From Pontiella desulfatans (GTDB lineage: Bacteria > Verrucomicrobiota > Kiritimatiellia > Kiritimatiellales > Pontiellaceae): 64,000 nucleotides of DNA. A program made the position numbers and the translations under genes. Each line of letters starts with the position of its first letter. The stretch's first letter is position 1. Of this stretch, positions 1-64,000 are shown in pieces. Location: positions 62,001 through 126,000 of the forward strand of contig NZ_CAAHFG010000002.1 of NCBI RefSeq assembly GCF_900890425.1, written 5' to 3'. The notes under the pieces are model-generated. The model made no database searches, was not told where the DNA came from, and was given only the letters and a program-made list of their open reading frames with translations.

Positions 1-2390
1 CGAGTGAACTCGGATTCGTGAACAAGACCGCCACCAAGAAGGTGGTCGGAATCCTCATCGAGCAGTGCTACGAAATCTCCGGGCACAACGTCACCGTCAC
101 CGTCCTGGATGCCCTCAAGAACCTCGGCTACGAACACGCCACCCGTTCCGGCATGTCCATCGGCCTCTGCGACATGATCATTCCGCAGGACAAAGGCGAG
201 ATGGTGGCCAAGGCCCGCGAGGAAATCGAGGGCGTTGAAGCCAAGCACCGCAAGGGTCTCATCACCGAGGGTGAACGCTACAACATGATCATCGACATCT
301 GGACCGACACCAACGACAAGCTGACCAACAAGCTGTTCGACGTGCTCGAAAAGAACGACGACCCGATGAACGTGCAGTCCAAGGAAGAACTCAACCCGGT
401 CTACGTGATGGTCGATTCCGGTGCCCGTGGTTCGCGCCAGCAGATCCGCCAGCTGGCCGGCATGCGTGGCCTGATGGCCAAGCCGTCCGGCGAAATTATC
501 GAACGTCCGATTCTGTCGAACTTCCGTGAAGGTTTGTCGGTGCTCGAATACTTCATTTCGACGCACGGTGCCCGCAAAGGTCTGGCCGATACCGCGTTGA
601 AAACCGCCGACTCCGGTTACCTTACCCGTAAGCTGGTCGACGTTTCGCACGATATCATCATCACCGAGGAAGACTGCCACACGCTCAACGGCATTGAAGT
701 CAGCGCCATCACCGAAGGCGACGACGAGCTCGTCTCCCTGGCAACGCGCATCATCGGCCGTACGGCTGCGGAAGACATCTGCAACCCGCACACGCTGGAA
801 GTCCTCGTGGCCGCCGGCGAGCTGATCGATAAATATTCCGCCCGCAAGGTGGAAAGCGCCGGGGTTGAAACCGTGGTGATCCGCTCCGTGCTGACCTGCG
901 AATCCCGTCGCGGCGTCTGCGCCAAATGCTACGGCAAAAACCTCGCCACCGGCAAGGTGGCCCAGCTCGGCCAGCCCGTGGGCATCATCGCGGCGCAGTC
1001 GATTGGTGAGCCGGGCACGCAGCTGACCATGCGTACGTTCCACATCGGTGGTACGGCATCGTCCGTATTTAAACAGCCGAAGGTAATCGCCAAGTCCGGC
1101 GGTTTCGCCAAGTACGAAGGCATCCGTTCCGTTAAGGTCGATAGCAAGAACGTCATCCTCAACAAAAACGGCAACATTGTTATTGTCGACGAGGAAGGTC
1201 GCGAACTCGAGCGCTATGCCCTCGTGATCGGCGCCCTCGTTTCCGTCGATGACGGCGGCGAAGTGAAAGCCGGCGAAACGTTTGTTGAGTGGGATCCGTA
1301 CTCCGTTCCGATTCTTTCCGAACACGACGGTAAACTTGAGTTCCACGACTTCATCGAGGGGGTAACGGTCCAGAAGGCCGTCGACGAATCCACCGGTGTT
1401 GAAGGCCTAACGGTCATGGAACACAAGGAAGACCTCCACCCGCAGATCGTGATCGTCGGAAAAGACGGCAACAAGGGCTTCTACTCCATCCCGGCCGGAG
1501 CCCAGGTGATGATCAAGGAAGGCGAGCAGATCGGCGCGGGTTACACCCTGGCGCGTACGCCGCGTAAGACGGTTCGTACGAAGGACATCACCGGTGGTCT
1601 GCCGCGTGTGGCCGAGCTCGTCGAAGCCCGTACCCCGAAGGAAGCGGCCGAGATCGCCAAGATCGAAGGCATCGTTGAACTCGGCGGCATTGCCAAGGGC
1701 AAGCGCAAGCTCATCGTTCGCGACACCGTCACCGGTGCCGAGGAAGAGCACCTCATCCCGATGAACAAGCACGTCATCGTGTTCCCCGGCGACTTTGTCC
1801 ACAAGGGGCAGCAGCTCACCGAAGGCCCGATTGTTCCGCAGGAACTGCTCGAGGTTTGCGGACCGCAGGACCTGCAGGAATATCTCGTGAACGAGGTCCA
1901 GGCCGTCTACCGTCTGCAAGGGGTGGAAATCAACGACAAGCACATCGAGGTGATCGTTCGCCAGATGCTGCGCAAGGTCAAGATTACCGATCCCGGCGAC
2001 ACCGAGTTCCTCTGGGGCGAGCAGGTCGAAAAGCAGACCTTCCAGGAAGTCAACCAACGCGCGGTCGGCGATGGCCGCCGCCCGGCGGAAGCCTCCCCGG
2101 TACTGCTCGGCATCACCAAGGCCGCGCTCGAAACCGAGTCGTTCATCTCGGCGGCGTCGTTCCAGGATACCACCCGCGTTCTCACCAAAGCCGCAACGCT
2201 CGGCATGGTCGACTCGCTGCGTGGCTTCAAGGAAAACGTCATCATGGGTCGCTTGATTCCCGCCGGTACCGGTTTCCCGATGTACCGCGACATCAAGCCG
2301 GTCAAGCTGGGCGAGGAAATCTCGGTGGAAGACGCACTCGGCGGAGACCCGCTCGCGTTTGCCGACCAGCCGAACGACGAAGACCTCTAA
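1..2390 (+). CDS. rpoC: DNA-directed RNA polymerase subunit beta' (C-terminal part)
   Basis: Partial gene: the frame is open at the window edge and the real start lies upstream; the GTG at 18 is internal. The product is the beta' subunit of RNA polymerase, the clamp and active-site half of the core enzyme. Counting from that GTG, the bridge-helix region ([18 protein letters not shown]) lies near residues 134-151. A zinc site is formed by Cys220 and the Cys294/301/304 cluster. The trigger loop ([15 protein letters not shown]) lies near residues 334-348. The C-terminus is acidic and ends shortly before a strong terminator, so this is the last gene of its operon (normally rpoB-rpoC). Confidence 0.98.
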
Positions 2391-2414
2391 CGGTTATCCA
2401 TAACCGAAGCAGAA

Positions 2415-2445
2415 AAGGCGAAGCCCCCGGGCTTCGCCTTTTTGC
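2415..2445 (+). terminator. Rho-independent terminator of rpoC
   Basis: A GC-rich stem (AAGGCGAAGCCC pairing with GGGCTTCGCCTT) is followed by a T-run, 25 bases after the rpoC stop codon. Confidence 0.92.
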
Positions 2446-2458
2446 GTGCGGGGGACGT

Positions 2459-2543
2459 GCCGCCCGCCGCCTCGTGGGGCAGGCTTTCCGGCCTGCCCAT
2501 CCCGGCATGAGCAGGCAAGAAAACCCGCTCCACATCTGGAGCG
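2459..2543. repeat. Dispersed GC-rich intergenic repeat, copy A
   Basis: About 85 bases, nearly identical to 2978-3062. It contains the hairpin GGGCAGGC-TTTCC-GGCCTGCCC followed by a GAGCAGGCAAGAAA tract. It is not coding. Two copies within 520 bases suggest a multi-copy repeat family of this genome. Confidence 0.8.
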
Positions 2544-2721
2544 CGAGGTTCCATCCGAGCCGTTCGTGGAGGGGCGGACGCTGTCCGCTCGGGCGCACGG
2601 CGTGCGCCCCTCCAGCAAGGCATCGCAGGCGTTGGGATGGCCACACAATTGAGAAGCAATTGCGCGCATAGCACAAAGACCACAGCCAGGCTCTCTATAT
2701 GAACTTAAATTGAATGGTCTC

Positions 2722-2804
2722 ACCACAGAGGACACGAAGGCACAGAGGAGCGGGAATGTTCAATTGCTCTGTGTCTCGGTGACCTCTGTGGTAAAAAAAA
2801 TCTG
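2722..2804. repeat. Long imperfect palindrome with ACCACAGAGG ends
   Basis: The left arm ACCACAGAGG...CACAGAG pairs with CTCTGTG...CCTCTGTGGT on the right, over about 80 bases. It resembles in style the AACCGC...GCGGTT palindromes at 53043 and 54962. Function unknown; it may be an RNA hairpin or a miniature repeat element. Confidence 0.65.
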
Positions 2805-2977
2805 TTTAATTGGGTATGATTCACATCAAAGCGGCTTTGCAGCAGAAAAATTGCACGATTTGCTTAACCGCGAATGAACACTAATGGACACGAATTTCCC
2901 CTGCGCCCGCACCGGAAATAGTCCTGTTATAAATCGTCCTGTGAAAAAAACTGACTGGAGGGCGAGGTTCCATCCGA

Positions 2978-3062
2978 GCCGCCCGCCGCCTCGTGGGGCA
3001 GGCTTTCCAGCCTGCCCATCCCGGCGATGAGCAGGCAAGAAAGCCCGCTCCACATTTGGAGG
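2978..3062. repeat. Dispersed GC-rich intergenic repeat, copy B
   Basis: Direct second copy of 2459-2543 with only a few differences. The flank GAGGTTCCATCCGAGCCG is also shared, although in copy A it follows the repeat and in copy B it precedes it, so the units look permuted. Confidence 0.8.
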
Positions 3063-3203
3063 GACTGGTTCCGCCCCTTGGAAAGAAATATTAATAATAT
3101 CATAGCGGCGGGGGCTCGCGCTCCATACAATCCCCATAGATAGGCCGGACGTGCCGGGGTGGCTCAGTCCAACATCAAGATGGCACCTTTTGGGTGCCCT
3201 CAT

Positions 3204-3260
3204 ATCCTCCTGCTTTTAACCTGCTTCAACAGAGAGGACGTTTGGGGAAGCAGGAGGGAT
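3204..3260. repeat. Hairpin upstream of the first lipoprotein cassette
   Basis: ATCCTCCTGCTT (3204-3215) pairs with AAGCAGGAGGGAT (3248-3260). It lies just before the first R'-like box at 3273 and may be a degenerate attC or the upstream boundary of the cassette array. Confidence 0.45.
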
Positions 3261-3303
3261 AAAATCCTAATCGTTCTGAACAACAACTAACCAAAGGAGA
3301 AAC

Positions 3304-3777
3304 ATGCAAAAAATAACTAGAAGACTAATGACAACCCTGCTGCTCGGAGCATCGCTCGCATTGTTTGGGTGTGGCGGAGATGATGACGAAGGTAGTGGAA
3401 GTTCTGGTTCCGAGAACTCTTTTGATTTTTCAGGCACTTATTCTGTCACCTATGAAATAACCAAGGGCACCTCTAGCTTACCAGTAGGTAGTTACTCTGG
3501 TGACCCAGTAATCGTCCAATCCAATGGGGATCAATTAACAATGTCCTTTGGGATTCCTGGCCAATTTTGGACTGAGTTCACAACAAGCTATGGGTTCATG
3601 GATGATCCTTCAGATCCTGAATATCAGTTTGATACTACAGACAATCTCGACGAAGGAGGAAGCCTTCTCCCTGCATCATTTTATATTGAAGGACAGTTCG
3701 AGCCACAGTCTGTATGGGCGCACATCAGAATTGTTGGAACGGAGACTATTGAACTCGATATTAGGGGAAATAAATAG
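3304..3777 (+). CDS. Small lipoprotein, cassette-array family member 1
   Basis: 157 residues with a clear lipoprotein signal: MQKITRRLMTT, a hydrophobic stretch, then the lipobox LFGC with the acylated Cys near residue 23, followed by an acidic Gly/Ser linker (GGDDDEGSGSSG). The mature part is beta-rich and unknown. The signal region is nearly identical to those of the lipoproteins at 4920 and 5547, while the mature domains differ. The RBS AAAGGAG lies 5 bases before the ATG. An R'-like box (GTTCTGA, 3273) lies before the gene and an R''-like box (GCAGAAC, 3779) directly after the stop, as in an integron cassette. The C-terminal motif FEPQSVWA...RGNK recurs in the fragment at 5418-5514. GC content is clearly lower than in the flanking genes. 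Confidence 0.8.
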   Translation: MQKITRRLMTTLLLGASLALFGCGGDDDEGSGSSGSENSFDFSGTYSVTYEITKGTSSLPVGSYSGDPVIVQSNGDQLTMSFGIPGQFWTEFTTSYGFMDDPSDPEYQFDTTDNLDEGGSLLPASFYIEGQFEPQSVWAHIRIVGTETIELDIRGNK

Positions 3778-3778
3778 C

Positions 3779-3785
3779 GCAGAAC
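3779..3785 (+). repeat. R''-like box of a disrupted attC site
   Basis: GCAGAAC, two bases after the stop of lipoprotein 1. It is the same box that opens the attC-like sites at 4804 and 5958. The rest of this attC is missing and intron-like sequence follows, so the site appears disrupted. Confidence 0.5.
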
Positions 3786-3838
3786 AATAAAGGGATAGTA
3801 AACCTGGCAATGGAAATCCATTGAAGAGGACGCACAAC

Positions 3839-4634
3839 GTGCAGGCCTCTCTGGGAAGGTCTAGTCAACCACCCGGTAATGAAATGACTGAAAACCCATG
3901 AGGTGGAAAGACAAAGTAATGAGTTTGGCGAGGTGAAGGGTGTAGCCCTGAATCTGACACACAGCTCCGAGAAAATTGAAATTTTGGGTGGTTTAGCCGA
4001 TCCCTTTGTCCCGGGCGCAGGCCATGGGATGCGGACGTTATCTGACCAGTGCGCATCTCCACCCCGGGGTCCAAGACAGCATCGAGCCAGACAACGATAG
4101 ATGGACAACCAGGCGAGTTACGCAGGCTCTTGGGGAATCGACCGCAATGGAAGTACCCGAGTATGTCGTTCAATGTGAAAAGAGAACGCCAAATGGCCGC
4201 GTATAGCGTGACGGAAAGCGGTGTGCTGCAATGGTCTAGCGATGAAGCGGCTAATCCCCGTGGAGTGAAGCTTTCCGCGGATAATCAACTGGGGAAGGAG
4301 AAACATGAATCGTCATTCAACGGACGCATAAATTATGGCAACAAACCTGAACCAGATAGGAGTGAAGGCGCGCAAGGAGTCGAAGCTGGTGTTTACCAGC
4401 TTGTATCATCACATCTGCGATGTGGACAACCTGCGGGCCTGTTTTCATGCGCTGAAGTCGGGCAAGGCGACGGGGCTGGATAAAGTTACAAAGGAAGAGT
4501 ACGGAGCAAAACTGGAAGAAAACCTGCTGGATCTTTCCGGGCGGTTGAAACGGATGGGCTACCGGCCCGGCGTGAAACGGCGCAGTTATATCCCCAAGGC
4601 TGGCAGCGATAATCTGATCCTCCACTTGATATGA
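3839..4634 (+). mobile_element. Truncated group II intron (RNA 5' part plus start of the maturase gene)
   Basis: The segment from about 3839 (GTGCAGG, resembling the GUGYG intron start) to 4334 is non-coding and looks like group II intron RNA, with phrases such as GAAGGTCTAGTCAACC and GAAAACCCATGAGGTGG that I associate with domain I. It runs into a reverse transcriptase/maturase frame at 4335. The element breaks off inside that frame; the rest of the maturase and the adjacent domains V-VI are absent. A possible 3' remnant lies near 5365-5400. The exact 5' boundary is uncertain. Insertion within a cassette array fits the known preference of some group II introns for integron sites, although this one is on the same strand as the genes. 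Confidence 0.65.
4335..4634 (+). pseudogene. N-terminal fragment of group II intron reverse transcriptase/maturase
   Basis: 99 residues. The part DNLRACFHALKSGKATGLDK, followed by a Tyr-Gly-x-x-Leu-Glu-Glu-Asn segment and YRPGVKRRSYIPKAGSD, matches the N-terminal RT0/RT1 region of LtrA-type maturases. Family members continue with KLRPLGIP, but here the reading changes after GSDN and stops nine codons later. Normal proteins have 400-600 residues including the YADD active site, so this copy is non-functional. The break lies near 4613-4630, where sequence of a lipoprotein gene begins. Confidence 0.8.
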
Positions 4635-4798
4635 CATTCAACGGCACAATAACTGCAACGGGAGCGATTACATTCGAAATGCCTACGACTACATTTAATG
4701 GTATTGTTGCTGTTGATGGGAACGCTATGTCTGGCAGCTTTGTTGGTTCAAATAACGGAGAAGAATGGGCGGGCAACTGGACAATGAATAAACTTTAA
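4631..4798 (+). pseudogene. C-terminal fragment of a further lipoprotein cassette gene
   Basis: 55 codons from an ATG at 4631 to a TAA at 4796-4798. The product is Thr/Gly-rich and beta-like (MTFNGTITATGAITF..., ending EEWAGNWTMNKL) and resembles the mature part of lipoprotein 3, for example its SGSSISGTGYN motif. It has no signal peptide or RBS and begins directly at the intron break, so it is the tail of a gene whose front was lost in the rearrangement. An attC-like site follows at once, the correct place for a cassette end. Confidence 0.6.
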
Positions 4799-4803
4799 CA
4801 TTT

Positions 4804-4895
4804 GCAGAACAAGAACATTGAAACGCCACGGCACAACGCCCGGATTTGAAGGCGATACTTGTTGCCCAGTATTCGGCTTATGCTAAACGTTCTGC
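4804..4895 (+). repeat. attC-like recombination site A
   Basis: It opens with the R''-like GCAGAAC (4804-4810) and closes with the exact reverse complement GTTCTGC (4889-4895), 92 bases in all. Its left half shares ACGGCACAACGCC with the other two sites. The inner arms pair poorly, so this may be a hybrid or degenerate site. It separates a lipoprotein fragment from lipoprotein 2. The R' box is not a perfect GTTRRRY. Confidence 0.6.
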
Positions 4896-4919
4896 ACAAA
4901 TATTAACCAAAGGAGAAAC

Positions 4920-5339
4920 ATGCATAAACTAACCAGAAGACTAATGACAACCCTATTTATTGGAGCGTCACTCGCACTTGTTGGATGTGGAGATGATGAT
5001 GGGAAAGAAGATAAGGATTCCGGCATCGTAGGAACATGGAGATTATATAAGGAAGAAATTGATGGGAAGACATATTACTTCCCTTCGCCAGAAGGCTATT
5101 ATGGGAAGTTGGTGTTTAATGCCGACGGATCAGGAACCTCATATTTCAATTTCGCGGGCTCTTATGGGTTTAATGATATCTTTGAGGGGTATGTACCAGA
5201 TGCTGATGCTCCCGAAGACTTTACTTATACCGTCACTGGCAACGAGGTCTCCCTCGGTGGTGAGTTCCAGTTCACTTTTTCAGGTAATGAATTTGTTCTT
5301 TGGGATGATGGTGACTCCTCCTTTTTCCGGAAAGAATAG
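4920..5339 (+). CDS. Small lipoprotein, cassette-array family member 2
   Basis: 139 residues. Signal region MHKLTRRLMTTLFIGASLA is followed by the lipobox LVGC (Cys near residue 23) and the acidic linker GDDDGKEDKD. The mature domain starts with SGIVGTWRLYKEEIDG, typical of small lipocalin-like lipoproteins with a GTW motif; it is beta-rich and about 110 residues long. The RBS AAAGGAG precedes the ATG by 5 bases. The gene starts just after the R' box of attC-like site A. Its own 3' attC is missing, and debris resembling the end of a group II intron follows. The role is unknown; an outer-membrane periplasmic-face lipoprotein is inferred. Confidence 0.8.
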   Translation: MHKLTRRLMTTLFIGASLALVGCGDDDGKEDKDSGIVGTWRLYKEEIDGKTYYFPSPEGYYGKLVFNADGSGTSYFNFAGSYGFNDIFEGYVPDADAPEDFTYTVTGNEVSLGGEFQFTFSGNEFVLWDDGDSSFFRKE

Positions 5340-5417
5340 GCGAAATTTGTGAGCACAAACGGGTAAAGGGGAGTGACTAGCTCCCTCTCCCCACACCACC
5401 AAGCATGTCGAAACTAC
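5340..5417 (+). other. Possible 3' remnant of a group II intron
   Basis: Non-coding. A hairpin near 5370-5394 (GGGGAG...CTCCCC) sits between lipoprotein 2 and the gene fragment at 5418. Its position and look fit a domain VI-type 3' end of a group II intron, matching the 5' part at 3839-4634. This is a weak call because no clear domain V is present. Confidence 0.3.
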
Positions 5418-5514
5418 GCAAGCTTTTATGAAATTTGAACCCAATTCAGTTTGGGCATATGTGAGCACATCTAGTGTAGATACAATCGCATTCAACATAC
5501 GGGGAAATAAATAA
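5418..5514 (+). pseudogene. C-terminal fragment of a lipoprotein 1 paralogue
   Basis: From 5431 the frame reads KFEPNSVWAYVS...AFNIRGNK and stop, closely matching the end of lipoprotein 1 (QFEPQSVWAHIR...ELDIRGNK). DNA similarity continues slightly further upstream (GCAAGCTTTTAT versus GCATCATTTTAT) across a frame-breaking indel. It has no start or signal peptide. The R' box GTTCTGC at 5516 follows the stop directly, so the hairpin part of the attC has been lost here. Confidence 0.75.
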
Positions 5515-5515
5515 C

Positions 5516-5522
5516 GTTCTGC
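5516..5522 (+). repeat. R'-like box opening the lipoprotein 3 cassette
   Basis: GTTCTGC. It is the exact reverse complement of the R'' box (GCAGAAC, 5958) at the other end of the same cassette, the pairing expected from a cassette that once circularised. Confidence 0.6.
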
Positions 5523-5546
5523 ATAATAAACTAACCAAGGAGAAAT

Positions 5547-5930
5547 ATGCAAAAACCAACCAGAAGACTAATGACTGCTCTGCTTCTTGGAGCATCACTC
5601 GCACTTATTGGGTGTGGAGGAGACGACGATGGAGGTGACAACGGAAGCGAAGCCAACTCGAGTATTGTAGGTACATGGACAGGTCATGTTAACAGCACAC
5701 ATGCTGCCACTCTTGTTCTTAATTCTGACAACACAGCTCAATGGTCGACAGATGACTCAAATGGAATTATTGGCGGAAATTACAGTATTAATGGAAATCA
5801 ACTTATAGTTGCACTCATTGTAGATGGCACAACAATTAACTTAGACCTTTTGGTGTCAGGCAGTTCTATATCAGGTACAGGCTACAATACAAAAGGAGAA
5901 GCCAGCTCTATTTCCTTAGCGAAGCAGTAG
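5547..5930 (+). CDS. Small lipoprotein, cassette-array family member 3
   Basis: 127 residues. Signal region MQKPTRRLMTALLLGASLA with lipobox LIGC (Cys near residue 23), acidic linker GGDDDGGDNGSE, then SSIVGTWTGHVNST and a beta-rich, Asn/Ser/Gly-rich domain. The RBS AAGGAG lies before the ATG. The gene sits between an R' box (5516) and a well-formed attC-like hairpin (5958-6047), so this is the most intact cassette in the array. The signal peptide DNA is almost the same as in the two other lipoproteins, whereas the mature region is different. Function unknown. Confidence 0.8.
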   Translation: MQKPTRRLMTALLLGASLALIGCGGDDDGGDNGSEANSSIVGTWTGHVNSTHAATLVLNSDNTAQWSTDDSNGIIGGNYSINGNQLIVALIVDGTTINLDLLVSGSSISGTGYNTKGEASSISLAKQ

Positions 5931-5957
5931 TTCTGAATTAACTGCTCAAGCATATTA

Positions 5958-6047
5958 GCAGAACCAGCGGGTTGAGCTGACACGGTACAACGCACAATTT
6001 TCATGCCTGCCGTTTATTCCCGTGTCAGCTCACCCGTAACGTTCGCT
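5958..6047 (+). repeat. attC-like recombination site B
   Basis: 90 bases from R'' GCAGAAC (5958-5964) to R' GTTCGCT (6041-6047). The inner arms CGGGTTGAGCTGACACGG (5968-5985) and CCGTGTCAGCTCACCCG (6020-6036) pair fully except for one extra T on the left arm. A single extrahelical base in this arm, together with a large terminal loop, is the hallmark of integron attC sites. The R' box does not match GTTRRRY strictly. Confidence 0.75.
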
Positions 6048-6201
6048 TCCAAAAATGTTAGCCAGTTTAAAGCGTCGTGGCCATTCGCTCGACAATGAGA
6101 GACATCCTGTTTATACCCGCTTGCGCGGCAGTCGGGATCTCCCCGAAGGTTGGCGTTTTTGGCTGGATCTTTCATCATCTACTTTTCTCCCTCAAATCCC
6201 C
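6048..6201 (+). other. Cassette body without a convincing gene
   Basis: The segment between attC-like sites B and C is a cassette of about 240 bases including site C. A GTG-started frame (6077-6286) runs through the following attC and lacks an RBS and signal features, so I do not call it. Gene-less cassettes are known in large integron arrays. Confidence 0.45.
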
Positions 6202-6288
6202 AGCGAACCAGGGGCTTGAGTTTACCCGGACAACGCCGGTTTTAATTTCAAAGTTTATTCGCCGGGCAACTCAGCCCGGTCGTTGAAC
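6202..6288 (+). repeat. attC-like recombination site C
   Basis: 87 bases from R'' AGCGAAC (6202-6208) to R' GTTGAAC (6282-6288, a perfect GTTRRRY). R'' is the exact reverse complement of the R' box that opens this cassette (GTTCGCT, 6041). The arms GGGCTTGAGTTTACCCGG and CCGGGCAACTCAGCCC pair, again with an extra T in the left arm at the same relative place as in site B. Confidence 0.75.
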
Positions 6289-6711
6289 TAAGCCGCTACG
6301 CGTCAGGCTCTCGCATTTAATTCGTTTTGGGAAAAAGGGTCGTGGAAAAAGGGTCGGGCCGCCTAATTCGTCATATTGAATCGAAGCTCTTCCATTTCCC
6401 CGGCGGGAATGGCTTGTGCGGGAGCGGGGACATTCCTGTCCCCGACGGGGGCCGGAAAGCCCCGCTCCGTTGGAACCACCCATGAGGACGCCTGCGGTAC
6501 AGCCAGCGGGATGCCTGGGGTACTGTTGCGGTTGGGAAGTCGGTTGGGGCATGGAAGCGTGGCTTGCATATCGAATGCGAGCTAATGCCAATCGCAATTT
6601 ACCCGAATGAGCCTTATGGCAAAGCCATCTGTGCCGTCTTGTCCGTTTTCGGGTGTTGGTCGCGTTTTGTATGGGTAATGCCCCATCATTTAACCAACCG
6701 GGAGAGAGAGA
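6289..6711. other. Non-coding stretch after the cassette array
   Basis: About 420 bases with no credible gene. It contains a GC-rich hairpin (GAGCGGGGACATTCC near 6425 to CCCCGCTCC near 6468) similar in style to the dispersed repeats at 2459 and 2978. The short open frames here follow the repeat and lack RBSs. Confidence 0.6.
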
Positions 6712-7389
6712 ATGAAAACGATCGTTGCAACCGCATGCTGTATGCTGGCCCTCCAGGCCATGGCGAAGGAATACGCTGCCAGCGAAGGCTGGAAGCCGCT
6801 TTTCAATGGCAAGGATTTGTCTGAATTCACGGTTGAGGATGGCCAGGCGACCTATGAGGTTAAGGATGGCGTGATTACCGGCCATACGGCGGTGCCGAGC
6901 CCCAACACCTTTCTCGCCACGAAGGCGCAGTATGGCGATTTTGAACTGGAGTTCGAGGTGAAGGTTTCCGACAAGCTCAACTCCGGTGTGCAGATCCGTT
7001 CGCGCTCGCGTGTGGCGGATGAAGGCAAGTTCAAGGTTGGCCGGTTCTATGGCCCGCAGGTCGAGATCGAGGCGGGGCCCGGGCAGGCCGGCTACATTTA
7101 CGGGGAGGCGACCGGTCGAGGCTGGCTTTCGCCCGAACCCACATCGAAGGATCCGGCGGTCAACCAGCATAGCCATTTCAAGAACGGGGAGTGGAACCAC
7201 TACCGCATCGTGGCCAAGGGCGCGCGTATCCAAACCTTCATCAACGGCCAGCCCATCGCCGACCTCTCCGACGAGGAAATCTTCAAGACGCATCCGAAAG
7301 GGCAGCTCGGCCTGCAGGTTCACGGCATCAATGCCAAGCTGCACCCGATGAGCGTCAGCTGGCGCAACCTCCATATCCGCGAAATCTAA
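6712..7389 (+). CDS. Secreted DUF1080 (3-keto-disaccharide hydrolase) domain protein
   Basis: 225 residues. A Sec signal peptide (MKTIVATACCMLALQAMA) is followed by one DUF1080 domain, a concanavalin/LamG-like jelly-roll fold. Family marks are WKPLFNGKDLSEF near residue 27, a central FELEFEVKVSDKLNSGVQIRS, GPQVEIE, WNHYRIVAKG and INGQPIADL. Members act on 3-keto-glycosides or bind glycans in the periplasm or outside the cell and are abundant in polysaccharide degraders. The start is supported by a GGGAGAGAGAG ribosome site. The domain alone does not give a specific substrate. A GC-rich hairpin follows. Confidence 0.88.
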   Translation: MKTIVATACCMLALQAMAKEYAASEGWKPLFNGKDLSEFTVEDGQATYEVKDGVITGHTAVPSPNTFLATKAQYGDFELEFEVKVSDKLNSGVQIRSRSRVADEGKFKVGRFYGPQVEIEAGPGQAGYIYGEATGRGWLSPEPTSKDPAVNQHSHFKNGEWNHYRIVAKGARIQTFINGQPIADLSDEEIFKTHPKGQLGLQVHGINAKLHPMSVSWRNLHIREI

Positions 7390-7396
7390 CCGTGCT

Positions 7397-7422
7397 GGTG
7401 GGGCGGGCCCCGTCCCGCCCGA
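7397..7422 (+). terminator. Hairpin after the DUF1080 gene
   Basis: GGGGCGGG-CCCCGT-CCCGCCC, 12 bases after the stop codon. There is no T-run, so it is either a weak terminator or another GC-rich repeat. Confidence 0.4.
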
Positions 7423-7513
7423 ATGGCGGCTCGCCCGAATGCTACTGGGTTGAGGGAAGGGGCGTCAATGAATGGTTTGATTGCGCGGCGCTATCCGTAT
7501 AGAGTGGTTCCCG

Positions 7514-9304
7514 ATGCGTGTAGTTATGAAACCATTGATGGTGCTGGGGTGTGTGCTGGTTGCGGGGTGTTCGAGTATTCCGGAGCGTGAGCTGGAGAAT
7601 GCCTTCAAGTACCAGCGCCTGAAGCGCTACGACATCGAGTTGGCCAAGCCGATTGCCTCCGAATACCAGACCTTGGCCTCCAAGGCGTGGAAAACGATGG
7701 CAGCGGGGGGAACCTCCGAATACGTCAGCATCCTTGAGCTGGGCGATGACGCCTTGCTGGCACGCATCCACCTGATCCGGTCGGCCAAGGAGTCGATCGA
7801 TATCCAGACCTTCATCTGGAAGGACGATCCCACCAGCCGCTTTGTGTTCGACGAATTGGTGAAGGCCGCCGAGCGCGGGGTGCTGGTGCGCATCCTGATC
7901 GATGCCGTCAACACGCCGGCCACACCGGCGCAGCTGGCTCGCATGGCGCGCGCCCACCGCAACCTCGAAATCTGCCTCTACAAGCCACTGCGCGAAACCA
8001 TCGAATACGGGAAGATCGGCTTCATGGGCAACCTGGTGCTGAAGACCAAGCACATGAACCGTCGGATGCACAACAAGCTGGTGCTCGTGGATGGCCGGGT
8101 CGGGATTGCCGGAGGCCGCAACTACGAGGGCAAATACTACGACCGCGATCCGGACTTTCTCTTCCGCGACCGCGATGTGGTCGTGGCCGGCCCCGCCGTG
8201 ATGGATATGCAGGATTCGTTCGAGTTGTTCTGGCAGGACAAGAGCGCGGTATTCCTGACCCAGCTGCTCGATGTACGGCGGGAGTTTGAAAAGCTGACCA
8301 ATGGCAACGAGCCGTTTTCCGATCCGGACGATCTTTGGATGTTCGGGGAGATCGACAAGCTGGCCAACGAAAGGTCGCTGGCGAAGGTCCGCACCAGCAT
8401 CAAGGTCTACGAGGCCGACAAGGTGATGTTCATCTACGATACCCCGCGCAAGTTCCAGGGCGGCAAGGGGCGCATGGATTTTGACGAGTGGTTTGAATTC
8501 CTTATTACGGGCAGTACGGATCGCCTCGTCTACCAGACGCCCTATCTCATCTACAGCCGCAATGTCCGCCGTCGCATCGCCGAACTGCGCGAGGACCATC
8601 CGAACTATCGGATCATTGCTTCCAGCAACAGCCTGGCCGCCGCCGACCATCTGGCGGTCTATGCGCTCTCGTTCAAGCACCGGAAGGAGCTCTACAAGCG
8701 GACAGGCATCGACATCTACGAAGCCAAACCCTATCCCGGGGATCAGCATGATTATGTATACGGACTGGATGCGATTGTGGATCGGGCCATCGAGAACGCG
8801 GGCATCGATCGGGACGATGTTGGCCGGATTGAACGGGCGGGGCCGTTGCTCTGCATCCACGCCAAGTCGCTTGTGCTCGATGGCAAGGTGGCCTTGATCG
8901 GGTCGCATAACTTCGATCCGCGCTCCGCAAAGTTGAATACCGAATGCGGTGTCTTCATCGACGACGAAGAGGTTGCGTTGGCCCTGGAGCGGGTGATTCT
9001 CAATGGGTGCGAACCGCAGAACGCCTGGACGGTTAGCAAGGGGCCGAAGACCCCGGTCATCTCGCACTTCAGCGGGTTCATCGGCGCCATCTCGACCGCG
9101 CTGCCCGTGTTCGATATCTGGCCCTACCGCTACACCACGAACTTTGACCTGAAGGAGGGGTGCGCCCCCTTACCGCCGCGCGATCCCAACTTCCAGCAAA
9201 ACTATACCGATGTCGGGTATTTCCCAGAGGTGCCCGATTCGTCCACCGTCATCCAGACGCGTCTGATGAAAGCGTTCTTCGGTTGGGCGCGCCCCCTGAT
9301 GTAA
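7514..9304 (+). CDS. Phospholipase D/cardiolipin synthase-like lipoprotein
   Basis: 596 residues from the ATG at 7514 (MRVVMKPLMVLGCVLVAGCSS), with a lipobox VAGC placing the acylated Cys near residue 19. Two HKD motifs give the catalytic pair: HNKLVLVDG near residue 186, followed by GIAGGRNY, and HAKSLVLDG near residue 449, followed by ALIGSHNFDPRS. The family includes cardiolipin synthases and secreted phospholipase D-like enzymes that move phosphatidyl groups or cut phosphodiesters. The lipid anchor suggests a periplasmic or outer-membrane location, unlike the integral-membrane Cls enzymes. Twelve bases separate it from the next gene. Confidence 0.9.
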   Translation: MRVVMKPLMVLGCVLVAGCSSIPERELENAFKYQRLKRYDIELAKPIASEYQTLASKAWKTMAAGGTSEYVSILELGDDALLARIHLIRSAKESIDIQTFIWKDDPTSRFVFDELVKAAERGVLVRILIDAVNTPATPAQLARMARAHRNLEICLYKPLRETIEYGKIGFMGNLVLKTKHMNRRMHNKLVLVDGRVGIAGGRNYEGKYYDRDPDFLFRDRDVVVAGPAVMDMQDSFELFWQDKSAVFLTQLLDVRREFEKLTNGNEPFSDPDDLWMFGEIDKLANERSLAKVRTSIKVYEADKVMFIYDTPRKFQGGKGRMDFDEWFEFLITGSTDRLVYQTPYLIYSRNVRRRIAELREDHPNYRIIASSNSLAAADHLAVYALSFKHRKELYKRTGIDIYEAKPYPGDQHDYVYGLDAIVDRAIENAGIDRDDVGRIERAGPLLCIHAKSLVLDGKVALIGSHNFDPRSAKLNTECGVFIDDEEVALALERVILNGCEPQNAWTVSKGPKTPVISHFSGFIGAISTALPVFDIWPYRYTTNFDLKEGCAPLPPRDPNFQQNYTDVGYFPEVPDSSTVIQTRLMKAFFGWARPLM

Positions 9305-9316
9305 TCCGGAGCCTTT

Positions 9317-10951
9317 ATGCATAAGCGAAAAAGACGATTCACCCGCGATGTCCTCTTGGTGCTCGCCGTGCTCACCACCGCGGTGGTGGTGCCGGTGGCC
9401 TACCTCGCCACGCAGGCACGCCGCGATATTTCCGAGCAGTTCATCGACAATGTCGCCAACCAGGCCGTCAGTGGTTTCCGTGCCATGTCCCTTTCGATGG
9501 AAGCCACGCTGGGCCTGATCCACGACTGGGGGGGCGGCGGCCGGATTTCGATTGAAAAGGGCGACGAGCTGGCCCATCTGCTGCTGCCGGTTTTTGACCG
9601 GGAAAGGCTGCTGCATGGCGTCACCGTTGCCGTTCGGGATGGTAATAGCTTCTATCTTTATCGCACCGAAACGGGGTTCCGTTCCCGTCGGGTGGCCTTG
9701 GGGGTGGAAGGGGACAATGCGGACGTGGTGGAATGGTCATCCGGGCATGAACCGGTAACGCGTTCCAAGGCCCGGTCGGATTTCGATCCGCTCAACCGCC
9801 CATGGTTCGGTCCGGCCCTGGCATCGGGAAAAATCCACTGGACCGAACCCTATACGTTCTTCACCGCCCGCAAGGTGGGCATCACGGCCTCCACCTCCTT
9901 CGTGCGCAAGGAGGGCAACGAAAGGGTGGTTGTTGCCTTCGACGTTTTGCTCGATGAACCCTTCGCCGAATTCTACAACCTGGCTCCAAGCGAAAATTCC
10001 CGTGTGATTATTTTCCGCCACGACAACCAGCTGTACATACCGGGTTCAGGCGGCTTGCAATCCGGGTTCCTGCCCATGGGCAAGGTCGAAGACAACCTCG
10101 TTCGCAAAGTGCATTCCAACTGGACGGGCGAAGACAACCTGGCAGACCGCGTGGTTTCCATCTTCCACGACGGCATCGTCTGGTGGTGCGGGTTCCGGCC
10201 GCTGGACCCCGGGAACCCCAACACCTGGATCTGCGTCATGATTCCCGAGTCCGACATCCTCGGCCATGCCGGCCGGCGCCGTATCAACCTCCTGATGCTG
10301 GGCATTGGCTCCATCCTGGGCGCCGTTGCCCTGGCCTTCTGGATCGTGCGCCGCGGCCGCCGGCCCTTCGAAGGGGCCGCTTCCTACTTCGACACCGAGC
10401 ATCCGGAGGCCAGCGTTCGTAGCCTGATCGCCGGTGGCGAAAACCGCGCAGTCGAATTCAAGTCCACCATGCGCATGAACCTCCACTCCAAGAAGCCCGG
10501 CAAGGAGATCGAGCTTGCCTGGCTCAAGGGGGTCGCCGGCTTCCTCAACACCGATGGCGGAATCCTGCTCCTCGGCGTCACCGACGATGGCGAAATCACC
10601 GGCCTCGAGCGCGATGTCTTCGAAAACGAAGACAAATGCCGCCTCCACTTCAAAAACCTCATCGGCAAGCACATTGGCGCCGACCTCTCCAAATACATCC
10701 GCTTCATCCTCGTGCCGGTGGATGGCACGACCGTCGGCGTTGTCCGATGCGCCCGGTCCGGCGAGCCGGTCTTCCTCAAGGATGGCAACAAGGAGCACTT
10801 TGCGCTTAACCCCGATTTTAGGACCACCGGCTTAAGTGGAACCTGCGGCCTTAGCATGATACAAAAGGACGCATGGAAATGGGAAGAAAACGAAGAACAT
10901 TCACGGACAAGTTTAAGGCCAAGGTGGCGATTGATGCCATCAAGGGCATGA
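9317..10951 (+). pseudogene. Membrane Cache-type sensor with AlbA_2 domain, interrupted by an IS (5' part)
   Basis: The frame is original up to 10800 (494 codons plus two bases); the last 50 codons to the stop at 10949-10951 are read from the inserted IS. It begins with a transmembrane segment (residues about 10-30), followed by an extracytoplasmic Cache-like domain (about 33-310, with ISEQFIDNVANQAV and SRPWFGPAL-type features) and a second membrane segment (about 325-347). It ends with a cytoplasmic AlbA_2 (schlafen-like) domain marked by AVEFKSTMR and FLNTDGGILLLGVTDDGEI. Removing the IS and one 3-bp duplicate restores the frame with 12185-12257, giving a protein of 518 residues. The truncated product keeps most of the AlbA_2 domain, so partial function is possible. 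Confidence 0.85.
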
Positions 10952-11157
10952 AGACATTGGCGGAGCTGGCATCGGAATATCAGGTCCATCCGAACCAGAT
11001 CTCGGATTGGAAAAAGCAGTTGCTCTCGAATGCCCCGGAGCTTTTTGCATCGGGCAAAAAAAAGCAGTCTCAAACGGAAGAAGAGCTTACGGCTCCACTT
11101 TACGAAGAGATCGGGCGTCTGAAGATGGACGTGAAGTGGCTCGAAAAAAAGCTATGA
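10873..11157 (+). CDS. IS3-family transposase OrfA (helix-turn-helix)
   Basis: 94 residues. The HTH_Tnp_1 domain (FTDKFKAKVAIDAIKGMKTL...YQVHPNQISDWKKQLL) recognises the IS ends, and a C-terminal leucine-rich helix (EEIGRLKMDVKWLEKKL) mediates oligomerisation. The in-frame ATG at 10879 is an alternative start with a better-placed purine tract. The 3' end carries the slippery heptamer A AAA AAG (11145-11151) in the correct phase for a -1 shift into orfB, which would give the OrfAB transposase. Confidence 0.93.
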   Translation: MEMGRKRRTFTDKFKAKVAIDAIKGMKTLAELASEYQVHPNQISDWKKQLLSNAPELFASGKKKQSQTEEELTAPLYEEIGRLKMDVKWLEKKL

Positions 11158-11999
11158 GCCTGCCCCTTTCAACGCGCCGCAGCTGGGTGGAGCCCGGCAC
11201 TGATTATTCGGTTCGGCGGCAGTGTAGGCTCGCAGGCGTCCCCAGATCGGGCTTCTACTATGACCCCACCCCGGAAACGGCGGAGAATCTGCTCTTGATG
11301 CGTTTGATCGACGAGCAGTATCTGCGGCATCCGGAGTTCGGCTATCCACGCATGACGGACTGGTTGCGTGATCAAGACTATGATGTCAATCACAAGCGGG
11401 TCGCCCGCCTCATGCAGCTGATGGGGATTCAGGCCATCACGCCGGGGCCGCACACAAGCAAGCCCGCCCCGGGGCACAAGATCTACCCGTATTTGCTGCG
11501 CAATGTGGACATTGAGCGGGTGAATCAGGTTTGGAGTACGGACATCACCTACATCCCGATGCGGCAGGGATACATGTACCTGAGCGCTGTAATCGACTGG
11601 TACAGCCGCTATGTGCTCGCCTGGGAGCTTTCAAGCACCATGGAGAGTACGTTCTGCGTTGATGCGCTCGAGTGTGCGCTGACGCAGGGCAAGCCGGATA
11701 TATTCAACACCGACCAAGGAAGCCAGTTCACCTCGAACGCCTTTACCGGCGTCCTGTTAAACGAAAACATCACCATCAGCATGGACGGGCGAGGAAGGGC
11801 GCTGGACAACGTATTCATCGAACGGTTGTGGTGGTCGGTGAAGTACGAGAAAATCTACCCCGCATGCTATGCCGACGGGCATGCGTTGTATCGGGGACTC
11901 GAGAGCTACTTTGACTATTACAATCACGAGAGGAAGCACAGCGCTCTGGACAAACGAACCCCCGCCGAGGTATTCATGGGAGGAGCAGTCAGAACATGA
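11154..11999 (+). CDS. IS3-family transposase OrfB (DDE integrase core)
   Basis: 281 residues from the ATG at 11154, which overlaps the end of orfA by 4 bases. An HTH_21-like N-terminus (RQCRLAGVPRSGFYY) precedes the rve/DDE core. The catalytic residues are Asp in WSTDITYIPM, Asp in FNTDQGSQF and Glu in NVFIERLWWSVKYE. It continues normally to HSALDKRTPAEVFMGG. Length and motifs are intact, so the element may still be active. In vivo it is probably made mainly as an OrfAB frameshift fusion. Confidence 0.93.
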   Translation: MSLPLSTRRSWVEPGTDYSVRRQCRLAGVPRSGFYYDPTPETAENLLLMRLIDEQYLRHPEFGYPRMTDWLRDQDYDVNHKRVARLMQLMGIQAITPGPHTSKPAPGHKIYPYLLRNVDIERVNQVWSTDITYIPMRQGYMYLSAVIDWYSRYVLAWELSSTMESTFCVDALECALTQGKPDIFNTDQGSQFTSNAFTGVLLNENITISMDGRGRALDNVFIERLWWSVKYEKIYPACYADGHALYRGLESYFDYYNHERKHSALDKRTPAEVFMGGAVRT

Positions 12000-12007
12000 T
12001 CGCAAGT

Positions 12008-12082
12008 GATGCCGTCGCTGCGCTCCGCCCTCGGCCCTCCGGGCCGCCCCTTCGGGGACGGGCTACGCTCCGCGACGGCATC
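12008..12082. repeat. Hairpin inside the IS, downstream of orfB
   Basis: Perfect 11-bp arms GATGCCGTCGC (12008-12018) and GCGACGGCATC (12072-12082) enclose a GC-rich interior with further self-complementarity. It lies between the orfB stop and the right terminal repeat, so it would travel with the element. It may act as a terminator or be a passenger repeat. Confidence 0.6.
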
Positions 12083-12181
12083 ATAGAAGGGCGGCTCGTT
12101 GGCCGCCAGAACACGGAACAGGGAACCGCAGGTTCCACCTTAAATTCGCCGATCCGTGGTCGGACATTGGGGGTAGGCGCA

Positions 12182-12257
12182 CTTCTACATCCGCAACGGC
12201 CCCGCTTCCGACGAACTGCCCGTCAGCCAGGCCCTCAACTACATCAAGCACAGGTAA
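12182..12257 (+). pseudogene. 3' end of the IS-interrupted Cache/AlbA_2 gene
   Basis: 12182-12184 is the duplicated CTT. From 12185 the frame continues the gene broken at 10800: FYIRNGPASDELPVSQALNY and three more residues to the TAA at 12255-12257. HFYIRNG...S is the usual C-terminal ending of AlbA_2 proteins, which supports the reconstruction. Confidence 0.88.
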
Positions 12258-12267
12258 TGATCCCAGT

Positions 12268-12315
12268 AAGTATATCATCCAGCACCCACGATCGGGGGTG
12301 CCGGATGATATACTT
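12268..12315. repeat. 48-nt near-perfect palindrome upstream of the TatD gene
   Basis: Left arm AAGTATATCATCCAGCACCC (12268-12287) and right arm GGGTGCCGGATGATATACTT (12296-12315) pair over 20 bp with one mismatch and an 8-base loop. It lies between the stop of the interrupted sensor gene and the RBS at 12322. It could be a bidirectional terminator or a protein-binding site; the RNA hairpin would end just before the Shine-Dalgarno sequence. Confidence 0.8.
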
Positions 12316-12333
12316 CTTGGCGGAGGAACCCGC

Positions 12334-13107
12334 GTGAAACTCTTCGATTGCCACAACCATATCCAGGATGAGCGGCTCATGCCCTCCATCGGAGGCGTCA
12401 TGGAGCGGGCGGTTGGGGCCGGCGTGGTTGCCATGGGGGTGAAGGGCTGCCGCGAGGCGGACTGGCTGCGCGTGGTCGGGTTGATGGAAGGCTACGGCGG
12501 GATTGTTCCTTCGTTCGGGTTGCATCCGTGGTTCATCGCCGACCGTTCGGCGGCATGGGCCGAAAAACTTGAAGCGCTTCTTTTGCGGTATCCGCAGGCC
12601 GGGGTGGGCGAGGTTGGGATCGACCATGCCATCGAGGATCGCGACGACGCGGATCAGGAGGCGGTGTTCCTGGCCCAGCTCGCGCTGGCGCGCAAGCTGG
12701 AGCGCCCCGTATCCATTCATTGCCGTCGCGCCTGGGGGCGGTTGATCGAGTTGCTCGACGGGTTTGGCGAGCTGCCGCGCGGCATGCTGATCCATTGCTT
12801 CGGCGGTTCGGCGGAGGTGGCGACGGAGCTGGTGAAGCGCGGGGCCTATATTTCCTTTTCCGGTTCCATCACCCGGCCGAACGCCCGGAAGGCCGGCGCC
12901 GCCATCCGCGCCGTGCCGGACGACCGCATTCTCATCGAAACCGATGCCCCCGACCTTCTTCCGGCCACGGCCGAAGGGGAGCTGAACGAACCCGCCAATG
13001 TCCGGCTGGTGCTCGCCAAGGCCGCCGAACTGCGCCGGGTTCCGAAACAGGAACTGGCCGAACTGACCTTCACGAACGCCGAACGGTTTTTTGGAATTGC
13101 TCCTTGA
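12334..13107 (+). CDS. TatD-family metal-dependent hydrolase/deoxyribonuclease
   Basis: 257 residues from a GTG at 12334, chosen because GGAGG lies 7 bases upstream and the protein then opens VKLFDCHNHIQDERL as in the family. It has a TIM-barrel amidohydrolase fold. Metal ligands are visible in DCHNH, GEVGIDH (Glu/Asp), SIHCRRAW, IHCFGG and the final ETDAPDLLP. TatD proteins are cytoplasmic 3'-5' exonucleases linked to DNA repair and RNA turnover. An upstream in-frame ATG at 12304 lies inside the palindrome and is unlikely to be used. Confidence 0.92.
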   Translation: MKLFDCHNHIQDERLMPSIGGVMERAVGAGVVAMGVKGCREADWLRVVGLMEGYGGIVPSFGLHPWFIADRSAAWAEKLEALLLRYPQAGVGEVGIDHAIEDRDDADQEAVFLAQLALARKLERPVSIHCRRAWGRLIELLDGFGELPRGMLIHCFGGSAEVATELVKRGAYISFSGSITRPNARKAGAAIRAVPDDRILIETDAPDLLPATAEGELNEPANVRLVLAKAAELRRVPKQELAELTFTNAERFFGIAP

Positions 13108-13169
13108 AACGATGCTGGCGAGCAGAATGCCAAGGCTTGGGCGTTAAATATCCCGAGCCATGTTTTCAA

Positions 13170-14363
13170 TCAAAGGGGTTTCTTGGCCGGACCGTTTTTG
13201 AACTCTGGTGGTCCGGTTTCCCACGGGTATCCGTTCTTGGCCTGTTCGTAGGCCAGGGTGAATAGCTCGGTCATGTATTCGATGTCGAACAGCTCGTCCG
13301 GCTCGTCGCGGAAGTTGGCCGGCAGGTGGGCGGCGTGGTACTGCATGTCGTTAAGCTCGGCGTCTTGGTAGATGCGGTACATGTCGCCCAGCCCTTGCGC
13401 GCGCAGCAAGGTGATGAGCGATTGCGTAAGGATCGGCACGGTCTTGGGTTTCAGGTGTTCGACATCCGGGGAAACCTGCGAGTTCCGGATCAAATAGACG
13501 TGCGCCTCGCCATGGAAGCCCGCGAGTTCCAGGGCATTCTCCATGTTGAACGAAACCGGGCTGATGAAGACCTGCGTCGTAACGCCGCCATCCACGTGCA
13601 GCTCATCGAAGGTCTGCCCATTGTGCTCCACTTCGAAATAGACAGGGGGAAAGACGCCGGGAATCGCCGCCGAGGCCAGCAGCACGTCGATGATCAACTC
13701 GTAGGCATCCGGATGCCCGCTGGCGGCGATGGCGCCAAGGTCCCAGATGACCGGCCGCTGCACATCGAGATAGGTTGTGCCAACGAGCAACCACCGACCG
13801 CGCAGGTATTCCTTCGCCACCTTTTCCATTTCGGCGGGCGTGAAATAGCCCTTCACGATTTTCCTTAGCGGCGCGTTGTTGGCCATGGAGTCGGCGGTGA
13901 ACAATCCGGAGAAGAAGCGCTTCTTGAGCACATCCTTGGTGGAGAACTTGGTATACATCTCCTGGATTACGTGGTCGTAGTCCGATCCCAGGAACGCGAA
14001 CGGGGCAATGAGCGAGCCCGTGCTGATACCCGTCACCATCCGGAATTCGGGACGGGTTCCGGCAGCCGTCCAGCCCGAAAGGATGCCTGCACCGAACGCC
14101 CCCTTTTGCCCGCCGCCCGATATGGCCAGAAAATGGACCGGGGCGTTGCGGTCGTAGGTCGGGTCGGACATGACCTGTTCCCGGATGTTCCTGATTTCCT
14201 CCTGGTTGGCGAGTGTGCCGTTGTCGCCCCATATGCGGACGTCGTGCATGCCCGGGATGGCGGCGAGGGAGGAATAGTCGGCGGGGGGAGGAAGTCGCGT
14301 TATGGAGGCGCACCCGGCCAGGAGTGCCATGGCCAATAGAATCCCAATCGTCGAACGTTTCAT
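13170..14363 (-). CDS. Patatin-like phospholipase lipoprotein
   Basis: 397 residues. The signal peptide has lipobox LAGC with Cys18, so the enzyme is lipid-anchored. The patatin core shows the oxyanion motif SGGGQKGAFGAG (residues 82-93), the nucleophile elbow GISTG with Ser114, and the Asp of the dyad in HVDGG (Asp258). It would hydrolyse lipid acyl esters at the outer membrane or in the periplasm. It is transcribed opposite to tatD and convergent with it. The family resembles RssA-like and secreted patatins; the substrate is unknown. Confidence 0.92.
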   Translation of the reverse strand: MKRSTIGILLAMALLAGCASITRLPPPADYSSLAAIPGMHDVRIWGDNGTLANQEEIRNIREQVMSDPTYDRNAPVHFLAISGGGQKGAFGAGILSGWTAAGTRPEFRMVTGISTGSLIAPFAFLGSDYDHVIQEMYTKFSTKDVLKKRFFSGLFTADSMANNAPLRKIVKGYFTPAEMEKVAKEYLRGRWLLVGTTYLDVQRPVIWDLGAIAASGHPDAYELIIDVLLASAAIPGVFPPVYFEVEHNGQTFDELHVDGGVTTQVFISPVSFNMENALELAGFHGEAHVYLIRNSQVSPDVEHLKPKTVPILTQSLITLLRAQGLGDMYRIYQDAELNDMQYHAAHLPANFRDEPDELFDIEYMTELFTLAYEQAKNGYPWETGPPEFKNGPAKKPL

Positions 14364-14426
14364 GCCTGTCCCCTTATTCCTTGTAAGCGATACCGAGTTA
14401 AGCAGGTTCCTTATGGAAATGGAAGA

Positions 14427-14837
14427 TTAGGATGTGTAAAGGATTTCAACACGTTCCCATCCGCCGTCCTGGGTGGCCTGTACCGTTTCGATGCGCTCGA
14501 TGGCGAAGCGGGGCAGGGCGGTATTGGCGAGCAGGGCAAGCGGCCGGGCATCCGTATGGATTTCGCTCTTTTCCGCCTGGTTTTCGCGGTAGACGATACG
14601 GTAGGCCGCTTCGGTTTCGGGGTCCAGTTTGCGCAAGCGAACCGGAGCCGCCTGGTTCCGGGCGGCCTTGCGCTTGGGCTTCATCCGCTTCTGTCGCGAG
14701 GGCAGGCCATCCGGCGGCGCGAGCGGATAGGGCTCGCCACCGAGGATGCCGTGGATCTGCCGCTCCAGCTCGAATATCTCGGCCAGGCGATCCTCGCGCT
14801 CCATCAGCTTCTGGTTGATCTGGATCTGGTTGGACAT
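14427..14837 (-). CDS. Hypothetical protein with N-terminal helix and basic linker
   Basis: 136 residues from MSNQIQINQKLMEREDRLAE (ATG at 14837); the longer frame to 14906 runs through tandem-repeat DNA and is rejected. A predicted N-terminal helix of about 30 residues (Glu/Leu/Ile-rich, coiled-coil-like) is followed by a Lys/Arg/Pro linker (RQKRMKPKRKAARNQ) and a C-terminal beta-like part ending WERVEILYTS. No known domain is recognised. It lies in line with the genes at 14966, 15366 and 16827, all on the minus strand downstream of the FtsK-type gene, so it may belong to the same transcription unit. Confidence 0.7.
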   Translation of the reverse strand: MSNQIQINQKLMEREDRLAEIFELERQIHGILGGEPYPLAPPDGLPSRQKRMKPKRKAARNQAAPVRLRKLDPETEAAYRIVYRENQAEKSEIHTDARPLALLANTALPRFAIERIETVQATQDGGWERVEILYTS

Positions 14838-14902
14838 GGTTTTGCGTAACGAGTCATGCGTAATTTCCCCTTTGCAGCATGAGCTGTTCGGGGCATCGCT
14901 AT

Positions 14903-14970
14903 TCACGAATCACGAATCACGAATCACGAATCACGAATCACGAATCACGAATCACGAATCACGAATCACT
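14903..14970. repeat. Tandem 9-bp repeat (about 7.5 units)
   Basis: The unit ACGAATCAC is repeated head to tail without change in the gap between two minus-strand genes; the last unit contains the stop codon of the gene at 14966. Such pure arrays arise by slippage and vary in copy number. It is too short-period to be CRISPR. Confidence 0.95.
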
Positions 14971-15343
14971 TCTTTTTCTTTTTGTCGTCCGCTTTCGCCG
15001 TTTCTTCTTCTTCGGCTGCTTCTTCCGCTTCCGCTTCGGCCTCTTCCGGAATCTCTTTCACAACGGGTTCCGGTTTCGGTTTGGGCGGGGTGGGGCGCGC
15101 CGACGGGACGGGCTTGTTGAAGCCGGCCACCGGGACGGGCGGTTCCGGATAGACGAATGCGCCTTCCTCGCCGACCAGTTCCTCCACCTGCAGCTCGATC
15201 TCCTCGATCTGGCGGTAGGCCTCCTCGCGCTTCACGAGCAGCTCGTCGATCTTCACGCGCGCCTCGAAGGCTTCGCGGATCGTCTCCGCATCGGCCTGCA
15301 GGATAATGTCGCGCGCAGTCAGTGGTATGAGTTTTTTTGCCAT
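14966..15343 (-). CDS. Hypothetical coiled-coil protein with charged Lys-rich tail
   Basis: 125 residues. The N-terminal two thirds are helical and acidic (VKIDELLVKREEAYRQIEEI near residues 30-49). A Pro-rich linker (PVPSARPTPPKPKPEP) follows, then a Glu/Ala-rich stretch and a final run of lysines. No domain is recognised. Like the gene at 14427 it begins with a helix and ends in low-complexity sequence, and both lie downstream of the LRV and FtsK genes. It may be a structural or scaffold protein; this is inference only. Confidence 0.7.
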   Translation of the reverse strand: MAKKLIPLTARDIILQADAETIREAFEARVKIDELLVKREEAYRQIEEIELQVEELVGEEGAFVYPEPPVPVAGFNKPVPSARPTPPKPKPEPVVKEIPEEAEAEAEEAAEEEETAKADDKKKKK

Positions 15344-15365
15344 GGGATTAACCTCTGGTTATTCG

Positions 15366-16823
15366 CTATTTAAAAAAGTTCACAATTTTCCGGACGAGCG
15401 TGTGTTCGCCGTCCGCTTCTTCAACATCGTCTTCCGGCTCCTCGTCCGTTTCCGGCGGGAGTTTTGCGAGCACCTTGCGGGCCTTGGTGGCCACCGCCTT
15501 GTTCCAGTCGCGGGTCAGCTCCTCCACCGCCGCATGGGTCAGGATCGGGTTGTCGCACAGGGCCAGCCGCACCTCCGCGCAGGGCGAGCGCATCAGCTTG
15601 CGCACCTGCGCGTGCGTCAGCATCGCCGCCGCGGCCGCGAACCGGTGCAACGAAGGGCGCTTTTGCTCCAGCAGCTTATCCAGCCGTTCCGGCTTGGTGC
15701 CGGCGAACCGGATGCCGCGCAAGGCCAGATGCCCGATCACGTTGAGGTGCTCGTCGTCGTTCACCAGGATGTCGAACAGCTCGTCGGTCAGGTCGTCGCG
15801 GTAGGCCATCCGGATGCGCACCGCTTCCGACTCGTGGTGGCAAAGCTCCACCTTGCCCGAGTCGGGGAGCGCCGCGTTTTGGGCCAGCGCCTCGCAGCTG
15901 ACCGGGTCGTTCGAGGCCGCGATGCACAGCGCCACCTCCTCGTCGATCGACGGATTTCCCGCCAGCGCCGCGCGCACCTCCGCCTGCGCATCGTTCGCCA
16001 GCACGTGCTGGATTTCGGCGGGCAGGTCTTCCCGCCGGGCCGTCTCCAGCCGCAGGGCTTCGTCGTCCGATTCCGCGCGGGCCAGCAGCTCGCTGCCGGT
16101 CGGTTCGTACAACTCCTTGATGGCTTCCTGCACCACGGAATCGGGGCTGAGGCTGAGCGCCTTCACGATTTCCGGCGTCGGCTTGCTGCGCGCCAGCATC
16201 AGGCGCTGGGCTTCGGCGTCGTCGCTCTCCGCCCACCCCAAAAGGGTTTCCGGTTCCACCTTGCCATAGGCATAGAGGTTGGCGCGCACCACGGCGGACT
16301 CGTCGGCCGAAAGCGCATGCGCCAGCTCTGGCGGCAGTTTGGTGGCGCCCGCCAGCGCATTGCGCACCATCGGCTCCGGGTCGAGCGCGAGCGCCGTGCG
16401 GTAGTTTGCGCCGATGCCCCCGTTGCCGGCCAGCGCCGCGCGAACGAACAGGTTCGAATCGTTCAGCAGTTCGGCGGTGATCTTGGAGTTCTGGAGCTTG
16501 TTGGCCGCCAGCGCGGCGCGCACGGGCGCACCGCCTTCGCGCGCCATGCGCACCAGCAGCAAGTGCGAGCAACGCGGGTTGTTCGCGGCGGCCGCCTGGA
16601 TTTCCGGATCGGGGCACGCCTCGGCCAAATCCTCGAGCACCTGGCTCGGCACGGTGGGGTACAGCGCCAGGAAGAGGAGCACATCGCGTTCGGGATGCTC
16701 GCTGTAGAGATCGATCAGCACGCGGCTCGGCAGCAGGTTGTGGCGGTATTGCTGCACAACCTTGCGCGGCCCATCCTTCCGGATGGCCTCGAGCAATTCA
16801 TCTGTTTTAATCTCTGCGGGCAT
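15366..16823 (-). CDS. Leucine-rich repeat variant (LRV/HEAT-like) protein
   Basis: 485 residues made almost wholly of helical repeats of about 24 residues with the LRV signature VRAALAGN...L...LA.D, for example VRAALAANKLQNSKITAELL, VRNALAGATKLPPELAHAL and VRAALAGNPSIDEEVALCIA. There are roughly fifteen units, ending in an acidic segment (PETDEEPEDDVEEADGE) and a short basic tail (RKIVNFFK). No signal peptide or membrane segment. LRV repeats form a superhelical protein-binding surface. The gene follows the FtsK-type gene with a 3-base gap, so the two are probably co-expressed and may act together. Confidence 0.85.
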   Translation of the reverse strand: MPAEIKTDELLEAIRKDGPRKVVQQYRHNLLPSRVLIDLYSEHPERDVLLFLALYPTVPSQVLEDLAEACPDPEIQAAAANNPRCSHLLLVRMAREGGAPVRAALAANKLQNSKITAELLNDSNLFVRAALAGNGGIGANYRTALALDPEPMVRNALAGATKLPPELAHALSADESAVVRANLYAYGKVEPETLLGWAESDDAEAQRLMLARSKPTPEIVKALSLSPDSVVQEAIKELYEPTGSELLARAESDDEALRLETARREDLPAEIQHVLANDAQAEVRAALAGNPSIDEEVALCIAASNDPVSCEALAQNAALPDSGKVELCHHESEAVRIRMAYRDDLTDELFDILVNDDEHLNVIGHLALRGIRFAGTKPERLDKLLEQKRPSLHRFAAAAAMLTHAQVRKLMRSPCAEVRLALCDNPILTHAAVEELTRDWNKAVATKARKVLAKLPPETDEEPEDDVEEADGEHTLVRKIVNFFK

Positions 16824-16826
16824 GGG

Positions 16827-18719
16827 TTAGTACGAATCAATCAATATTTCTCTGGGTGTACTGCCAACCTGTGGGCCGACGATCCCCTTGGCCTCCATCT
16901 CCTCGACGAGGTTGGCGGCGCGGTTGTAGCCGATGCGCAGGCAACGCTGGAGGTAGGAGGTCGAGGCGCGCTGGTCGCGCAAAATGATTTCAATGGCCTG
17001 GTCGAGCAGCGGGTCGGCCTCCTCGGCATCGCGCAGGGCATAGGCTTCGTCGCCCTCGCACGGCGAAAGATCGGTGATGGAGGTTTTGAAGCGCTGTTCG
17101 CGCTGTTCGGCGCAGTGCCCGACGACGCGGGCGATCTCCTTATCGTCCACCCACGGCCCCTGCACGCGCTGGAGCACGCCGATGCCCGGCGGACTGAACA
17201 GCATATCGCCCTTGCCGCGCAGGGTCTCGGCGCCCCGGCCATCGAGAATCGTGCGCGAGTCGATCTGCGACGAAACCTTGAAGGCGATGCGCGTCGGGAA
17301 GTTGGCTTTGATCATGCCGGTAATGACGTTCACGCTCGGGCGCTGCGTGGCAATGATGGTGTGGATGCCGACCGCGCGCGAAAGCTGCGCGATACGGGCG
17401 AGGGCGGTCTCGACGTCCGCGCCGGTGGTCAGCATGATGTCCGCCAGCTCGTCGATGACCACCACGAGGAACGGCATGCGCTTGAGGCCGAGCTCGTCCA
17501 TCTTGGCGTTGTAGCCGGCAATGTTGCGGGCGCCGACGGCGGCCATGGTTTTGTAGCGCTCCTCCATTTCGCGCACCGTCCACTGCAGGGCGGGGACGAC
17601 GAGCTTGGCTTCGGTGATGACCGGGCGCACGAGGTGCGGCAGCTTTTCGTAGGCGCCGAACTCGACGCGCTTCGGGTCGATCAGGATCAGTTCCAGCTCG
17701 TCCGGCGTGAAGCGGCTGGCCAGGCACATCAAAATCGTGTTCATGCAGACCGACTTGCCGCTACCGGTCGCCCCGGCAATCAGCATGTGCGGCGCGGCGC
17801 CGAGGTCGGTGATGCAGAGGCCGCCGCCCAGCTCCATGCCGAGCATGAGTGGAATGGCCGCCTTGGATTTTTTCCAGTCCTCGGAGCGGAGCATGAGGCC
17901 CAGGTTGAGCGGGGCCGAGTTGCCGTTGGGAATCTCGACGCCGACATAGGGTTTGCCGGGGATCGGCGCCTGGATGCGGATGCTTTCCGCCGCCAGCGCC
18001 AACGCGAGGTTGTTGCTGAGCGAGGTGATGGCCTCGACGCGCACACCGAGGCCGGGCTTTAGCCGCAGCTGCGTTACGCGCGGGCCAACGACCGCATCCC
18101 ATACGGTGGCATCGACCGCAAAGTTGTCGAGCGTATCCTGGACGGCCTGCTTCTGGCGCTCGAGTTCCTCGGGGTCGATGAAAATAAAATTGGTGTCTTT
18201 CGGTTGGTCGAACAGATCGGGGGAGGGCAGGTTGTAGGTTTCGGCCGAAACGGGCTCCGCCTGATGCGTCTCATGCTCCACGGGTTCGGCGATCTTGATC
18301 GGCTCCGGCTGCACGATGGGCTGTTCCGGAACCGGCTCGTTGTTGGCCTCGGCCAGCTGCTGCCGGACGGTCTGGGCATTGTTCCGTACCCGCTCGAGCG
18401 CGGTGGCCTTTTCGACGGTAAAGGTTTCCTGCTTTGCGCGGCGCTTTGCCAGGGCCTGCTCGAATTCGCCGCGCCAGGCAACCAGTTGCTCCTCGCGGCG
18501 AACACGCTCGGCTTCCGCCGCCGCCTCCACCGGATCAACCGGTATCTCGATGGGTTCGTCGTCGATTTCAACCACTTCATAGCCCGCCACCGACAGCAAC
18601 CCCTCGCCGATTTTCGACATGAACGAACGCACCGCGCGGGCGGAAAATGCATCTGTTCCCTTGGGAGTCAACGGCTTGCGTTTCTTGGTTTTGGATGGTT
18701 CGGCGGGTGCTTGGGGCAT
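16827..18719 (-). CDS. Soluble FtsK/SpoIIIE-type DNA translocase
   Basis: 630 residues from the ATG at 18719 (MPQAPAEPSKTKKRKPL); a GTG at 18773 would add 18 residues. The N-terminal 250 residues are charged and coiled-coil-like with no membrane segment, unlike canonical FtsK. Then come the FtsK alpha/beta motor domains with Walker A GATGSGKS near residue 316, LILIDPKRVEFG, a Walker B-type VVVIDELADIM and IATQRPSVNVITG. A C-terminal winged-helix gamma domain (STSYLQRCLRIGYNRAANLVEEMEAKGIVG) reads KOPS-type DNA sites. It pumps double-stranded DNA during chromosome segregation. The lack of membrane helices recalls Bacillus SftA. It heads a likely operon with the LRV gene. Confidence 0.92.
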   Translation of the reverse strand: MPQAPAEPSKTKKRKPLTPKGTDAFSARAVRSFMSKIGEGLLSVAGYEVVEIDDEPIEIPVDPVEAAAEAERVRREEQLVAWRGEFEQALAKRRAKQETFTVEKATALERVRNNAQTVRQQLAEANNEPVPEQPIVQPEPIKIAEPVEHETHQAEPVSAETYNLPSPDLFDQPKDTNFIFIDPEELERQKQAVQDTLDNFAVDATVWDAVVGPRVTQLRLKPGLGVRVEAITSLSNNLALALAAESIRIQAPIPGKPYVGVEIPNGNSAPLNLGLMLRSEDWKKSKAAIPLMLGMELGGGLCITDLGAAPHMLIAGATGSGKSVCMNTILMCLASRFTPDELELILIDPKRVEFGAYEKLPHLVRPVITEAKLVVPALQWTVREMEERYKTMAAVGARNIAGYNAKMDELGLKRMPFLVVVIDELADIMLTTGADVETALARIAQLSRAVGIHTIIATQRPSVNVITGMIKANFPTRIAFKVSSQIDSRTILDGRGAETLRGKGDMLFSPPGIGVLQRVQGPWVDDKEIARVVGHCAEQREQRFKTSITDLSPCEGDEAYALRDAEEADPLLDQAIEIILRDQRASTSYLQRCLRIGYNRAANLVEEMEAKGIVGPQVGSTPREILIDSY

Positions 18720-18882
18720 TGCAACTTTCTGGGTGTTCTTAAAGCCGGTCTTTATACCGAAACGCGGCTCCACCGGCGAGCAATTTCATGGGGTTTGGGC
18801 CGATCGAGCAATTTTTTGAAAATTCTTTTGAGCGGGGCGGGGATTTGGTTAGTCTGAAGCACCAAACCTTGGAGAATGGATT

Positions 18883-19590
18883 ATGAACCCCTATGCACAG
18901 CAGTTGACCACCGTTGCCCAGTCCGCCCCCGATGAACGGGCGGCCTTCATCCGTAAAACCTACGCCCACCTCGCCGGCGCGGTGCTGGCCTTCGTTGGCC
19001 TCACGGCCTACATGGTCAACTCGCCGATCGCCGAGATGCTGCTCAGCGTCATGTCGATGCGGTTTGGTTGGCTGTTGATTCTGGGTGGCTTTATGATTTT
19101 CGGCCGTATGGCCAGTGGGCTGGCTTCGAGTACCAGTAGCCAGAACATCCAGTATGTCGGGCTGACGCTGTATGTGATCATCGAGGCGGTGATCTTTGCC
19201 CCGATCCTTTGGATTGCCACCTATATGCTGAACGATGCGACCGTGATTCCAACGGCGGGCATCCTGACGCTGGGCATCTTCGGCGGCCTGACGCTGGTGG
19301 TCTTCACGACCAAAAAGGATTTTTCGTTCCTCGGCGGGATCCTGAAGATCGGCTTCATCGTTGCGCTGGCGCTGATTGTCTGCGCGGTGCTGTTCGGCTT
19401 CAACCTGGGCCTGGTCTTCTCGTTCGCCATGGTGCTGCTGGCCAGCGGCGCGATCCTTTACGACACCTCGCGCATCATCCACAACTATGCCCCCGGCCAA
19501 CACGTGGCCGCCTCGCTCCAGCTCTTCGCCTCCGTCGCGCTGCTCTTCTGGTATGTCCTCCAGATTGTCATGAGCTTTAGCCGGAGGTAG
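18883..19590 (+). CDS. BAX inhibitor-1/YccA family membrane protein
   Basis: 235 residues with about seven transmembrane helices and a short cytoplasmic N-terminus (MNPYAQQLTTVAQSAPDERA). Family features include FIRKTYAHLAGAVLAF at the first helix, GILTLGIFGGLTLVVF, and the late ILYDTSRIIHNY motif that carries the conserved Asp of the pH- and calcium-sensing pair. Members are inner-membrane proteins of the TMBIM superfamily; YccA modulates FtsH proteolysis. An AG-rich RBS (TTGGAGA) precedes the ATG. Divergent from the FtsK-type gene. Confidence 0.92.
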   Translation: MNPYAQQLTTVAQSAPDERAAFIRKTYAHLAGAVLAFVGLTAYMVNSPIAEMLLSVMSMRFGWLLILGGFMIFGRMASGLASSTSSQNIQYVGLTLYVIIEAVIFAPILWIATYMLNDATVIPTAGILTLGIFGGLTLVVFTTKKDFSFLGGILKIGFIVALALIVCAVLFGFNLGLVFSFAMVLLASGAILYDTSRIIHNYAPGQHVAASLQLFASVALLFWYVLQIVMSFSRR

Positions 19591-19630
19591 CCTTTCCGTG
19601 GGAAACGAGCTACCCAACCGCCATGGGCAC

Positions 19631-19664
19631 GAAAAAGGGCAGACACATGGATCTGCCCCAAAAG
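19631..19664. terminator. Bidirectional terminator between the BI-1 and porin genes
   Basis: GGGCAGA...TCTGCCC stem with A-run on one side and CCAAAAGG on the other; on the minus strand it ends in TTTTTC, fitting the end of the porin gene. It lies between two convergent genes. Confidence 0.75.
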
Positions 19665-19685
19665 GTACGCGTATGGGGGTAAATC

Positions 19686-20912
19686 CTAGAACGCGTAGGT
19701 GATGAACAGGCGGGTGTCGGTGGCGATGGTGTCTTCGGTGCCGTTGGTGAGATCGCGATAGCCAAGGCCAATCTTGAGGGCAACCGTGAGGTTGTCGAGC
19801 TTCGGGATGGGTTGTTTGGCAACCACGTTGACTTCGTGGCCGGAACGACCGCCGGTTTGGCTCTGATCGTGGAAGGTGGCGTTGTAGAGGCCGTAGAGCG
19901 TGGTCTTGCTGCTTTCGAGCGTGGTGACCGCCTTGGCGTAGAGCGTATGGGAATCGCCAACAAACTGTCCGGAGTAGAGCATCATCGATGATCCCAGCGC
20001 ATGGTTGATGCCGGTGGTGGTTTCCTGGAAACGCAAGTTGTCGCCGTAGACGCCGAAGTAGCCTCCTTCAAGTTTCACTTCGCCCACCTTCTGTGCCAGC
20101 GAGAGGCCGAAGACATTGGCTTTGTGATCCGCCGCGCGACCGACGTCGACTTCGTTGCGGTAGTAGCCGAGCAGGGAGGTCTTTTCGGCCATGTCCCATT
20201 TGGCGCGCAGGCCGAACAGGTTGGCCACATCCCAGGCAACGGCGTCGAACGCGGCGACCTCGAGGTTTTCGATGCCGTTGTTTACGACTTCGCCCCAGGT
20301 GACGCCGTCGGTATCATAGCCGGTGCCGAACACGTCGCCGAAGTCGTTGAAGTCCCATCGGTCGTATACATCGATCCAGTTGCTCATGCGCCAGGCGTGG
20401 CCACCGGCAATGCGATGGTTCTTCACATCCTTTGACTCGAACTGGAGTGCGCCGATGGAGCGGGGTTTTTGCCGGAAGTCGTCGGCGCGGAACACTTCCG
20501 CATTGTTGACCTTGCGGCCGACGGTTGCCGAGGTGTTGGTCAGGCCGAGCGCTTCCATGTTGTAGTTCAGGTAGCCTTCGTTCAGGACGTTGACGCGTCC
20601 ATTCGCCACGAGTGCATCGCCGGGGTGCGCGGCAGTGCCATAGTCCTGGGAGTCGAGCACGCCTGCGCCGTTGTAGGTTGCACCAATGGACCATCCCTCT
20701 TTTTCGGGGGAGAGGTAGTTGAGCTGAAGGCCCAGAGTGGTCGAGTGGGCGGTGTCCGGAGCGTTGTTTTCAAAGTCGCGGTACATGCTCAGCGCCTGGA
20801 GGCGACCGGAAAGTGTGCCGTAGCCAAGGTTGTTGAACTGTTCGATGACGCCTTCCGCCGATGCGAACGATGCAATCATGGCGGTTGCCAGAACGAGTGT
20901 TGTTTTTTTCAT
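19686..20912 (-). CDS. Outer-membrane porin (OprD-like beta barrel)
   Basis: 408 residues from the ATG at 20912, supported by the RBS GAAAGGAATTCGC. The signal peptide MKKTTLVLATAMIASFASA is followed by EGVIEQFNNLGYGTLSGRLQ and a run of amphipathic beta strands ending in DTRLFITYAF with a terminal Phe, the outer-membrane insertion signal. The style (TLSGRLQALSMYRDF..., ATVGRKVNNAEVFRADDF) is that of OprD/OprB-type substrate-selective porins. It lies directly downstream of the symporter operon, separated by a terminator, suggesting joint uptake of small carboxylates across both membranes (inference). Confidence 0.85.
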   Translation of the reverse strand: MKKTTLVLATAMIASFASAEGVIEQFNNLGYGTLSGRLQALSMYRDFENNAPDTAHSTTLGLQLNYLSPEKEGWSIGATYNGAGVLDSQDYGTAAHPGDALVANGRVNVLNEGYLNYNMEALGLTNTSATVGRKVNNAEVFRADDFRQKPRSIGALQFESKDVKNHRIAGGHAWRMSNWIDVYDRWDFNDFGDVFGTGYDTDGVTWGEVVNNGIENLEVAAFDAVAWDVANLFGLRAKWDMAEKTSLLGYYRNEVDVGRAADHKANVFGLSLAQKVGEVKLEGGYFGVYGDNLRFQETTTGINHALGSSMMLYSGQFVGDSHTLYAKAVTTLESSKTTLYGLYNATFHDQSQTGGRSGHEVNVVAKQPIPKLDNLTVALKIGLGYRDLTNGTEDTIATDTRLFITYAF

Positions 20913-20932
20913 GCGAATTCCTTTCAAATAAA

Positions 20933-20960
20933 AGCAGGCCGGAATAATCCGGCCTGCATA
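20933..20960 (-). terminator. Terminator downstream of the symporter gene
   Basis: GCAGGCCGG-ATTA-TCCGGCCTGC (read on the minus strand), followed by TTTTATTT, 20 bases after the symporter stop and upstream of the porin RBS. Confidence 0.85.
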
Positions 20961-20979
20961 GTGTTTTAAGCAGGCGGGA

Positions 20980-22842
20980 CTAGCCTACGTATTTCAGGCC
21001 TTCGTTGTCCTTCTGCGTCATCAGAGAAGCAACCACCAGGGTGATGAAGCTGAGCGGGATGGAGATGATGCCGGGATTGTCGAGGCTGTGGATGGCGCTG
21101 GCCGGATCGAGACCGTATTGCCCGAACATGCTCGGGGAAGTCAGGATGATGCCCAGTGCGGAAACCATGCCGACGCCGATCGACCAGGCAATACCTTTGG
21201 CGGTGGTCTTCTTCCAGAAGAGCAACATGATGATCGACGGCAGGTTGGCCGAAGCCGCAACCGCGAAGGCCCAGCCCACAAGGAAGGCTACGTTCATGCC
21301 CTTGAAGGCAATGCCGAGGCAGATGGCAATGATGCCGACGACGAACGCCGCGATCTTGCCGGCCAACACCTTCTGGTTGTCGGTCATCTTGATGCCCATG
21401 TAGTTGTCCATCAGGTCGTGCGCGATCGCGCCGGAGGTGGCGACGATCAGGCCGGACACGGTGCCGAGTACGGTGGCGAAGGCAATGGCCGAAATGATGG
21501 AGAAGAGCACGAGGCTGAAGGCCTTGGCCAGCAGCGGCGCGGACATGTTGCCGCTTTCCACATCGATCACGCCGAGTGTCATTGCGCCGAGTCCCATGAA
21601 CAGCGTCAGCACGTAGAAGAAGCCAATGCCGGCGATCGCGACGATGGTCGATTTACGGGCATCGCGCTGCGACGGGACGGTGTAGTAGCGGATGAGGACG
21701 TGCGGCAGGGAGGCCGTGCCGAAGAAGAGCGCGAGCATGAGCGAGATGAAGTTCAGCTTGCCGATGCCGCTTTTTAGTTTGAATTTCTGGCCGGGAATCA
21801 TCAGTTCCGCGCCATCGGTCGCCTCGGGGCAGAAGACCTTCACGTGGTCGCTGCCGTCATCAAACTTGGCCACCTTGCTCTTGGGATAGCGGACGACTTC
21901 CGATTCCTGGATGGTGGAGAAATATTTGAAGACGCCCACCTTGCCGGTTTCGGTCTGGCCGTCCGGCAGCTTGGTGACAAGGCCGACGGACTTGAACTTG
22001 TTCTCTTCCTTCGGTGCGCCGTTGTAGAGCACGGCGCCGTCGGCGGTCTCCGTCTTGGACTGTGCTTCGAGCAACTTGCCGCCTTCCAGGGCAATCCACC
22101 AGTTGGCCACGCCGTCCTCAACCACCTTCACGAAGGTCTGGTCGAGGTACTCGGCGGTCGCCGCCGCGGTAACGCTGGAGGCTTCGATGGTGCGCGGGTT
22201 GAAGGTTTCCGGGCGCGGCTCGGTGGAGAGGCCCTTGTTCAGCACCGCAATCGAAAGCACGGTGGAGAAAATGATCAGCAGGCCGCCCTTGAGGAACTGC
22301 ACATAGGTGGTGGAGGTCATGCCCGCCGTCGCCACGATCGTGATCACGATCGCGCCGACCATGCAGACGCCGATCCAGTGGGGCAGGCCGAGCAGCGGCG
22401 TCACGAGCACGCCCGCGCCCACCATCTGCGGAATCAGGTAGAACATGGAAACCGCTAGCGTGCTGATCGCCGCCATGAGCTGGATGCCCTTGGAGTTGAA
22501 CTTGGAGTCCAGCGCGTCGGTGAAGGTGTATTTGCCCAAGCGCTTCATTGGTTCGGCAACCACGAACAGCGCCACGATCCAGCCGGCGAGGTAGCCGATG
22601 GAGTAGAGGAAGCCGTCGTAGCCCATGGTGGCGATGAGGCCGCAAATGCCGAGGAACGACGCTGCGGAGAGATAGTCGCCGGCAAAGGCGACGCCGTTGA
22701 CGAACCAGTGGATGGTGCCGCCGGCGGCGAAATAGCCCTCGGCCGATTTCGCCTTGCGGGCAAAGTAGAACGAAATGCCGAGCACGAAGCCGACGAAGGC
22801 AAGGAAGATCGCAATGGCGATCGGGTTGGCTACATAATTCAT
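20980..22842 (-). CDS. Sodium/solute symporter, acetate permease (ActP) type
   Basis: 620 residues from the ATG at 22842, which overlaps the stop of the DUF485 gene by 4 bases; an upstream extension of the frame is out of register with any start. SSS-family transporter with about 13 membrane helices; signature stretches are FAGDYLSAASFLGICGL, GYLAGWIVALFVVAEPM and TVSGLIVATSGAIAHDL. It is longer than E. coli ActP (549) because of a polar insert of about 120 residues (near 205-330) between two helices, as seen in some marine SSS transporters. It likely imports acetate or another short monocarboxylate with sodium. Confidence 0.9.
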   Translation of the reverse strand: MNYVANPIAIAIFLAFVGFVLGISFYFARKAKSAEGYFAAGGTIHWFVNGVAFAGDYLSAASFLGICGLIATMGYDGFLYSIGYLAGWIVALFVVAEPMKRLGKYTFTDALDSKFNSKGIQLMAAISTLAVSMFYLIPQMVGAGVLVTPLLGLPHWIGVCMVGAIVITIVATAGMTSTTYVQFLKGGLLIIFSTVLSIAVLNKGLSTEPRPETFNPRTIEASSVTAAATAEYLDQTFVKVVEDGVANWWIALEGGKLLEAQSKTETADGAVLYNGAPKEENKFKSVGLVTKLPDGQTETGKVGVFKYFSTIQESEVVRYPKSKVAKFDDGSDHVKVFCPEATDGAELMIPGQKFKLKSGIGKLNFISLMLALFFGTASLPHVLIRYYTVPSQRDARKSTIVAIAGIGFFYVLTLFMGLGAMTLGVIDVESGNMSAPLLAKAFSLVLFSIISAIAFATVLGTVSGLIVATSGAIAHDLMDNYMGIKMTDNQKVLAGKIAAFVVGIIAICLGIAFKGMNVAFLVGWAFAVAASANLPSIIMLLFWKKTTAKGIAWSIGVGMVSALGIILTSPSMFGQYGLDPASAIHSLDNPGIISIPLSFITLVVASLMTQKDNEGLKYVG

Positions 22843-23129
22843 GATGCAGCCTCCTCTTCCTTGGCATTCATCTCGTCTTCCTTCTTCGTGCAGAGATGGT
22901 TGTAGATCAGGCCGAGGATGATCGCGAAGACGATCAGCGCCATACCGTAGATGATGGCGAGGTTGGTTCCGGCGAGTACCGGCTTTTTCATGGTTTCGGT
23001 CGCGAATACCGCAATGCCGACAAAGCCCATGTAAATAACGCAATAAAGCCAGAACAGCTTGATGCCAAGCTTTGCCTTCCAATCGGACGATGCGTCCTTC
23101 TCCACTTTCGCGGCTGGTTCGTGCAACAT
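22839..23129 (-). CDS. DUF485 small membrane protein, symporter partner
   Basis: 96 residues from the ATG at 23129, with the RBS GGGGGAAAC. Two transmembrane helices (LFWLYCVIYMGFVGIAVFA and LAIIYGMALIVFAIILGLIY) are flanked by charged ends. DUF485 (YjcH-like) genes usually sit in front of actP as here, with the stop overlapping the symporter start (ATGA), so the two are translationally coupled. It probably assists assembly or activity of the transporter. Confidence 0.92.
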   Translation of the reverse strand: MLHEPAAKVEKDASSDWKAKLGIKLFWLYCVIYMGFVGIAVFATETMKKPVLAGTNLAIIYGMALIVFAIILGLIYNHLCTKKEDEMNAKEEEAAS

Positions 23130-23284
23130 GTTTCCCCCTGTGTTTGGTTTTAAGTATGAAGGAGGATTGCTTACCAGAACCGCCAGTTTACTCAATACAT
23201 TAAACAAGCACTCATATATTAAGATTCGATGTAAATAGCTGGATTTGAATGGGTGTAAAAATACCGATTGAAGGGGCTGCTTAA

Positions 23285-23737
23285 TTATTCAGCGACTTTT
23301 TCCAGCCGGATGTCGAAGATCAGCGCGGCGTAGGGGCCGATCTTGTCGCCGGCCCCGCGCTTGCCCCAGGCCAGATCGGGCGGGACAACAAATCGGAATT
23401 TTCCGCCTTCCTTCATCAGCGGCAATCCTTCCTTCAGGCCGTCGATGGCCTCGGCCATTGTGAAGGTGTCGGTCTCGGTGCCGTGGTAGGTATCCTTGAT
23501 GACGGTGCCATCGACCAGCAGGATGCGCTGGTTTACCTCCACCGTGCTCCACTCGTCGGGCGATTTGCCCGTGCCCGGCTCCTTGATGGTATATTGCAGG
23601 CCGCTGGGCGTAACGATCACATCCGGCTTTTTCCGGTTCTTCTCCAGAAATGCTTCCGTCTCGGCGCGGTTTTGCCCCGCACCCCCGCGCCCGCGCTTCT
23701 TGCCGGCATTCTTATTGTTGTTCTTTTGTCTGCCCAT
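23285..23737 (-). CDS. FKBP-type peptidyl-prolyl cis-trans isomerase
   Basis: 150 residues from the ATG at 23737 (MGRQKNNNKNAGKKRGRGG). A basic, Asn/Gly/Lys-rich N-terminal tail of about 35 residues precedes one FKBP domain: VTPSGLQYTIKEPGTGKSP, DTFTMAEAIDGLKEGLPLM and the closing IGPYAALIFDIRLEKV. No signal peptide, so a cytoplasmic folding helper. The frame extends upstream to 23974 but has no better start, and the divergent gene begins there. Partial copies of the N-terminal region occur at 25083-25172 and 25385-25445. Confidence 0.9.
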   Translation of the reverse strand: MGRQKNNNKNAGKKRGRGGAGQNRAETEAFLEKNRKKPDVIVTPSGLQYTIKEPGTGKSPDEWSTVEVNQRILLVDGTVIKDTYHGTETDTFTMAEAIDGLKEGLPLMKEGGKFRFVVPPDLAWGKRGAGDKIGPYAALIFDIRLEKVAE

Positions 23738-23786
23738 GGTTGAATTAATCGGGGATTGGCCTTGTTCTTTCAAGCAGGAATTCAAG

Positions 23787-24230
23787 ATGGGTGGGTATCG
23801 GCATGCGGAATGCTTTGTTACTTCCATGAAGAATGCATGCCTAGCGGAAGCGGATGAAAAAATCGAAATCGATGACGGGAGCGGGATAATCCATAAAAAA
23901 TCACCGTTTGCGCAGGCTGCGCTGGTTTTTGCGGTGGCATCGTTGTGCATAGCGCTCCTGATGTACCTTGCCATCGTCGTGCTGTATTCGGGTTTCGAGG
24001 TTTATGATGACATGGGATCACTGTTCGTGTGCATGCAGCTTGGGGGGATCAGCCTGGTTTCCTATGTTCTCGCTCCGCTGGCATTGCTGTCCATTCTGAT
24101 CGGGGTTGTGCACAAGCTGTGGAAAGGCAAGGAGAGCGCAGCGTGGGGTATGCTGGGCATTTCCCTAGTCATCGCCAGCCTGTCGGTGGCATGCGCATAT
24201 TGGGCGTTCTCGCTAATGGCCATCGGTTGA
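23787..24230 (+). CDS. Hypothetical membrane protein
   Basis: 147 residues from the ATG at 23787 (MGGYRHAECFVTSMKN), with AGGA 9 bases upstream; the ATG at 23826 is an alternative. Three hydrophobic helices are visible: AALVFAVASLCIALLMYLAI, a middle GGISLVSYVLAPLALLSILI and a C-terminal SLVIASLSVACAYWAFSLMA. The N-terminus is polar. This helix layout resembles small DUF4190-like membrane proteins. It is followed by another membrane gene 28 bases later. Confidence 0.7.
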   Translation: MGGYRHAECFVTSMKNACLAEADEKIEIDDGSGIIHKKSPFAQAALVFAVASLCIALLMYLAIVVLYSGFEVYDDMGSLFVCMQLGGISLVSYVLAPLALLSILIGVVHKLWKGKESAAWGMLGISLVIASLSVACAYWAFSLMAIG

Positions 24231-24258
24231 ATGGAGGGTATGGAAGAGGGAGCCATGA

Positions 24259-25086
24259 ATGGAATTGATGAATATCACAGCTAAAATTCTGCTCACAACC
24301 ATCATATGGATTGTCGGTGCCTACTTTGGATCAACGTCATCATCCGACCCCGCCGGCGAAATCTATGCGATGCTGATTCCGATGCTCGTAGCGCTTGTGA
24401 TCTCCATTCCGGTGACGGTCAGTATTGCACGTACACCAGTAACGGCGGGTGGCTGGCGGGGCAGGGTTTTGGATGTTACGCGCTACGTGCCCTTGGCGAT
24501 TGCAGGTGGGCCGGTAGCCATGCTCGCTCTTGTTCTGGCTTTTTCCCTGTTGCTGGCCCTTCTGCGGTTTGCATTCTCCGTTTACGGACTCGTGCTTCTG
24601 TGCACCGGAGTGGGCATTTGGTTTTTTGGATTCCACCGAAAGAAAAGGCTGGCACGGAACCTCGGGGCGGCTCCCGGGCCAGCAACCGATACTGTTGCAA
24701 TGCCAGAGGAGCCGGAAGAAACTTTGCCCGCGCCCGAACCGGCTCCCGTTCCCATTCCCGCACCTGTTCCCGCCCTGCCTCCCAAACCCGGGCGACCGAG
24801 GAATAAGAAACCCGTGTGCGGTGTTTGGGCGTGGGTTCTTCCGGTAGCGTCGGTGCCTGTCGGAATAGGCCTTTTTTTTCTTTCGACTACATTCGATTAT
24901 GACGGCTACGAAGCTTGGTTGATTTTTGCATGGGGACTGGCTCCGACATTCCTTGCGCTATGTATTTCTCCGATCCTTGCCATAGTATCGCTATGCCGCC
25001 GAGAACGGTTGCCAGAATTGTCCGCAACCATGCTCATCCTCTATGCTGTCGGTTTGTTGCTCTCTTTATGCGCAGGGCTGACCTAG
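24259..25086 (+). CDS. Hypothetical membrane protein with Pro-rich linker
   Basis: 275 residues. Four N-terminal hydrophobic segments (up to about residue 130) are followed by a linker rich in Pro/Glu/Ala (PEPAPVPIPAPVPALPPKPG, near 160-180) and a C-terminal part with two to three further helices (VWAWVLPVASVPVGIGLFFL and later). The helix spacing at the C-terminus recalls the gene at 23787, so the pair may be distantly related. The ATG at 24268 is an alternative start. No known function. Confidence 0.7.
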   Translation: MELMNITAKILLTTIIWIVGAYFGSTSSSDPAGEIYAMLIPMLVALVISIPVTVSIARTPVTAGGWRGRVLDVTRYVPLAIAGGPVAMLALVLAFSLLLALLRFAFSVYGLVLLCTGVGIWFFGFHRKKRLARNLGAAPGPATDTVAMPEEPEETLPAPEPAPVPIPAPVPALPPKPGRPRNKKPVCGVWAWVLPVASVPVGIGLFFLSTTFDYDGYEAWLIFAWGLAPTFLALCISPILAIVSLCRRERLPELSATMLILYAVGLLLSLCAGLT

Positions 25087-25172
25087 GCAGTGCGACTGGG
25101 CTGGTTGGCATCGACGGTGCGCCGCTCGTCGGGGCTCATGTCGGCATTCCTGTTTTTTTTCTGTCTGCCCAT
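25083..25172 (-). CDS. Possible 29-residue ORF starting like the FKBP gene
   Basis: ATG at 25172 to TAG at 25083. It reads MGRQKKNRNADMSPDERRTV and nine more residues. The first nine match the FKBP start (MGRQKNNNKNAG) at the DNA level as well, then diverge. It is convergent with and overlaps the end of the gene at 24259 by four bases. It may be a tiny gene or a decayed partial duplication of the FKBP 5' end. Confidence 0.35.
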   Translation of the reverse strand: MGRQKKNRNADMSPDERRTVDANQPSRTA

Positions 25173-25265
25173 GGAAGGTAATGCGTAACGGGTAATGCGT
25201 AATTCCGTCAACAGGAATTCTCTGGGGAGTTGAGTTTGCGCGATGTTTTCGAGAGAGCGAACGGA

Positions 25266-25320
25266 ATTTATATCCAGCCGTAAGTGGGTTTAAAAACCGA
25301 GTTGCGGCTGGGTATAAAAT
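25266..25320. repeat. Palindromic repeat, downstream copy flanking the AAA ATPase gene
   Basis: 55 bases. Arms ATTTATATCCAGCCG and CGGCTGGGTATAAAAT surround an inner GGGTTTAAAAACC. It is nearly identical, in direct orientation, to 26885-26940 on the other side of the ATPase gene. Confidence 0.88.
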
Positions 25321-25384
25321 CTTGAAAAGTGGGGCGCCAGCGTGGTTTGGGCAATCAGCCTTGTATGCAGGGGCATGCTTCCCT

Positions 25385-25445
25385 GTCTCCCTTGGCGCGG
25401 TTTTGCCCCGCTCCTTTTCGACGGCATTCTTGTTATTCCTGTGGT
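25385..25445 (-). pseudogene. Fragment resembling the N-terminal region of the FKBP gene
   Basis: On the minus strand it reads NNKNAVEKERGKTAPRE, against NNNKNAGKKRGRGGAGQNRAE in the FKBP at 23285; the DNA string GCGGGGCAAAACCGCGCC is shared. It has no start codon and no FKBP core follows. It sits next to the palindrome at 25266, so it may be a leftover of a duplication or insertion event. Confidence 0.45.
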
Positions 25446-25456
25446 GTGGCTCCTGC

Positions 25457-26884
25457 CTACGGTTCGAAGAGCGCTGCAATTTCGATGCGGTTGTTGATGA
25501 GTTCCTGGCTGTAGGCGTTGTCGGCCAGCCCGTTGGCGGTGACCATGGCGAGCAGCAGCGCCTTGCGGGTTTTGGTTGCGGTTTGGAATACCTGCATCTT
25601 GTTGCGGAGCTCCTCTGCATATTTCTTTGTGATGGTGAAGGGCGCGGCGGAATATTTCATTTCGCAGAGGCTGACCACATTGTCGGCGCGATCGACCAGC
25701 AAGTCGATTTGCGCTCCCTTTTCCCCTGGCTTCGGGCGGGAGCGCCAAGCCGAGGATTCGGTCTGCAGGGCGGCGATGCCAAGGGAGGTCTTGATTTGCC
25801 GTATATGCTTGAGGCAAATGTTTTCGAAGGCAAAGCCGCTCCAGGCGTTCCAGCGCGGGGTGGCGCGGAGTTTGATCCAATGCGCGCCGGCCTCTTCCGA
25901 GAGCCGCTTGCCTTCAATCCAGCGCTGGTGGAAGAGGGAGAATTCATCGGTCAGCCGGAAGAGCGAGTCGCGCTTGGTGCGCCCGAAGGGAATGGTGATG
26001 CCGATGAAGCCGGAGCGGTTGAGTTCTTCCAGGGTCTGGGAAAGCGTTCCGCCGCTTTCGAGCTTCGCTTTTTGCTGTAGTTCGGCACGCGTCAGGCCTT
26101 GCTGGGTTTTGGCCAATGCCTTGATGATCTGCAGGTGGCGTTCGTGGTTTTCGAAGAGCGAGGCGTAGACTTCGTTGAACTCGTTGCGCAGCGGTGCGCC
26201 CGGTTCGAAGCAGAGCTTGTCGATGTTTTGTGCGGCGGAGAGGTTGGGCTGCGCCTGGTGGAGGTAGAAGGGGACGCCGCCCAGAGCCATGTAGAGCTCC
26301 AGGGTCTGGAACCAGTTGTGGGAGAATTTGCGGCTGCGCAGATATTCATGCGCTTCGCACAGGTTGAAGGGGGAAAGCTGCATGGTTCGCGTAACCCGCC
26401 CGTGTAGTCCGCCCTTGTTGTGGATGACGCGTTTGATCATCCATGCCGCCGCCGATCCACAAACAATGATCAGCAGGTTTCCCCTGCGCGAGCCCCAGCT
26501 GTTCCAGAAGTGTTCAAAGGCGGGAAGGAAGCCCGACTTTCGCGACGCGATCCACGGCAGTTCGTCGAAGAAGACCACTTGTTTTTCGGAGGCCTTCGAG
26601 CGTTCCAGTTTTCTGCGCAGCAACTGGAAGGCTTCCTGCCAGGTGGCCGGGGTCTTTTTGGTGCCGAGTGCGGCTGCGAAGTTGGCCAGCTGTTGTTTTG
26701 CGGGTAGATCCTTGGTGCCGGTAAACTCGACCGTGAACCTCCCGAAGAAGTGGGTAATGAGGAATGTTTTGCCGACGCGCCGGCGCCCGTATACGGCAAG
26801 CAGCTCGGCGTCCGGCGAGTCCAGTAGTTGCTTTAGAATCGCCTATTCCCGGCTTCTTCCGGCTATGAAGCTTGGTTTTTCCAT
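25457..26884 (-). pseudogene. AAA ATPase (archaeal-type, DUF234/nuclease-like C-terminus) with in-frame amber codon
   Basis: Read from the ATG at 26884 the product opens MEKPSFIAGRSRE, then a TAG (26843-26845), then AILKQLLDSPDAELLAVYGR. The family normally has a Gln or similar residue at this point (GRxxEL..L), so one C-to-T change explains the stop. After it the protein is intact: Walker A GRRRVGKTFL, Walker B VVFFDELPW, a helical domain, and a C-terminal nuclease-like region (FAFENICLKHI, KGAQIDLLVDRADNVVSLCEMKY). The full length would be 475 residues. Without a start near residue 15 the P-loop cannot be made. Such ATPases are often multi-copy and of unknown function. The gene is bracketed by two palindromic repeats. 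Confidence 0.82.
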
Positions 26885-26940
26885 AATTTATATCCAGCCG
26901 TAGGTGGGTTTTAAAAGGCAGTTACGGCTGGATATGAATT
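26885..26940. repeat. Palindromic repeat, upstream copy flanking the AAA ATPase gene
   Basis: 56 bases starting at the base next to the ATPase start codon. Arms AATTTATATCCAGCCGTA and TACGGCTGGATATGAATT enclose GGGTTTTAAAAGGC. Direct copy of 25266-25320. Any leader of the ATPase gene would fold into this hairpin directly before the ATG. Confidence 0.88.
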
Positions 26941-27006
26941 TCGTGTAAAGTGAGGTGAGAAGCGTGATGCGAAGTGAATCACGGCTCAACCGTCATTGTT
27001 CACGCA

Positions 27007-28647
27007 TTATGCGAGCGCCTGGTTCACAATCTCTTTCGCCTCGCTTTGGATCTGGCGCAGGTGCTCTTCGCCTTTGAAGCTTTCGGCGTAGATTTTGTAG
27101 ACGTCTTCGGTGCCGGAGGGGCGGGCGGCGAACCAGCCGTTTTCGGTGCAGACCTTGAGGCCGCCGATGGCCGCGCCGTTGGCGGGGGCGTGCGTCAGCT
27201 TGGCGGTGATCGGCTCGCCGGCCAGCGTTTCGGCGCTGACCTGTTCCGGCGAGAGGGCGGCCAGCTTGGCCTTTTCCTCGCGGTTGGCCGGGGCATCGAC
27301 GCGGTCGTAGACCGGCGCGCCGAACTTGGCGACGAGCTCCTGGTAGTGCTCGCCCGGATCCTTGCCGGTGACGGCGAGGATTTCGCACGCCAGTAGGCAG
27401 AGGATCATGCCGTCCTTGTCGGTTGTCCAGACGGTGCCGTCCTTGCGCAGGAACGACGCGCCGGCGGATTCCTCGCCGCCGAAACCGTAGGAGCCGTCGA
27501 CGAGGCCGTTAACGAACCACTTGAATCCAACCGGAACTTCCTGAAGGTCACGGCCGAGGTCGGCGGCAACGCGGTCGATCATGGAGGAGGAGACCAGCGT
27601 TTTTCCAACGGCAGCGTTCTTGTTCCAGCCTTCGCGATTGGCGTAGAGATAGTTGATGGCCACCGCGAGATAGTGGTTCGGGTTCAGCAGGCCGGCGGAT
27701 TTGGTCACGATGCCGTGGCGGTCGTAGTCCGGGTCGTTGCCGAAGGCGATGTCGAAATCGTCCTTGAGGGCGACGAGGCTGGCCATGGCCCACGGCGAGG
27801 AGCAGTCCATGCGCACCTTGCCATCGCGGTCGACGGTCATGAAGCTGAAGGTGTAGTCGACCGTGTCGTTGCGGGTGGTGATGTCGAGGCCGTAGTGCTC
27901 GGCGATCGGCTTCCAGTAGCGCAGGCCGGAGCCACCCATGGCGTCGGCGCAGATTTTCAGCCCGGCGTTTTTGATGGCCTCCATGTCGATCACGTTGCCG
28001 AGGTCTTCGACATAGGGCGTAATGAAGTCGTAGGCGACGGTGGTGTCGGCTTCGAGCGCTTCGGGATAGTAGAGGCTTTCGACTTCGTCGTTGTTTTCGG
28101 CCAGTAGCTCGTTGGCGCGGTCGGCGATCCAGCCGGTGGCATCGGTATCGGCGGGGCCGCCGTTGGGCGGGTTGTATTTGAAGCCGCCGTTGTCGGGCGG
28201 ATTGTGCGATGGGGTGATGACCACGCCGTCGGCCAGCCCTTCGGTCTTTCCTTTGTTGTACGCGAGGATGGCGTGGGAAATGACCGGGGTGGGGGTGTAT
28301 CCGCCGTCCTGGTCAATCATCACCGTCACGCCGTTGGCGGCGAAAACCCCGAGCGCGGTTTTTTCGGCCGGGATGGACAGCGCGTGGGTATCCTTGCCCA
28401 TGAAGAGCGGGCCGGTGATGCCCTGGCCCGCGCGGTATTCGCAGATGGCCTGCGAAATCGCCATGATATGGTCTTCCGTGAAGCTGGTGTTCAGCGAGGT
28501 GCCGCGGTGTCCGGAGGTGCCGAAGGCAACCTTCTGGTCGGGATTGGTTACATCGGGCTGCGTCTCGTAGTAGAGACTGATCAGCTCGGCGACGTCGGTC
28601 AGCTTTTCCTTTGCAACGGGTTTTCCTGCTTCTGGATGGATGGCCAT
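27007..28647 (-). CDS. pgm: Phosphoglucomutase (alpha-D-glucose phosphate-specific)
   Basis: 546 residues, the usual length of E. coli-type Pgm. It interconverts glucose 1-phosphate and glucose 6-phosphate, linking glycolysis with glycogen and sugar nucleotide synthesis. It starts [20 protein letters not shown]. The active-site phosphoserine lies in [14 protein letters not shown] (near residue 146), the metal loop in [10 protein letters not shown], and the sugar-binding loop in [12 protein letters not shown]. The C-terminal phosphate-binding motif is [13 protein letters not shown]. An RBS (AAAGGAGAAAC) precedes the ATG. Confidence 0.97.
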
Positions 28648-28694
28648 TTTTGTTTCTCCTTTAAAATTGTTGAATCGAGCCGCGGTTCATAGCA

Positions 28695-28713
28695 GAGCAC
28701 ACCCCGTGTGCTC
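28695..28713. terminator. Small hairpin between the zinc-ribbon gene and pgm
   Basis: GAGCACA-CCCCG-TGTGCTC lies in the 126-base gap upstream of pgm and downstream of the following minus-strand gene's stop region. There is no clear T-run. Low-confidence call. Confidence 0.3.
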
Positions 28714-28773
28714 AATGCTAAAGGTGAAGTCGTGGCCGCGGCTGGTTGCCGCATTCGCAGTCCGGTGGACGGT

Positions 28774-29616
28774 TCAGGATTCCTTCAGCTCTTCCGGATC
28801 GTCGGCCGTTTCGGGCTCGGGGATGATGATCCCCGTTTCGGCGGCCTGGGTGGCCACCGGGGCATTGCGGACTTCCGTGATGTAGCGCTTGAGCATTTTC
28901 TTCTGCTCGCCGCTAAGGCGCGGGAAGCCGTAGACGCCATCGCTCTCCCAGGTCTTGGTGCCTTCGATGATGCCGAGGCGGCTGATGAAGGTTTGCAGCA
29001 GCTGGTCGTGGGGATAGCGATAGGTGGTGTCGTCTTCGGTGAAGCTGACCCAGACATCGTAGCCCAGCCATTCCTTCTTGAACATCAGTCGTGTGGCAAC
29101 CTGTTCGGGTTCGATGATGTCGTCCTGGTGCGTGGCTTCCCACTCCGCCTTGACATCGGCGAAAACCGCCTTCGATTTCCCGCAGTGGGGGCAGGGGCGG
29201 ATGCCTTTGTTCAAGAAGCCGGAAATGACATAGGGTTTTTTGCAAGAAGGGCAAACGACGGCGGCATTGTTGCCGTGGCAGTCGGCCACTTCCACCTTGT
29301 GCACGTTGAGTGTGCTGAGGCTGTCATCGGCCACGCCATCGAACTCCTCGATGGCGGCCTGGAGCAGCTTGCTCTTGGTGATGATTTCGTCGGAAATCAT
29401 CAGGTCGGGATGCAGATCTGCGGGGGTGTGGCCGTCCGGCAGTCCGGTTCTGCGGTGTACGACCCAAGAGGTGTATTGCCGCGGCGGGCCGAGCACCTCG
29501 GTCCAGTCCACCTTGTCGAACGGGCCGAATCCAAGGTAGCCCTGCACGGCCGAATAGTTCGCCCGAACCTTGTTTGCGTTCAGATAATCCAATGCCTTGC
29601 GAATATCGCCTTTCAT
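28774..29616 (-). CDS. Hypothetical cytoplasmic protein with zinc ribbon
   Basis: 280 residues. The N-terminal 80 residues (MKGDIRKALDYLNANKVRAN, then YLGFGPF and SWVVHRRTGLPDGHTPADLH) look like a winged-helix or MGMT-like module but I cannot assign them. A four-Cys zinc ribbon follows (VVCPSCKKPYVISGF, then RPCPHCGKSKA, near residues 122-150). The C-terminal half contains the beta-rich VWVSFTEDDTTYRYPHDQL and ends in a helix and acidic tail (EPETADDPEELKES). Found alone, upstream of pgm in transcription. Possibly nucleic-acid binding. Confidence 0.75.
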   Translation of the reverse strand: MKGDIRKALDYLNANKVRANYSAVQGYLGFGPFDKVDWTEVLGPPRQYTSWVVHRRTGLPDGHTPADLHPDLMISDEIITKSKLLQAAIEEFDGVADDSLSTLNVHKVEVADCHGNNAAVVCPSCKKPYVISGFLNKGIRPCPHCGKSKAVFADVKAEWEATHQDDIIEPEQVATRLMFKKEWLGYDVWVSFTEDDTTYRYPHDQLLQTFISRLGIIEGTKTWESDGVYGFPRLSGEQKKMLKRYITEVRNAPVATQAAETGIIIPEPETADDPEELKES

Positions 29617-29800
29617 AAAAAACCTCCGTTGTCTGCCTATACAAAACTATGTCGTACTAAGATGACAATAAGAAAGTGGTTCAATTACGGTTAGGAAGGG
29701 GGTTTTCCGGTTTTCGGCGTATTTGTCGTTGCTCCGGCTTGAGTGGCGGAGGCTGAACATGCACTCTTCGAGGTTCAACCTAAAACACAGGAGAGAAAAC

Positions 29801-30082
29801 ATGGCCTCAGCAGTAGCACGGCATATTTTGGTGGCAACGGAAGCGGATTGCCTGACGTTGAAAAAGCAGATCGAGGAAGGCTCCGATTTCGGCGAACTGG
29901 CCAAGGCGCACTCCAAGTGCCCATCGGGCGCAGACGGCGGCGCGCTCGGCACCTTCGGTCCCGGCCAGATGGTGAAGGAATTCGACGAAGTCGTCTTTAG
30001 CGCCCCCGTTGGCGAAGTGCAGGGGCCGGTCAAGACCCAGTTCGGCTTCCATCTCGTGGAAGTCACGCATCGGGTGGATTAA
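29801..30082 (+). CDS. ppiC: Parvulin-type peptidyl-prolyl isomerase (PpiC)
   Basis: 93 residues, a stand-alone parvulin domain with no signal peptide, as in E. coli PpiC. Family motifs: ARHILVATEADCLTL at the start, SDFGELAKAHSKCPSGADGG, LGTFGPGQMVKEFDEVVFSA and the closing TQFGFHLVEVTHR. The start at 29801 is chosen for the RBS AGGAGAG 6 bases before the ATG; the frame extends upstream without support. Convergent with ruvB, which ends 62 bases downstream. Confidence 0.93.
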   Translation: MASAVARHILVATEADCLTLKKQIEEGSDFGELAKAHSKCPSGADGGALGTFGPGQMVKEFDEVVFSAPVGEVQGPVKTQFGFHLVEVTHRVD

Positions 30083-30143
30083 TCCGGGAAGGGGCACCGG
30101 CTCCGGTGCCCGGTCGGCGAGACCGCCGGCCCTCGGTTGGGTT

Positions 30144-31130
30144 CTATTTTTCGGGTGGAACCAGCCCAAACTTGGCATACGCACGGGCCGTGGCAACACG
30201 GCCCTGCGCCGTTCTCTGGAGGTAGCCCTCCTGGATCAGGTAGGGCTCGTATACCTCCTCGATCGTGTCGGATTCCTCGCCCACCGAGACCGACATCGAG
30301 TTGATGCCCACCGGCCCGCCGCCAAACTTGTTGATGATGCAGGAGAGGATGCGCTTGTCCATTTCCTCCAAGCCGTCGTCATCGATGTCCAGCAGATTCA
30401 GCGCCTTGTCGGCCAGCTCGGCGGTAATGATGTTGTCGGCCTTGACCTGCGCATAGTCGCGGGCGCGGCGCAACAGGTTGTTGGCAATACGCGGAGTTCC
30501 GCGCGACCGCGATGCAATCTCCATGGCGCCATCGTTTTCGATTTCCACATTCAGGATTTTCGCCGAGCGCTTGATGATGATGGCCAGCGTTGCCGCGTCG
30601 TAATAGTCGAGCCGGTTAACCAATCCGAAGCGCGAGCGCATGGGGGCGGAGAGCATGCCGGCACGCGTGGTTGCCCCAATCAGCGTAAAGGGCTGGATGT
30701 TCAGGCGCACCGACCGGGCGTTCGGCCCCTGGTCGATCACAATATCGATCACGAAATCCTCCATGGCGGAATAGAGATATTCCTCCACCGAGCGCTGCAT
30801 GCGGTGGATTTCGTCGATGAACAGCACATCGCCGCGCTCCAGGCTGGTCAGCAGGCCGGCCAGATCGGCGGGTTTGTCGATGACGGGCCCGGATGTGCAT
30901 TTGATGCCCGCGTCCATGGCATCGGCCAGAATGTAGGAAAGCGTTGTTTTTCCCAGGCCGGGCGGGCCGGATAGGAGCACGTGGTCGAGCACATCCTCGC
31001 GCTGGCGTGCGGCCTGCACAAAGAGTTCCAGCCGCTCCCGGATCTTATCCTGTCCTGTAAAATCCTCGAAGCGCGACGGCCGAAGCTTCTGCTCGAACTC
31101 CTTGTCCGGTGTAATGATTTCGTTGTTCAT
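30144..31130 (-). CDS. ruvB: Holliday junction branch migration ATPase RuvB
   Basis: 328 residues. It forms the hexameric motor that, with RuvA, drives branch migration of Holliday junctions. Walker A is [16 protein letters not shown], Walker [11 protein letters not shown], the sensor region [21 protein letters not shown] contains the arginine finger, and a C-terminal winged helix follows ([20 protein letters not shown]). It starts [24 protein letters not shown]-like, typical of RuvB. It lies 120 bases downstream of ruvA on the same strand. Confidence 0.98.
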
Positions 31131-31250
31131 GATTGGAATCTATGTAGCCACAGTTGAACGCCGGTTGTCACGGAATATAACCACGAAGACTCGGCGTGCG
31201 CAACGGGGCACGAAGCAGGGGAGGGCGGAGAGTCCTTCGGGCCTTCGTGG

Positions 31251-31844
31251 CTATTTCGTTAGCGCCAGGCGGATGAGGTCTTCCACCGTCATTTCGGGCG
31301 AGAGTTTTTTGGCAACGCCCTTGATCATCTTGGCGGCATCGTCGGGCTTGTGGCCGAGGGCGCCGAGCGCGAGGGCGGCATCGCGCATGCGCGAGTCGCC
31401 GCAGGCGGCTTCGATCGGGGCGAAGGCATCGAGCTGTTCGCCAGGATCGAATTTGTCGCGCAGCTCCACAACGATCCGTTCGGCCGTTTTCTTGCCGATG
31501 CCCGAGATCGACGAGATCCGTTTGATGTCGCCGTTGATCAGCGCATTCTTCAGCTCGCGCACCGGCAGGCCGGAGAGCGCGCTGATCGCCAGTTTGGGGC
31601 CTACGCCGCTGATGGTGAGCAACTTCAGGAACATGTCGCGCTCGTCCTCGGTGCAGAAGCCAAAGAGCTTTTGGTCTGCTTCGGTGATGTGGTGGTGGGT
31701 CAGGATCCGGCAGTGTTCGCCTTCGAGCGGGAGGCGGTCGTAGCTGCTGAGAGGAATGAATACCTCGTAGCCCACGCCGCCAATGTTCATTTCGATGCGT
31801 GCGAGCTGCTTGGTGTCGAGTTTGCCTTCAAGAAACGTAATCAT
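31251..31844 (-). CDS. ruvA: Holliday junction DNA-binding protein RuvA
   Basis: 197 residues from the ATG at 31844 (MITFLEGKLDTKQLARIEMN). The N-terminal OB fold is followed by the double helix-hairpin-helix region (LLTISGVGPKLAISALSGLP and ISSISGIGKKTAERIVVELRD) and the C-terminal domain that touches RuvB. Directly upstream of ruvB. The promoter region contains CTGCAACAT (31852-31860 on the minus strand), the same 9 bases as the outer arm of the palindromes of the neighbouring PaaX-like element. Confidence 0.97.
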   Translation of the reverse strand: MITFLEGKLDTKQLARIEMNIGGVGYEVFIPLSSYDRLPLEGEHCRILTHHHITEADQKLFGFCTEDERDMFLKLLTISGVGPKLAISALSGLPVRELKNALINGDIKRISSISGIGKKTAERIVVELRDKFDPGEQLDAFAPIEAACGDSRMRDAALALGALGHKPDDAAKMIKGVAKKLSPEMTVEDLIRLALTK

Positions 31845-31941
31845 GGTTGGGATGTTGCAGAAACAGACCGGTGAAATACAGCCTTTTCTCAAATCCTTGG
31901 GACTTCGCTCCGCAGGGATGCCCAGTACGCGGCCATCATGA

Positions 31942-31983
31942 ATGTTGCAGTTGTTGTGACGGCCGTCACTCTAACTGCAACAT
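31942..31983. repeat. 42-nt palindrome, downstream copy of PaaX-like element 1
   Basis: An 11-bp arm ATGTTGCAGTT pairs with AACTGCAACAT, with 3-nt internal loops and the self-complementary 14-mer GTGACGGCCGTCAC in the centre. It is a direct copy of 32801-32842 with few changes. The last codons and the TAG stop of the PaaX-like gene (31971-31973) lie in its arm. Confidence 0.95.
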
Positions 31984-32792
31984 CCGGCCTGCTTATCGAT
32001 TTCAAGCAGCAGGGCGCGATGGGCTTCGTGGGCCTGCTTTCCGGCATAGTCGTGCGGGAGCAACGCGGAGGGGAGCAGCGGATCGTCGATCATGGCCGCA
32101 TGATAGGCGGAGAGCGATGCGCGCAATAGCTGGGAGATATCGGCGGGGGCGTGAAGGTCCGACTGAAGCAGTGCGATATTCTTTTGCGTCACGTCTCGGA
32201 AATGTTCCTGTCGTTGGCGGAGTTGCTCGAAATTCCACGAATCTTCCACGATTTGCCGACTGGGCAAGCCCAGAACGCTTCTCGACTCAAACAAATAAGC
32301 GAACGCATCGATGTTGGTTGCCTGGGCGAGGTCATCGAAGTCGGGGCGGATGTCGTCGGGGGTAATCCAAACGCTTTGCTGTAGCTGGCCGAGATGTTTC
32401 CGTTTAAGAAATTGCCGCAGCACATTGCGGTATTTCCTATCCACCTCGGGGACGTCGTAGACCAGCATGTACCAAATCTTGTTCCATGAACGCCCCCAGC
32501 GTTTTTCAGGATGGAAGTAGATGGGAATCACATTTTGTCCGGTTTCGGTCAAATGAAGCCGGGGAGCTTCTCCGCCGGTGCTTCGCGCCGCAACGAGCCC
32601 CTGCTTCAGCAAGCGGGATTTCGCGGAGCGGAAGGCTTTGTCGCTGGGATAGCAGGAGCGGTTGAGAAGCGCCCAGCCGCCCCGGCTAAGGAAGAGCGCG
32701 GAAAGCTCCAGAAGTTCCATGAACTCGACTCCAACGTGTCGCCGCACAACGGGCCAACTGATATCCGGGTTATGGAAATCCTGCCAATCCAT
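31971..32792 (-). CDS. PaaX-like protein with Cas2-like central domain (element 1)
   Basis: 273 residues from the ATG at 32792 (MDWQDFHNPDISWPVVRRHV), 8 bases after the upstream palindrome; a longer frame would start inside the palindrome and is rejected. N-terminal winged helix (residues 1-85: FMELLELSALFLSRGGWALL, SAKSRLLKQGLVAARS), central Cas2-like ferredoxin fold (KIWYMLVYDVPEVDRKYRNV, LGQLQQSVWITPDDIRPDF), and a PaaX C-terminal helical region (AYHAAMIDDPLLPSALLPHD). PaaX proteins are GntR-related repressors of phenylacetate genes, but no such genes lie nearby. It is a close paralogue of the gene at 44774, and its coding region ends inside the downstream palindrome. Confidence 0.85.
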   Translation of the reverse strand: MDWQDFHNPDISWPVVRRHVGVEFMELLELSALFLSRGGWALLNRSCYPSDKAFRSAKSRLLKQGLVAARSTGGEAPRLHLTETGQNVIPIYFHPEKRWGRSWNKIWYMLVYDVPEVDRKYRNVLRQFLKRKHLGQLQQSVWITPDDIRPDFDDLAQATNIDAFAYLFESRSVLGLPSRQIVEDSWNFEQLRQRQEHFRDVTQKNIALLQSDLHAPADISQLLRASLSAYHAAMIDDPLLPSALLPHDYAGKQAHEAHRALLLEIDKQAGCCS

Positions 32793-32800
32793 GAACAGGA

Positions 32801-32842
32801 GTGTTGCAGTTGTGCTGACGGCCGTCAATATAACTGCAACAT
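32801..32842. repeat. 42-nt palindrome, upstream copy of PaaX-like element 1
   Basis: Same 11-3-14-3-11 layout as 31942-31983: outer arms GTGTTGCAGTT/AACTGCAACAT and centre TGACGGCCGTCA. It lies 8 bases before the ATG of the PaaX-like gene. On that gene's strand the core reads TTGACGGCCGTC, so it might also carry a -35-like box. Confidence 0.95.
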
Positions 32843-32997
32843 TTGCCGTGGAGCTTAGGGTGGATTGGGTGGAACAATCGGAGATGGAAAGGGTTGCATT
32901 CCGGGGGGAAAGCTATATCTTCGCGCCTCATTTCATAACCCGATACCGAATAACCAATAACAATTTACCGGAGCCGCGGCTCCGCCGGAGGCTCCGA

Positions 32998-34806
32998 ATG
33001 GCCCAGGAAATCAGGAATATCGCGATCATTGCGCACGTCGACCACGGCAAAACCACGCTGGTGGACGAGATCATCAAGCAGGCTGAGCTATTTCGCGACA
33101 ACGAGGATATGCAGGAATGCTTGCTCGATAGCAACGACCTAGAGCGCGAACGCGGTATTACGATCCTTTCCAAGAATATCAGCGTCAACTACAAGGGCGT
33201 TAAGGTCAACGTGATCGACACCCCCGGCCATAGCGACTTTGGCGGGCAGGTGGAGCGCGTGCTAAACCTCGCCGACGGCGTGCTCCTGCTGGTCGATGCA
33301 GCCGAGGGCCCCATGCCCCAGACCCGCTTCGTGCTGGACAAGGCCTTGGAGCTGGATCTGAAGCCGGTGGTGATCATTAATAAGATCGATAAGCCCGACG
33401 CCCGTCCGGACGTGATCCACGATCTGGTGTTCGACCTCTTCGTTGAACTTGAAGCCAACGACGACCAGCTCGATTTCCCGATGCTTTACTGCTCCGGCAA
33501 GGATGGCTGGGCGGATACCGTGCTTGATGGGCCGCGCGATTCGATGCTGCCGCTGATGGATGCGGTGCTCGAGCACATCCCCGCGCCGAAGGTGAACGAG
33601 GGTCCCGTCCAGATGCAGGTGACCTCCATCGACTACAACGACTATGTCGGCCGTATCGGCGTGGGCCGCGTCTACCGCGGAACGCTTAACACCAAGCAGC
33701 CGCTCATGCACATCCGCCGCGACGGAACCCTGGAGCAAACCCGCATCAAGAAGCTCTTTACCTTCGAAGGGCTTGGGCGCAATGAAGTCGAGGAAGTCCC
33801 CTGCGGCGACCTCTGCGCGATCGTCGGGATTCCCGATATCGACATCGGCGACTGCATTACCGATTTTGAAACCCCCGAAAGCTTGCCGCCGATCCACATC
33901 GATGAGCCGACGCTTTCGATGACCTTCAGCGTGAACGATTCGCCCTTCTATGGACAGGACGGCAAATATGTGACCAGCCGGCATCTTCGCGAGCGCCTGC
34001 TGAAGGAGACCGAGCGCGACGTGGCGCTGCGCGTCGAGGAAACCGGTGGCGACTCCTTCCGTGTTAGCGGCCGCGGGGTGCTGCACCTTTCCATCCTGAT
34101 TGAAACCATGCGCCGCGAGGGCTTTGAAATGTCCGTTGCCCAACCCCAGGTGATCTTCAAGGAAAAGCACGGCAAGAAGGAGGAACCGATCGAAATCCTG
34201 CACATTGATGTGCCGGACGAATTTGCCGGCAAGGTGATCGAGCTTGCCGGAACCCGCAAGGGCGAGATGGTCGACATGGATCAGCACGGCCTGCGCAAGA
34301 CCATCCGTTTCCAGATTCCCACCCGAGGGCTGATCGGCCTGCGTTCCAGGATGCTCACCGCTTCGGCGGGCGAGGCGATCGTGACGCACCGGTTCCTGCA
34401 ATACGAACCCCACAAGGGCGCAATCCAGCAGCGCAACAACGGCGTGCTGATCTCCCAAGGCAAGGGCGCCGCAGTGGCTTTTGCGATCGATGGGCTGCAG
34501 CAGCGCGGCATCTTTTTCGTGAACCCCGGCGAGGAGTGCTACGAAGGCATGATCGTTGCCGAGCATTGTCTCGACAAGGACCTGGTCGTCAACATGCAGA
34601 AGGCCAAGCAGCTCACCAACGTCCGGGCCTCCGGCACCGACCGCGCCATGAAGATTGCCCCGGCGCAGGTGAAGAGCCTGGAGGAGGCGCTCGAATACAT
34701 CGCCGCCGACGAGCTGGTCGAAATCACCCCCCACAACATCCGCATGCGCAAGAAGATGCTCACCGAAAACGAGCGCAAGCGCTTCAGCCGCCAGAAGGAA
34801 AGCTAG
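32998..34806 (+). CDS. typA: Ribosome-associated translational GTPase TypA/BipA
   Basis: 602 residues from the ATG at 32998, with GGAGG 6 bases upstream; the frame runs further upstream through the element-1 palindrome but lacks a better start. G motifs: G1 [11 protein letters not shown]3 [11 protein letters not shown]4 INKIDKPDA. Domains II, III and V and the BipA-specific C-terminus follow ([47 protein letters not shown]). It assists 50S subunit assembly and stress adaptation. The leader contains the palindrome GGAGCCGCGGCTCC at 32970-32983 next to the Shine-Dalgarno site, which might modulate access. Confidence 0.97.
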
Positions 34807-34823
34807 TTTTCTTTCGGAACCTC

Positions 34824-34869
34824 GCAAAGACCGCAAAAAGACGCTCCTTGGCGGTCTTTGCATTTTTGC
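34824..34869 (+). terminator. Terminator of typA
   Basis: GCAAAGACCGC (34824-34834) pairs with GCGGTCTTTGC (34851-34861), followed by ATTTTTGCTT. It resembles the AACCGC/GCGGTT palindromes near the Hsp70 genes and may be a repeat co-opted as terminator. Confidence 0.75.
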
Positions 34870-35045
34870 TTCGTTAGAGTTTCGTAAACCCTTGGGATAA
34901 GGGTTGCTTTCCCCGTATTTGGTTATAAGCTTTCGGCATACCATTCAGGACGTGCCGCGGGTCGTCAGGGAAGCCACGGGGTTTCCGGAAGCCGAACGAG
35001 TCGGGACAGGCGTGGTGTGCCGGGTGGGGGAGATGGGATAGGAAA
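34870..35045 (+). promoter_or_regulatory. Possible structured leader of the RRM protein gene
   Basis: About 175 bases without a gene, with GC-rich, partly self-complementary sequence (CCACGGGGTTTCCGG and neighbours) directly upstream of an RNA-binding protein gene. Leaders of such genes are often regulatory. No known riboswitch is recognised. Confidence 0.3.
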
Positions 35046-35408
35046 ATGGAAAAGAGACTGTATGTGGGAAACCTTTCCTACAATTCTACCGAGGATGACC
35101 TAGAGGCCTTGTTCCAGCAGGCTGGAACCGTCGTTTCGTGCCAGCTGATGCTCGACAAGTTCACCAGCCGCTCGCGCGGGTTTGCATTCGTTGAAATGGA
35201 GACCCACGAAGAAGCCAACAAGGCCGTTGAAATGTTCAATGAGAAGCCGCTCGATGGCCGCGACCTGCGGGTCAATATTGCCAAGCCCCGCGAAGAGCGT
35301 CCCCCGCGCCGGGAAGGTGGAGGCGGCGGCTATGGAGGCGGCCGTGGCGGTGGCCATGGCGGCCGCGAGCGCAGTGGCCGTGGCGGTGGAAACCGCGAAC
35401 GCTACTGA
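35046..35408 (+). CDS. Glycine-rich RRM RNA-binding protein
   Basis: 120 residues. One RNA recognition motif (residues 3-80) with RNP2 LYVGNL and RNP1 RGFAFVEM, followed by a basic spacer (KPREERPPRREG) and a Gly/Arg-rich tail (GGGGGYGGGRGGGHGGRERS). This is the bacterial Rbp type known from cyanobacteria and PVC bacteria, often cold-induced and acting in RNA folding or mRNA localisation. A strong terminator follows. Confidence 0.95.
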   Translation: MEKRLYVGNLSYNSTEDDLEALFQQAGTVVSCQLMLDKFTSRSRGFAFVEMETHEEANKAVEMFNEKPLDGRDLRVNIAKPREERPPRREGGGGGYGGGRGGGHGGRERSGRGGGNRERY

Positions 35409-35433
35409 TCCTTCCCGTAGGTGGAAGAGACCA

Positions 35434-35464
35434 GGCCCGGGCTTCCGCCCGGGCTTTTTTGCTT
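35434..35464 (+). terminator. Rho-independent terminator of the RRM gene
   Basis: GCCCGGGC-TTCC-GCCCGGGC followed by TTTTTTGCTTTT, 25 bases past the stop codon. Confidence 0.93.
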
Positions 35465-35476
35465 TTCCGGCAACCC

Positions 35477-37066
35477 TTACCCGCAGGTGATGCCCGCCCA
35501 GAGGATCCAGGGTCCGCCGCATCCGGCTTCGACGCTTTCCTTGTGGTATTTGCCGCAACCGCCCCATTTGTTGATCGGTTCGCTTCCCGTTTCGTTCATG
35601 GGGTCTTCTTCCGAAATGACGCTTTTCGCAAGGATCGATCCCAGCAGGCGCGGCACGGGATCGGAGAGTTCGATGTGTCCGCCCTGCGGGCCGAGAAACA
35701 GCTTGCCGGTGCGCTTGCCGCCCTTCACCTCTTCCAGGTATTCCGTGCCCGCCGTGAGGCCCATGCCCTTCGGGTCCTCCATGCCGCCATGCGCGTGCTC
35801 GGCAATAAAGCCGTTGCCGCATAGCTCGGCCAGCTCGTCGAGGGTTTTGTCGCCGGCGGTAAAGTAGGTGTTGGTCTGGCGCGGCATCAGCGGGCGTTTC
35901 CAGCTCTCGCGCTTGCCGTTCGATTGGCGTGGCGACGGGCCGTTGATGTCGCCGACCAGCGACGACATCAGATCGTTCATCGGTGACGACAACTTGCCTT
36001 CGTCGAGGATCACCTGCGGACGGGCAATGAAGCCTTCGTCGTCGAAAAAGTGGGTGCCGTTCACGCCGTAGGGTATTTTGCCCATCGCAAAGACGCCCGC
36101 GTTGTTGATGATGGATGCGTGTTCGTTTCCAACGAGTGTTCCGCTTCTTTTCAGGCCGGGGGCGCAGCTGCGGCCAAGGCGGCAGGTGTCGCCCTCCTGC
36201 GTGTGGCCGAAGGCTTCGTGGGCAATCACGCCGGTCACATCGGGGCCGGTGATGATGCGGTAGCGGCCCGGCTGGATCCGTTCCGCGTGTTCAACCTTGT
36301 TGGCGGTCTCGACGAGTTGGGCAATCAGCTCTTCATGGATCGTTGCGCCTGCCTCGGCACCGGCCATGCCTCCGATAATGTCGCGCACGGTTTTGCCGGA
36401 TGGCGTGATGGCGTAGAGATAGTAGAGGCTCGAGAAGAGCGACTGCGACATCATGCGCGTGCGGTCGGCAAACAGACGGGTCTTCACCTTGCGGCGGATC
36501 ATGCAGCCGGCCGAGGCGAGCTTGTCGCCGCCCTCCTTCATGATCGCTTCCTTGATGGCCTTGGAGCGCGCGGCGGTTTCGGCCTTGCTCATCGATTCGG
36601 AGAGGGACGGATCGTAGGCGCTGCCGAAATGGACCGGGGTTCCGGCTTGTGGCAGTTCCCCGCCGATCAGGATCTGTTCGCGGATCGGTTCGGCGAATGC
36701 TTCGAGCGGTTCGTCGCTCCAGCTGGGCGGTGTGTAGACCGGCGGTTTTTCCAGGGTTTGGAAATAGTCCAGTGCTTCGGCTTTCAGCGTTTCGGCGGCT
36801 GCAAGCAATGCGGCTTCATCGAAGTTGTTGGTTGCGTATTCAAAGTTGCGCCGGCCGGCGAGGATACGCAGCACGATGCCGCGGTCCATGGTGAGTCCGG
36901 TTGCCTCGGTTTGGCTGACATGGCTCTGGAACTGATCGAGATCCTCCAGCACGGCGAAGGCGTAGAGCTTGTCTTGCGCTCCGGCCTCCAGGGTGTGGAC
37001 CAGCTTTTCAAGGGTGGGGAAAAAGGCGCGGAGTTCATCGGTGAGCGGGTAGGGGATGGTGTTCAT
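35477..37066 (-). CDS. tldD: TldD-family metalloprotease
   Basis: 529 residues from the ATG at 37066; the frame upstream belongs to the preceding gene. The catalytic zinc motif is HEAFGHTQEGD (HExxxH) near residue 285, followed by GTHFFDDEGF and a long C-terminal barrel. TldD pairs with TldE/PmbA to form a heterodimeric protease that cleaves unfolded peptides inside a closed chamber and matures some modified peptides. The preceding gene (37066-38442) is the matching PmbA-type subunit; stop and start overlap by one base (TAATG), so the two are translationally coupled. The C-terminus carries an unusual KWGGCGKYHKESVEAGCGG tail. Confidence 0.9.
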   Translation of the reverse strand: MNTIPYPLTDELRAFFPTLEKLVHTLEAGAQDKLYAFAVLEDLDQFQSHVSQTEATGLTMDRGIVLRILAGRRNFEYATNNFDEAALLAAAETLKAEALDYFQTLEKPPVYTPPSWSDEPLEAFAEPIREQILIGGELPQAGTPVHFGSAYDPSLSESMSKAETAARSKAIKEAIMKEGGDKLASAGCMIRRKVKTRLFADRTRMMSQSLFSSLYYLYAITPSGKTVRDIIGGMAGAEAGATIHEELIAQLVETANKVEHAERIQPGRYRIITGPDVTGVIAHEAFGHTQEGDTCRLGRSCAPGLKRSGTLVGNEHASIINNAGVFAMGKIPYGVNGTHFFDDEGFIARPQVILDEGKLSSPMNDLMSSLVGDINGPSPRQSNGKRESWKRPLMPRQTNTYFTAGDKTLDELAELCGNGFIAEHAHGGMEDPKGMGLTAGTEYLEEVKGGKRTGKLFLGPQGGHIELSDPVPRLLGSILAKSVISEEDPMNETGSEPINKWGGCGKYHKESVEAGCGGPWILWAGITCG

Positions 37067-38442
37067 TATTCGGCTCCTTTCGTCTGGCCGGCGATGGAAA
37101 CGCCTTTGGTGATGAGCATGGAATCGGGGCCGCGGTAGCCCAGGGGCGGGGCATAGCTGCTCTTGGGCACGTTCACGGTGCCGAGGGTTGCGGAGAGCTT
37201 GCAACCGGTAAAGTTGTCCTTCAGGTTGCCGGAAACCACACCGCCTTTCACCAGCGTGACGGTGCCATCGGCCGCATGGTGTTTCCCGAGTTTGATTTCG
37301 GAGCTCCAGGTGAGTTTCTGGGAATCGATCAGCAACGAGGAAAACTTGATGACTTCCACATATTCCAATCCCGTGAGGTTTTCCTTGGCCAATGTGCCCG
37401 GCTCAACCACCAGGTTGCCGCTGAGTCCGTTGGGTTCCAAACCAAGGTATTGCCCGAACCGGTTTCCGATCACACGGTTCTTCACTTGATTGCCTTCAAT
37501 CAGTGCCCCGCCTTTCGCGGGGAGGCCGTCGATGGCGTAGGCAGAAGAGAGCACCATGCAGGGGATCGTCGGATCGAGGCTAAGGTTCAGCGCATCGCCT
37601 TCCCCGCCTCCAAGTTGGTCGCCGGCCTTGAGGAAAGGCAGTTTGAGATATTCGTTGGTGCAATTGAGCTGTTGCAGCAGGGCTTCGAGCATTTGCGAGA
37701 GTGCATCCTTCCCGATCAGGATGGTTGCACCGTCTTGGGTTTCCGGCTCCTGGCTGTCGCCGAGAACGGAAACCTGCAGTGCGCACTCCTGGAGAAAGCC
37801 CTGCACGTTCAGGTCGTCGACGGTGACGGAGGTGGTGTGCTCGTGGACTTCCTTATCGTTTTTCTGTCCGGCCTTTTCCATGGCCGCTTCCAAATAGAGT
37901 TCGCTCAGCTCGGTTTCATAGGCAAGGCCTTCGGAGTTGGTTTGGATTCCGAGGCTGTAGTTGACGAACAGCTCGGCCGAGTTCAGGTGGCACCCTGCGG
38001 TGGCGGCGAAGGCCGCCGTGAACTGGTTCTCGATTTTTTCGGCGACGCTTTCCGGGTTGTCGCGGACATCCGGATCGCATGTTTCAACGGCAACCGGTTC
38101 GGCGGCCGGCGGTGCGGCGAGCTTCCAGGCTTTGTTCTGTCCGCATACGGCAAGGGCGATGGCCTCCCTCAGTTGATCTTCGATCGGCTGGTAGGCCACG
38201 AGGTCGATCATTGCGGTTCCGACCATGCCCTCGGTTTCGGACGGGATGTAGATGGAAAGCTTGAAGGCCTCCCCATCGACGCGGCGACTCTGGTGGCAGG
38301 AAAGCGCGGAACCGTCGGGGGAGGAAAATAGACGCTGCAGACTGCGCGAAGCAGTTGCGTTCAGGCTCCAGCCTGTCAGCGTGCCGGCTTCAACCAGCGC
38401 CTTCAGTTGGGCGGTGACTTCGTTGATGAATAGTTGATTCAT
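37066..38442 (-). CDS. PmbA/TldE-like subunit of a TldD-type protease
   Basis: 458 residues from the ATG at 38442. It shares the TldD/PmbA fold (N-terminal domain up to about 200; C-terminal motifs GDALNLSLDPTIPCM, LVVEPGTLAKENL and VKGGVVSGNL) but lacks the HExxxH site, as PmbA subunits do. It forms the non-catalytic half of the protease with the next gene. The longer frame to 38532 has no RBS; the ATG at 38442 has GAGGTCC upstream. Confidence 0.85.
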   Translation of the reverse strand: MNQLFINEVTAQLKALVEAGTLTGWSLNATASRSLQRLFSSPDGSALSCHQSRRVDGEAFKLSIYIPSETEGMVGTAMIDLVAYQPIEDQLREAIALAVCGQNKAWKLAAPPAAEPVAVETCDPDVRDNPESVAEKIENQFTAAFAATAGCHLNSAELFVNYSLGIQTNSEGLAYETELSELYLEAAMEKAGQKNDKEVHEHTTSVTVDDLNVQGFLQECALQVSVLGDSQEPETQDGATILIGKDALSQMLEALLQQLNCTNEYLKLPFLKAGDQLGGGEGDALNLSLDPTIPCMVLSSAYAIDGLPAKGGALIEGNQVKNRVIGNRFGQYLGLEPNGLSGNLVVEPGTLAKENLTGLEYVEVIKFSSLLIDSQKLTWSSEIKLGKHHAADGTVTLVKGGVVSGNLKDNFTGCKLSATLGTVNVPKSSYAPPLGYRGPDSMLITKGVSIAGQTKGAE

Positions 38443-38580
38443 AGGACCTCGGTAATGATGTGAATGCGGGACAGGATAATTAAATGGCAGGATAAAGCCG
38501 CACCCAAATAAGTAAAATGTGAAGCATGTCATTGGCGGTGTTCATCCACCTGCCGCGCCTCCTGATTCAGGGATCGGTTA

Positions 38581-38614
38581 TAAAAAACGCCCGCCCCAGG
38601 GAAGGAGGGCGGAC
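38581..38614 (-). terminator. Terminator of the YceI gene
   Basis: On the minus strand, CGCCCTCC...GGGGCGGGCG is followed by TTTTTTAT, 32 bases after the YceI stop codon. Confidence 0.85.
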
Positions 38615-38645
38615 GTCCGGTTGTTTGGGGGAGGAGATTCGGGAA

Positions 38646-39209
38646 TTATTTCGTGCCGGCTTCCACTTCGATGCTGATCTTTACTTCGTCGCCTATCACG
38701 GCTGCGGGGGCGTGGTCGATGCCGAGCTCGCGCCGATTGAGCGAGGTGTTGCATTCAACGCCGATAATCTTCCCGCCTTGGCGTCCGTCCACCGGACCGT
38801 TGATGGTGACGGGGAGCACGACGTTCCGGTCAATCCCGAGCAAGTTCAGGTTGCCGGTGACTTCGAATTCGTTTTCGCCGGTTTTTTTGATGGAGGTGCT
38901 CTTGAAGGTGATTTGCGGGAACTTGGCCACATTGAAGAAGTCCTCGTCGCGCAGGTGCTCGTCCCGCTTTTCATTGTTGGTGTCGATGCTGGCCGCCTGA
39001 ATGGTGCCTTGGGCGGATTTCAGCGTTTTGCTGGCAACATCATAGTCGATCGTACCCTCGAAGGTGTTGAACGTGCCCTTGGTGTTGCTCACCATCATAT
39101 GCTTGGCCGCAAAGCCGATCTCGGCATGGCCGGTATCGATCGTGAAGGTCTCCGCGCTGGCACCGATCGTCAGCACACATAAAACCGAAATCATGAAAAT
39201 TCGAATCAT
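38646..39209 (-). CDS. Periplasmic YceI-family protein
   Basis: 187 residues. Signal peptide MIRIFMISVLCVLTIGASA, then the YceI lipocalin-like barrel: TFTIDTGHAEIGFAAKHMMV, GTFNTFEGTIDYD, LRDEDFFNVAKFPQITFKS and DHAPAAVIGDEVKISIEVEA. Members bind long isoprenoid or fatty-acid-like ligands in the periplasm and are often induced by base or osmotic stress. Monocistronic, with its own terminator. Confidence 0.94.
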   Translation of the reverse strand: MIRIFMISVLCVLTIGASAETFTIDTGHAEIGFAAKHMMVSNTKGTFNTFEGTIDYDVASKTLKSAQGTIQAASIDTNNEKRDEHLRDEDFFNVAKFPQITFKSTSIKKTGENEFEVTGNLNLLGIDRNVVLPVTINGPVDGRQGGKIIGVECNTSLNRRELGIDHAPAAVIGDEVKISIEVEAGTK

Positions 39210-39305
39210 AATAAGCTCCTTGAACGCCCGTTATTATACAAAGAGAACCAAAATGGTACAGTATAAAGTTCGGGAAAATGAAAGGGGATTTCGGGGTGCA
39301 AAAAA

Positions 39306-39824
39306 TCAATAGGTCAGCAGGGCGTGGATGGGATTGCTGCCCAGCCTGGCCCGTCCGTTCAGGAAGCCGAGCTCCATCAGGAAGTCGCTTTCGACAATCT
39401 CCACATCGAAGTTGGTGCTGATCAAGTCGATGGTTGCCGCAACCGTTCCGCCGGTGGCCAACACATCGTCGATAATCAGAATGCGCTGGCCGGGTTTGAA
39501 GGCATCGGAATGGATTTCAACGGTGTCGGTTCCGTATTCGAGCTCATAGGTCTGCTGGTGTACGGCGTGGGGCAATTTGCCAGGTTTGCGTACCAGACAG
39601 GTGCCGGCGCCGAGTGCATAGGCGAGGGCCGAGGCAAAGATGAAGCCACGGGCTTCGATGCCCACCACCATGTCGATCTGGTTGCCGGCATGCCGCTCCT
39701 TGAACAGGTCGATGGCCAGTTTGAAGGTGGCGGGATCGGCGAGCAACGGGGTGATGTCCTTGAAGCCGACGCCGGGTTTGGGAAAGTCGGGAATATCGCG
39801 GATGGCGGCTTTGAGTTGTTCCAT
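39306..39824 (-). CDS. apt: Adenine phosphoribosyltransferase
   Basis: 172 residues, the usual length. It converts adenine and PRPP to AMP (purine salvage). Motifs: IPDFPKPGVGFKDITPLLAD at the N-terminus, VVGIEARGFIFASALAYALG, the hood KPGKLPHAV, and the PRPP-binding loop ILIIDDVLATGGTVAA. An RBS (CAGGAGAAC) precedes the ATG. Confidence 0.97.
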   Translation of the reverse strand: MEQLKAAIRDIPDFPKPGVGFKDITPLLADPATFKLAIDLFKERHAGNQIDMVVGIEARGFIFASALAYALGAGTCLVRKPGKLPHAVHQQTYELEYGTDTVEIHSDAFKPGQRILIIDDVLATGGTVAATIDLISTNFDVEIVESDFLMELGFLNGRARLGSNPIHALLTY

Positions 39825-39940
39825 GGTGAAAGTTCTCCTGTTGAAGTGTCGTTAAGCTAACCGTTTGAGGGAGGAAGTAAAAATTGCTCCGTTTCTTCTC
39901 GGCTTCGGGAATGGCAGCGCGCCTAGCAGGGCTTTCCGGT

Positions 39941-40771
39941 CTACTGCTTGCGGGTAATCAGCCCCATGAAATTGTAGATCATCCGCGCAACCAGGAAATC
40001 CGGCGCATGCAGCTTTTCAATCGGGGCCAGTTCCACAACGTCGAACCCGATCACGGTCTTGTGCCCCGCAATCTGTTCGAGGCATTCCATCGCCTGGAAC
40101 CAATCGAGTCCGCCGGGTTCCGGCGTGCCGGTCGCCGGCATGATGGATGGATCGAGTCCATCGACGTCGAACGTCACATACACCTTTTCCGGAAAGTCGT
40201 CCGGCAACAGCTTGTCGGGGATTCCGCTGCGGCCGATTTCATACCCATCGAGATAGGGGATGCTCTTCTCCTTCCGCAACTCCACTTCCGGGAGCGAGAG
40301 CGCCCGGACGCCGATCTGGAAAAGCGGGATGCCCAGCTCGACCGCATGGCGCAGGGCGCAGGCATGGCTGAGCGGATCGCCCTCGTATTCCCGGCGAAGG
40401 TCGGCATGCGCATCGAACTGGATCACGCCAAACGGTTCTCCGGACTCCTTCAGCGCCCGGAGGGCGGAGACCGTAACCGTATGCTCTCCCCCAAGCATGA
40501 CCGGGATCTTGCCCAGCTTCAGGACTTCCGCGATTTCCCGTTCGATGAACTCCAGGCTGTATTGCGCCGGGCGCGTGTGGATGCCGAACGCGCAGGGGCA
40601 GCTTTCGCCATCGTAGGCTTCCAGCTGGTACGATGCCTCGAGAATGGCCGTCGGCCCGTTGGCGGTGCCGCCGCCATACGAAACCGTCTTTTCGTAGGGC
40701 GCGGGAATCACATGGAACAGGCAATCCTCCGCCGGCATGTCCGGTACTTCCGATTCCAGAAATGTTTTCAT
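39941..40771 (-). CDS. speB: Agmatinase (ureohydrolase family)
   Basis: 276 residues. The two-Mn ureohydrolase site is seen in GGEHTVT, FDAHADLR and FDVDGLDPSIMPATGTPEPGG. It hydrolyses agmatine to putrescine and urea. The start overlaps the stop of nspC by 4 bases (ATGA), making it the last gene of a coupled polyamine operon. Together with speA at 48309 this supplies putrescine from arginine. Arginase is possible from the fold alone, but the context favours agmatinase. Confidence 0.93.
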   Translation of the reverse strand: MKTFLESEVPDMPAEDCLFHVIPAPYEKTVSYGGGTANGPTAILEASYQLEAYDGESCPCAFGIHTRPAQYSLEFIEREIAEVLKLGKIPVMLGGEHTVTVSALRALKESGEPFGVIQFDAHADLRREYEGDPLSHACALRHAVELGIPLFQIGVRALSLPEVELRKEKSIPYLDGYEIGRSGIPDKLLPDDFPEKVYVTFDVDGLDPSIMPATGTPEPGGLDWFQAMECLEQIAGHKTVIGFDVVELAPIEKLHAPDFLVARMIYNFMGLITRKQ

Positions 40772-41877
40772 GATAGGCGCCCCTTGTAGTCTCCATAATT
40801 GAATTCGCGGACCATCTCGACGGTGCCGTTCCGCCGGATCCCGATATCGGGATGCTGGATCCCGTTAAAGAAGGTGGTCTTCACCATCGAATAGTGGGCC
40901 ATGTCCTGGAAGGCCAGCCGGTCGCCGACCTTCAGTGCTTCGTCGAACGAATAGTCGCCGATCTGATCCCCCGCCAGGCAGCTGAGTCCCGCGAGCTTGT
41001 AGGTGTGCCCCTTCTCCTTCGGCAGGCCCGCCCCTTCGATTTCCGGGCGGTAGGGCATTTCCAGCACATCGGGCATGTGGCAGGTGCAGGAAACATCGAG
41101 AATCGCAATCGCCCCGTCGTTGTCGATGATGTCCAGCACGCGCGCAACCAGCACTCCGGCATTCAGCGCCACCGCTTCGCCGGGTTCGAGGATCACCTGC
41201 ACGCCGTACTTTTCCTTGAAGTCGCTAATCAGTTTGCAGAGCAGGTCGATGTCGTAGTCCGCGCGCGTGATGTGGTGCCCGCCGCCAAAGTTCACCCATT
41301 CCATCTGCGGCAGGATATCCCCGAATTTTTCCTCGACCGCCTTGAGCGTGGTTTCGAGATCATCGGAATTCTGTTCGCAGAGGGTGTGGAAGTGCAGGCC
41401 GGTAATGCCAGATAGATCCTGTCCTTCAAAATCCTTCCGCCGGATCCCGAGGCGCGATCCCGTCGCGCACGGATCATAGATGGCATGCGCCGGATCCTGT
41501 GTGGAGCATTCGGGGTTGATGCGCAGGCCGAGCTTAATGCCGGTGGTGTTCTGGGCACGGAAACGTTCCAGCTGCGCAAACGAATTAAAATCAATCTCAT
41601 CGCACAGCGTCAGCAGCTCCGCAAAATCGGCGTCGGAATAGGCGGCCGCAAAGGCGTGAACCTCTTTGCCGAACTCCTCGCGCCCCAGCCGCGCCTCCCA
41701 CGGCGAGCTCGCGCAGACGCCGTCGAGATATTCGCGGATGACCGGGAACAGCGGCCACATGGCAAAGCCCTTGAGCGCCAGCAAAACGGTGCATCCGGTT
41801 CGTGCTTTCACGGAAGCGAGTATTTCGCAGTTCCGGCGGATCAACTGTTCATCAACGATAAATGCGGGTGTTTTCAT
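40768..41877 (-). CDS. nspC: Carboxynorspermidine/carboxyspermidine decarboxylase
   Basis: 369 residues. Alanine-racemase-fold PLP decarboxylase of the NspC type: PLP lysine in VLLALKGFAMWP (near residue 35), VNFGGGHHITRADYD, ILEPGEAVALNAG, and the C-terminal active-site Cys region SCLAGDQIGDYSF. It decarboxylates carboxy(nor)spermidine to (nor)spermidine. It starts within the stop of the FAD dehydrogenase gene (ATGA) and ends within the start of speB. Confidence 0.96.
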   Translation of the reverse strand: MKTPAFIVDEQLIRRNCEILASVKARTGCTVLLALKGFAMWPLFPVIREYLDGVCASSPWEARLGREEFGKEVHAFAAAYSDADFAELLTLCDEIDFNSFAQLERFRAQNTTGIKLGLRINPECSTQDPAHAIYDPCATGSRLGIRRKDFEGQDLSGITGLHFHTLCEQNSDDLETTLKAVEEKFGDILPQMEWVNFGGGHHITRADYDIDLLCKLISDFKEKYGVQVILEPGEAVALNAGVLVARVLDIIDNDGAIAILDVSCTCHMPDVLEMPYRPEIEGAGLPKEKGHTYKLAGLSCLAGDQIGDYSFDEALKVGDRLAFQDMAHYSMVKTTFFNGIQHPDIGIRRNGTVEMVREFNYGDYKGRLS

Positions 41878-43445
41878 GGGAGCGCATACTGTTCGGCGAG
41901 CTTCATGCCGTCAAGTGCGGAGCTCACGATGCCGCCGGCGTAGCCTGCGCCTTCGCCGCAGGGATAGAGGCCTTTGATTTCGGATTGACCGTCGCGGTCG
42001 CGCAAAATGCGCACCGGGCTGGAGCTGCGGGTTTCGGAGGCGTAGAGCAGGGCTTCTTCCAACGGCGTTCCATTCAGCTCGCGCATCATGCCGGGCAGGG
42101 CCGAGAGCAGGGTGTCCGAAACAAAGTCCGGCAGGATTTCCTGAAGCACCGCTGGCACGGCGCGGCGGCAGGAGCGTTCGCCAGGCAGCTCGCCCAGACG
42201 GCCCGCGAGGAAATCGACCAGGCGAGCGGCGGGCAGTCCATAGCTGGAGCCGCCGGCTTCGAAGGCCTTCCGCTCCATGGTTTCCTGGAACGCGATGCCT
42301 GAAAGGACATGCGAGGAGGGAAAATCGGAGAGTTCGACCGGCACCAGCATGGCGGCGTTGCCGAAGGGTTCCGACCGCGCCGAGAGGCTCATCCCGTTGC
42401 TGGTGAGCAGCCCTTCGGACGAGGCGCACGAGATAACCTCCCCGCCGGGGCACATGCAGAAGCTATAGCACCGGCGGGCCAGCTTTTCCTCTTTGCGCGT
42501 CAGCCGGAAGCTGGCCGCTCCGAGGTTCGGATGGTCGGCCCATTTGCCGTATTGCGCGGTGTTGATGCGCTGCTGCGGGATTTCTAGCCGAACGCCCACC
42601 GCAAACGGCTTGGCTTCGAGCGGCACCCCATCGGCGGCCAGCTGTTGGTAGACATCCCGCGCGCTATGCCCGGTGGCCAGGAAACAGGCGTCGGTGCGGA
42701 TCTCTTTGCCGGAAGCCCGTACCCCGCGCAAGACGCCGCCCTCGATAATCAACCCCTCGAACCGGGTGTTGAACGCGCAGGCGCCGCCCAGCTCCCAAAT
42801 CTGTTTGCGGATGGCCGGAATGATCTGGGTCAGGTCGTCCGTCCCGATGTGCGGCATGGCATCGATCAGGATGTCGGGGGTGGCGCCGCAGGCAACAAGC
42901 GTTTCGAAAAAGCGGCGGATGCGTGCGCGATCCTTCGAGCGTGCCGTCAGCTTGCCGTCGGAAAACAGGCCGGCGCCACCTTCGCCATAGAGCACGTTGC
43001 TCTCGGTGTCGAGCGTTCCGTCGTTCCAGAAGGCGGCCACGTGCCCTTCGCGTTCGGCGGTCTCCGCGCCGCGTTCGATCAACAGCGGCTTGAGCCCGGC
43101 CTGGGCCAGGGTCAGCGCCGCCATCAATCCGGCGGGCCCCGCGCCGATAACGACCGGCGGATTGGCCGAGGCGGTAACCGCAGGGTATTCCGGCGCGGGT
43201 TCCGGGCGCGGCGCCTTTTCTATCCGCCCCGGTTTCTGCATCGGCGGCTTGCCCCGATGATCCACCTCGACGGCAAGGATGTAGCGCGGGGGCACGTCCT
43301 TTTTCCGCGCATCCAGCGAGCGCCGCAGGATTTCCAGATTACTGAGCTGCTCCTTGCCGCACCGAAGCTGCCGGCAGACCGCTTTAACGACATCGGCTTC
43401 GTTGTAGTTCAGGCGAACCTGAACCTGGTTGATGCGGAGCCTCAT
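41874..43445 (-). CDS. FAD-dependent dehydrogenase (COG2509 type)
   Basis: 523 residues. An N-terminal domain of about 95 residues (MRLRINQVQVRLNYNEADVV; RRSLDARKKDVPPRYILAVE) precedes a Rossmann FAD-binding domain, VVIGAGPAGLMAALTLAQAG near residue 101. Further marks are ESNVLYGEGGAGLFSDGKLT and the late GLYPCGEGAGYAGGIVSSA. The substrate is unknown for this widespread family. It is wedged without spacing between the carboxynorspermidine synthase stop (start codon directly after the TAG) and nspC (ATGA overlap), so it is made stoichiometrically with the polyamine enzymes, which is unusual. Confidence 0.88.
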   Translation of the reverse strand: MRLRINQVQVRLNYNEADVVKAVCRQLRCGKEQLSNLEILRRSLDARKKDVPPRYILAVEVDHRGKPPMQKPGRIEKAPRPEPAPEYPAVTASANPPVVIGAGPAGLMAALTLAQAGLKPLLIERGAETAEREGHVAAFWNDGTLDTESNVLYGEGGAGLFSDGKLTARSKDRARIRRFFETLVACGATPDILIDAMPHIGTDDLTQIIPAIRKQIWELGGACAFNTRFEGLIIEGGVLRGVRASGKEIRTDACFLATGHSARDVYQQLAADGVPLEAKPFAVGVRLEIPQQRINTAQYGKWADHPNLGAASFRLTRKEEKLARRCYSFCMCPGGEVISCASSEGLLTSNGMSLSARSEPFGNAAMLVPVELSDFPSSHVLSGIAFQETMERKAFEAGGSSYGLPAARLVDFLAGRLGELPGERSCRRAVPAVLQEILPDFVSDTLLSALPGMMRELNGTPLEEALLYASETRSSSPVRILRDRDGQSEIKGLYPCGEGAGYAGGIVSSALDGMKLAEQYALP

Positions 43446-44642
43446 CTAGTCGAGCTCCACGACCGAGCCTTCGATGACCTTCCAGGGGAGTCCATATTGG
43501 TTGAGGTCTTCCATGAACGGATCGGGATCCATCTGTTCCATGTTGAAGACGCCGTCGCCCGTCCACTTTTTCTCCAGCAGCATCTTGGCGCCGATGAAGG
43601 CCGGAACCCCCGTGGTGTAGGAGATGGCCTGCGACTGCACCTCGGCATAGCATTCCTGGTGGTCGCAGGTGTTGTAGACGGTGACGGTTTTGGTTTCGCC
43701 GTCCTTCACGCCGGTCACCTGGCAGCCGATCCACGTCTTGCCCTTGGTGCGCGGGCCGAGCGAGGCCGGGTCGGGCAGCAGCGCCTTGAGGAACTGCAGC
43801 GGCACGATCTTCTGCCCGTTGAACTCCACTTCGTCGATGCGGGTCATGCCGACATTGCCGAGCACTTCGAGGTGCTTGAGGTACGAATCGCCGAAGCTCA
43901 TCCAGAACCGGGCGCGCTTCAGGCCGGGGATGTGCTTGCCCAGCGACTCAAGCTCTTCGTGATACATCAGGTAGATGTTGGGGGTGCCGATGTTTTCCGG
44001 AACCTCGAAGGAACGCTTGACGGAAAGCGGATCCGTTTCGATCCATTCGCCATGTTCCCAATAGCGGCCTTTCGCGGTCACTTCGCGTATGTTGATTTCC
44101 GGATTGAAGTTGGTGGCGAAGGGATAGCCGTGGTCGCCCGCGTTGACGTCGATGATGTCGATGTAATGGATCTCGTCGAGATGGTGCTTCTGGATATAGG
44201 TGCAGAAGACCGAGGTCACGCCGGGATCGAATCCGCTGCCGAGCAGGGCCATGAGGCCCGCCTCCTTGAAGCGGTCGTGGTATGCCCACTGCCACTTGTA
44301 TTCGAACTTCGCGGTGTCTTCCGGCTCATAGTTTGCCGTGTCCAGATAGGCCACGCCCGTCTCAAGGCACGCATCCATGATGTGCAGATCCTGGTAGGGC
44401 AGCGCCACGTTGACCACCAGCTCCGGCCCGAACGACCGGATCAGTTCCACCAGCTCCGGCACATTGTCCGCATCCACCTGCGCCGTCTGGATCGGGCGAT
44501 CCAACTGCGCCGCAATCGCATCGCACTTCGCTTTCGTACGGCTCGCCAGCATGATTTCCGAAAACACCTCCGGCAACGCCGCGCACTTGTGCACCACAAC
44601 CCCGCTGACCCCGCCAGCGCCAATAATCAAAACTTTCGACAT
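43446..44642 (-). CDS. Carboxynorspermidine/carboxyspermidine synthase (saccharopine dehydrogenase family)
   Basis: 398 residues from the ATG at 44642. N-terminal NADPH-binding motif VLIIGAGGVSGVVVHKCA, then AYLDTANYEPED, LLGSGFDPGVTSVFCTYIQK and DVNAGDHGYPFATNFNPEIN, a set characteristic of carboxynorspermidine dehydrogenases (CASDH). It condenses aspartate semialdehyde with putrescine or diaminopropane. First gene of the operon with the FAD dehydrogenase, nspC and speB. PaaX-like element 2 lies immediately upstream, its palindrome within 85 bases of this start, so the promoter region may have been altered. Confidence 0.95.
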   Translation of the reverse strand: MSKVLIIGAGGVSGVVVHKCAALPEVFSEIMLASRTKAKCDAIAAQLDRPIQTAQVDADNVPELVELIRSFGPELVVNVALPYQDLHIMDACLETGVAYLDTANYEPEDTAKFEYKWQWAYHDRFKEAGLMALLGSGFDPGVTSVFCTYIQKHHLDEIHYIDIIDVNAGDHGYPFATNFNPEINIREVTAKGRYWEHGEWIETDPLSVKRSFEVPENIGTPNIYLMYHEELESLGKHIPGLKRARFWMSFGDSYLKHLEVLGNVGMTRIDEVEFNGQKIVPLQFLKALLPDPASLGPRTKGKTWIGCQVTGVKDGETKTVTVYNTCDHQECYAEVQSQAISYTTGVPAFIGAKMLLEKKWTGDGVFNMEQMDPDPFMEDLNQYGLPWKVIEGSVVELD

Positions 44643-44723
44643 GAGACTACCTCCTAAAATCAAGCCCAAACAGATATTCCAGCCAGCATCCAATTGCAAG
44701 CCGACGCCATCGATCGTTTCAAG

Positions 44724-44765
44724 GCGTCTAATTAGAATTGACGGCCGTGAGTTTTAATTAGACGC
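44724..44765. repeat. 42-nt palindrome, upstream copy of PaaX-like element 2
   Basis: Arms GCGTCTAATTA/TAATTAGACGC (11 bp), 3-nt internal loops, and centre TTGACGGCCGTGAG. The layout and length are identical to those of element 1 but the arm sequence differs. It ends 9 bases before the ATG of the PaaX-like gene. Confidence 0.95.
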
Positions 44766-44773
44766 TTCGGGGC

Positions 44774-45595
44774 ATGAAATGGGTGCGGTTCCATCATCCG
44801 GATATCAGCATTCCCGTGGTTCGTCGCAAGATTGCGCTTGAATTGATGGAGATGTTGCAACTATCGGCATTGTTCATGACGCGCGGTGGGTGGGCGGTGT
44901 TGAACCGTTCGTGCTATCCGGACAAGAAAGCCTATCGCAACGCCACCTATCGCCTGCGAAAGGCGGGCTTGGTGGTTCACCGCAAGGAGGAAGGTCCGGA
45001 GATTCCGCGGCTGGAGCTGACGCCCGCGGCGAAGGAAAGCCTTCCGGCCTATTTCAATCCCGAGGCGCGATGGGACAAAAAATGGAACACCATCTGGTAT
45101 ATGCTGGTGTACGATGTTCCGGAAGCCGACCGGCCGTATCGCGATGTCCTGCGTCGGTTCCTTAAGCAGGAAAGGCTGGGGTGTTTGCAACAGAGCGTCT
45201 GGGTAACGCCGCGGGACATCCGTCCGCAATTCGATGATTTGGTCAAGGCGGCGGCGGTGGATTCGTTCGCGTTCCTCTTCGAATCCCGCACCGTGCTTGG
45301 TTTGCCTAATTCGAGGGTGGCAGATCAGGCCTGGAACTTGGATCGGCTATACGATATCCAGCGGCGCTATTGCGAAACGACCGAGCAAAACCTGGATCTA
45401 TTGGCCGGGAGTTGCAGCGATGAGGAAGTGGGAGCCTTAATGCGGTTGGCGCTAGAGGCCTTTCACAGCGCCTTTGCTGAAGATCCCTTGCTGCCGTCCG
45501 TGTTGCTTCCGCGGAACTACCAAGGCCGCCGGGCGTGGGAACTGCATTGCAGGATGATGTCCGCCATTGGGCAACGGCTCGGGGCGTCTAATTAG
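44774..45595 (+). CDS. PaaX-like protein with Cas2-like central domain (element 2)
   Basis: 273 residues, the same length as the element-1 protein. N-terminal winged helix (MKWVRFHHPDISIPVVRRKI; LELMEMLQLSALFMTRGGWA; RNATYRLRKAGLVVHRKE), Cas2-like centre (TIWYMLVYDVPEADRPYRDV; RLGCLQQSVWVTPRDIRPQF) and PaaX C-terminus (AFAEDPLLPSVLLPRNYQGR). The stop TAG (45593-45595) is inside the downstream palindrome, at nearly the same place as in element 1. The Cas2-like fold lacks an obvious catalytic Asp cluster beyond YDVPE, so nuclease activity is uncertain. DNA-binding autoregulator and recombination factor are the two main readings. Confidence 0.85.
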   Translation: MKWVRFHHPDISIPVVRRKIALELMEMLQLSALFMTRGGWAVLNRSCYPDKKAYRNATYRLRKAGLVVHRKEEGPEIPRLELTPAAKESLPAYFNPEARWDKKWNTIWYMLVYDVPEADRPYRDVLRRFLKQERLGCLQQSVWVTPRDIRPQFDDLVKAAAVDSFAFLFESRTVLGLPNSRVADQAWNLDRLYDIQRRYCETTEQNLDLLAGSCSDEEVGALMRLALEAFHSAFAEDPLLPSVLLPRNYQGRRAWELHCRMMSAIGQRLGASN

Positions 45596-45625
45596 ATTTC
45601 ACGGCCGTGAGTTTTAATTAGACGC
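45584..45625. repeat. 42-nt palindrome, downstream copy of PaaX-like element 2
   Basis: Arms identical to 44724-44765 and centre TTCACGGCCGTGAG; it differs from the upstream copy at a few bases left of the centre. It contains the stop codons of two convergent genes: the PaaX-like gene (TAG at 45593) and the PLP enzyme gene (TAA at 45614 on the minus strand). Confidence 0.95.
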
Positions 45626-47083
45626 TTTGGGGAGGGCGCGGGTTAGGCGGGCGATCAGTTCTTCGCTGGATTCCAGGCCGACGGAGATGCGGATGAGGTG
45701 GCGGGAGGCCCCGGCGGTTTCGGCCCATTCGAGCTCGTTGTAGTGCGCGATCAAGGTGAAGGGGCAACAGAGACTGAAGCTGGTGCCGAGGTTGGGGCCT
45801 TTGGTGATTTCGAGCGCATCGTAGAAGGCTTCGGTGTGTTTTTCGGCCTCCTTGAGCACGAAGGAAAACAACCCGCCGTAGCCGCCGTCGGGGCGGCGGA
45901 AGCGGTCATACATTTCCTGGTCCGTGAAGGCCGGATAATAAACCGACTCGACGGCCGGGTGGGCATTCAGGAACTCACACACGGCGAGCGCGTTCCGGTT
46001 GATTTGTTCCACGCGCTCCCGGCAGCAACGGGACTCCTCGGCCAGTTGGATGGCATCGGATGGATGGAAGGCTTCCGGTTCGTGGATGGCTTCGAGTGCC
46101 GCCTTGAAGCGTTTGGCGAACGGAGCTTCCGGATTAATGATCAGGGCGCCGCCCATTACATCGCTGGTGCCGGAGAAAAACTTGGTGAGGCTGATGGCCG
46201 AAACGTCGGAAAGGGGCAAGGTGTTCTGGTTGATGCATGCGCCGAGGGTTTCATCGATGATGATCGGGAAACCGTGCTGGTTCGCCAGTTCCCGTAGTTT
46301 GATGAGATCAATGCAGGTCAGCAGGGGATTGGTCGGGAACTCGCAGAACAGGCCGCCGACCGCCGTGGAATGAAGGGCGGTTTCCAGAGCTTGGAGATCT
46401 TCGGCATCGCCGCGCGCATAGAAGAGTGCGGGCTTGTGGCCCATTTTATTCTGCAACTTCAGCGTGTCGCCGTAGGGGAATGCATATTGAACCGTTGGTC
46501 GGCCGGGATGGATCTGTTGGACGGCAAGGAAGGCGGCGTTGATGGCGGACATGCCGCATGAAAAGAGATAGATGTCGTCCTTGTGCGCACCCGTAAACTC
46601 GGCCAACCGGTCGATGATCTCGTTGCGTGCCGTGGAAGCATCCGGGAGCGGTTCCTGGTTCAGCAGGGCTTCGGCGCAACGGGATGAGATGCCTTCGCCG
46701 GCATGCTGCCAGTAGTCCTTTGCATCGTCGGCGCACGCTGCCGGGTAGGAAACCAGGTTGTCGCGCAACTCGATTTTTGCATACGGATGGTGGTGCAGCA
46801 GATATTCGCGGCAACGCACCGCCGCCTTGTGCGTTGCATAGATCTGGACGTGCTCCCCTTCGTTGCGGAATTGGTCGAACGCCTGCTCGACCAGGGGGTG
46901 GTAGAAAAAGCGCGGATAGCCGAGCTTCAGCTTTTCCATGGTGGCCGGATCCTTCTCCTCGTAGCCAACCACATCCTGCCAGCGGGGCAGGCACATGGAG
47001 ATGGCGTGTTTGGTGTCCGGGATGGGTTTGCCCAAATCCTCGGCCCGCCAGAGTGGGTGGTTGCGTAGGGTTTCTTGCGGCAT
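45614..47083 (-). CDS. Cys/Met metabolism PLP enzyme (cystathionine gamma-synthase-like), long form
   Basis: 489 residues, about 100 longer than usual because of an N-terminal region of about 135 residues (MPQETLRNHPLWRAEDLGKP; ISMCLPRWQDVVGYEE). The aspartate-aminotransferase-fold core has FSCGMSAINAAFLAVQQ, FCEFPTNPLLTCIDL, IIIDETLGACIN and the PLP lysine in ISLTKFFSGTSDVMGGAL. The long N-terminus recalls fungal cystathionine gamma-synthases. It probably acts in transsulfuration. It starts 5 bases after the stop of the next PLP gene. The last codons (Ala-Ser-Asn-stop) lie in the element-2 palindrome, so the C-terminus may have been rewritten. Confidence 0.85.
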   Translation of the reverse strand: MPQETLRNHPLWRAEDLGKPIPDTKHAISMCLPRWQDVVGYEEKDPATMEKLKLGYPRFFYHPLVEQAFDQFRNEGEHVQIYATHKAAVRCREYLLHHHPYAKIELRDNLVSYPAACADDAKDYWQHAGEGISSRCAEALLNQEPLPDASTARNEIIDRLAEFTGAHKDDIYLFSCGMSAINAAFLAVQQIHPGRPTVQYAFPYGDTLKLQNKMGHKPALFYARGDAEDLQALETALHSTAVGGLFCEFPTNPLLTCIDLIKLRELANQHGFPIIIDETLGACINQNTLPLSDVSAISLTKFFSGTSDVMGGALIINPEAPFAKRFKAALEAIHEPEAFHPSDAIQLAEESRCCRERVEQINRNALAVCEFLNAHPAVESVYYPAFTDQEMYDRFRRPDGGYGGLFSFVLKEAEKHTEAFYDALEITKGPNLGTSFSLCCPFTLIAHYNELEWAETAGASRHLIRISVGLESSEELIARLTRALPKASN

Positions 47084-47088
47084 GGCTT

Positions 47089-48231
47089 CTACACGTTGTC
47101 CAGCGAGGTTTGGAGGTCTTCGATCAAGTCCCCGGCGTCTTCAATGCCAACGGAGAAGCGCACAAGGCCGTCGGTGATGCCGACGGCTTCGCGTTCGGCC
47201 TTGGGGATCGAGGCATGGGTCATGGAGGCCGGATGGCAGATGAGCGATTCGATGCCGCCGAGGCTTTCGGCCAGCGAAAACAGCTTGAGGTTGGAGATCA
47301 GTTTCACGACCGATTCGAAGGGAAGGTTGAAGACCGCGGTCACGATGCCGCTTCCGCCGCGCATCTGTTTCTTGGCCAGTTCGAATTGCGGGTGCGAGGG
47401 CAGGAAGGGGTAGCGCACGGTTTGGGTGCAGTCCAGCCCTTCGAGGAATTCGGAAACCTTCAGTGCGTTTTCGGCGTGTTGTTTCATGCGCACCGAAAGC
47501 GTCTTGAGGCCGCGCGAGATCAGCCAGCAGTCGAACGGCGATGGATTCAGGCCGATCGCCTTCTGGGCAAAGACCATCTTTTCGTTCCACGCTGCGGAGT
47601 TGGTGCAGACCACGCCGCCAAGGCAGTCGGAGTGCCCGTTGATATATTTCGTGGTGCTCGACAAGCTGATGTCAGCTCCCAGCGCGAGCGGGTTCTGGAA
47701 ATAGGGAGAGGCAAAGGTGTTGTCGACCAGTAGTTCCGTGCCGGCGTCGTGCGCGGCTTTCGCGACGGCTTCGATATCGATGATCTTCAGCAACGGGTTG
47801 GTGGGTGATTCGATCCACACCAGGGCCGGCTTCTGCTTTTCGATTTCGGCATGGTTGGCCGGGTTGCTCAGGTCGACATAGCTGATCGTTACGCCGAACT
47901 TTTTAAAGACCTTGTCGTAGATGCGGTAGGTGCAGCCGTAGATGTTTTCCTCCGCCACGACGTGGTCGCCCGAGGAGAGGGTGGAAATAACGGCGGTGAC
48001 GGCCCCCATGCCGCTGCCGAAGACCGTGGCGTATTCAGCCTGTTCGAGATGCGCGAGGGTGGCGCCGAGGCGGTCGAAGGCCGGGTTGCCCGAGCGGGTG
48101 TAGTCATAGCCCCGGGTCTGCCCGGGCTCGAGCTGGGCAAAGGTGGAGGTCAGGTAGACCGGCGGAATCACCGCGCCGGTTTCCTGGTCCGGCTCCTGCC
48201 CAACGTGGATGGCTGCTGTATCAAACTTCAT
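47089..48231 (-). CDS. Cystathionine gamma-synthase/gamma-lyase
   Basis: 380 residues, standard length. Motifs: SGNPAFDRLGATLAHLEQAE, FGSGMGAVTAVISTLSSGDH, WIESPTNPLLKIIDI, LLVDNTFASPYFQNPLALGAD and the PLP lysine in SLSSTTKYINGHSD. The Tyr/Arg pair in YDYTRSGNP contacts the cofactor. It makes or breaks cystathionine; synthase versus lyase cannot be decided from sequence alone. It is upstream of and likely co-transcribed with the long PLP enzyme at 45614. Confidence 0.92.
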   Translation of the reverse strand: MKFDTAAIHVGQEPDQETGAVIPPVYLTSTFAQLEPGQTRGYDYTRSGNPAFDRLGATLAHLEQAEYATVFGSGMGAVTAVISTLSSGDHVVAEENIYGCTYRIYDKVFKKFGVTISYVDLSNPANHAEIEKQKPALVWIESPTNPLLKIIDIEAVAKAAHDAGTELLVDNTFASPYFQNPLALGADISLSSTTKYINGHSDCLGGVVCTNSAAWNEKMVFAQKAIGLNPSPFDCWLISRGLKTLSVRMKQHAENALKVSEFLEGLDCTQTVRYPFLPSHPQFELAKKQMRGGSGIVTAVFNLPFESVVKLISNLKLFSLAESLGGIESLICHPASMTHASIPKAEREAVGITDGLVRFSVGIEDAGDLIEDLQTSLDNV

Positions 48232-48308
48232 AACAGAATTGTTCCGATCATCTTTTCGGCAATTGATCGGGAAACGTAGCGCGTCGGACGAGAAACGTCA
48301 AACCCAGC

Positions 48309-50213
48309 TTAGCGTTCGAAATAGGTGTAGCCGCGCATGCCGCTTTCGAACGCGTCCATGATGTGGCGGCGATCCTTGGCGGAGATGGCGTCGTTGCGAA
48401 CGGCGGTTTCGGCCAGCTTGCGGATGCGGCGGATCATGTTCTTGGGGTCGTATTCCACATAGGAGAGGACATCGGCGACGGAATCGCCTTCGAGCTCGCG
48501 GGAATAGTTCAGGTGTCCTTCGCGGTCGACCTCTACCGTAATCACGTTGGTGTCGCCAAGCAGGTTGTGCAGGTCGCCGAGGGTTTCCTGGTAGGCACCC
48601 ACGAGGAAAACGCCGAGGTAGTATTCCTCGTCCGTCAGGTTGTGCAGCGGCAGCGAGTCGCGCGTGGTGTGCTGGCCGACGAAGCGGTCGATCTTTCCAT
48701 CGCAATCGCAGGTGATGTCCGCCACCACCACTTCGCGGGTCGGTTTTTCATCGAGGCGGTGGATCGGCATGACCGGGAAGAGTTGGTCGATGGCCCAGAC
48801 ATCGGGCAACGATTGGAAGAGGCTGAAGTTGCCGTAGTAGATATCGGCCAGCATGGCGGGAAGTTTGCGCAGCTCGTTGGGGATGTAGTCCATCTGTTCG
48901 GTCAGCTTCGCCACGCGGGTTATGATGTGCCAAAAAATGCTTCCGGCCAGCGCGCGGTCGCGCAGGGTCATGGTGCCGCGTTTGAAGCGTTCGTGGATCT
49001 CGTCGCGGTAGTAGAAGGCGTCGTGGAAGCATTCCTGCGCGTTGCGGAGGCTGACCACCTTCACCACGGCCATCAGGTTGTGCAGCAACTCATGGGCGTT
49101 TTCGGGTAGTTCGGTGGGCAGGTCGCTGATCTCGAAACGGCTTTCGTCGAGAATGTTGAAAAGCAGGACGGAATAGTACGCCACAGTGGCGCGGCCGGAT
49201 TCGGTGACGATGTCGGGGTGGGGAACTTCGGATTCCGCCAGGGTGCTCGCGAGGTTTTCCACGATGGCCACGCAGTATTCGTCGAGGTTGTAGTTGCGGC
49301 TGGCCTCGGTGTCGCCGTGCGACCCGTCGTAGTCCACCGCCAGGCCGCCGCCGAGGTCGAGGATGCCCATGGGTGCGCCTTCGTTCACGAGGCCGATGTA
49401 TACCCGGCAGGCTTCCACCACCGCTTCGCGGATGTCGCGGATGTTGGGGATCTGGGAGCCGACGTGGTAGTGCAGCAGCTGCAGGCAGTCGAGCATGTCG
49501 ACTTCCTTCAGGCGGTCGACCAGGTCGCACACCTGCGAGGGGTTGAGCCCGAACACACTGCGCTCGCCGCCGGAGTGGTTCCAGTGGCCGGACGCCTGGG
49601 TGGAGAGCTTCAGCCGCACGCCGATGTTCGGGGCAATATCCAGCGTCTTGGAGCGGTCGATGATCAGCTCGAGTTCCGAGGGGGTCTCCACCACGAAGAT
49701 GCACTGGAGTCCCATCTTGCAGGCATAGAGCCCGAGCTCGACGAACTCCTCGTCCTTGTAGCCGTTGCAGATCAGATAGGCCTCGGGGTCGTGCATGTAG
49801 GAGAGGGCGGCAATCAGCTCCGGCTTGCTGCCGGCCTCCAGGCCGTGGTGGTAGCGGGCACCGAATTCGGTGATCTCCTCCAGCACCTGCTGCTGCTGGT
49901 TGACCTTGATAGGGTAGACGCCGCGGTAGTGGCCCTGATATTCAAAATCCTTGATTGCCCGGCCGAAGCCCTCGTGCAACAACTTGATGCGCGAGTCGAG
50001 GATGTCGGAAAAACGCAGCAGCACCGGCATGTCGAGCCCGCGGTCGGTCAGCCCGTCGACAATCTTGCGCAGGCTCACGCCGATGCCGTTGCCGTGCGGG
50101 TGCACGATCACTTCGCCGGCATCGGACACGCTGAAATAATCCGCGCCCCAGTTCTTGATGCCGTAGATATCCGCCGACTCCTCGGTCGACCACGTTGTAG
50201 AATCCGTTTTCAA
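48309..50213 (-). CDS. speA: Biosynthetic arginine decarboxylase
   Basis: 634 residues, as expected for SpeA. Two-domain PLP enzyme: the barrel carries the PLP lysine in GVYPIKVNQQQQVLEEI (near residue 98), HHGLEAGSKPELIAAL, the motif LHYHVGSQIPNIRDI and the C-terminal CDCDGKID region. It converts arginine to agmatine, feeding speB (39941) and the carboxyspermidine branch. Separated from the rest of the pathway by two Cys/Met PLP genes and PaaX-like element 2. Confidence 0.97.
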   Translation of the reverse strand: MKTDSTTWSTEESADIYGIKNWGADYFSVSDAGEVIVHPHGNGIGVSLRKIVDGLTDRGLDMPVLLRFSDILDSRIKLLHEGFGRAIKDFEYQGHYRGVYPIKVNQQQQVLEEITEFGARYHHGLEAGSKPELIAALSYMHDPEAYLICNGYKDEEFVELGLYACKMGLQCIFVVETPSELELIIDRSKTLDIAPNIGVRLKLSTQASGHWNHSGGERSVFGLNPSQVCDLVDRLKEVDMLDCLQLLHYHVGSQIPNIRDIREAVVEACRVYIGLVNEGAPMGILDLGGGLAVDYDGSHGDTEASRNYNLDEYCVAIVENLASTLAESEVPHPDIVTESGRATVAYYSVLLFNILDESRFEISDLPTELPENAHELLHNLMAVVKVVSLRNAQECFHDAFYYRDEIHERFKRGTMTLRDRALAGSIFWHIITRVAKLTEQMDYIPNELRKLPAMLADIYYGNFSLFQSLPDVWAIDQLFPVMPIHRLDEKPTREVVVADITCDCDGKIDRFVGQHTTRDSLPLHNLTDEEYYLGVFLVGAYQETLGDLHNLLGDTNVITVEVDREGHLNYSRELEGDSVADVLSYVEYDPKNMIRRIRKLAETAVRNDAISAKDRRHIMDAFESGMRGYTYFER

Positions 50214-50282
50214 GAGCGTCGATATAGGGGTATGCCGTCTGTTTTGGAAGATAATTATGATAAAAAAAGAGGCAAAAAGCCA

Positions 50283-53009
50283 TCAGCCCGCCAGGTGCAA
50301 TCCCGGCGGGAGCGCCTCGCCGAAGGCCTGGTCCTGCTCTTCGGCATCCAGCAACCCGCCGGAGCGCACGAGGGTGGTCAAACGGCCGGAGGCACCGTGT
50401 TCGTTCAGCCAGGTCACGATGTCGGTGCGGGTGTCGTCCGACACGTCGCGGTAGCGGTCGCCCGTATGGCGCGCAAGGTGCATCAGGGCAAAGGCCACCT
50501 CCTTCTTTTTCCCGTGCAACTTCATCAACCGCCCGGCCCAGTTTTCCGCCGTATCCGCCGGGACGACCGTGTTCAGCGGGCCATGGTTGGGGACGCGTGC
50601 GCCGATGCGGCCGAGCGCCCAGACCGCGGCTCCGTTCGAGATGGACGCCCCCTTGCGCTCCAGCCAGGTCAGCAACAGTTCGCCCAGCATTGTTTTCTTG
50701 GAGGCCGGCAAGCGCTCCAGCGAACCGAGCAGGCGCCACACCTCCGCGCTCTCGTGATCGCCGAACTGGAAATTGCTTAGCTTGGCCGGCTTTTGCCCGG
50801 CGGGTTTGAGGATGCGGCTGCTCCACTGCTTGATCAACGGATTGGCCAGTTCCAGCTGCTGGTGTTCGGTCAGTCCGCCGGCCATGCGCCGCCATAGGAT
50901 CCACCATTCCGCGCGGCACATTTCGTTGCGATGGTTCGCCACGGCATCCTGCTTGATCCGCCACGCATTCGCCACGCGCCAGTCGTCGGCGGCAAAGCCA
51001 TAGCCCGGGCGCAGGGCATAGCCCAGCAGGTTGAGCCAGCGCGCCTCCAGCGCCGGGCTGGCTTTCCGGCAATCCGCCAGCGGCAGCACCTCCTCGAACC
51101 ACCGGCGCAGCAGGGCGGGCGGCCATGCGCTGCGCTCCAGCCCGGTATTCGCTTCGAGTTGGCTTAGCAGTCCGTTGGGATCGGCCGTGCGCCCCGGCCC
51201 CAGCACGGATTTAATGACGCCCGCGCTCGAAGCGGCCATCGATTCGTCCATCACACCCGCGCGGTTGGCGGTGTCTTCCTCCACCGCGCGCTCCGTTTGC
51301 GTGGCGGCGCGCGCATCGAACTGCAGCCGCCATTCGCGGTTGCCGTCCTTTTCGGCCAGCCACACCTCGATCGTTCCGATCTCGGTCAGTCGCGCATGAA
51401 GCTGCACGGCAACCGTGTCCGCCTTTTTTTTCTTTCCGGTATTGATGACGGTCTTGATCGAAGGCATCGGGCGCATGGTTGCTTCGTCGATCGGCAGCAG
51501 GTCGCCCGGTTGGTCGGTGGTGCGGGTTCCGGACGTATAGAGCGGGAATTCGACCGGCTTGCGGATACGGAGCTTGAAGGTGCGTTTTTGCAGTTGGACG
51601 GTTTCGCCCTCCTCGAGCCCGGCCGGCAACAGGCAGACCGCCGAAGGCTCGCCATGATCCACCCCGATGCCGAGATAGTAGGTGCGCGCCAGGCCGCCGG
51701 TGATGCGCGTGCCTTGGCCGCGGCGCACGCGGCCATATTCCGCCGCGCCGCAGGCCACGGCCAAGTCCAGCCGGTCGGCCCGCAGCACTTGCGGTTTCCA
51801 GTCGAGCGCCTTTTCCAGCACCTCCAGCAGGCGTTCGCGCAGCACCGCCGATTCAAAGAAACCGCCGTTGAAAAGAATATGGTCCGGGCGCACGTCCCCG
51901 TGCTCCGCAAGGAAGGCCGTCAGGTAGCGCGTAATCGCGGCGTCCGGCGCATACGGCAGGCCGAACTCCTGGAAGCCGGATTGCCGGACGCTCGGTTTTT
52001 CGTTGGCCGCAACCTGCGGAAGGAACCCCTCGACCAGCAGGCGCAAGGCCTCCGCGCGTTCCAGTTCAACCCCCCGGCTTCCGCCCACCACGCTACGCCC
52101 GCGCGCAGGCAGCTGGATGGAATAGCTCTCCGGCGCATCGGTGCCGAGCAGTATTTCCTTCGCCTGCTGGCAACGCCGGACCAGCACGCTCCAGACGGCG
52201 GGGGCCAGCTTTCCGCCGCCGAGCTTTTGTTCCGCGTGGTGCGCCAGCGCCAGGTCGAGGTTGTCGCCGCCGAGCAGCAAATGTTCGCCCACCGCAATCC
52301 GGCGGTAGGCGAGTTCGCCGTGCTTGCCCTCTTCGGTTTCGATCAGGGTCAGGTCGGTGGTGCCGCCGCCGATGTCGCACACCAGGATGGATTGCCCGGC
52401 CTGCATGCCGTCGGCCTCGCGATGTTCGCGCATCCAGGCATAGAAGGCCGCCTGCGGTTCTTCAAGCAGGCAGAGCTTGGGCAGGCCGGCGTTGCGTGCG
52501 GCCTCGACGGTTAACTCGCGCGCCACTTCGTCGAACGAGGCCGGCACGGTCAGCACCACATCCTGCTCGGCGAGCGGTGCGTCGGGGCGGGCATGGTCCC
52601 ACGCGCGGCGAATATGTTCGAGGTAGCGGCGGCTCGCTTCGCAGGGCGACAGTTTCTTTACGTCGTCCGCGCCGTGCCACGGCAGCAGCTCCGCCTTGCG
52701 GTCGACCCCACCGTGGCTCAGCCACGATTTGGCCGAAACCGCCAGCCGTCCCGGCACCGCCGCGCCATGGTCGCGCGCCAGCACGCCCACGATCGGGTGC
52801 TCCTCGTTTTCGAATTCGCCCTTGGCCGGCTCGTAGTGGAACGACGGCAGCGAATCGCGCGCCTCCACCGTGCCCGGCGCCACCAGCTGCGGCACCGGGA
52901 AAACGGCGGCAACAGAATCTTCCTGCCGCATGTCGATGTAGGCAACCGCCGAGTTGGTCGTCCCCAAATCGATCCCCACAACAAACCGTGCTTCCGAATC
53001 AGTAATCAT
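50283..53009 (-). CDS. Hsp70-family protein with long C-terminal domain (DUF3731-like)
   Basis: 908 residues. N-terminal actin-like ATPase: phosphate-1 motif VVGIDLGTTNSAVAYID (near 10-26), phosphate-2 ILVCDIGGGTTDLTLIE, LLEEPQAAFYAW and HILFNGGFFESAVLRERLLE. A large C-terminal region (about 560-908), helical and Trp-rich (WLNLLGYALRPGYGFAADDW, LWRRMAGGLTEHQQLELANP), replaces the DnaK substrate domain. The family is often found next to a second Hsp70 and DUF2760, exactly as here. Substrate unknown. An AACCGC-type palindrome separates it from the next gene. Confidence 0.9.
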   Translation of the reverse strand: MITDSEARFVVGIDLGTTNSAVAYIDMRQEDSVAAVFPVPQLVAPGTVEARDSLPSFHYEPAKGEFENEEHPIVGVLARDHGAAVPGRLAVSAKSWLSHGGVDRKAELLPWHGADDVKKLSPCEASRRYLEHIRRAWDHARPDAPLAEQDVVLTVPASFDEVARELTVEAARNAGLPKLCLLEEPQAAFYAWMREHREADGMQAGQSILVCDIGGGTTDLTLIETEEGKHGELAYRRIAVGEHLLLGGDNLDLALAHHAEQKLGGGKLAPAVWSVLVRRCQQAKEILLGTDAPESYSIQLPARGRSVVGGSRGVELERAEALRLLVEGFLPQVAANEKPSVRQSGFQEFGLPYAPDAAITRYLTAFLAEHGDVRPDHILFNGGFFESAVLRERLLEVLEKALDWKPQVLRADRLDLAVACGAAEYGRVRRGQGTRITGGLARTYYLGIGVDHGEPSAVCLLPAGLEEGETVQLQKRTFKLRIRKPVEFPLYTSGTRTTDQPGDLLPIDEATMRPMPSIKTVINTGKKKKADTVAVQLHARLTEIGTIEVWLAEKDGNREWRLQFDARAATQTERAVEEDTANRAGVMDESMAASSAGVIKSVLGPGRTADPNGLLSQLEANTGLERSAWPPALLRRWFEEVLPLADCRKASPALEARWLNLLGYALRPGYGFAADDWRVANAWRIKQDAVANHRNEMCRAEWWILWRRMAGGLTEHQQLELANPLIKQWSSRILKPAGQKPAKLSNFQFGDHESAEVWRLLGSLERLPASKKTMLGELLLTWLERKGASISNGAAVWALGRIGARVPNHGPLNTVVPADTAENWAGRLMKLHGKKKEVAFALMHLARHTGDRYRDVSDDTRTDIVTWLNEHGASGRLTTLVRSGGLLDAEEQDQAFGEALPPGLHLAG

Positions 53010-53042
53010 GATTTGTTAACCACGGATAAACGGGAGGGGGAT

Positions 53043-53119
53043 TGACCGCGAAAGAACGCAAGGAACGCAAAGATTTCAACTGCTCGGTTTTTGCGTTCTA
53101 TGCGTTCTTTTGCGGTTAA
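53043..53119. repeat. AACCGC-type palindromic repeat between the two Hsp70 genes
   Basis: GACCGCGAAAGAACGCA...AACGCAAAG on the left pairs with TTGCGTTCTATGCGTTC...TTGCGGTTAAA on the right, over about 77 bases. Close copy of 54962-55038. Probably a dispersed repeat that also folds in the operon mRNA. Confidence 0.85.
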
Positions 53120-53160
53120 ATAATTCGTTCGCCTTGCCGTTTTCGTGGTTCCTCCTCTAA

Positions 53161-54909
53161 TTATTCCTGCTCGTCGCGGACGCTGAATTCGAGTTTCCAG
53201 CGGTGGTCGGTGATGGTGCTGACGCACCAAAGCTCGAAGATGCCGAGTTCGGTGACACGCGATTCGAAGCGCACGGGAATGTAGCCGCCGCCGTCCTCGA
53301 CGCCTTCTGCGGCGGGGAGCTCTGCCTCGAGCGAGTCGGTTTCCTGCAGCTCCTCTTCGCTCCACGAGGCGAGCATATCGCCGGGTTGGTCCTGCTTGCG
53401 GACGGCGGAGCTGAGTACGCGGAAGTGGGCGGGCTCGCCGGTCACGAGCCCGAACGAATCGCCGGGGACTTGCAGCTCGGAGCCTTCCTCCATGCCGGCG
53501 GGCACCACGCAGAACGCATGGAGCGGGCGCGGCGCGCCGGGGATGGCGAGGCCGGCGGTTTCGATGCCGAGATAGTAGGCGCGCGCCGTGCCGCCGCGGA
53601 TGCGGACGCCGCCGCTGTGTTTGGCCGCCGCATAGAACGCGCCGCCGGTGGCCACGGCATGGTCGAGGTCTTCGTTGCCGTCGAGCAGCTGCGGCGCTTG
53701 GCCGAACCACGAGCCCATCAGTTCCATCAGGCGGTTCTTGAAGATTTCGGATTTGAAAACGCCGCCGTTGAACAGCACGTGCGTCGGGCGAACCGATGCA
53801 CCGCCTTCGGCGTGCATGCCGAGGAAGGCCGCGAGGTGGCGGGTGATGGCGGTGTCGTGCTCGTAGGGGAGGCCGAGTTCGCGGAAGCCCGAAAGCTGCG
53901 CGCGCCGCGGGCGGTCGTCCAGCCCGCAGGTCGGGAAAAAGCCTTCGAGCAGCGCGTCGGAAATCTGCCGGCGGTTGAGATCGACCGAAATGTTTCCGCC
54001 GATCACCTTGCGGCCGCGACCAAGCACGGTGACCGGGTGCGTTTCCGCGCCGGCGGGATCGAGCAGGTTTTCCTTGGCCTGGCGGCAGGCGTGCCATAGG
54101 GCGGTCGATTGCCAGGCATCGACCTGCACGCCCTGTTCGGCGAAGGCCTGCTGGGCCATGTGCGCGGTGAACAAGTCCATGTTGTCGCCGCCCACCAGGA
54201 TATGGTTGCCGACCGCGACGCGGCGCAGGACCAGATCGCCGTCTTCGTCTTCCACCCGCACGAGGGTAAAGTCGGTGGTGCCGCCGCCGACGTCGCAGAC
54301 GAGCAGGGTATCGTCCTTGCCGAGTTGCTTGCGCCAGTCGTTGCCGACCTGGGCGAGCCAGGCATAGACGGCCGACTGCGGCTCTTCGAGCAGGATGAAG
54401 TGTTCGGGCAGGGCGGCCTCCTTGGCGGCGAGGCTGGTTAGCTCGCGGGCGGAGGCGTCGAACGAGGCGGGTACGGTGAGCACGATTTGCTGTTCGGCAA
54501 ACGGCGCGTCCGGGAATTGTTTGTTCCATGCGCCGGCGAGATGCTGGAGGTAGCGCTTCGAGGCTTCGACCGGCGAGCATTTTTCAACGTCGGCCGGGGC
54601 GCCCCATGGCAGGATGGCTTCGTGGCGGTCGACGCGGCTGTGGCAAAGCCACGATTTGGCGGCGGCGACGGTGCGGCCGGGCGCTTCGGCGGCGCGGCGC
54701 CGCGCCCATTCGCCGACGTTCCAAGTTCCTTTTTCGGTGCCGATATGCAGGAAGGACGGCAGGGTGGTGCGTCCTTCTTCGGTGGTTTCGTCCACCAGCT
54801 GGGGAATGGCGAGGCATTCGACCGGCGCGTCGTCGTTTTCGAGGCTGCGGTAGGCCAGCGCCGAGTTGGTGGTTCCAAGGTCGATTCCAATGGCATATTT
54901 CGAGTTCAT
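53161..54909 (-). CDS. Hsp70-family chaperone-like protein (short)
   Basis: 582 residues from the ATG at 54909 (MNSKYAIGIDLGTTNSALAY). Complete actin-like ATPase: DTLLVCDVGGGTTDFTLVR, FILLEEPQSAVYAWL and THVLFNGGVFKSEIFKNRLM. The C-terminal part (about 430-582) is a beta-rich domain (VPAGMEEGSELQVPGDSFGL; YIPVRFESRVTELGIFELWC) resembling the start of a substrate-binding domain without the helical lid. It resembles the 908-residue neighbour over the ATPase region and probably arose by duplication. It is flanked on both sides by AACCGC-type palindromes. Confidence 0.92.
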   Translation of the reverse strand: MNSKYAIGIDLGTTNSALAYRSLENDDAPVECLAIPQLVDETTEEGRTTLPSFLHIGTEKGTWNVGEWARRRAAEAPGRTVAAAKSWLCHSRVDRHEAILPWGAPADVEKCSPVEASKRYLQHLAGAWNKQFPDAPFAEQQIVLTVPASFDASARELTSLAAKEAALPEHFILLEEPQSAVYAWLAQVGNDWRKQLGKDDTLLVCDVGGGTTDFTLVRVEDEDGDLVLRRVAVGNHILVGGDNMDLFTAHMAQQAFAEQGVQVDAWQSTALWHACRQAKENLLDPAGAETHPVTVLGRGRKVIGGNISVDLNRRQISDALLEGFFPTCGLDDRPRRAQLSGFRELGLPYEHDTAITRHLAAFLGMHAEGGASVRPTHVLFNGGVFKSEIFKNRLMELMGSWFGQAPQLLDGNEDLDHAVATGGAFYAAAKHSGGVRIRGGTARAYYLGIETAGLAIPGAPRPLHAFCVVPAGMEEGSELQVPGDSFGLVTGEPAHFRVLSSAVRKQDQPGDMLASWSEEELQETDSLEAELPAAEGVEDGGGYIPVRFESRVTELGIFELWCVSTITDHRWKLEFSVRDEQE

Positions 54910-54961
54910 GTAGGTAGTCCTCCTCCGCAAATGCGGAATGGCTATTAAGAATGATTATTTA

Positions 54962-55038
54962 TTAACCGCGAAGGAACGCAGAGAACGCAAAGAAAAGGTT
55001 CTGTGTGTTTTGCGTTCCTTGCGTTCTTTTGCGGTTAA
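54962..55038. repeat. AACCGC-type palindromic repeat upstream of the short Hsp70 gene
   Basis: TTAACCGCGAAGGAACGCAG...AACGCAAAG pairs with TTTTGCGTTCCTTGCGTTC...TTTGCGGTTAA. With 53043-53119 it brackets the short Hsp70 gene. Confidence 0.85.
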
Positions 55039-55042
55039 AAAG

Positions 55043-55525
55043 TTACAGTTCGACTTCGGCGGGGGCGACGATTTTGGCGGAGTCGTCGGAGCCCTGCCAG
55101 ACGGGCAGGTCGAGTTTGGTGGCTGTCCAGCCCGGATGCATCAGCTCGCCGGAGTAGGGGGCTTCGCCGGCCACGTTGCCGGTCAGTTTGAAGGCGGCGG
55201 CATCGAACCCGGCGGGCACGGTGATTTTCGAGCCTTCGTCTTCAGTGCGTAGCGGCTTGAGCGCGAAGAGGCGTTCGAGCACCTTGCGGCTGTCGGCCTG
55301 GATGTCGCGCACGGCGGCGGCGACCTGCTGGTCGGTGTAGCCGTCGAGCGGCTCCATCAGGAAATCGACGAGGCGCGCCTCGCGCTGCAGGGCGGCGAGC
55401 AGGGTCAGCGCCTCGCTGCGCGCCGGTTGGGTCGCAGGCGCGACCACTTTGGGTGTTTCCACCGCCGGGGCGCCGGATTTCAATGTGGCGAAGAAGGCCT
55501 TGAAGGCCAGTCCGAGTTTGTTCAT
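55043..55525 (-). CDS. DUF2760 family protein
   Basis: 160 residues from the ATG at 55525 (MNKLGLAFKAFFATLKSGAP). A short helical start and Ala/Pro-rich linker precede the DUF2760 core: SEALTLLAALQREARLVDFL, YTDQQVAAAVRDIQADSRKV and the C-terminal SGELMHPGWTATKLDLPVWQ. DUF2760 genes are typically the first of a cluster with two Hsp70-like proteins, as here, suggesting a dedicated chaperone system. Function unknown. Confidence 0.9.
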   Translation of the reverse strand: MNKLGLAFKAFFATLKSGAPAVETPKVVAPATQPARSEALTLLAALQREARLVDFLMEPLDGYTDQQVAAAVRDIQADSRKVLERLFALKPLRTEDEGSKITVPAGFDAAAFKLTGNVAGEAPYSGELMHPGWTATKLDLPVWQGSDDSAKIVAPAEVEL

Positions 55526-55742
55526 GTCTAATAGTCTCCAGAAAAAAATATTCATGGGCACTGCGTGTGCCGGGAAGTCGCCACGGTAGGCAATCCTTTC
55601 GCGATGTAAAGCGTAACGTTGCGTTTTATGTTCGGAATCCGGGGTGTTTCCGGATTTTGGGAGGGGGAATTAGATGCGGTAAAGCATTGCCTTTTGAGGG
55701 TATTTCGGAGACATTCCCGCGCAATTGTTTGGAGAATTTTCG

Positions 55743-56939
55743 ATGAAGTACGTGGTTTTGGTTGGAGACGGGATGGGCGACTACCCCGTTGAAGCGCTAG
55801 GCGACAAAACACCGCTGCAAGCGGCAGACTGCCCGATGATCCGCAAATTCGCGGCGCTGGGCGAGACCCGCATGGTGCAGACGGTTCCCGAAGGCATGCC
55901 TCCGGGAAGCGATGTGGCCAACCTGGCCTTGCTCGGATATGACGCGGCGAAAAACTATACGGGCCGCGCACCGATCGAGGCCGCCGGGGCGGAGATTCCG
56001 ATGACCGCGCAGGATGTGGCGTTCCGCTGCAACCTGGTGACGGTGACCGAAGACGGGATCATGGATGATTATTCCGCCGGGCACATTACCACGGAAGAGG
56101 GGCAGGCGCTGGTGCGCTCGCTTCAGGAAACGCTGGGGCGTGAAGGGTTGACCTTCCATCCCGGCGTGCAATACCGCCATATCCTGGTTTGGGATGGCGG
56201 GCCGGCGACGTGCGAATGCTTGCCGCCGCATGAGATCTCGGACAAGCCGGTGGAAGGAAACCTTCCGGCAGGGGATCGGCAGGATGAAATCCGCGAACTA
56301 ATGGAACTATCGAAAGCGGTGTTCGCGGATCATCCGGTTAACCAAAAGCGTATTGCGGAAGGAAAAAAGCCCGCAACGCAAATCTGGCTGTGGGGGCAGG
56401 GACGTGCCATGCAGCTGGAAACCTACAAGGCCCTCTATGGTCTGGGCGGTGGAGTGATTTCCGCGGTCGACCTTTTGAAGGGCATTGCAAAACTGGCCGG
56501 TTTGGAAGCGCCCGACGTTGAAGGTGCGACCGGCTTCCTGGATACGAACTACCAGGGCAAAGTGGAAGCGGCGCTCGAGATATTGGAACGGGAAGACTTT
56601 GTCTTCGTCCATATCGAAGCGCCGGATGAATGCGGGCACATGGGTGACGCACAGAAGAAGACCTTCGCGATCGAGGAGTTCGATGCGAAGGTATGCAAGC
56701 CGGTCTTCCAATGGTTGGAGGAACGCGGCGAGGCATATACGCTGATGCTGTGCACGGATCACCGCACGCCGGTCGCCCTCAAGGGGCATACCCCGGAGCC
56801 CGTTCCCATGTCGGTCATGAAAGGACCGGTGGGAGAGCAAGACGCGCAGGCTGCGTTCGACGAGTATGTCAACGCCGGAGATGCACAGTGCATGGCCTGC
56901 GACTGGATACAGGAAATACTAAACACGTCATCCGATTGA
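55743..56939 (+). CDS. apgM: 2,3-bisphosphoglycerate-independent phosphoglycerate mutase (archaeal type)
   Basis: 398 residues from the ATG at 55743 (MKYVVLVGDGMGDYPVEALG). Alkaline-phosphatase superfamily: the metal-binding GDGMGD, PPGSDVANLALLGYD (nucleophile Ser), RCNLVTVTEDGIMDDYSAGH, WLWGQGRAMQLETYK, VHIEAPDECGHMGD and the closing CTDHRTPVALKGHT. It interconverts 3- and 2-phosphoglycerate in glycolysis. This form occurs in archaea and in several deep-branching bacteria. Confidence 0.94.
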   Translation: MKYVVLVGDGMGDYPVEALGDKTPLQAADCPMIRKFAALGETRMVQTVPEGMPPGSDVANLALLGYDAAKNYTGRAPIEAAGAEIPMTAQDVAFRCNLVTVTEDGIMDDYSAGHITTEEGQALVRSLQETLGREGLTFHPGVQYRHILVWDGGPATCECLPPHEISDKPVEGNLPAGDRQDEIRELMELSKAVFADHPVNQKRIAEGKKPATQIWLWGQGRAMQLETYKALYGLGGGVISAVDLLKGIAKLAGLEAPDVEGATGFLDTNYQGKVEAALEILEREDFVFVHIEAPDECGHMGDAQKKTFAIEEFDAKVCKPVFQWLEERGEAYTLMLCTDHRTPVALKGHTPEPVPMSVMKGPVGEQDAQAAFDEYVNAGDAQCMACDWIQEILNTSSD

Positions 56940-56942
56940 TGA

Positions 56943-57044
56943 TGGAAGAATGGATTTTTGGACACACGGATTTTTTAACACTGCCGCAGGAGGCACTGAA
57001 CCACCCATTTTAGAACAAAGACGAATCCGATAATCCATTCTTCC
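56943..57044. repeat. Inverted repeat bracketing the apgM-helicase gap
   Basis: GGAAGAATGGATT (56943-56955) and AATCCATTCTTCC (57032-57044) are perfect 13-bp inverted repeats 76 bases apart. They fill the space between the two genes. It may be a small repeat element or an mRNA structure. Confidence 0.7.
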
Positions 57045-57055
57045 AGCCCGTTCGG

Positions 57056-58960
57056 ATGCGAAAGGACTGGAAATTGAGCTTAATCAAGAAAATCGCTTCC
57101 GTGTTCGGCAAGAAGGACGAGCCGAAAAAGAAGGAAGCCGCGAAACAAAAGAACGAGTCGTCCTCGGGCAAGAACACCACCCCGGTTAAACCCCATCAGG
57201 AAGAGTGGCGGCCCGGACAGAAAAAGACCGCCGCGAAGCGCCGCAAACCGCAAGGGGAGGGGCCGGTCAAAAAGAAGCCGCAAGGTGGCCCGGACCGCCC
57301 GCCGCGCGAAAGGAAACCGGAGAAAAAGGAGGCTCCGCCCTTCCAGCTTTCCGCCGAGGAGCAGGAGCGCATGACGGAGTTCCGTCCCGAGGAGGAAGAT
57401 CGGCGCATTGCATATGAAAAGCGTCTGAAGCAACGTTGGGCCGAAAAGCACGGCGTTTCCGAACGGCCGCCGCGCAAGAAGCGCGAACCCCGCCAGGAGG
57501 GCGAAAAGCGCGAGCGCAAGCCCCGCGAACGCAAGGAGCGCGAACCCCGCGAGGAAAACCAGTTCCAGCCGTTGCCGAAGCAGGAACCGAAGCCTCGCGC
57601 GGTCGAGGTTCCGTGGGATCCCGCCGAGTTTTCCGTCGAGCCCGAGGAAGGAAAGATCCGTTTCCACGATCTGGATCTTCATCCGCGCCTGCTGCACAGC
57701 ATCTACGAGTTGGGCTGGAAGTATGCCACGCCGATCCAGGGCGAAATCCTTCCCGGCACGCTCAAGGGCCGCGATATGGCGGGCCGCGCCCAGACCGGCA
57801 CCGGCAAGACCGCCGCCTTCCTGATCTCGATCATCAACCACTGCCTCAACAATCCGTTGCCGAAACAAAGCATCGGATGCCCGCGCGCGCTCATCATTGC
57901 ACCGACCCGCGAGCTGGCCATGCAGATCGCGGTGGATTCCGATGGGCTGAACAAGTTCACCGGCCTGCGCACCGTCGTGCTTTACGGCGGCATGGACTAC
58001 AACAAGCAACAGCGCGAGTTGGAGGACGACCAGATCGACATCGTTGTCGCCACGCCGGGCCGCCTGCTCGATTTTGCACAGAAGAACGTCATCAAGCTCG
58101 GCTTCACCGAAATCATGGTGATCGACGAGGCCGACCGCATGCTCGATATGGGCTTCATCCCTGACGTCCGCCGCATCATCTACAAGACGCCGGCGAAGGA
58201 AAAGCGCCAGACCGTGCTCTTCAGCGCCACGCTCTCCGACGATGTGATGCGCCTCGCGGCGGCCTGGATGGTGGATCCCGAACGGATCGATATCGAGCCG
58301 GAGCAGGTGGCCGTTGATACGGTTGACCAGAAGGTCTTCATTGTGACCGACGACCAAAAGTTCCAGCTGCTCTACAATATCATCAAGAACGATGCGCCCG
58401 AGCGGATCATCATCTTCACGAACCGTCGCGACCAGGCCGAGCGCCTTTCCGAAGACCTCGACCGCTACGGCCACAAGTGCGAGATGCTTTCCGGCGCCGT
58501 TACCCAGAAAAAGCGCATGCGTATCCTTGAAGATTTCAAGGCGGGCAAGGTGAAGGTGCTGGTTGCCACCGACGTTGCGGGGCGCGGCATCCACGTTGAT
58601 GGATTGAGCCATGTGGTGAACTTCAACATTCCGGAAAACCCGGACGACTATGTGCACCGTATTGGGCGTACCGGCCGCGCCGGGGCGCTGGGGCAGTCGA
58701 TTACCTTCGCCTGCGAAATGGAATCGTTCGAGCTGCCGAAGATCGAGGAGCTGCTGGGCATGGATCTCAAATGCCTGATGCCCACGGAAGAGCTGCTCGA
58801 AGAACTTCCGCCCGCTCCGCCGCGCAAGCGGCGCCCGCGTGCGACGGGCGGGCAGGGGGCCGGTCGCCACGGAGCCCGCAGCGCCCATGGCGGCGGACAA
58901 CGCCGGCACAGCGGCGGCGGTGGCCAGCACAGAAGCGGCGGGAACCGCTCCTCCCGCTAA
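57056..58960 (+). CDS. DEAD-box RNA helicase with basic N-terminal and Gly/Arg C-terminal extensions
   Basis: 634 residues. A TTG at 57074 with AAAGGA upstream (LSLIKKIASVFGKKDEPKKK) is a credible alternative start. Residues 1-190 are Lys/Arg/Glu/Pro-rich and disordered. Helicase core: Q-motif region near 210, motif I GRAQTGTGKTAA, PTRELAMQ, DEAD in VIDEADRMLDMGF, SAT in FSATLSD, VATDVAGRGIHV and HRIGRTGRAG. The tail is Arg/Gly/His-rich. RhlE/RhlB-like, acting in RNA decay or ribosome biogenesis. A terminator follows. Confidence 0.93.
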   Translation: MRKDWKLSLIKKIASVFGKKDEPKKKEAAKQKNESSSGKNTTPVKPHQEEWRPGQKKTAAKRRKPQGEGPVKKKPQGGPDRPPRERKPEKKEAPPFQLSAEEQERMTEFRPEEEDRRIAYEKRLKQRWAEKHGVSERPPRKKREPRQEGEKRERKPRERKEREPREENQFQPLPKQEPKPRAVEVPWDPAEFSVEPEEGKIRFHDLDLHPRLLHSIYELGWKYATPIQGEILPGTLKGRDMAGRAQTGTGKTAAFLISIINHCLNNPLPKQSIGCPRALIIAPTRELAMQIAVDSDGLNKFTGLRTVVLYGGMDYNKQQRELEDDQIDIVVATPGRLLDFAQKNVIKLGFTEIMVIDEADRMLDMGFIPDVRRIIYKTPAKEKRQTVLFSATLSDDVMRLAAAWMVDPERIDIEPEQVAVDTVDQKVFIVTDDQKFQLLYNIIKNDAPERIIIFTNRRDQAERLSEDLDRYGHKCEMLSGAVTQKKRMRILEDFKAGKVKVLVATDVAGRGIHVDGLSHVVNFNIPENPDDYVHRIGRTGRAGALGQSITFACEMESFELPKIEELLGMDLKCLMPTEELLEELPPAPPRKRRPRATGGQGAGRHGARSAHGGGQRRHSGGGGQHRSGGNRSSR

Positions 58961-58981
58961 ACCGGATCGTTGCCAAAACCG

Positions 58982-59010
58982 AAAAGCCCCGCCATCGAGC
59001 GGGGCTTTTT
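58982..59010 (+). terminator. Terminator of the helicase gene
   Basis: AAGCCCCGC-CATC-GAGCGGGGCTT followed by TTTGTTTTC, 22 bases after the stop codon. It lies between convergent genes and has an A-run on the other side (AAAACCGAAAAG), so it can serve both strands. Confidence 0.92.
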
Positions 59011-59015
59011 GTTTT

Positions 59016-61850
59016 CTATCTCAGGCTACTTCTTCGACCAGGGGGGCCGCGCGTTTTCTTTCTTTTCCCGGGAACCTTTTCCTCGGTCTCTTGCTTGGTT
59101 TTCCTGGCCCCTCCCCATACATTGGTGGCGCCGCCGGCCACGGAGTCGAGCGTATTCATTCCCAGGGAACCAATCCCTTTGAGGGCGTCCCCGGCAAAGC
59201 CGGTTGTGTTGCCCACGGCGTTGATCATTTCTTCATAGAAGGAGTCGAAGATTTGGGTCGAAGCTTCCGTTGCGCTCGCGCCACCTTTTTCTTTCCCGAT
59301 GTCTTTCAGTTCAGGGATCGGTACGGGCACCGGAATGGCGGGTAGGGCGGACAGTTTGGCGTATACAATGCAACCGTCGATCACCACGCGCTCAATGATG
59401 ACTTTCTGTTCTTTGTCCTCCGTCTCTTCGCCGGAGGCTTCTTCAATGGCTTCGACCACGGTGTCGGCCCCCTGGTCTTTCATGTATTCGCCGCGGCGCA
59501 TGGTTGCCTGCTCGATCTCTTCCTTGAGCGTTTTGACGTTGTCCTTGAGGATATGCCGTTCATAGCGCACCCGCGGTTTGGTCAGGAGGATGTCCTCGAT
59601 CAGCAGTATGTCGGATTGGATGGTGTCGGGATCCATGTCGATTCGGAACGTTTCCAGCTGAAGCAGGTTGCGGCGCGAAAAGTCGGGAGGGTTGGATACG
59701 CGAAGCCCGTCGATGTATAGCACGCCTTTAAGCGGCTCGAGCGAGAGGTGGTTGAACGCGACCAGGGTCATGGGGGCGTCCGGATCGGCTTCCGCTTCTT
59801 CGGTGTCTTTGCCGGATAGCGGATTGAACTTGCCTAGGGAAACCTTGTCCATTGGGTTGAACTTGCCCAGGGAAACCTTGTCCATTGGGTTAAGCTTGCC
59901 CAGAGCCATGCCGAACCGCGCTTCGTCCGCAGTGTTCGTTCCGGGGGGGAATTTCAGGTTGACGGCCAGGTTGGTAATAATGAGCTGATGGAGCACAACC
60001 GGTTGTTCTGCGAGCGGGATGGGATCGGGCTTTTGTTCGGTTGCAGCGGTTTGGGCTGGGGGGGCTTCAGCCGCCGCAGTTGCACGTTCATCGGTTTCCG
60101 GCACAAATTGCATGAGTTGTGTTTGGAGCATGGCCACGTTGCCGCTCTCCTCGGTCTGCTCGAGGTTGACCGTTGGGGTGTCAATGAGAATGAGGTCGAT
60201 TACCGTTTGGTCGGTAAACAACGACGCGGGGTCAATCTGGATATCGATGTTGGCCAGGTGAACCAAGTTGGTGGCCAGGAAGCCCGGTACGTTGGGCACC
60301 GTGATTCCCTTGAACTGCACGTTCCCCTCGACGAGTTTAACCGAGATGGCTCCGATCCCGGCGAGCATGTGCGGTTCATCGGGAATGTTGTTGGTCGGGG
60401 TGGTGTCGAGGAGTTTTACCTGGATGTCGTCGATCAGCAGGTTATGCAGCTCGATGGGGGCCGGGGCATCGGCACTTGCAGGTTCTTCCTTGACGGGTTC
60501 CGGTTCTGTTTCCGGTGCGGGCTGGGGAAGCTCGGGGACGGGGTAGGTTGGAAGCCGCTCGATGAAGCCATTGGCAATTTTCATGAATTCACCGACCGTG
60601 TTGGCTTCCTTGTTCAGTTCGAGGAATGCATATGGCTTGACCACTTGTAGATCTTCAATCACCAGTGTGTCGGCCTTGAGCGATTCCGGTGCCAGCTTGA
60701 CCTTGATGCCCTCCAGTGAAAACACGTTAGGGGTTGCCAGGCGTTTCGGGTTGGTGAAAAAGAGGTTGTCCAGGCTGATGGTGCCCTCTTCCAGGGCAAC
60801 TGCCAGTTGCTCCAGCCCCAGGTGCACGCTCAACTGAGGATCGCCGATGTTGACCACGTGGACCTGCACGTCGTCGATCGTTATCGATTCGAGAATGACT
60901 TCCGGCGGCGGGGGAGGTGGTTCTGTTGGCTCCGCTTTTGCGGCTGCGATCCCGTTGGTTGCCGAGGTCTTCGGTGCGTTGGTCGGAATTTTGGCAACCA
61001 AGCCCGAGGCGATCTTCAGGAATTCGTTCAGGGTGTCGGTCTCGGGATTATGTTCCACAAACGCATGCGGCTTGCTGATGTTGACGGCATGGATGGTGAT
61101 ATTGCTGGAATAGACGGAGCCTGGTTCGAGCAGGATTTCAAGTTGTTCGAGGGAGAGCAGGTTGGGCGTTTCAAGACGACCGGGGTTGCTGACGAAAAAG
61201 TTGCCGAGCTGTACCGTGCCATTGGTCATGCTCACCGAAAGCTGTTCGAAGCCCATGCTGAGGTCGAGCTCTTCATCGTCTGTGTTGGCCAGATGGAACT
61301 GCACATCGTTGATGACGAGCGATTCGACCACGACGATCCTGGGTTCTTCCCCCTTGTTCTTCTGGGCCTTCTTCTCGGCTTTTCTCTTTGCTTTCGCCTC
61401 TTTTTTCGGATCCGGCGGAGGAGGTGGTGCGGCAGGGTCGTAACCGACGAATTCCTGGATGCTTAGAATGAACTCTTGAATGTTGTCCGAGGCGGAGCTT
61501 TGTTCATAGATGAAGTGGGGGCTGTTGATCTGCACCCGGTGCACCACCACCGTTTCGGTGAAAATGGAGCCCATGTCGATGGCGATGTCCAGGCTGGCCA
61601 GCGATACCGCGTTCGACTGGCCGAAATCTTCCGGGTTGGCGATCGTGAACCCCGCGAGGTGGATCGTGCCCTTGCGCGGATTAATGGAAAGCTTTTCGAG
61701 GCGGACATCGGTTCCCAGCGCCGTCGGTCCGATCTTTTGCACCACCAGCTTGAGGGTCGGCCCCAGCCAGAAGAGCAGTACGAGGACTATGGCCAGCAGC
61801 ACTGCTCCGAGCGCACCCAGGAAAATCTTGATCGCCTTCTTCACTTTCAT
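59016..61850 (-). CDS. AsmA-like membrane-anchored protein with internal repeats
   Basis: 944 residues. One N-terminal membrane anchor (IFLGALGAVLLAIVLVLLFW, residues 9-28) followed by an AsmA/DUF748-type periplasmic part (PTALGTDVRLEKLSINPRKG; IHLAGFTIANPEDF). A unit of about 150 residues recurs three to four times, each with VINDVQFHL/IDDVQVHV, LEQLxVxxxxGTxxLxNxFxxNPxRLxTPNLxSL and EFLKIASG. Units are joined by Pro/Glu/Ala or Lys-rich linkers. It probably bridges the envelope as a lipid-transport or barrier protein. A near-perfect 11-residue repeat (LGKFNPMDKVS) is present near residue 655. Confidence 0.85.
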   Translation of the reverse strand: MKVKKAIKIFLGALGAVLLAIVLVLLFWLGPTLKLVVQKIGPTALGTDVRLEKLSINPRKGTIHLAGFTIANPEDFGQSNAVSLASLDIAIDMGSIFTETVVVHRVQINSPHFIYEQSSASDNIQEFILSIQEFVGYDPAAPPPPPDPKKEAKAKRKAEKKAQKNKGEEPRIVVVESLVINDVQFHLANTDDEELDLSMGFEQLSVSMTNGTVQLGNFFVSNPGRLETPNLLSLEQLEILLEPGSVYSSNITIHAVNISKPHAFVEHNPETDTLNEFLKIASGLVAKIPTNAPKTSATNGIAAAKAEPTEPPPPPPEVILESITIDDVQVHVVNIGDPQLSVHLGLEQLAVALEEGTISLDNLFFTNPKRLATPNVFSLEGIKVKLAPESLKADTLVIEDLQVVKPYAFLELNKEANTVGEFMKIANGFIERLPTYPVPELPQPAPETEPEPVKEEPASADAPAPIELHNLLIDDIQVKLLDTTPTNNIPDEPHMLAGIGAISVKLVEGNVQFKGITVPNVPGFLATNLVHLANIDIQIDPASLFTDQTVIDLILIDTPTVNLEQTEESGNVAMLQTQLMQFVPETDERATAAAEAPPAQTAATEQKPDPIPLAEQPVVLHQLIITNLAVNLKFPPGTNTADEARFGMALGKLNPMDKVSLGKFNPMDKVSLGKFNPLSGKDTEEAEADPDAPMTLVAFNHLSLEPLKGVLYIDGLRVSNPPDFSRRNLLQLETFRIDMDPDTIQSDILLIEDILLTKPRVRYERHILKDNVKTLKEEIEQATMRRGEYMKDQGADTVVEAIEEASGEETEDKEQKVIIERVVIDGCIVYAKLSALPAIPVPVPIPELKDIGKEKGGASATEASTQIFDSFYEEMINAVGNTTGFAGDALKGIGSLGMNTLDSVAGGATNVWGGARKTKQETEEKVPGKRKKTRGPPGRRSSLR
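59830..59912. repeat. 33-bp tandem repeat inside the AsmA-like gene
   Basis: Encodes LGKLNPMDKVS then LGKFNPMDKVS then a partial third unit LGKFNPLSGKD. The nearly identical DNA units point to a recent in-frame duplication by slippage. Confidence 0.85.
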
Positions 61851-62115
61851 GCCACTCCATCCCTTTCAATCCTATCCAGACTGGAAACCATACCGCCTCA
61901 ATCCTGTGTTTGAAAGTCGAACCCACCGAAAACCTGCAATTCCAATAACAAATGGGGCGTGGGATTGGGTGGAGACGACACGCGGCTCGTTCGGGGCCAT
62001 CGACGACCATTTGCGGTTCATCCCAGCCTGTATCAGGCGGTGTAATTTTTTGAACTTTCCCGCTTGCACCCCCATCCCGGCATAGGTATGTTCCACCACC
62101 TTATTTCACAGTAAC

Positions 62116-62204
62116 GCTCGGGTGGTGAAATTGGTAGACACGCAAGGTTGAGGGCCTTGTGGGAGTTAAATCCCGTGTGGGTTCGAATCCCACCCCGAGC
62201 ACCA
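62116..62204 (+). tRNA. tRNA-Leu (anticodon GAG)
   Basis: Acceptor stem GCTCGGG/CCCGAGC with encoded CCA. The anticodon stem CAAGG/CCTTG holds the loop TTGAGGG, so the anticodon is GAG. The long variable arm (GGGAGTTAAATCCC region) is typical of leucine tRNA, and the T-loop GGGTTCGAATCCC is canonical. A tyrosine integrase gene follows 106 bases downstream, so the tRNA 3' end is the likely attachment site of an integrated element. Confidence 0.97.
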
Positions 62205-62309
62205 TTTTTATGCCGTTTTTCTTTTGGAAAGCGGCTTTTTTTGTGTTTTGGGGTGTCTACGTTTTGCCTACGCTTGACATTTCCCGATATAGCCGATATA
62301 TAAGGATTC

Positions 62310-63383
62310 ATGGCTATTTATAAACGTGGTGATAAATATTGGATCTCAATCTACCGGGGCGCTGGGAAGCCGCGGAAGTACCTGCCGGCTGGCACCGATT
62401 GCCGTGAAACTGCACTGGCGATGGAAGCCATGATTAAAACCGCCATGAACGGCAATATGGCGAGGGATCGGCTGTATGAAGCCATTGACTCGCTTATGGG
62501 CTGGAACCAGGTTCCCGGCGTTATTGTGGGCGATCTATGGGCCACCTATTTGAAGACAAAGCCAACAGTCGGGCCGCACACGATGCGGCAGCGTGAAAGC
62601 CTGTGCCGGAAGCTTTCGGATTGGCTGACCGGAAAGTATCCGGCAACCAAGGAGCTTCATCAGATTACGCCGCAACAGGCGTTTGAATTTTCGGATTGGT
62701 TGCTGGAGGAAAAGGGCGGCAAGGGCAAGACGCACAACAACCGGATCGGTAATCTCAAAACGGTATTCAAGGCGATCCAGGTGCGGGCGAATATCAATGA
62801 AAATCCATTCGGGTTGCATGGCAAGATGAGCGAGAGTGACAGCGTCCACGGCAGGCCGTTCACCGATGCGGAGCAGGCGGCAATCTTTGCGCGGTGTTGC
62901 GAGGTTGGAAAGGATTGGTTGGCGATCTGTACCGTGTCGAAGTATTCGGGCGCCCGGTTGAAAGACCTTGCCCAGCTAAAATGGGATCAGGTCACACAGA
63001 AGCATATCGACATCACGCCGGCCAAAACGAAAAAGCATGGAATCCGTGCACTAATCCCGATCCATGTCAATGTGTCGAAGGAGCTTAACATGCTGGATCG
63101 GTCGGGGGAATATGTTTTCCCGACGTTGGCGGCGCGCTACCTGGAGAACGATCGATCGGAAAGCGGCTTTATGGAAGACATCATGAACCCCATCGATATT
63201 GATCGGGAAGGCGCACACATCACGTTTCATTGCTGGCGGCATACCTTCCGCACCATGATGGCCGCAGCGAAGGTGCCGGCGGATGTTGCCATGAAGATTG
63301 CCGGCTGGACGAATGAGGAAACCGCCGAGCTCTACAACCATGATTTCAGCCAGATGCAGGAAGCGATTGACGCGCTGGAATAA
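62310..63383 (+). CDS. Tyrosine-type site-specific integrase
   Basis: 357 residues. N-terminal AP2-like DNA-binding part (MAIYKRGDKYWISIYRGAGK), a core-binding SAM-like domain (about 75-165) and the catalytic domain with the first Arg in YSGARLKDLAQLKWDQV, Lys in TPAKTKKHGIR, HCWRHTFR (His and second Arg), GWTNEETAELY (Trp and the nucleophile Tyr). Phage or island integrase type, not an integron IntI. Placed next to tRNA-Leu and followed by phage-like genes on the other strand. Confidence 0.95.
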   Translation: MAIYKRGDKYWISIYRGAGKPRKYLPAGTDCRETALAMEAMIKTAMNGNMARDRLYEAIDSLMGWNQVPGVIVGDLWATYLKTKPTVGPHTMRQRESLCRKLSDWLTGKYPATKELHQITPQQAFEFSDWLLEEKGGKGKTHNNRIGNLKTVFKAIQVRANINENPFGLHGKMSESDSVHGRPFTDAEQAAIFARCCEVGKDWLAICTVSKYSGARLKDLAQLKWDQVTQKHIDITPAKTKKHGIRALIPIHVNVSKELNMLDRSGEYVFPTLAARYLENDRSESGFMEDIMNPIDIDREGAHITFHCWRHTFRTMMAAAKVPADVAMKIAGWTNEETAELYNHDFSQMQEAIDALE

Positions 63384-63407
63384 AACGGGAACCCGCAGGG
63401 AATGCCC

Positions 63408-63833
63408 CTACCGCGCTGGCTTCGCCGCGCCCGTGCCAAAAAGGAAGCCGACCACCACGTTTATCGTGTAGCCGAACCATTGCGGCAACACAAAGCCTTC
63501 GGCGGTGATTACCTCGGATTCCTTGCCCCACTTGATCAAACCCCAGAGGAGCGATTTTTGTGGGACATGTTCAACGATTGAAACCGGGATTTCGGAAAAG
63601 AACGCCACCAGCAAAAGACCACCGAAGCCAATCGTAAGAATCATAACGGCGGCGAACTTGCGTATCCAAGGGCTCGACCGCTTCGCCGCCGCATCGGCCA
63701 ACCCGGAGGCATGGCTATTGGCCTTCATGGCCTGCTCGGCAAGCTTGAACGTGTTGGCTTGCTGGTTTGCCTGACCCTTCATCAGGAAACCGATAATGCC
63801 GGAGCCGACGCCCGCAATGAGTTCCCACGGCAT
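63408..63833 (-). CDS. Putative phage holin-like membrane protein
   Basis: 141 residues from the ATG at 63833 (MPWELIAGVGSGIIGFLMKG); a GTG at 63836 would add one residue. A glycine-rich N-terminal helix, a polar stretch with an amphipathic helix (NQQANTFKLAEQAMKANSHA), then two membrane helices (FAAVMILTIGFGGLLLVAFF and GYTINVVVGFLFGTGAA). This layout fits holins of the 3TM type found in phage lysis modules. The start overlaps the stop of the gene upstream by 3 bases (TGATG), so the two are coupled. Confidence 0.65.
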   Translation of the reverse strand: MPWELIAGVGSGIIGFLMKGQANQQANTFKLAEQAMKANSHASGLADAAAKRSSPWIRKFAAVMILTIGFGGLLLVAFFSEIPVSIVEHVPQKSLLWGLIKWGKESEVITAEGFVLPQWFGYTINVVVGFLFGTGAAKPAR

Positions 63834-64000
63834 CACGCGCCGCCTTTATCGATTTTCTGCCGAATGGTGTCGAGCGCCTGCTTTCCGGTGACCAGCACGG
63901 TTACCGTGATCAGGCTACCTAGAAAGGTCTTGGCTTCGAACACCTCGGAACCGGCTTTGAACATGATGGCCAGATCCAGCCCGAACGCCATGCCAACCAC
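63833..64000 (-). CDS. Partial phage-region membrane protein
   Basis: The last 55 codons of a gene that begins beyond the window edge. The visible part has two hydrophobic stretches (VVGMAFGLDLAIMF and TFLGSLITVTVLVTG) and ends TIRQKIDKGGA before a TGA that overlaps the next start. Probably a second small membrane protein of the same lysis or structural module. Confidence 0.6.
   Translation of the reverse strand: MVGMAFGLDLAIMFKAGSEVFEAKTFLGSLITVTVLVTGKQALDTIRQKIDKGGA

Follow-up and report, generated by a model that had tools for sequence, protein, structure and literature searches.

Palindrome-flanked PaaX/Cas2-like genes and their dispersed cognate palindromes in Pontiella desulfatans, a candidate REPtron-like unit

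Architecture of the palindrome-flanked modules

The window analysed here, a stretch of 64,000 nucleotides from Pontiella desulfatans, contains at positions 44724-45625 a compact module of 902 bases (element 2), in which a gene of 273 codons lies between two palindromes that have identical arms (Table 1). The start codon lies 8 nt beyond the end of the left palindrome, and at its other end the gene runs into the right palindrome, from which it takes its final codons and its stop (GCG TCT AAT TAG). Read on the opposite strand, this right palindrome provides the stop of the convergent neighbour (GCG TCT AAT TAA), a PLP-enzyme gene (window 45614-47083, minus strand) whose terminal KASN-stop comes from the element 2 palindrome. 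The module insertion appears to have rewritten the C-terminus of this enzyme, because its orthologues without an adjoining module have other terminal residues and their own stop.

A homologous module, element 1 (31942-32842, 901 bases), has its gene on the minus strand. A preliminary description of both elements, made from the letters of the window alone, gave lengths of 902 and 901 bases, a 273-codon gene in both and 42-nt palindromes at both ends, all of which hold when the coordinates are re-read. It also stated that arms match within an element and that the two elements share their centre. The first statement is exact for element 2, in which all four arms read GCGTCTAATTA, a sequence found nowhere else in the window (0.01 expected), but not for element 1, whose fourth arm (GTGTTGCAGTT) carries one mismatch. 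As for the centre, the right palindrome of element 2 reads CACGGCCGT, so that the longer sequence is not shared and the centre common to both elements is the 8-mer ACGGCCGT.

Table 1. Coordinates of the module features and of the solo palindrome in the window
Feature	Window position	Strand	Description
Solo palindrome	12270..12313		arms GTATATCATC, those of module C4:582983
Element 1 palindrome 3' of its gene	31942..31983		arms ATGTTGCAGTT
Element 1 gene, 273 aa	31971..32792	-	product ~54% identical to element 2 protein
Element 1 palindrome 5' of its gene	32801..32842		pattern and palindrome model
Element 2 left palindrome	44724..44765		GCGTCTAATTA-GAA-TTGACGGCCGTGAG-TTT-TAATTAGACGC; model R1, 48.0 bits
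Element 2 module gene, 273 aa	44774..45595	+	PaaX_M and PaaX_C domain matches
Element 2 right palindrome	45584..45625		same arms as left copy; 48.5 bits

Beyond what had been described, the analysis revealed the two stop codons supplied by the right palindrome of element 2, seven more modules, and solo palindromes with the arms of the modules throughout the genome, one of them inside the window. The window genome (G000, 8.66 Mb in six contigs) thus holds nine module genes, and the eight other than element 2 are 45-62% identical to it. Since no within-genome copy exceeds ~62% identity to element 2, the modules are not multiplying at present; near-identical copies at different loci, as for a mobile insertion element, were not found in this genome. 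Palindromes flank all nine modules, with element-specific arms and a centre that reads ACGGCCGT or ACGATCGT with small departures. The identity between upstream and downstream arms is 0.87 in one element versus 0.37 between elements, which bears out the constant core with element-specific arms proposed from the first two modules. Two modules (L007 at G000:C1:3339473 and L009 at C4:582983) have additional palindromes 100-150 nt outside the gene, forming small arrays.

The palindrome centre is CG(GC|AT)CG across the family. This pattern is far beyond chance: when all 256 palindromic 8-mers were screened for complementary flanks in 800 kb of contig C4, ACGGCCGT gave 7 cases and ACGATCGT 6, against 1 for all others. 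Complementary pairs occupy 87.6% of the pair cells in a gap-free alignment of 51 palindromes, versus 55.6% after shuffling and 32-39% after sliding; the same 51 sequences hold no conserved copy of a GTAG tag. At solo sites complementarity is complete mid-arm, is weaker between core and arm, and has fallen to background ~29 bases away from the centre. The arm mismatches (14 A-C, 7 G-T) show no wobble preference and, because A-C is at least as frequent as G-T, the palindrome seems to fit a duplex site and not an RNA. The two halves of a flanking palindrome often carry different inner variants, unlike those of solo sites, which are usually symmetric. No target-site duplication is evident in the module flanks, where empty sites are too diverged for base-level comparison.

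A PaaX-fold protein with a Cas2-like domain

The element 2 protein consists of an N-terminal winged helix, a Cas2-like domain (residues 102-179) and a PaaX C-terminal domain (187-262). Pfam PaaX_M (E 3.6e-22, 78.7 bits) and PaaX_C (E 3.1e-5, 24.7 bits) pass their gathering cut-offs of 24 and 22 bits, respectively. By contrast, TIGR02277, the PaaX regulator of phenylacetate degradation, scores 59.0 and 63.8 bits against an equivalog cut-off of 264.55, and Cas2 profiles from Pfam/NCBIfam remain below their cut-offs (16.5 versus 23.8 bits and 14.6 versus 24.5 bits). PaaX_M, PaaX_C and a weak Cas2 were the only matches of the Pfam scan, from which Y1_Tnp was absent. The AlphaFold model of the protein (pLDDT 86.5) matches E. 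coli PaaX (8a39, Z 14.6), and its residues 105-184 match Cas2 chains with Z of 7 to 8.2. This domain has the ferredoxin-like fold with an Asp closing the first strand, as in Cas2, and the Cas2-type residues Asp114, Glu117, Arg123, Gln139 and Ser141 are invariant in 44 of 44 family members; the Asp is missing from both E. coli PaaX and M. tuberculosis Rv0674. Judged from these profile and fold comparisons, the module protein has the PaaX fold without being the PaaX regulator itself. The Cas2 fold and its Asp are no proof of nuclease activity.

The module protein evolves faster than the proteins encoded next to it: neighbours are mostly 67-95% identical between species, and the module protein far less. 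Arm similarity tracks protein similarity (Mantel rho 0.355, 0 of 2000 permutations), in line with the co-evolution of arms and protein suspected in the preliminary description. The more specific expectation that arms covary with the winged helix was not borne out, as the Mantel signal is equally strong for the Cas2-like and C-terminal domains and thus common to all, and per-column partial correlation with the arms gave no enrichment at recognition-helix residues. Orthologues at the trp locus nonetheless suggest that the helix changes with arm type.

Solo palindromes and their distribution across genomes

We sampled 72 solo palindromes in the window genome, and in most of them both halves have arms that match one of the nine resident modules. 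They are often perfect palindromes of 40-56 nt, and 65 of them (90%) are intergenic versus 13% of random positions. According to heuristic gene calls, 38 of the 72 stand between tandem, 17 between convergent and 10 between divergent genes. The GTATATCATC arm type has 20 sites genome-wide, all with 0 mismatches over 18 arm positions (0 in a reversed-pattern control), three of which stand at their own module. For the GCGTCTAATT arm type of element 2 there are 10 sites, seven of them with 0 mismatches and two at their own module. Extrapolating from the density on C4, the whole genome may hold roughly 150 solo palindromes. Dispersed solo copies have inner non-essential bases in common, which are the same in both halves in 13 of 17 cases versus 5.8 expected. 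They are alike and symmetric among the GTATATCATC-type copies, which points to copying or conversion; the trend recurs in other arm types, although not always significantly.

Some palindromes of the window genome belong to orphan types (TTAAATCC and GTGTAATCC; sites L050, L051, L053, L060, L218, L220 and C4:657460) that match no module gene there. A related genome has a TTAAATCC-type module (L033), and these orphans are possibly remnants of a lost module.

The module gene occurs in 19 of 58 genomes searched, in 1 to 9 copies each. GTDB gave 52 loci, recorded as Pontiella, Kiritimatiellota, Lentisphaerae or Verrucomicrobia (one Spartobacteria). Palindromes flank nearly every family member examined, down to 36-40% identity, and the majority of the distant members share this layout and the centre CG(AT|GC)CG, with a few lacking a palindrome in this search. 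No relatives were found in viral contigs, and in plasmids only distant PaaX regulators matched. Within the genus, palindromes were detected in all 14 genomes with the gene versus one of 14 without it (Fisher P 7e-7). The RNA-model scan, which depends on the CG..CG core and scores 150 candidates per genome, so that its counts are lower bounds, finds them in at least 12 of the 14 gene-bearing genomes, and pattern search added G024 and G027, where this cap had hidden them. Gene presence predicts the palindromes paralogue by paralogue. The exception among genomes without the gene is G012, a fragmented assembly (85% complete) with eight palindrome matches, of type GTCACACATAAA at the one site read, and no module gene found.

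The same loci hold the module in several species and, as had been proposed from elements 1 and 2, arms vary between modules and agree within them: at orthologous loci they often differ by species while matching inside each module. At the element 2 locus, module and palindromes are present in G000, G008 and G001, whereas in G004, G013 and G026 the same two neighbours have neither the gene nor palindromes between them. This indicates that the module comes and goes as a whole, a discrete presence or absence at one locus as for a mobile element.

Some solo sites also hold their positions. Of ~23 solo sites from other genomes, five share their intergenic region with a site sampled in the window genome (C4:109249/L104, window 12291/L118, L251/L189, L252/L192 and L232/L116) and two more lie at the same gene end (L248 with L182 and L188), with well under one expected as estimated from the sampled fraction of the genome. 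The arms differ at four of these shared positions, each following the module of its own genome. The window site 12291 has GTATATCATC arms and the orthologous intergenic site in G008 (L118) has ATAACAGAT arms, which parallels the arm change between the orthologous modules L009 and L040. The sister genomes G024 and G027 differ in solo sites that one has and the other lacks; the intergenic DNA is too diverged to show clean 44-nt empty sites, and this comparison revealed no recent transposition event at base level. One of these sites (L188, G024:C1:3241865) stands within a longer inverted repeat (CCCGCGAATAAA...TTTATTCGCGGG) that covers the end of the flanking gene, and the sister genome has neither the palindrome nor the longer repeat, which suggests that L188 may have formed by fold-back copying.

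Possible mode of action and relation to known systems

That the module protein binds the palindromes is well supported at the level of sequence. Going further, we believe, with a confidence somewhat above even, that the module is a REPtron-like unit in which the PaaX/Cas2-type protein binds its cognate palindromes as a dimer and drives their copying or upkeep. A symmetric dimer would bind its own palindrome, with one winged helix reading each of the two variable arms, which lie ~20 bp from each other, and with the constant centre covered by the Cas2-like and C-terminal parts. The flanking palindromes would be the protein's own cognate sites, with the upstream copy placed for autoregulation, and the same protein would also be dedicated to the solo cognate palindromes, some 10 to 20 for each arm type, which it would spread or homogenise. 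Homogenisation and spread would require the DNA to be processed, and the conserved Cas2-type Asp is the natural candidate for this step. Most likely, the Cas2-type acidic site would cut at or near the centre, and the cut palindrome would be copied via a hairpin or gene conversion.

The conserved position of several solo sites between species would also fit a functional regulatory site, and the main rival explanation is that the protein is a global regulator, namely a PaaX-type repressor or a chromosome organiser without enzymatic function. The scattered palindromes would then be operators, the flanking pair would serve autoregulation, and the arms of paralogues would have diverged against cross-talk. 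The protein shares its fold and overall domain order with PaaX, the spacing of the arm half-sites is about that of the known PaaX operator (TGATTC-N27-GAATCA; PMC9493321), and site arms are nearly invariant within the genome. Such a regulator would, however, give no reason why nearly every module gene should have another palindrome at its stop codon. Solo sites stand mostly downstream of or between genes and are not promoter-specific, as the few divergent contexts indicate, their common inner sequences and perfect symmetry suggest copying, one gene end bears sites of different paralogues in different species, and the Cas2-type Asp is retained. We consequently regard regulation without copying as unlikely, though deserving serious attention.

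The remaining explanations are far less probable than a global regulator. The preliminary description envisaged the centre as a strand-exchange site, and in a site-specific recombination system the module would integrate into solo palindromes via the shared core. The constant centre with variable arms and the frequent pairing of two inner half-variants in flanking palindromes, against mostly symmetric solo sites, speak in favour of such integration. Yet neither Pfam nor fold comparison gave a recombinase fold for the module protein, no evidence for a strand-exchange site was found, different paralogues have different arms, and the three module-free element 2 loci (G004, G013, G026) hold no solo palindrome as an empty target, making this scenario quite improbable. 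Even less credible is a role of the palindromes as RNA, either as intrinsic terminators or as structured leaders of the module and other genes. Perfect palindromes fold as RNA and many solo sites directly follow stop codons, but G-T pairs are not preferred over A-C, TTT lies near only 25 of 144 ends, a terminator search at the module found none, and element-specific arms would be useless to a terminator; we accordingly rejected the RNA hairpin or terminator. The least plausible of all is that these are ordinary REPs moved by the Y1 (RAYT-like) transposases of the genus, with the PaaX-like gene as a bystander. Y1 transposase genes are indeed common in the genus, but they also occur in genomes without any palindrome, none of 30 Y1 loci (85 kb) carries one, and the palindromes track the PaaX-like gene and their arms the individual paralogue, so that a RAYT was rejected as the driver.

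REPs are among the commonest bacterial repeats and, to our knowledge, the HUH-type RAYT is the only dedicated protein known for them. The REP/RAYT REPtron (Nunvar 2010, PMC2817692; Corneloup 2021, PMC8266576) resembles the REPtron-like unit proposed here in that a repeat pair flanks the gene. Also shared are the many cognate extragenic copies, the prediction of repeats by gene presence, and a gene that evolves faster than its neighbours and co-evolves with its palindrome (PMC2817692). By contrast, the module protein is PaaX/Cas2-like, unrelated to RAYTs, without the HUH or catalytic tyrosine of an IS200/IS605-type Y1 transposase. Its palindromes, at 42-56 nt, exceed REPs in length; they have CG(GC|AT)CG as their centre of symmetry and no GTAG tag, and appear to be duplex sites, not folded single strands. 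In its genomic traits the module behaves like a REPtron but is no member of that class.

Other known systems share only parts of this organisation. PaaX repressors (E. coli PaaX 8a39; M. tuberculosis Rv0674, 3kfw) have the three-domain fold and a comparable half-site spacing, but the module protein falls far below their equivalog cut-off (59 of 264.55 bits) and keeps the Cas2-type Asp/Glu/Arg, and its gene lies between two palindromes of its own and has many solo sites. Cas2/VapD nucleases have the ferredoxin-like domain with the motif YD(V/I)PE...R...LR.FL...G...Q.SV; in the module this domain is fused to a winged helix and PaaX_C, scores below Cas2 cut-offs, and comes without a CRISPR array or toxin-antitoxin partner. 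CGTC-tagged REPs, a large class whose driver is not known (PMC3733652), are likewise dispersed palindromes without a RAYT, but their tag is at one end, they have no symmetric core, and a dedicated gene was not found for them. Our search, which covered the open-access literature, found no paper tying PaaX-like genes to dispersed palindromes.

More tentatively, and with a confidence short of even, the modules could represent a second class of self-spreading repetitive palindromes, evolved independently of REP/RAYT, with a Cas2-like nuclease as driver and, fused to it, a winged helix that reads the palindromes. Arms and protein would change specificity in step, and new arm types would displace old ones at the genomic positions that these occupied. 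If true, the PaaX/Cas2-type protein would be a case of convergence and would suggest what type of driver RAYT-less repeats may have. A palindrome-linked function of Cas2-like folds outside CRISPR would follow as well, with a role in moving palindromic repeats. The nine protein-palindrome pairs in one genome, together with the arm-switched orthologues, would offer a natural data set on how DNA-binding specificity and targets change together.

In G009 (L037) and G021 (L046), a frameshift or truncation has broken the module gene, at a locus where other species have it intact. In the window genome, the gene of module L004 (G000:C1:4199220-4200023, minus strand) has an in-frame TAG at the codon of the invariant Gln139 and looks recently inactivated; despite this, its palindromes (GACCCCACGGAAAA) remain near-perfect, as do their solo copies.
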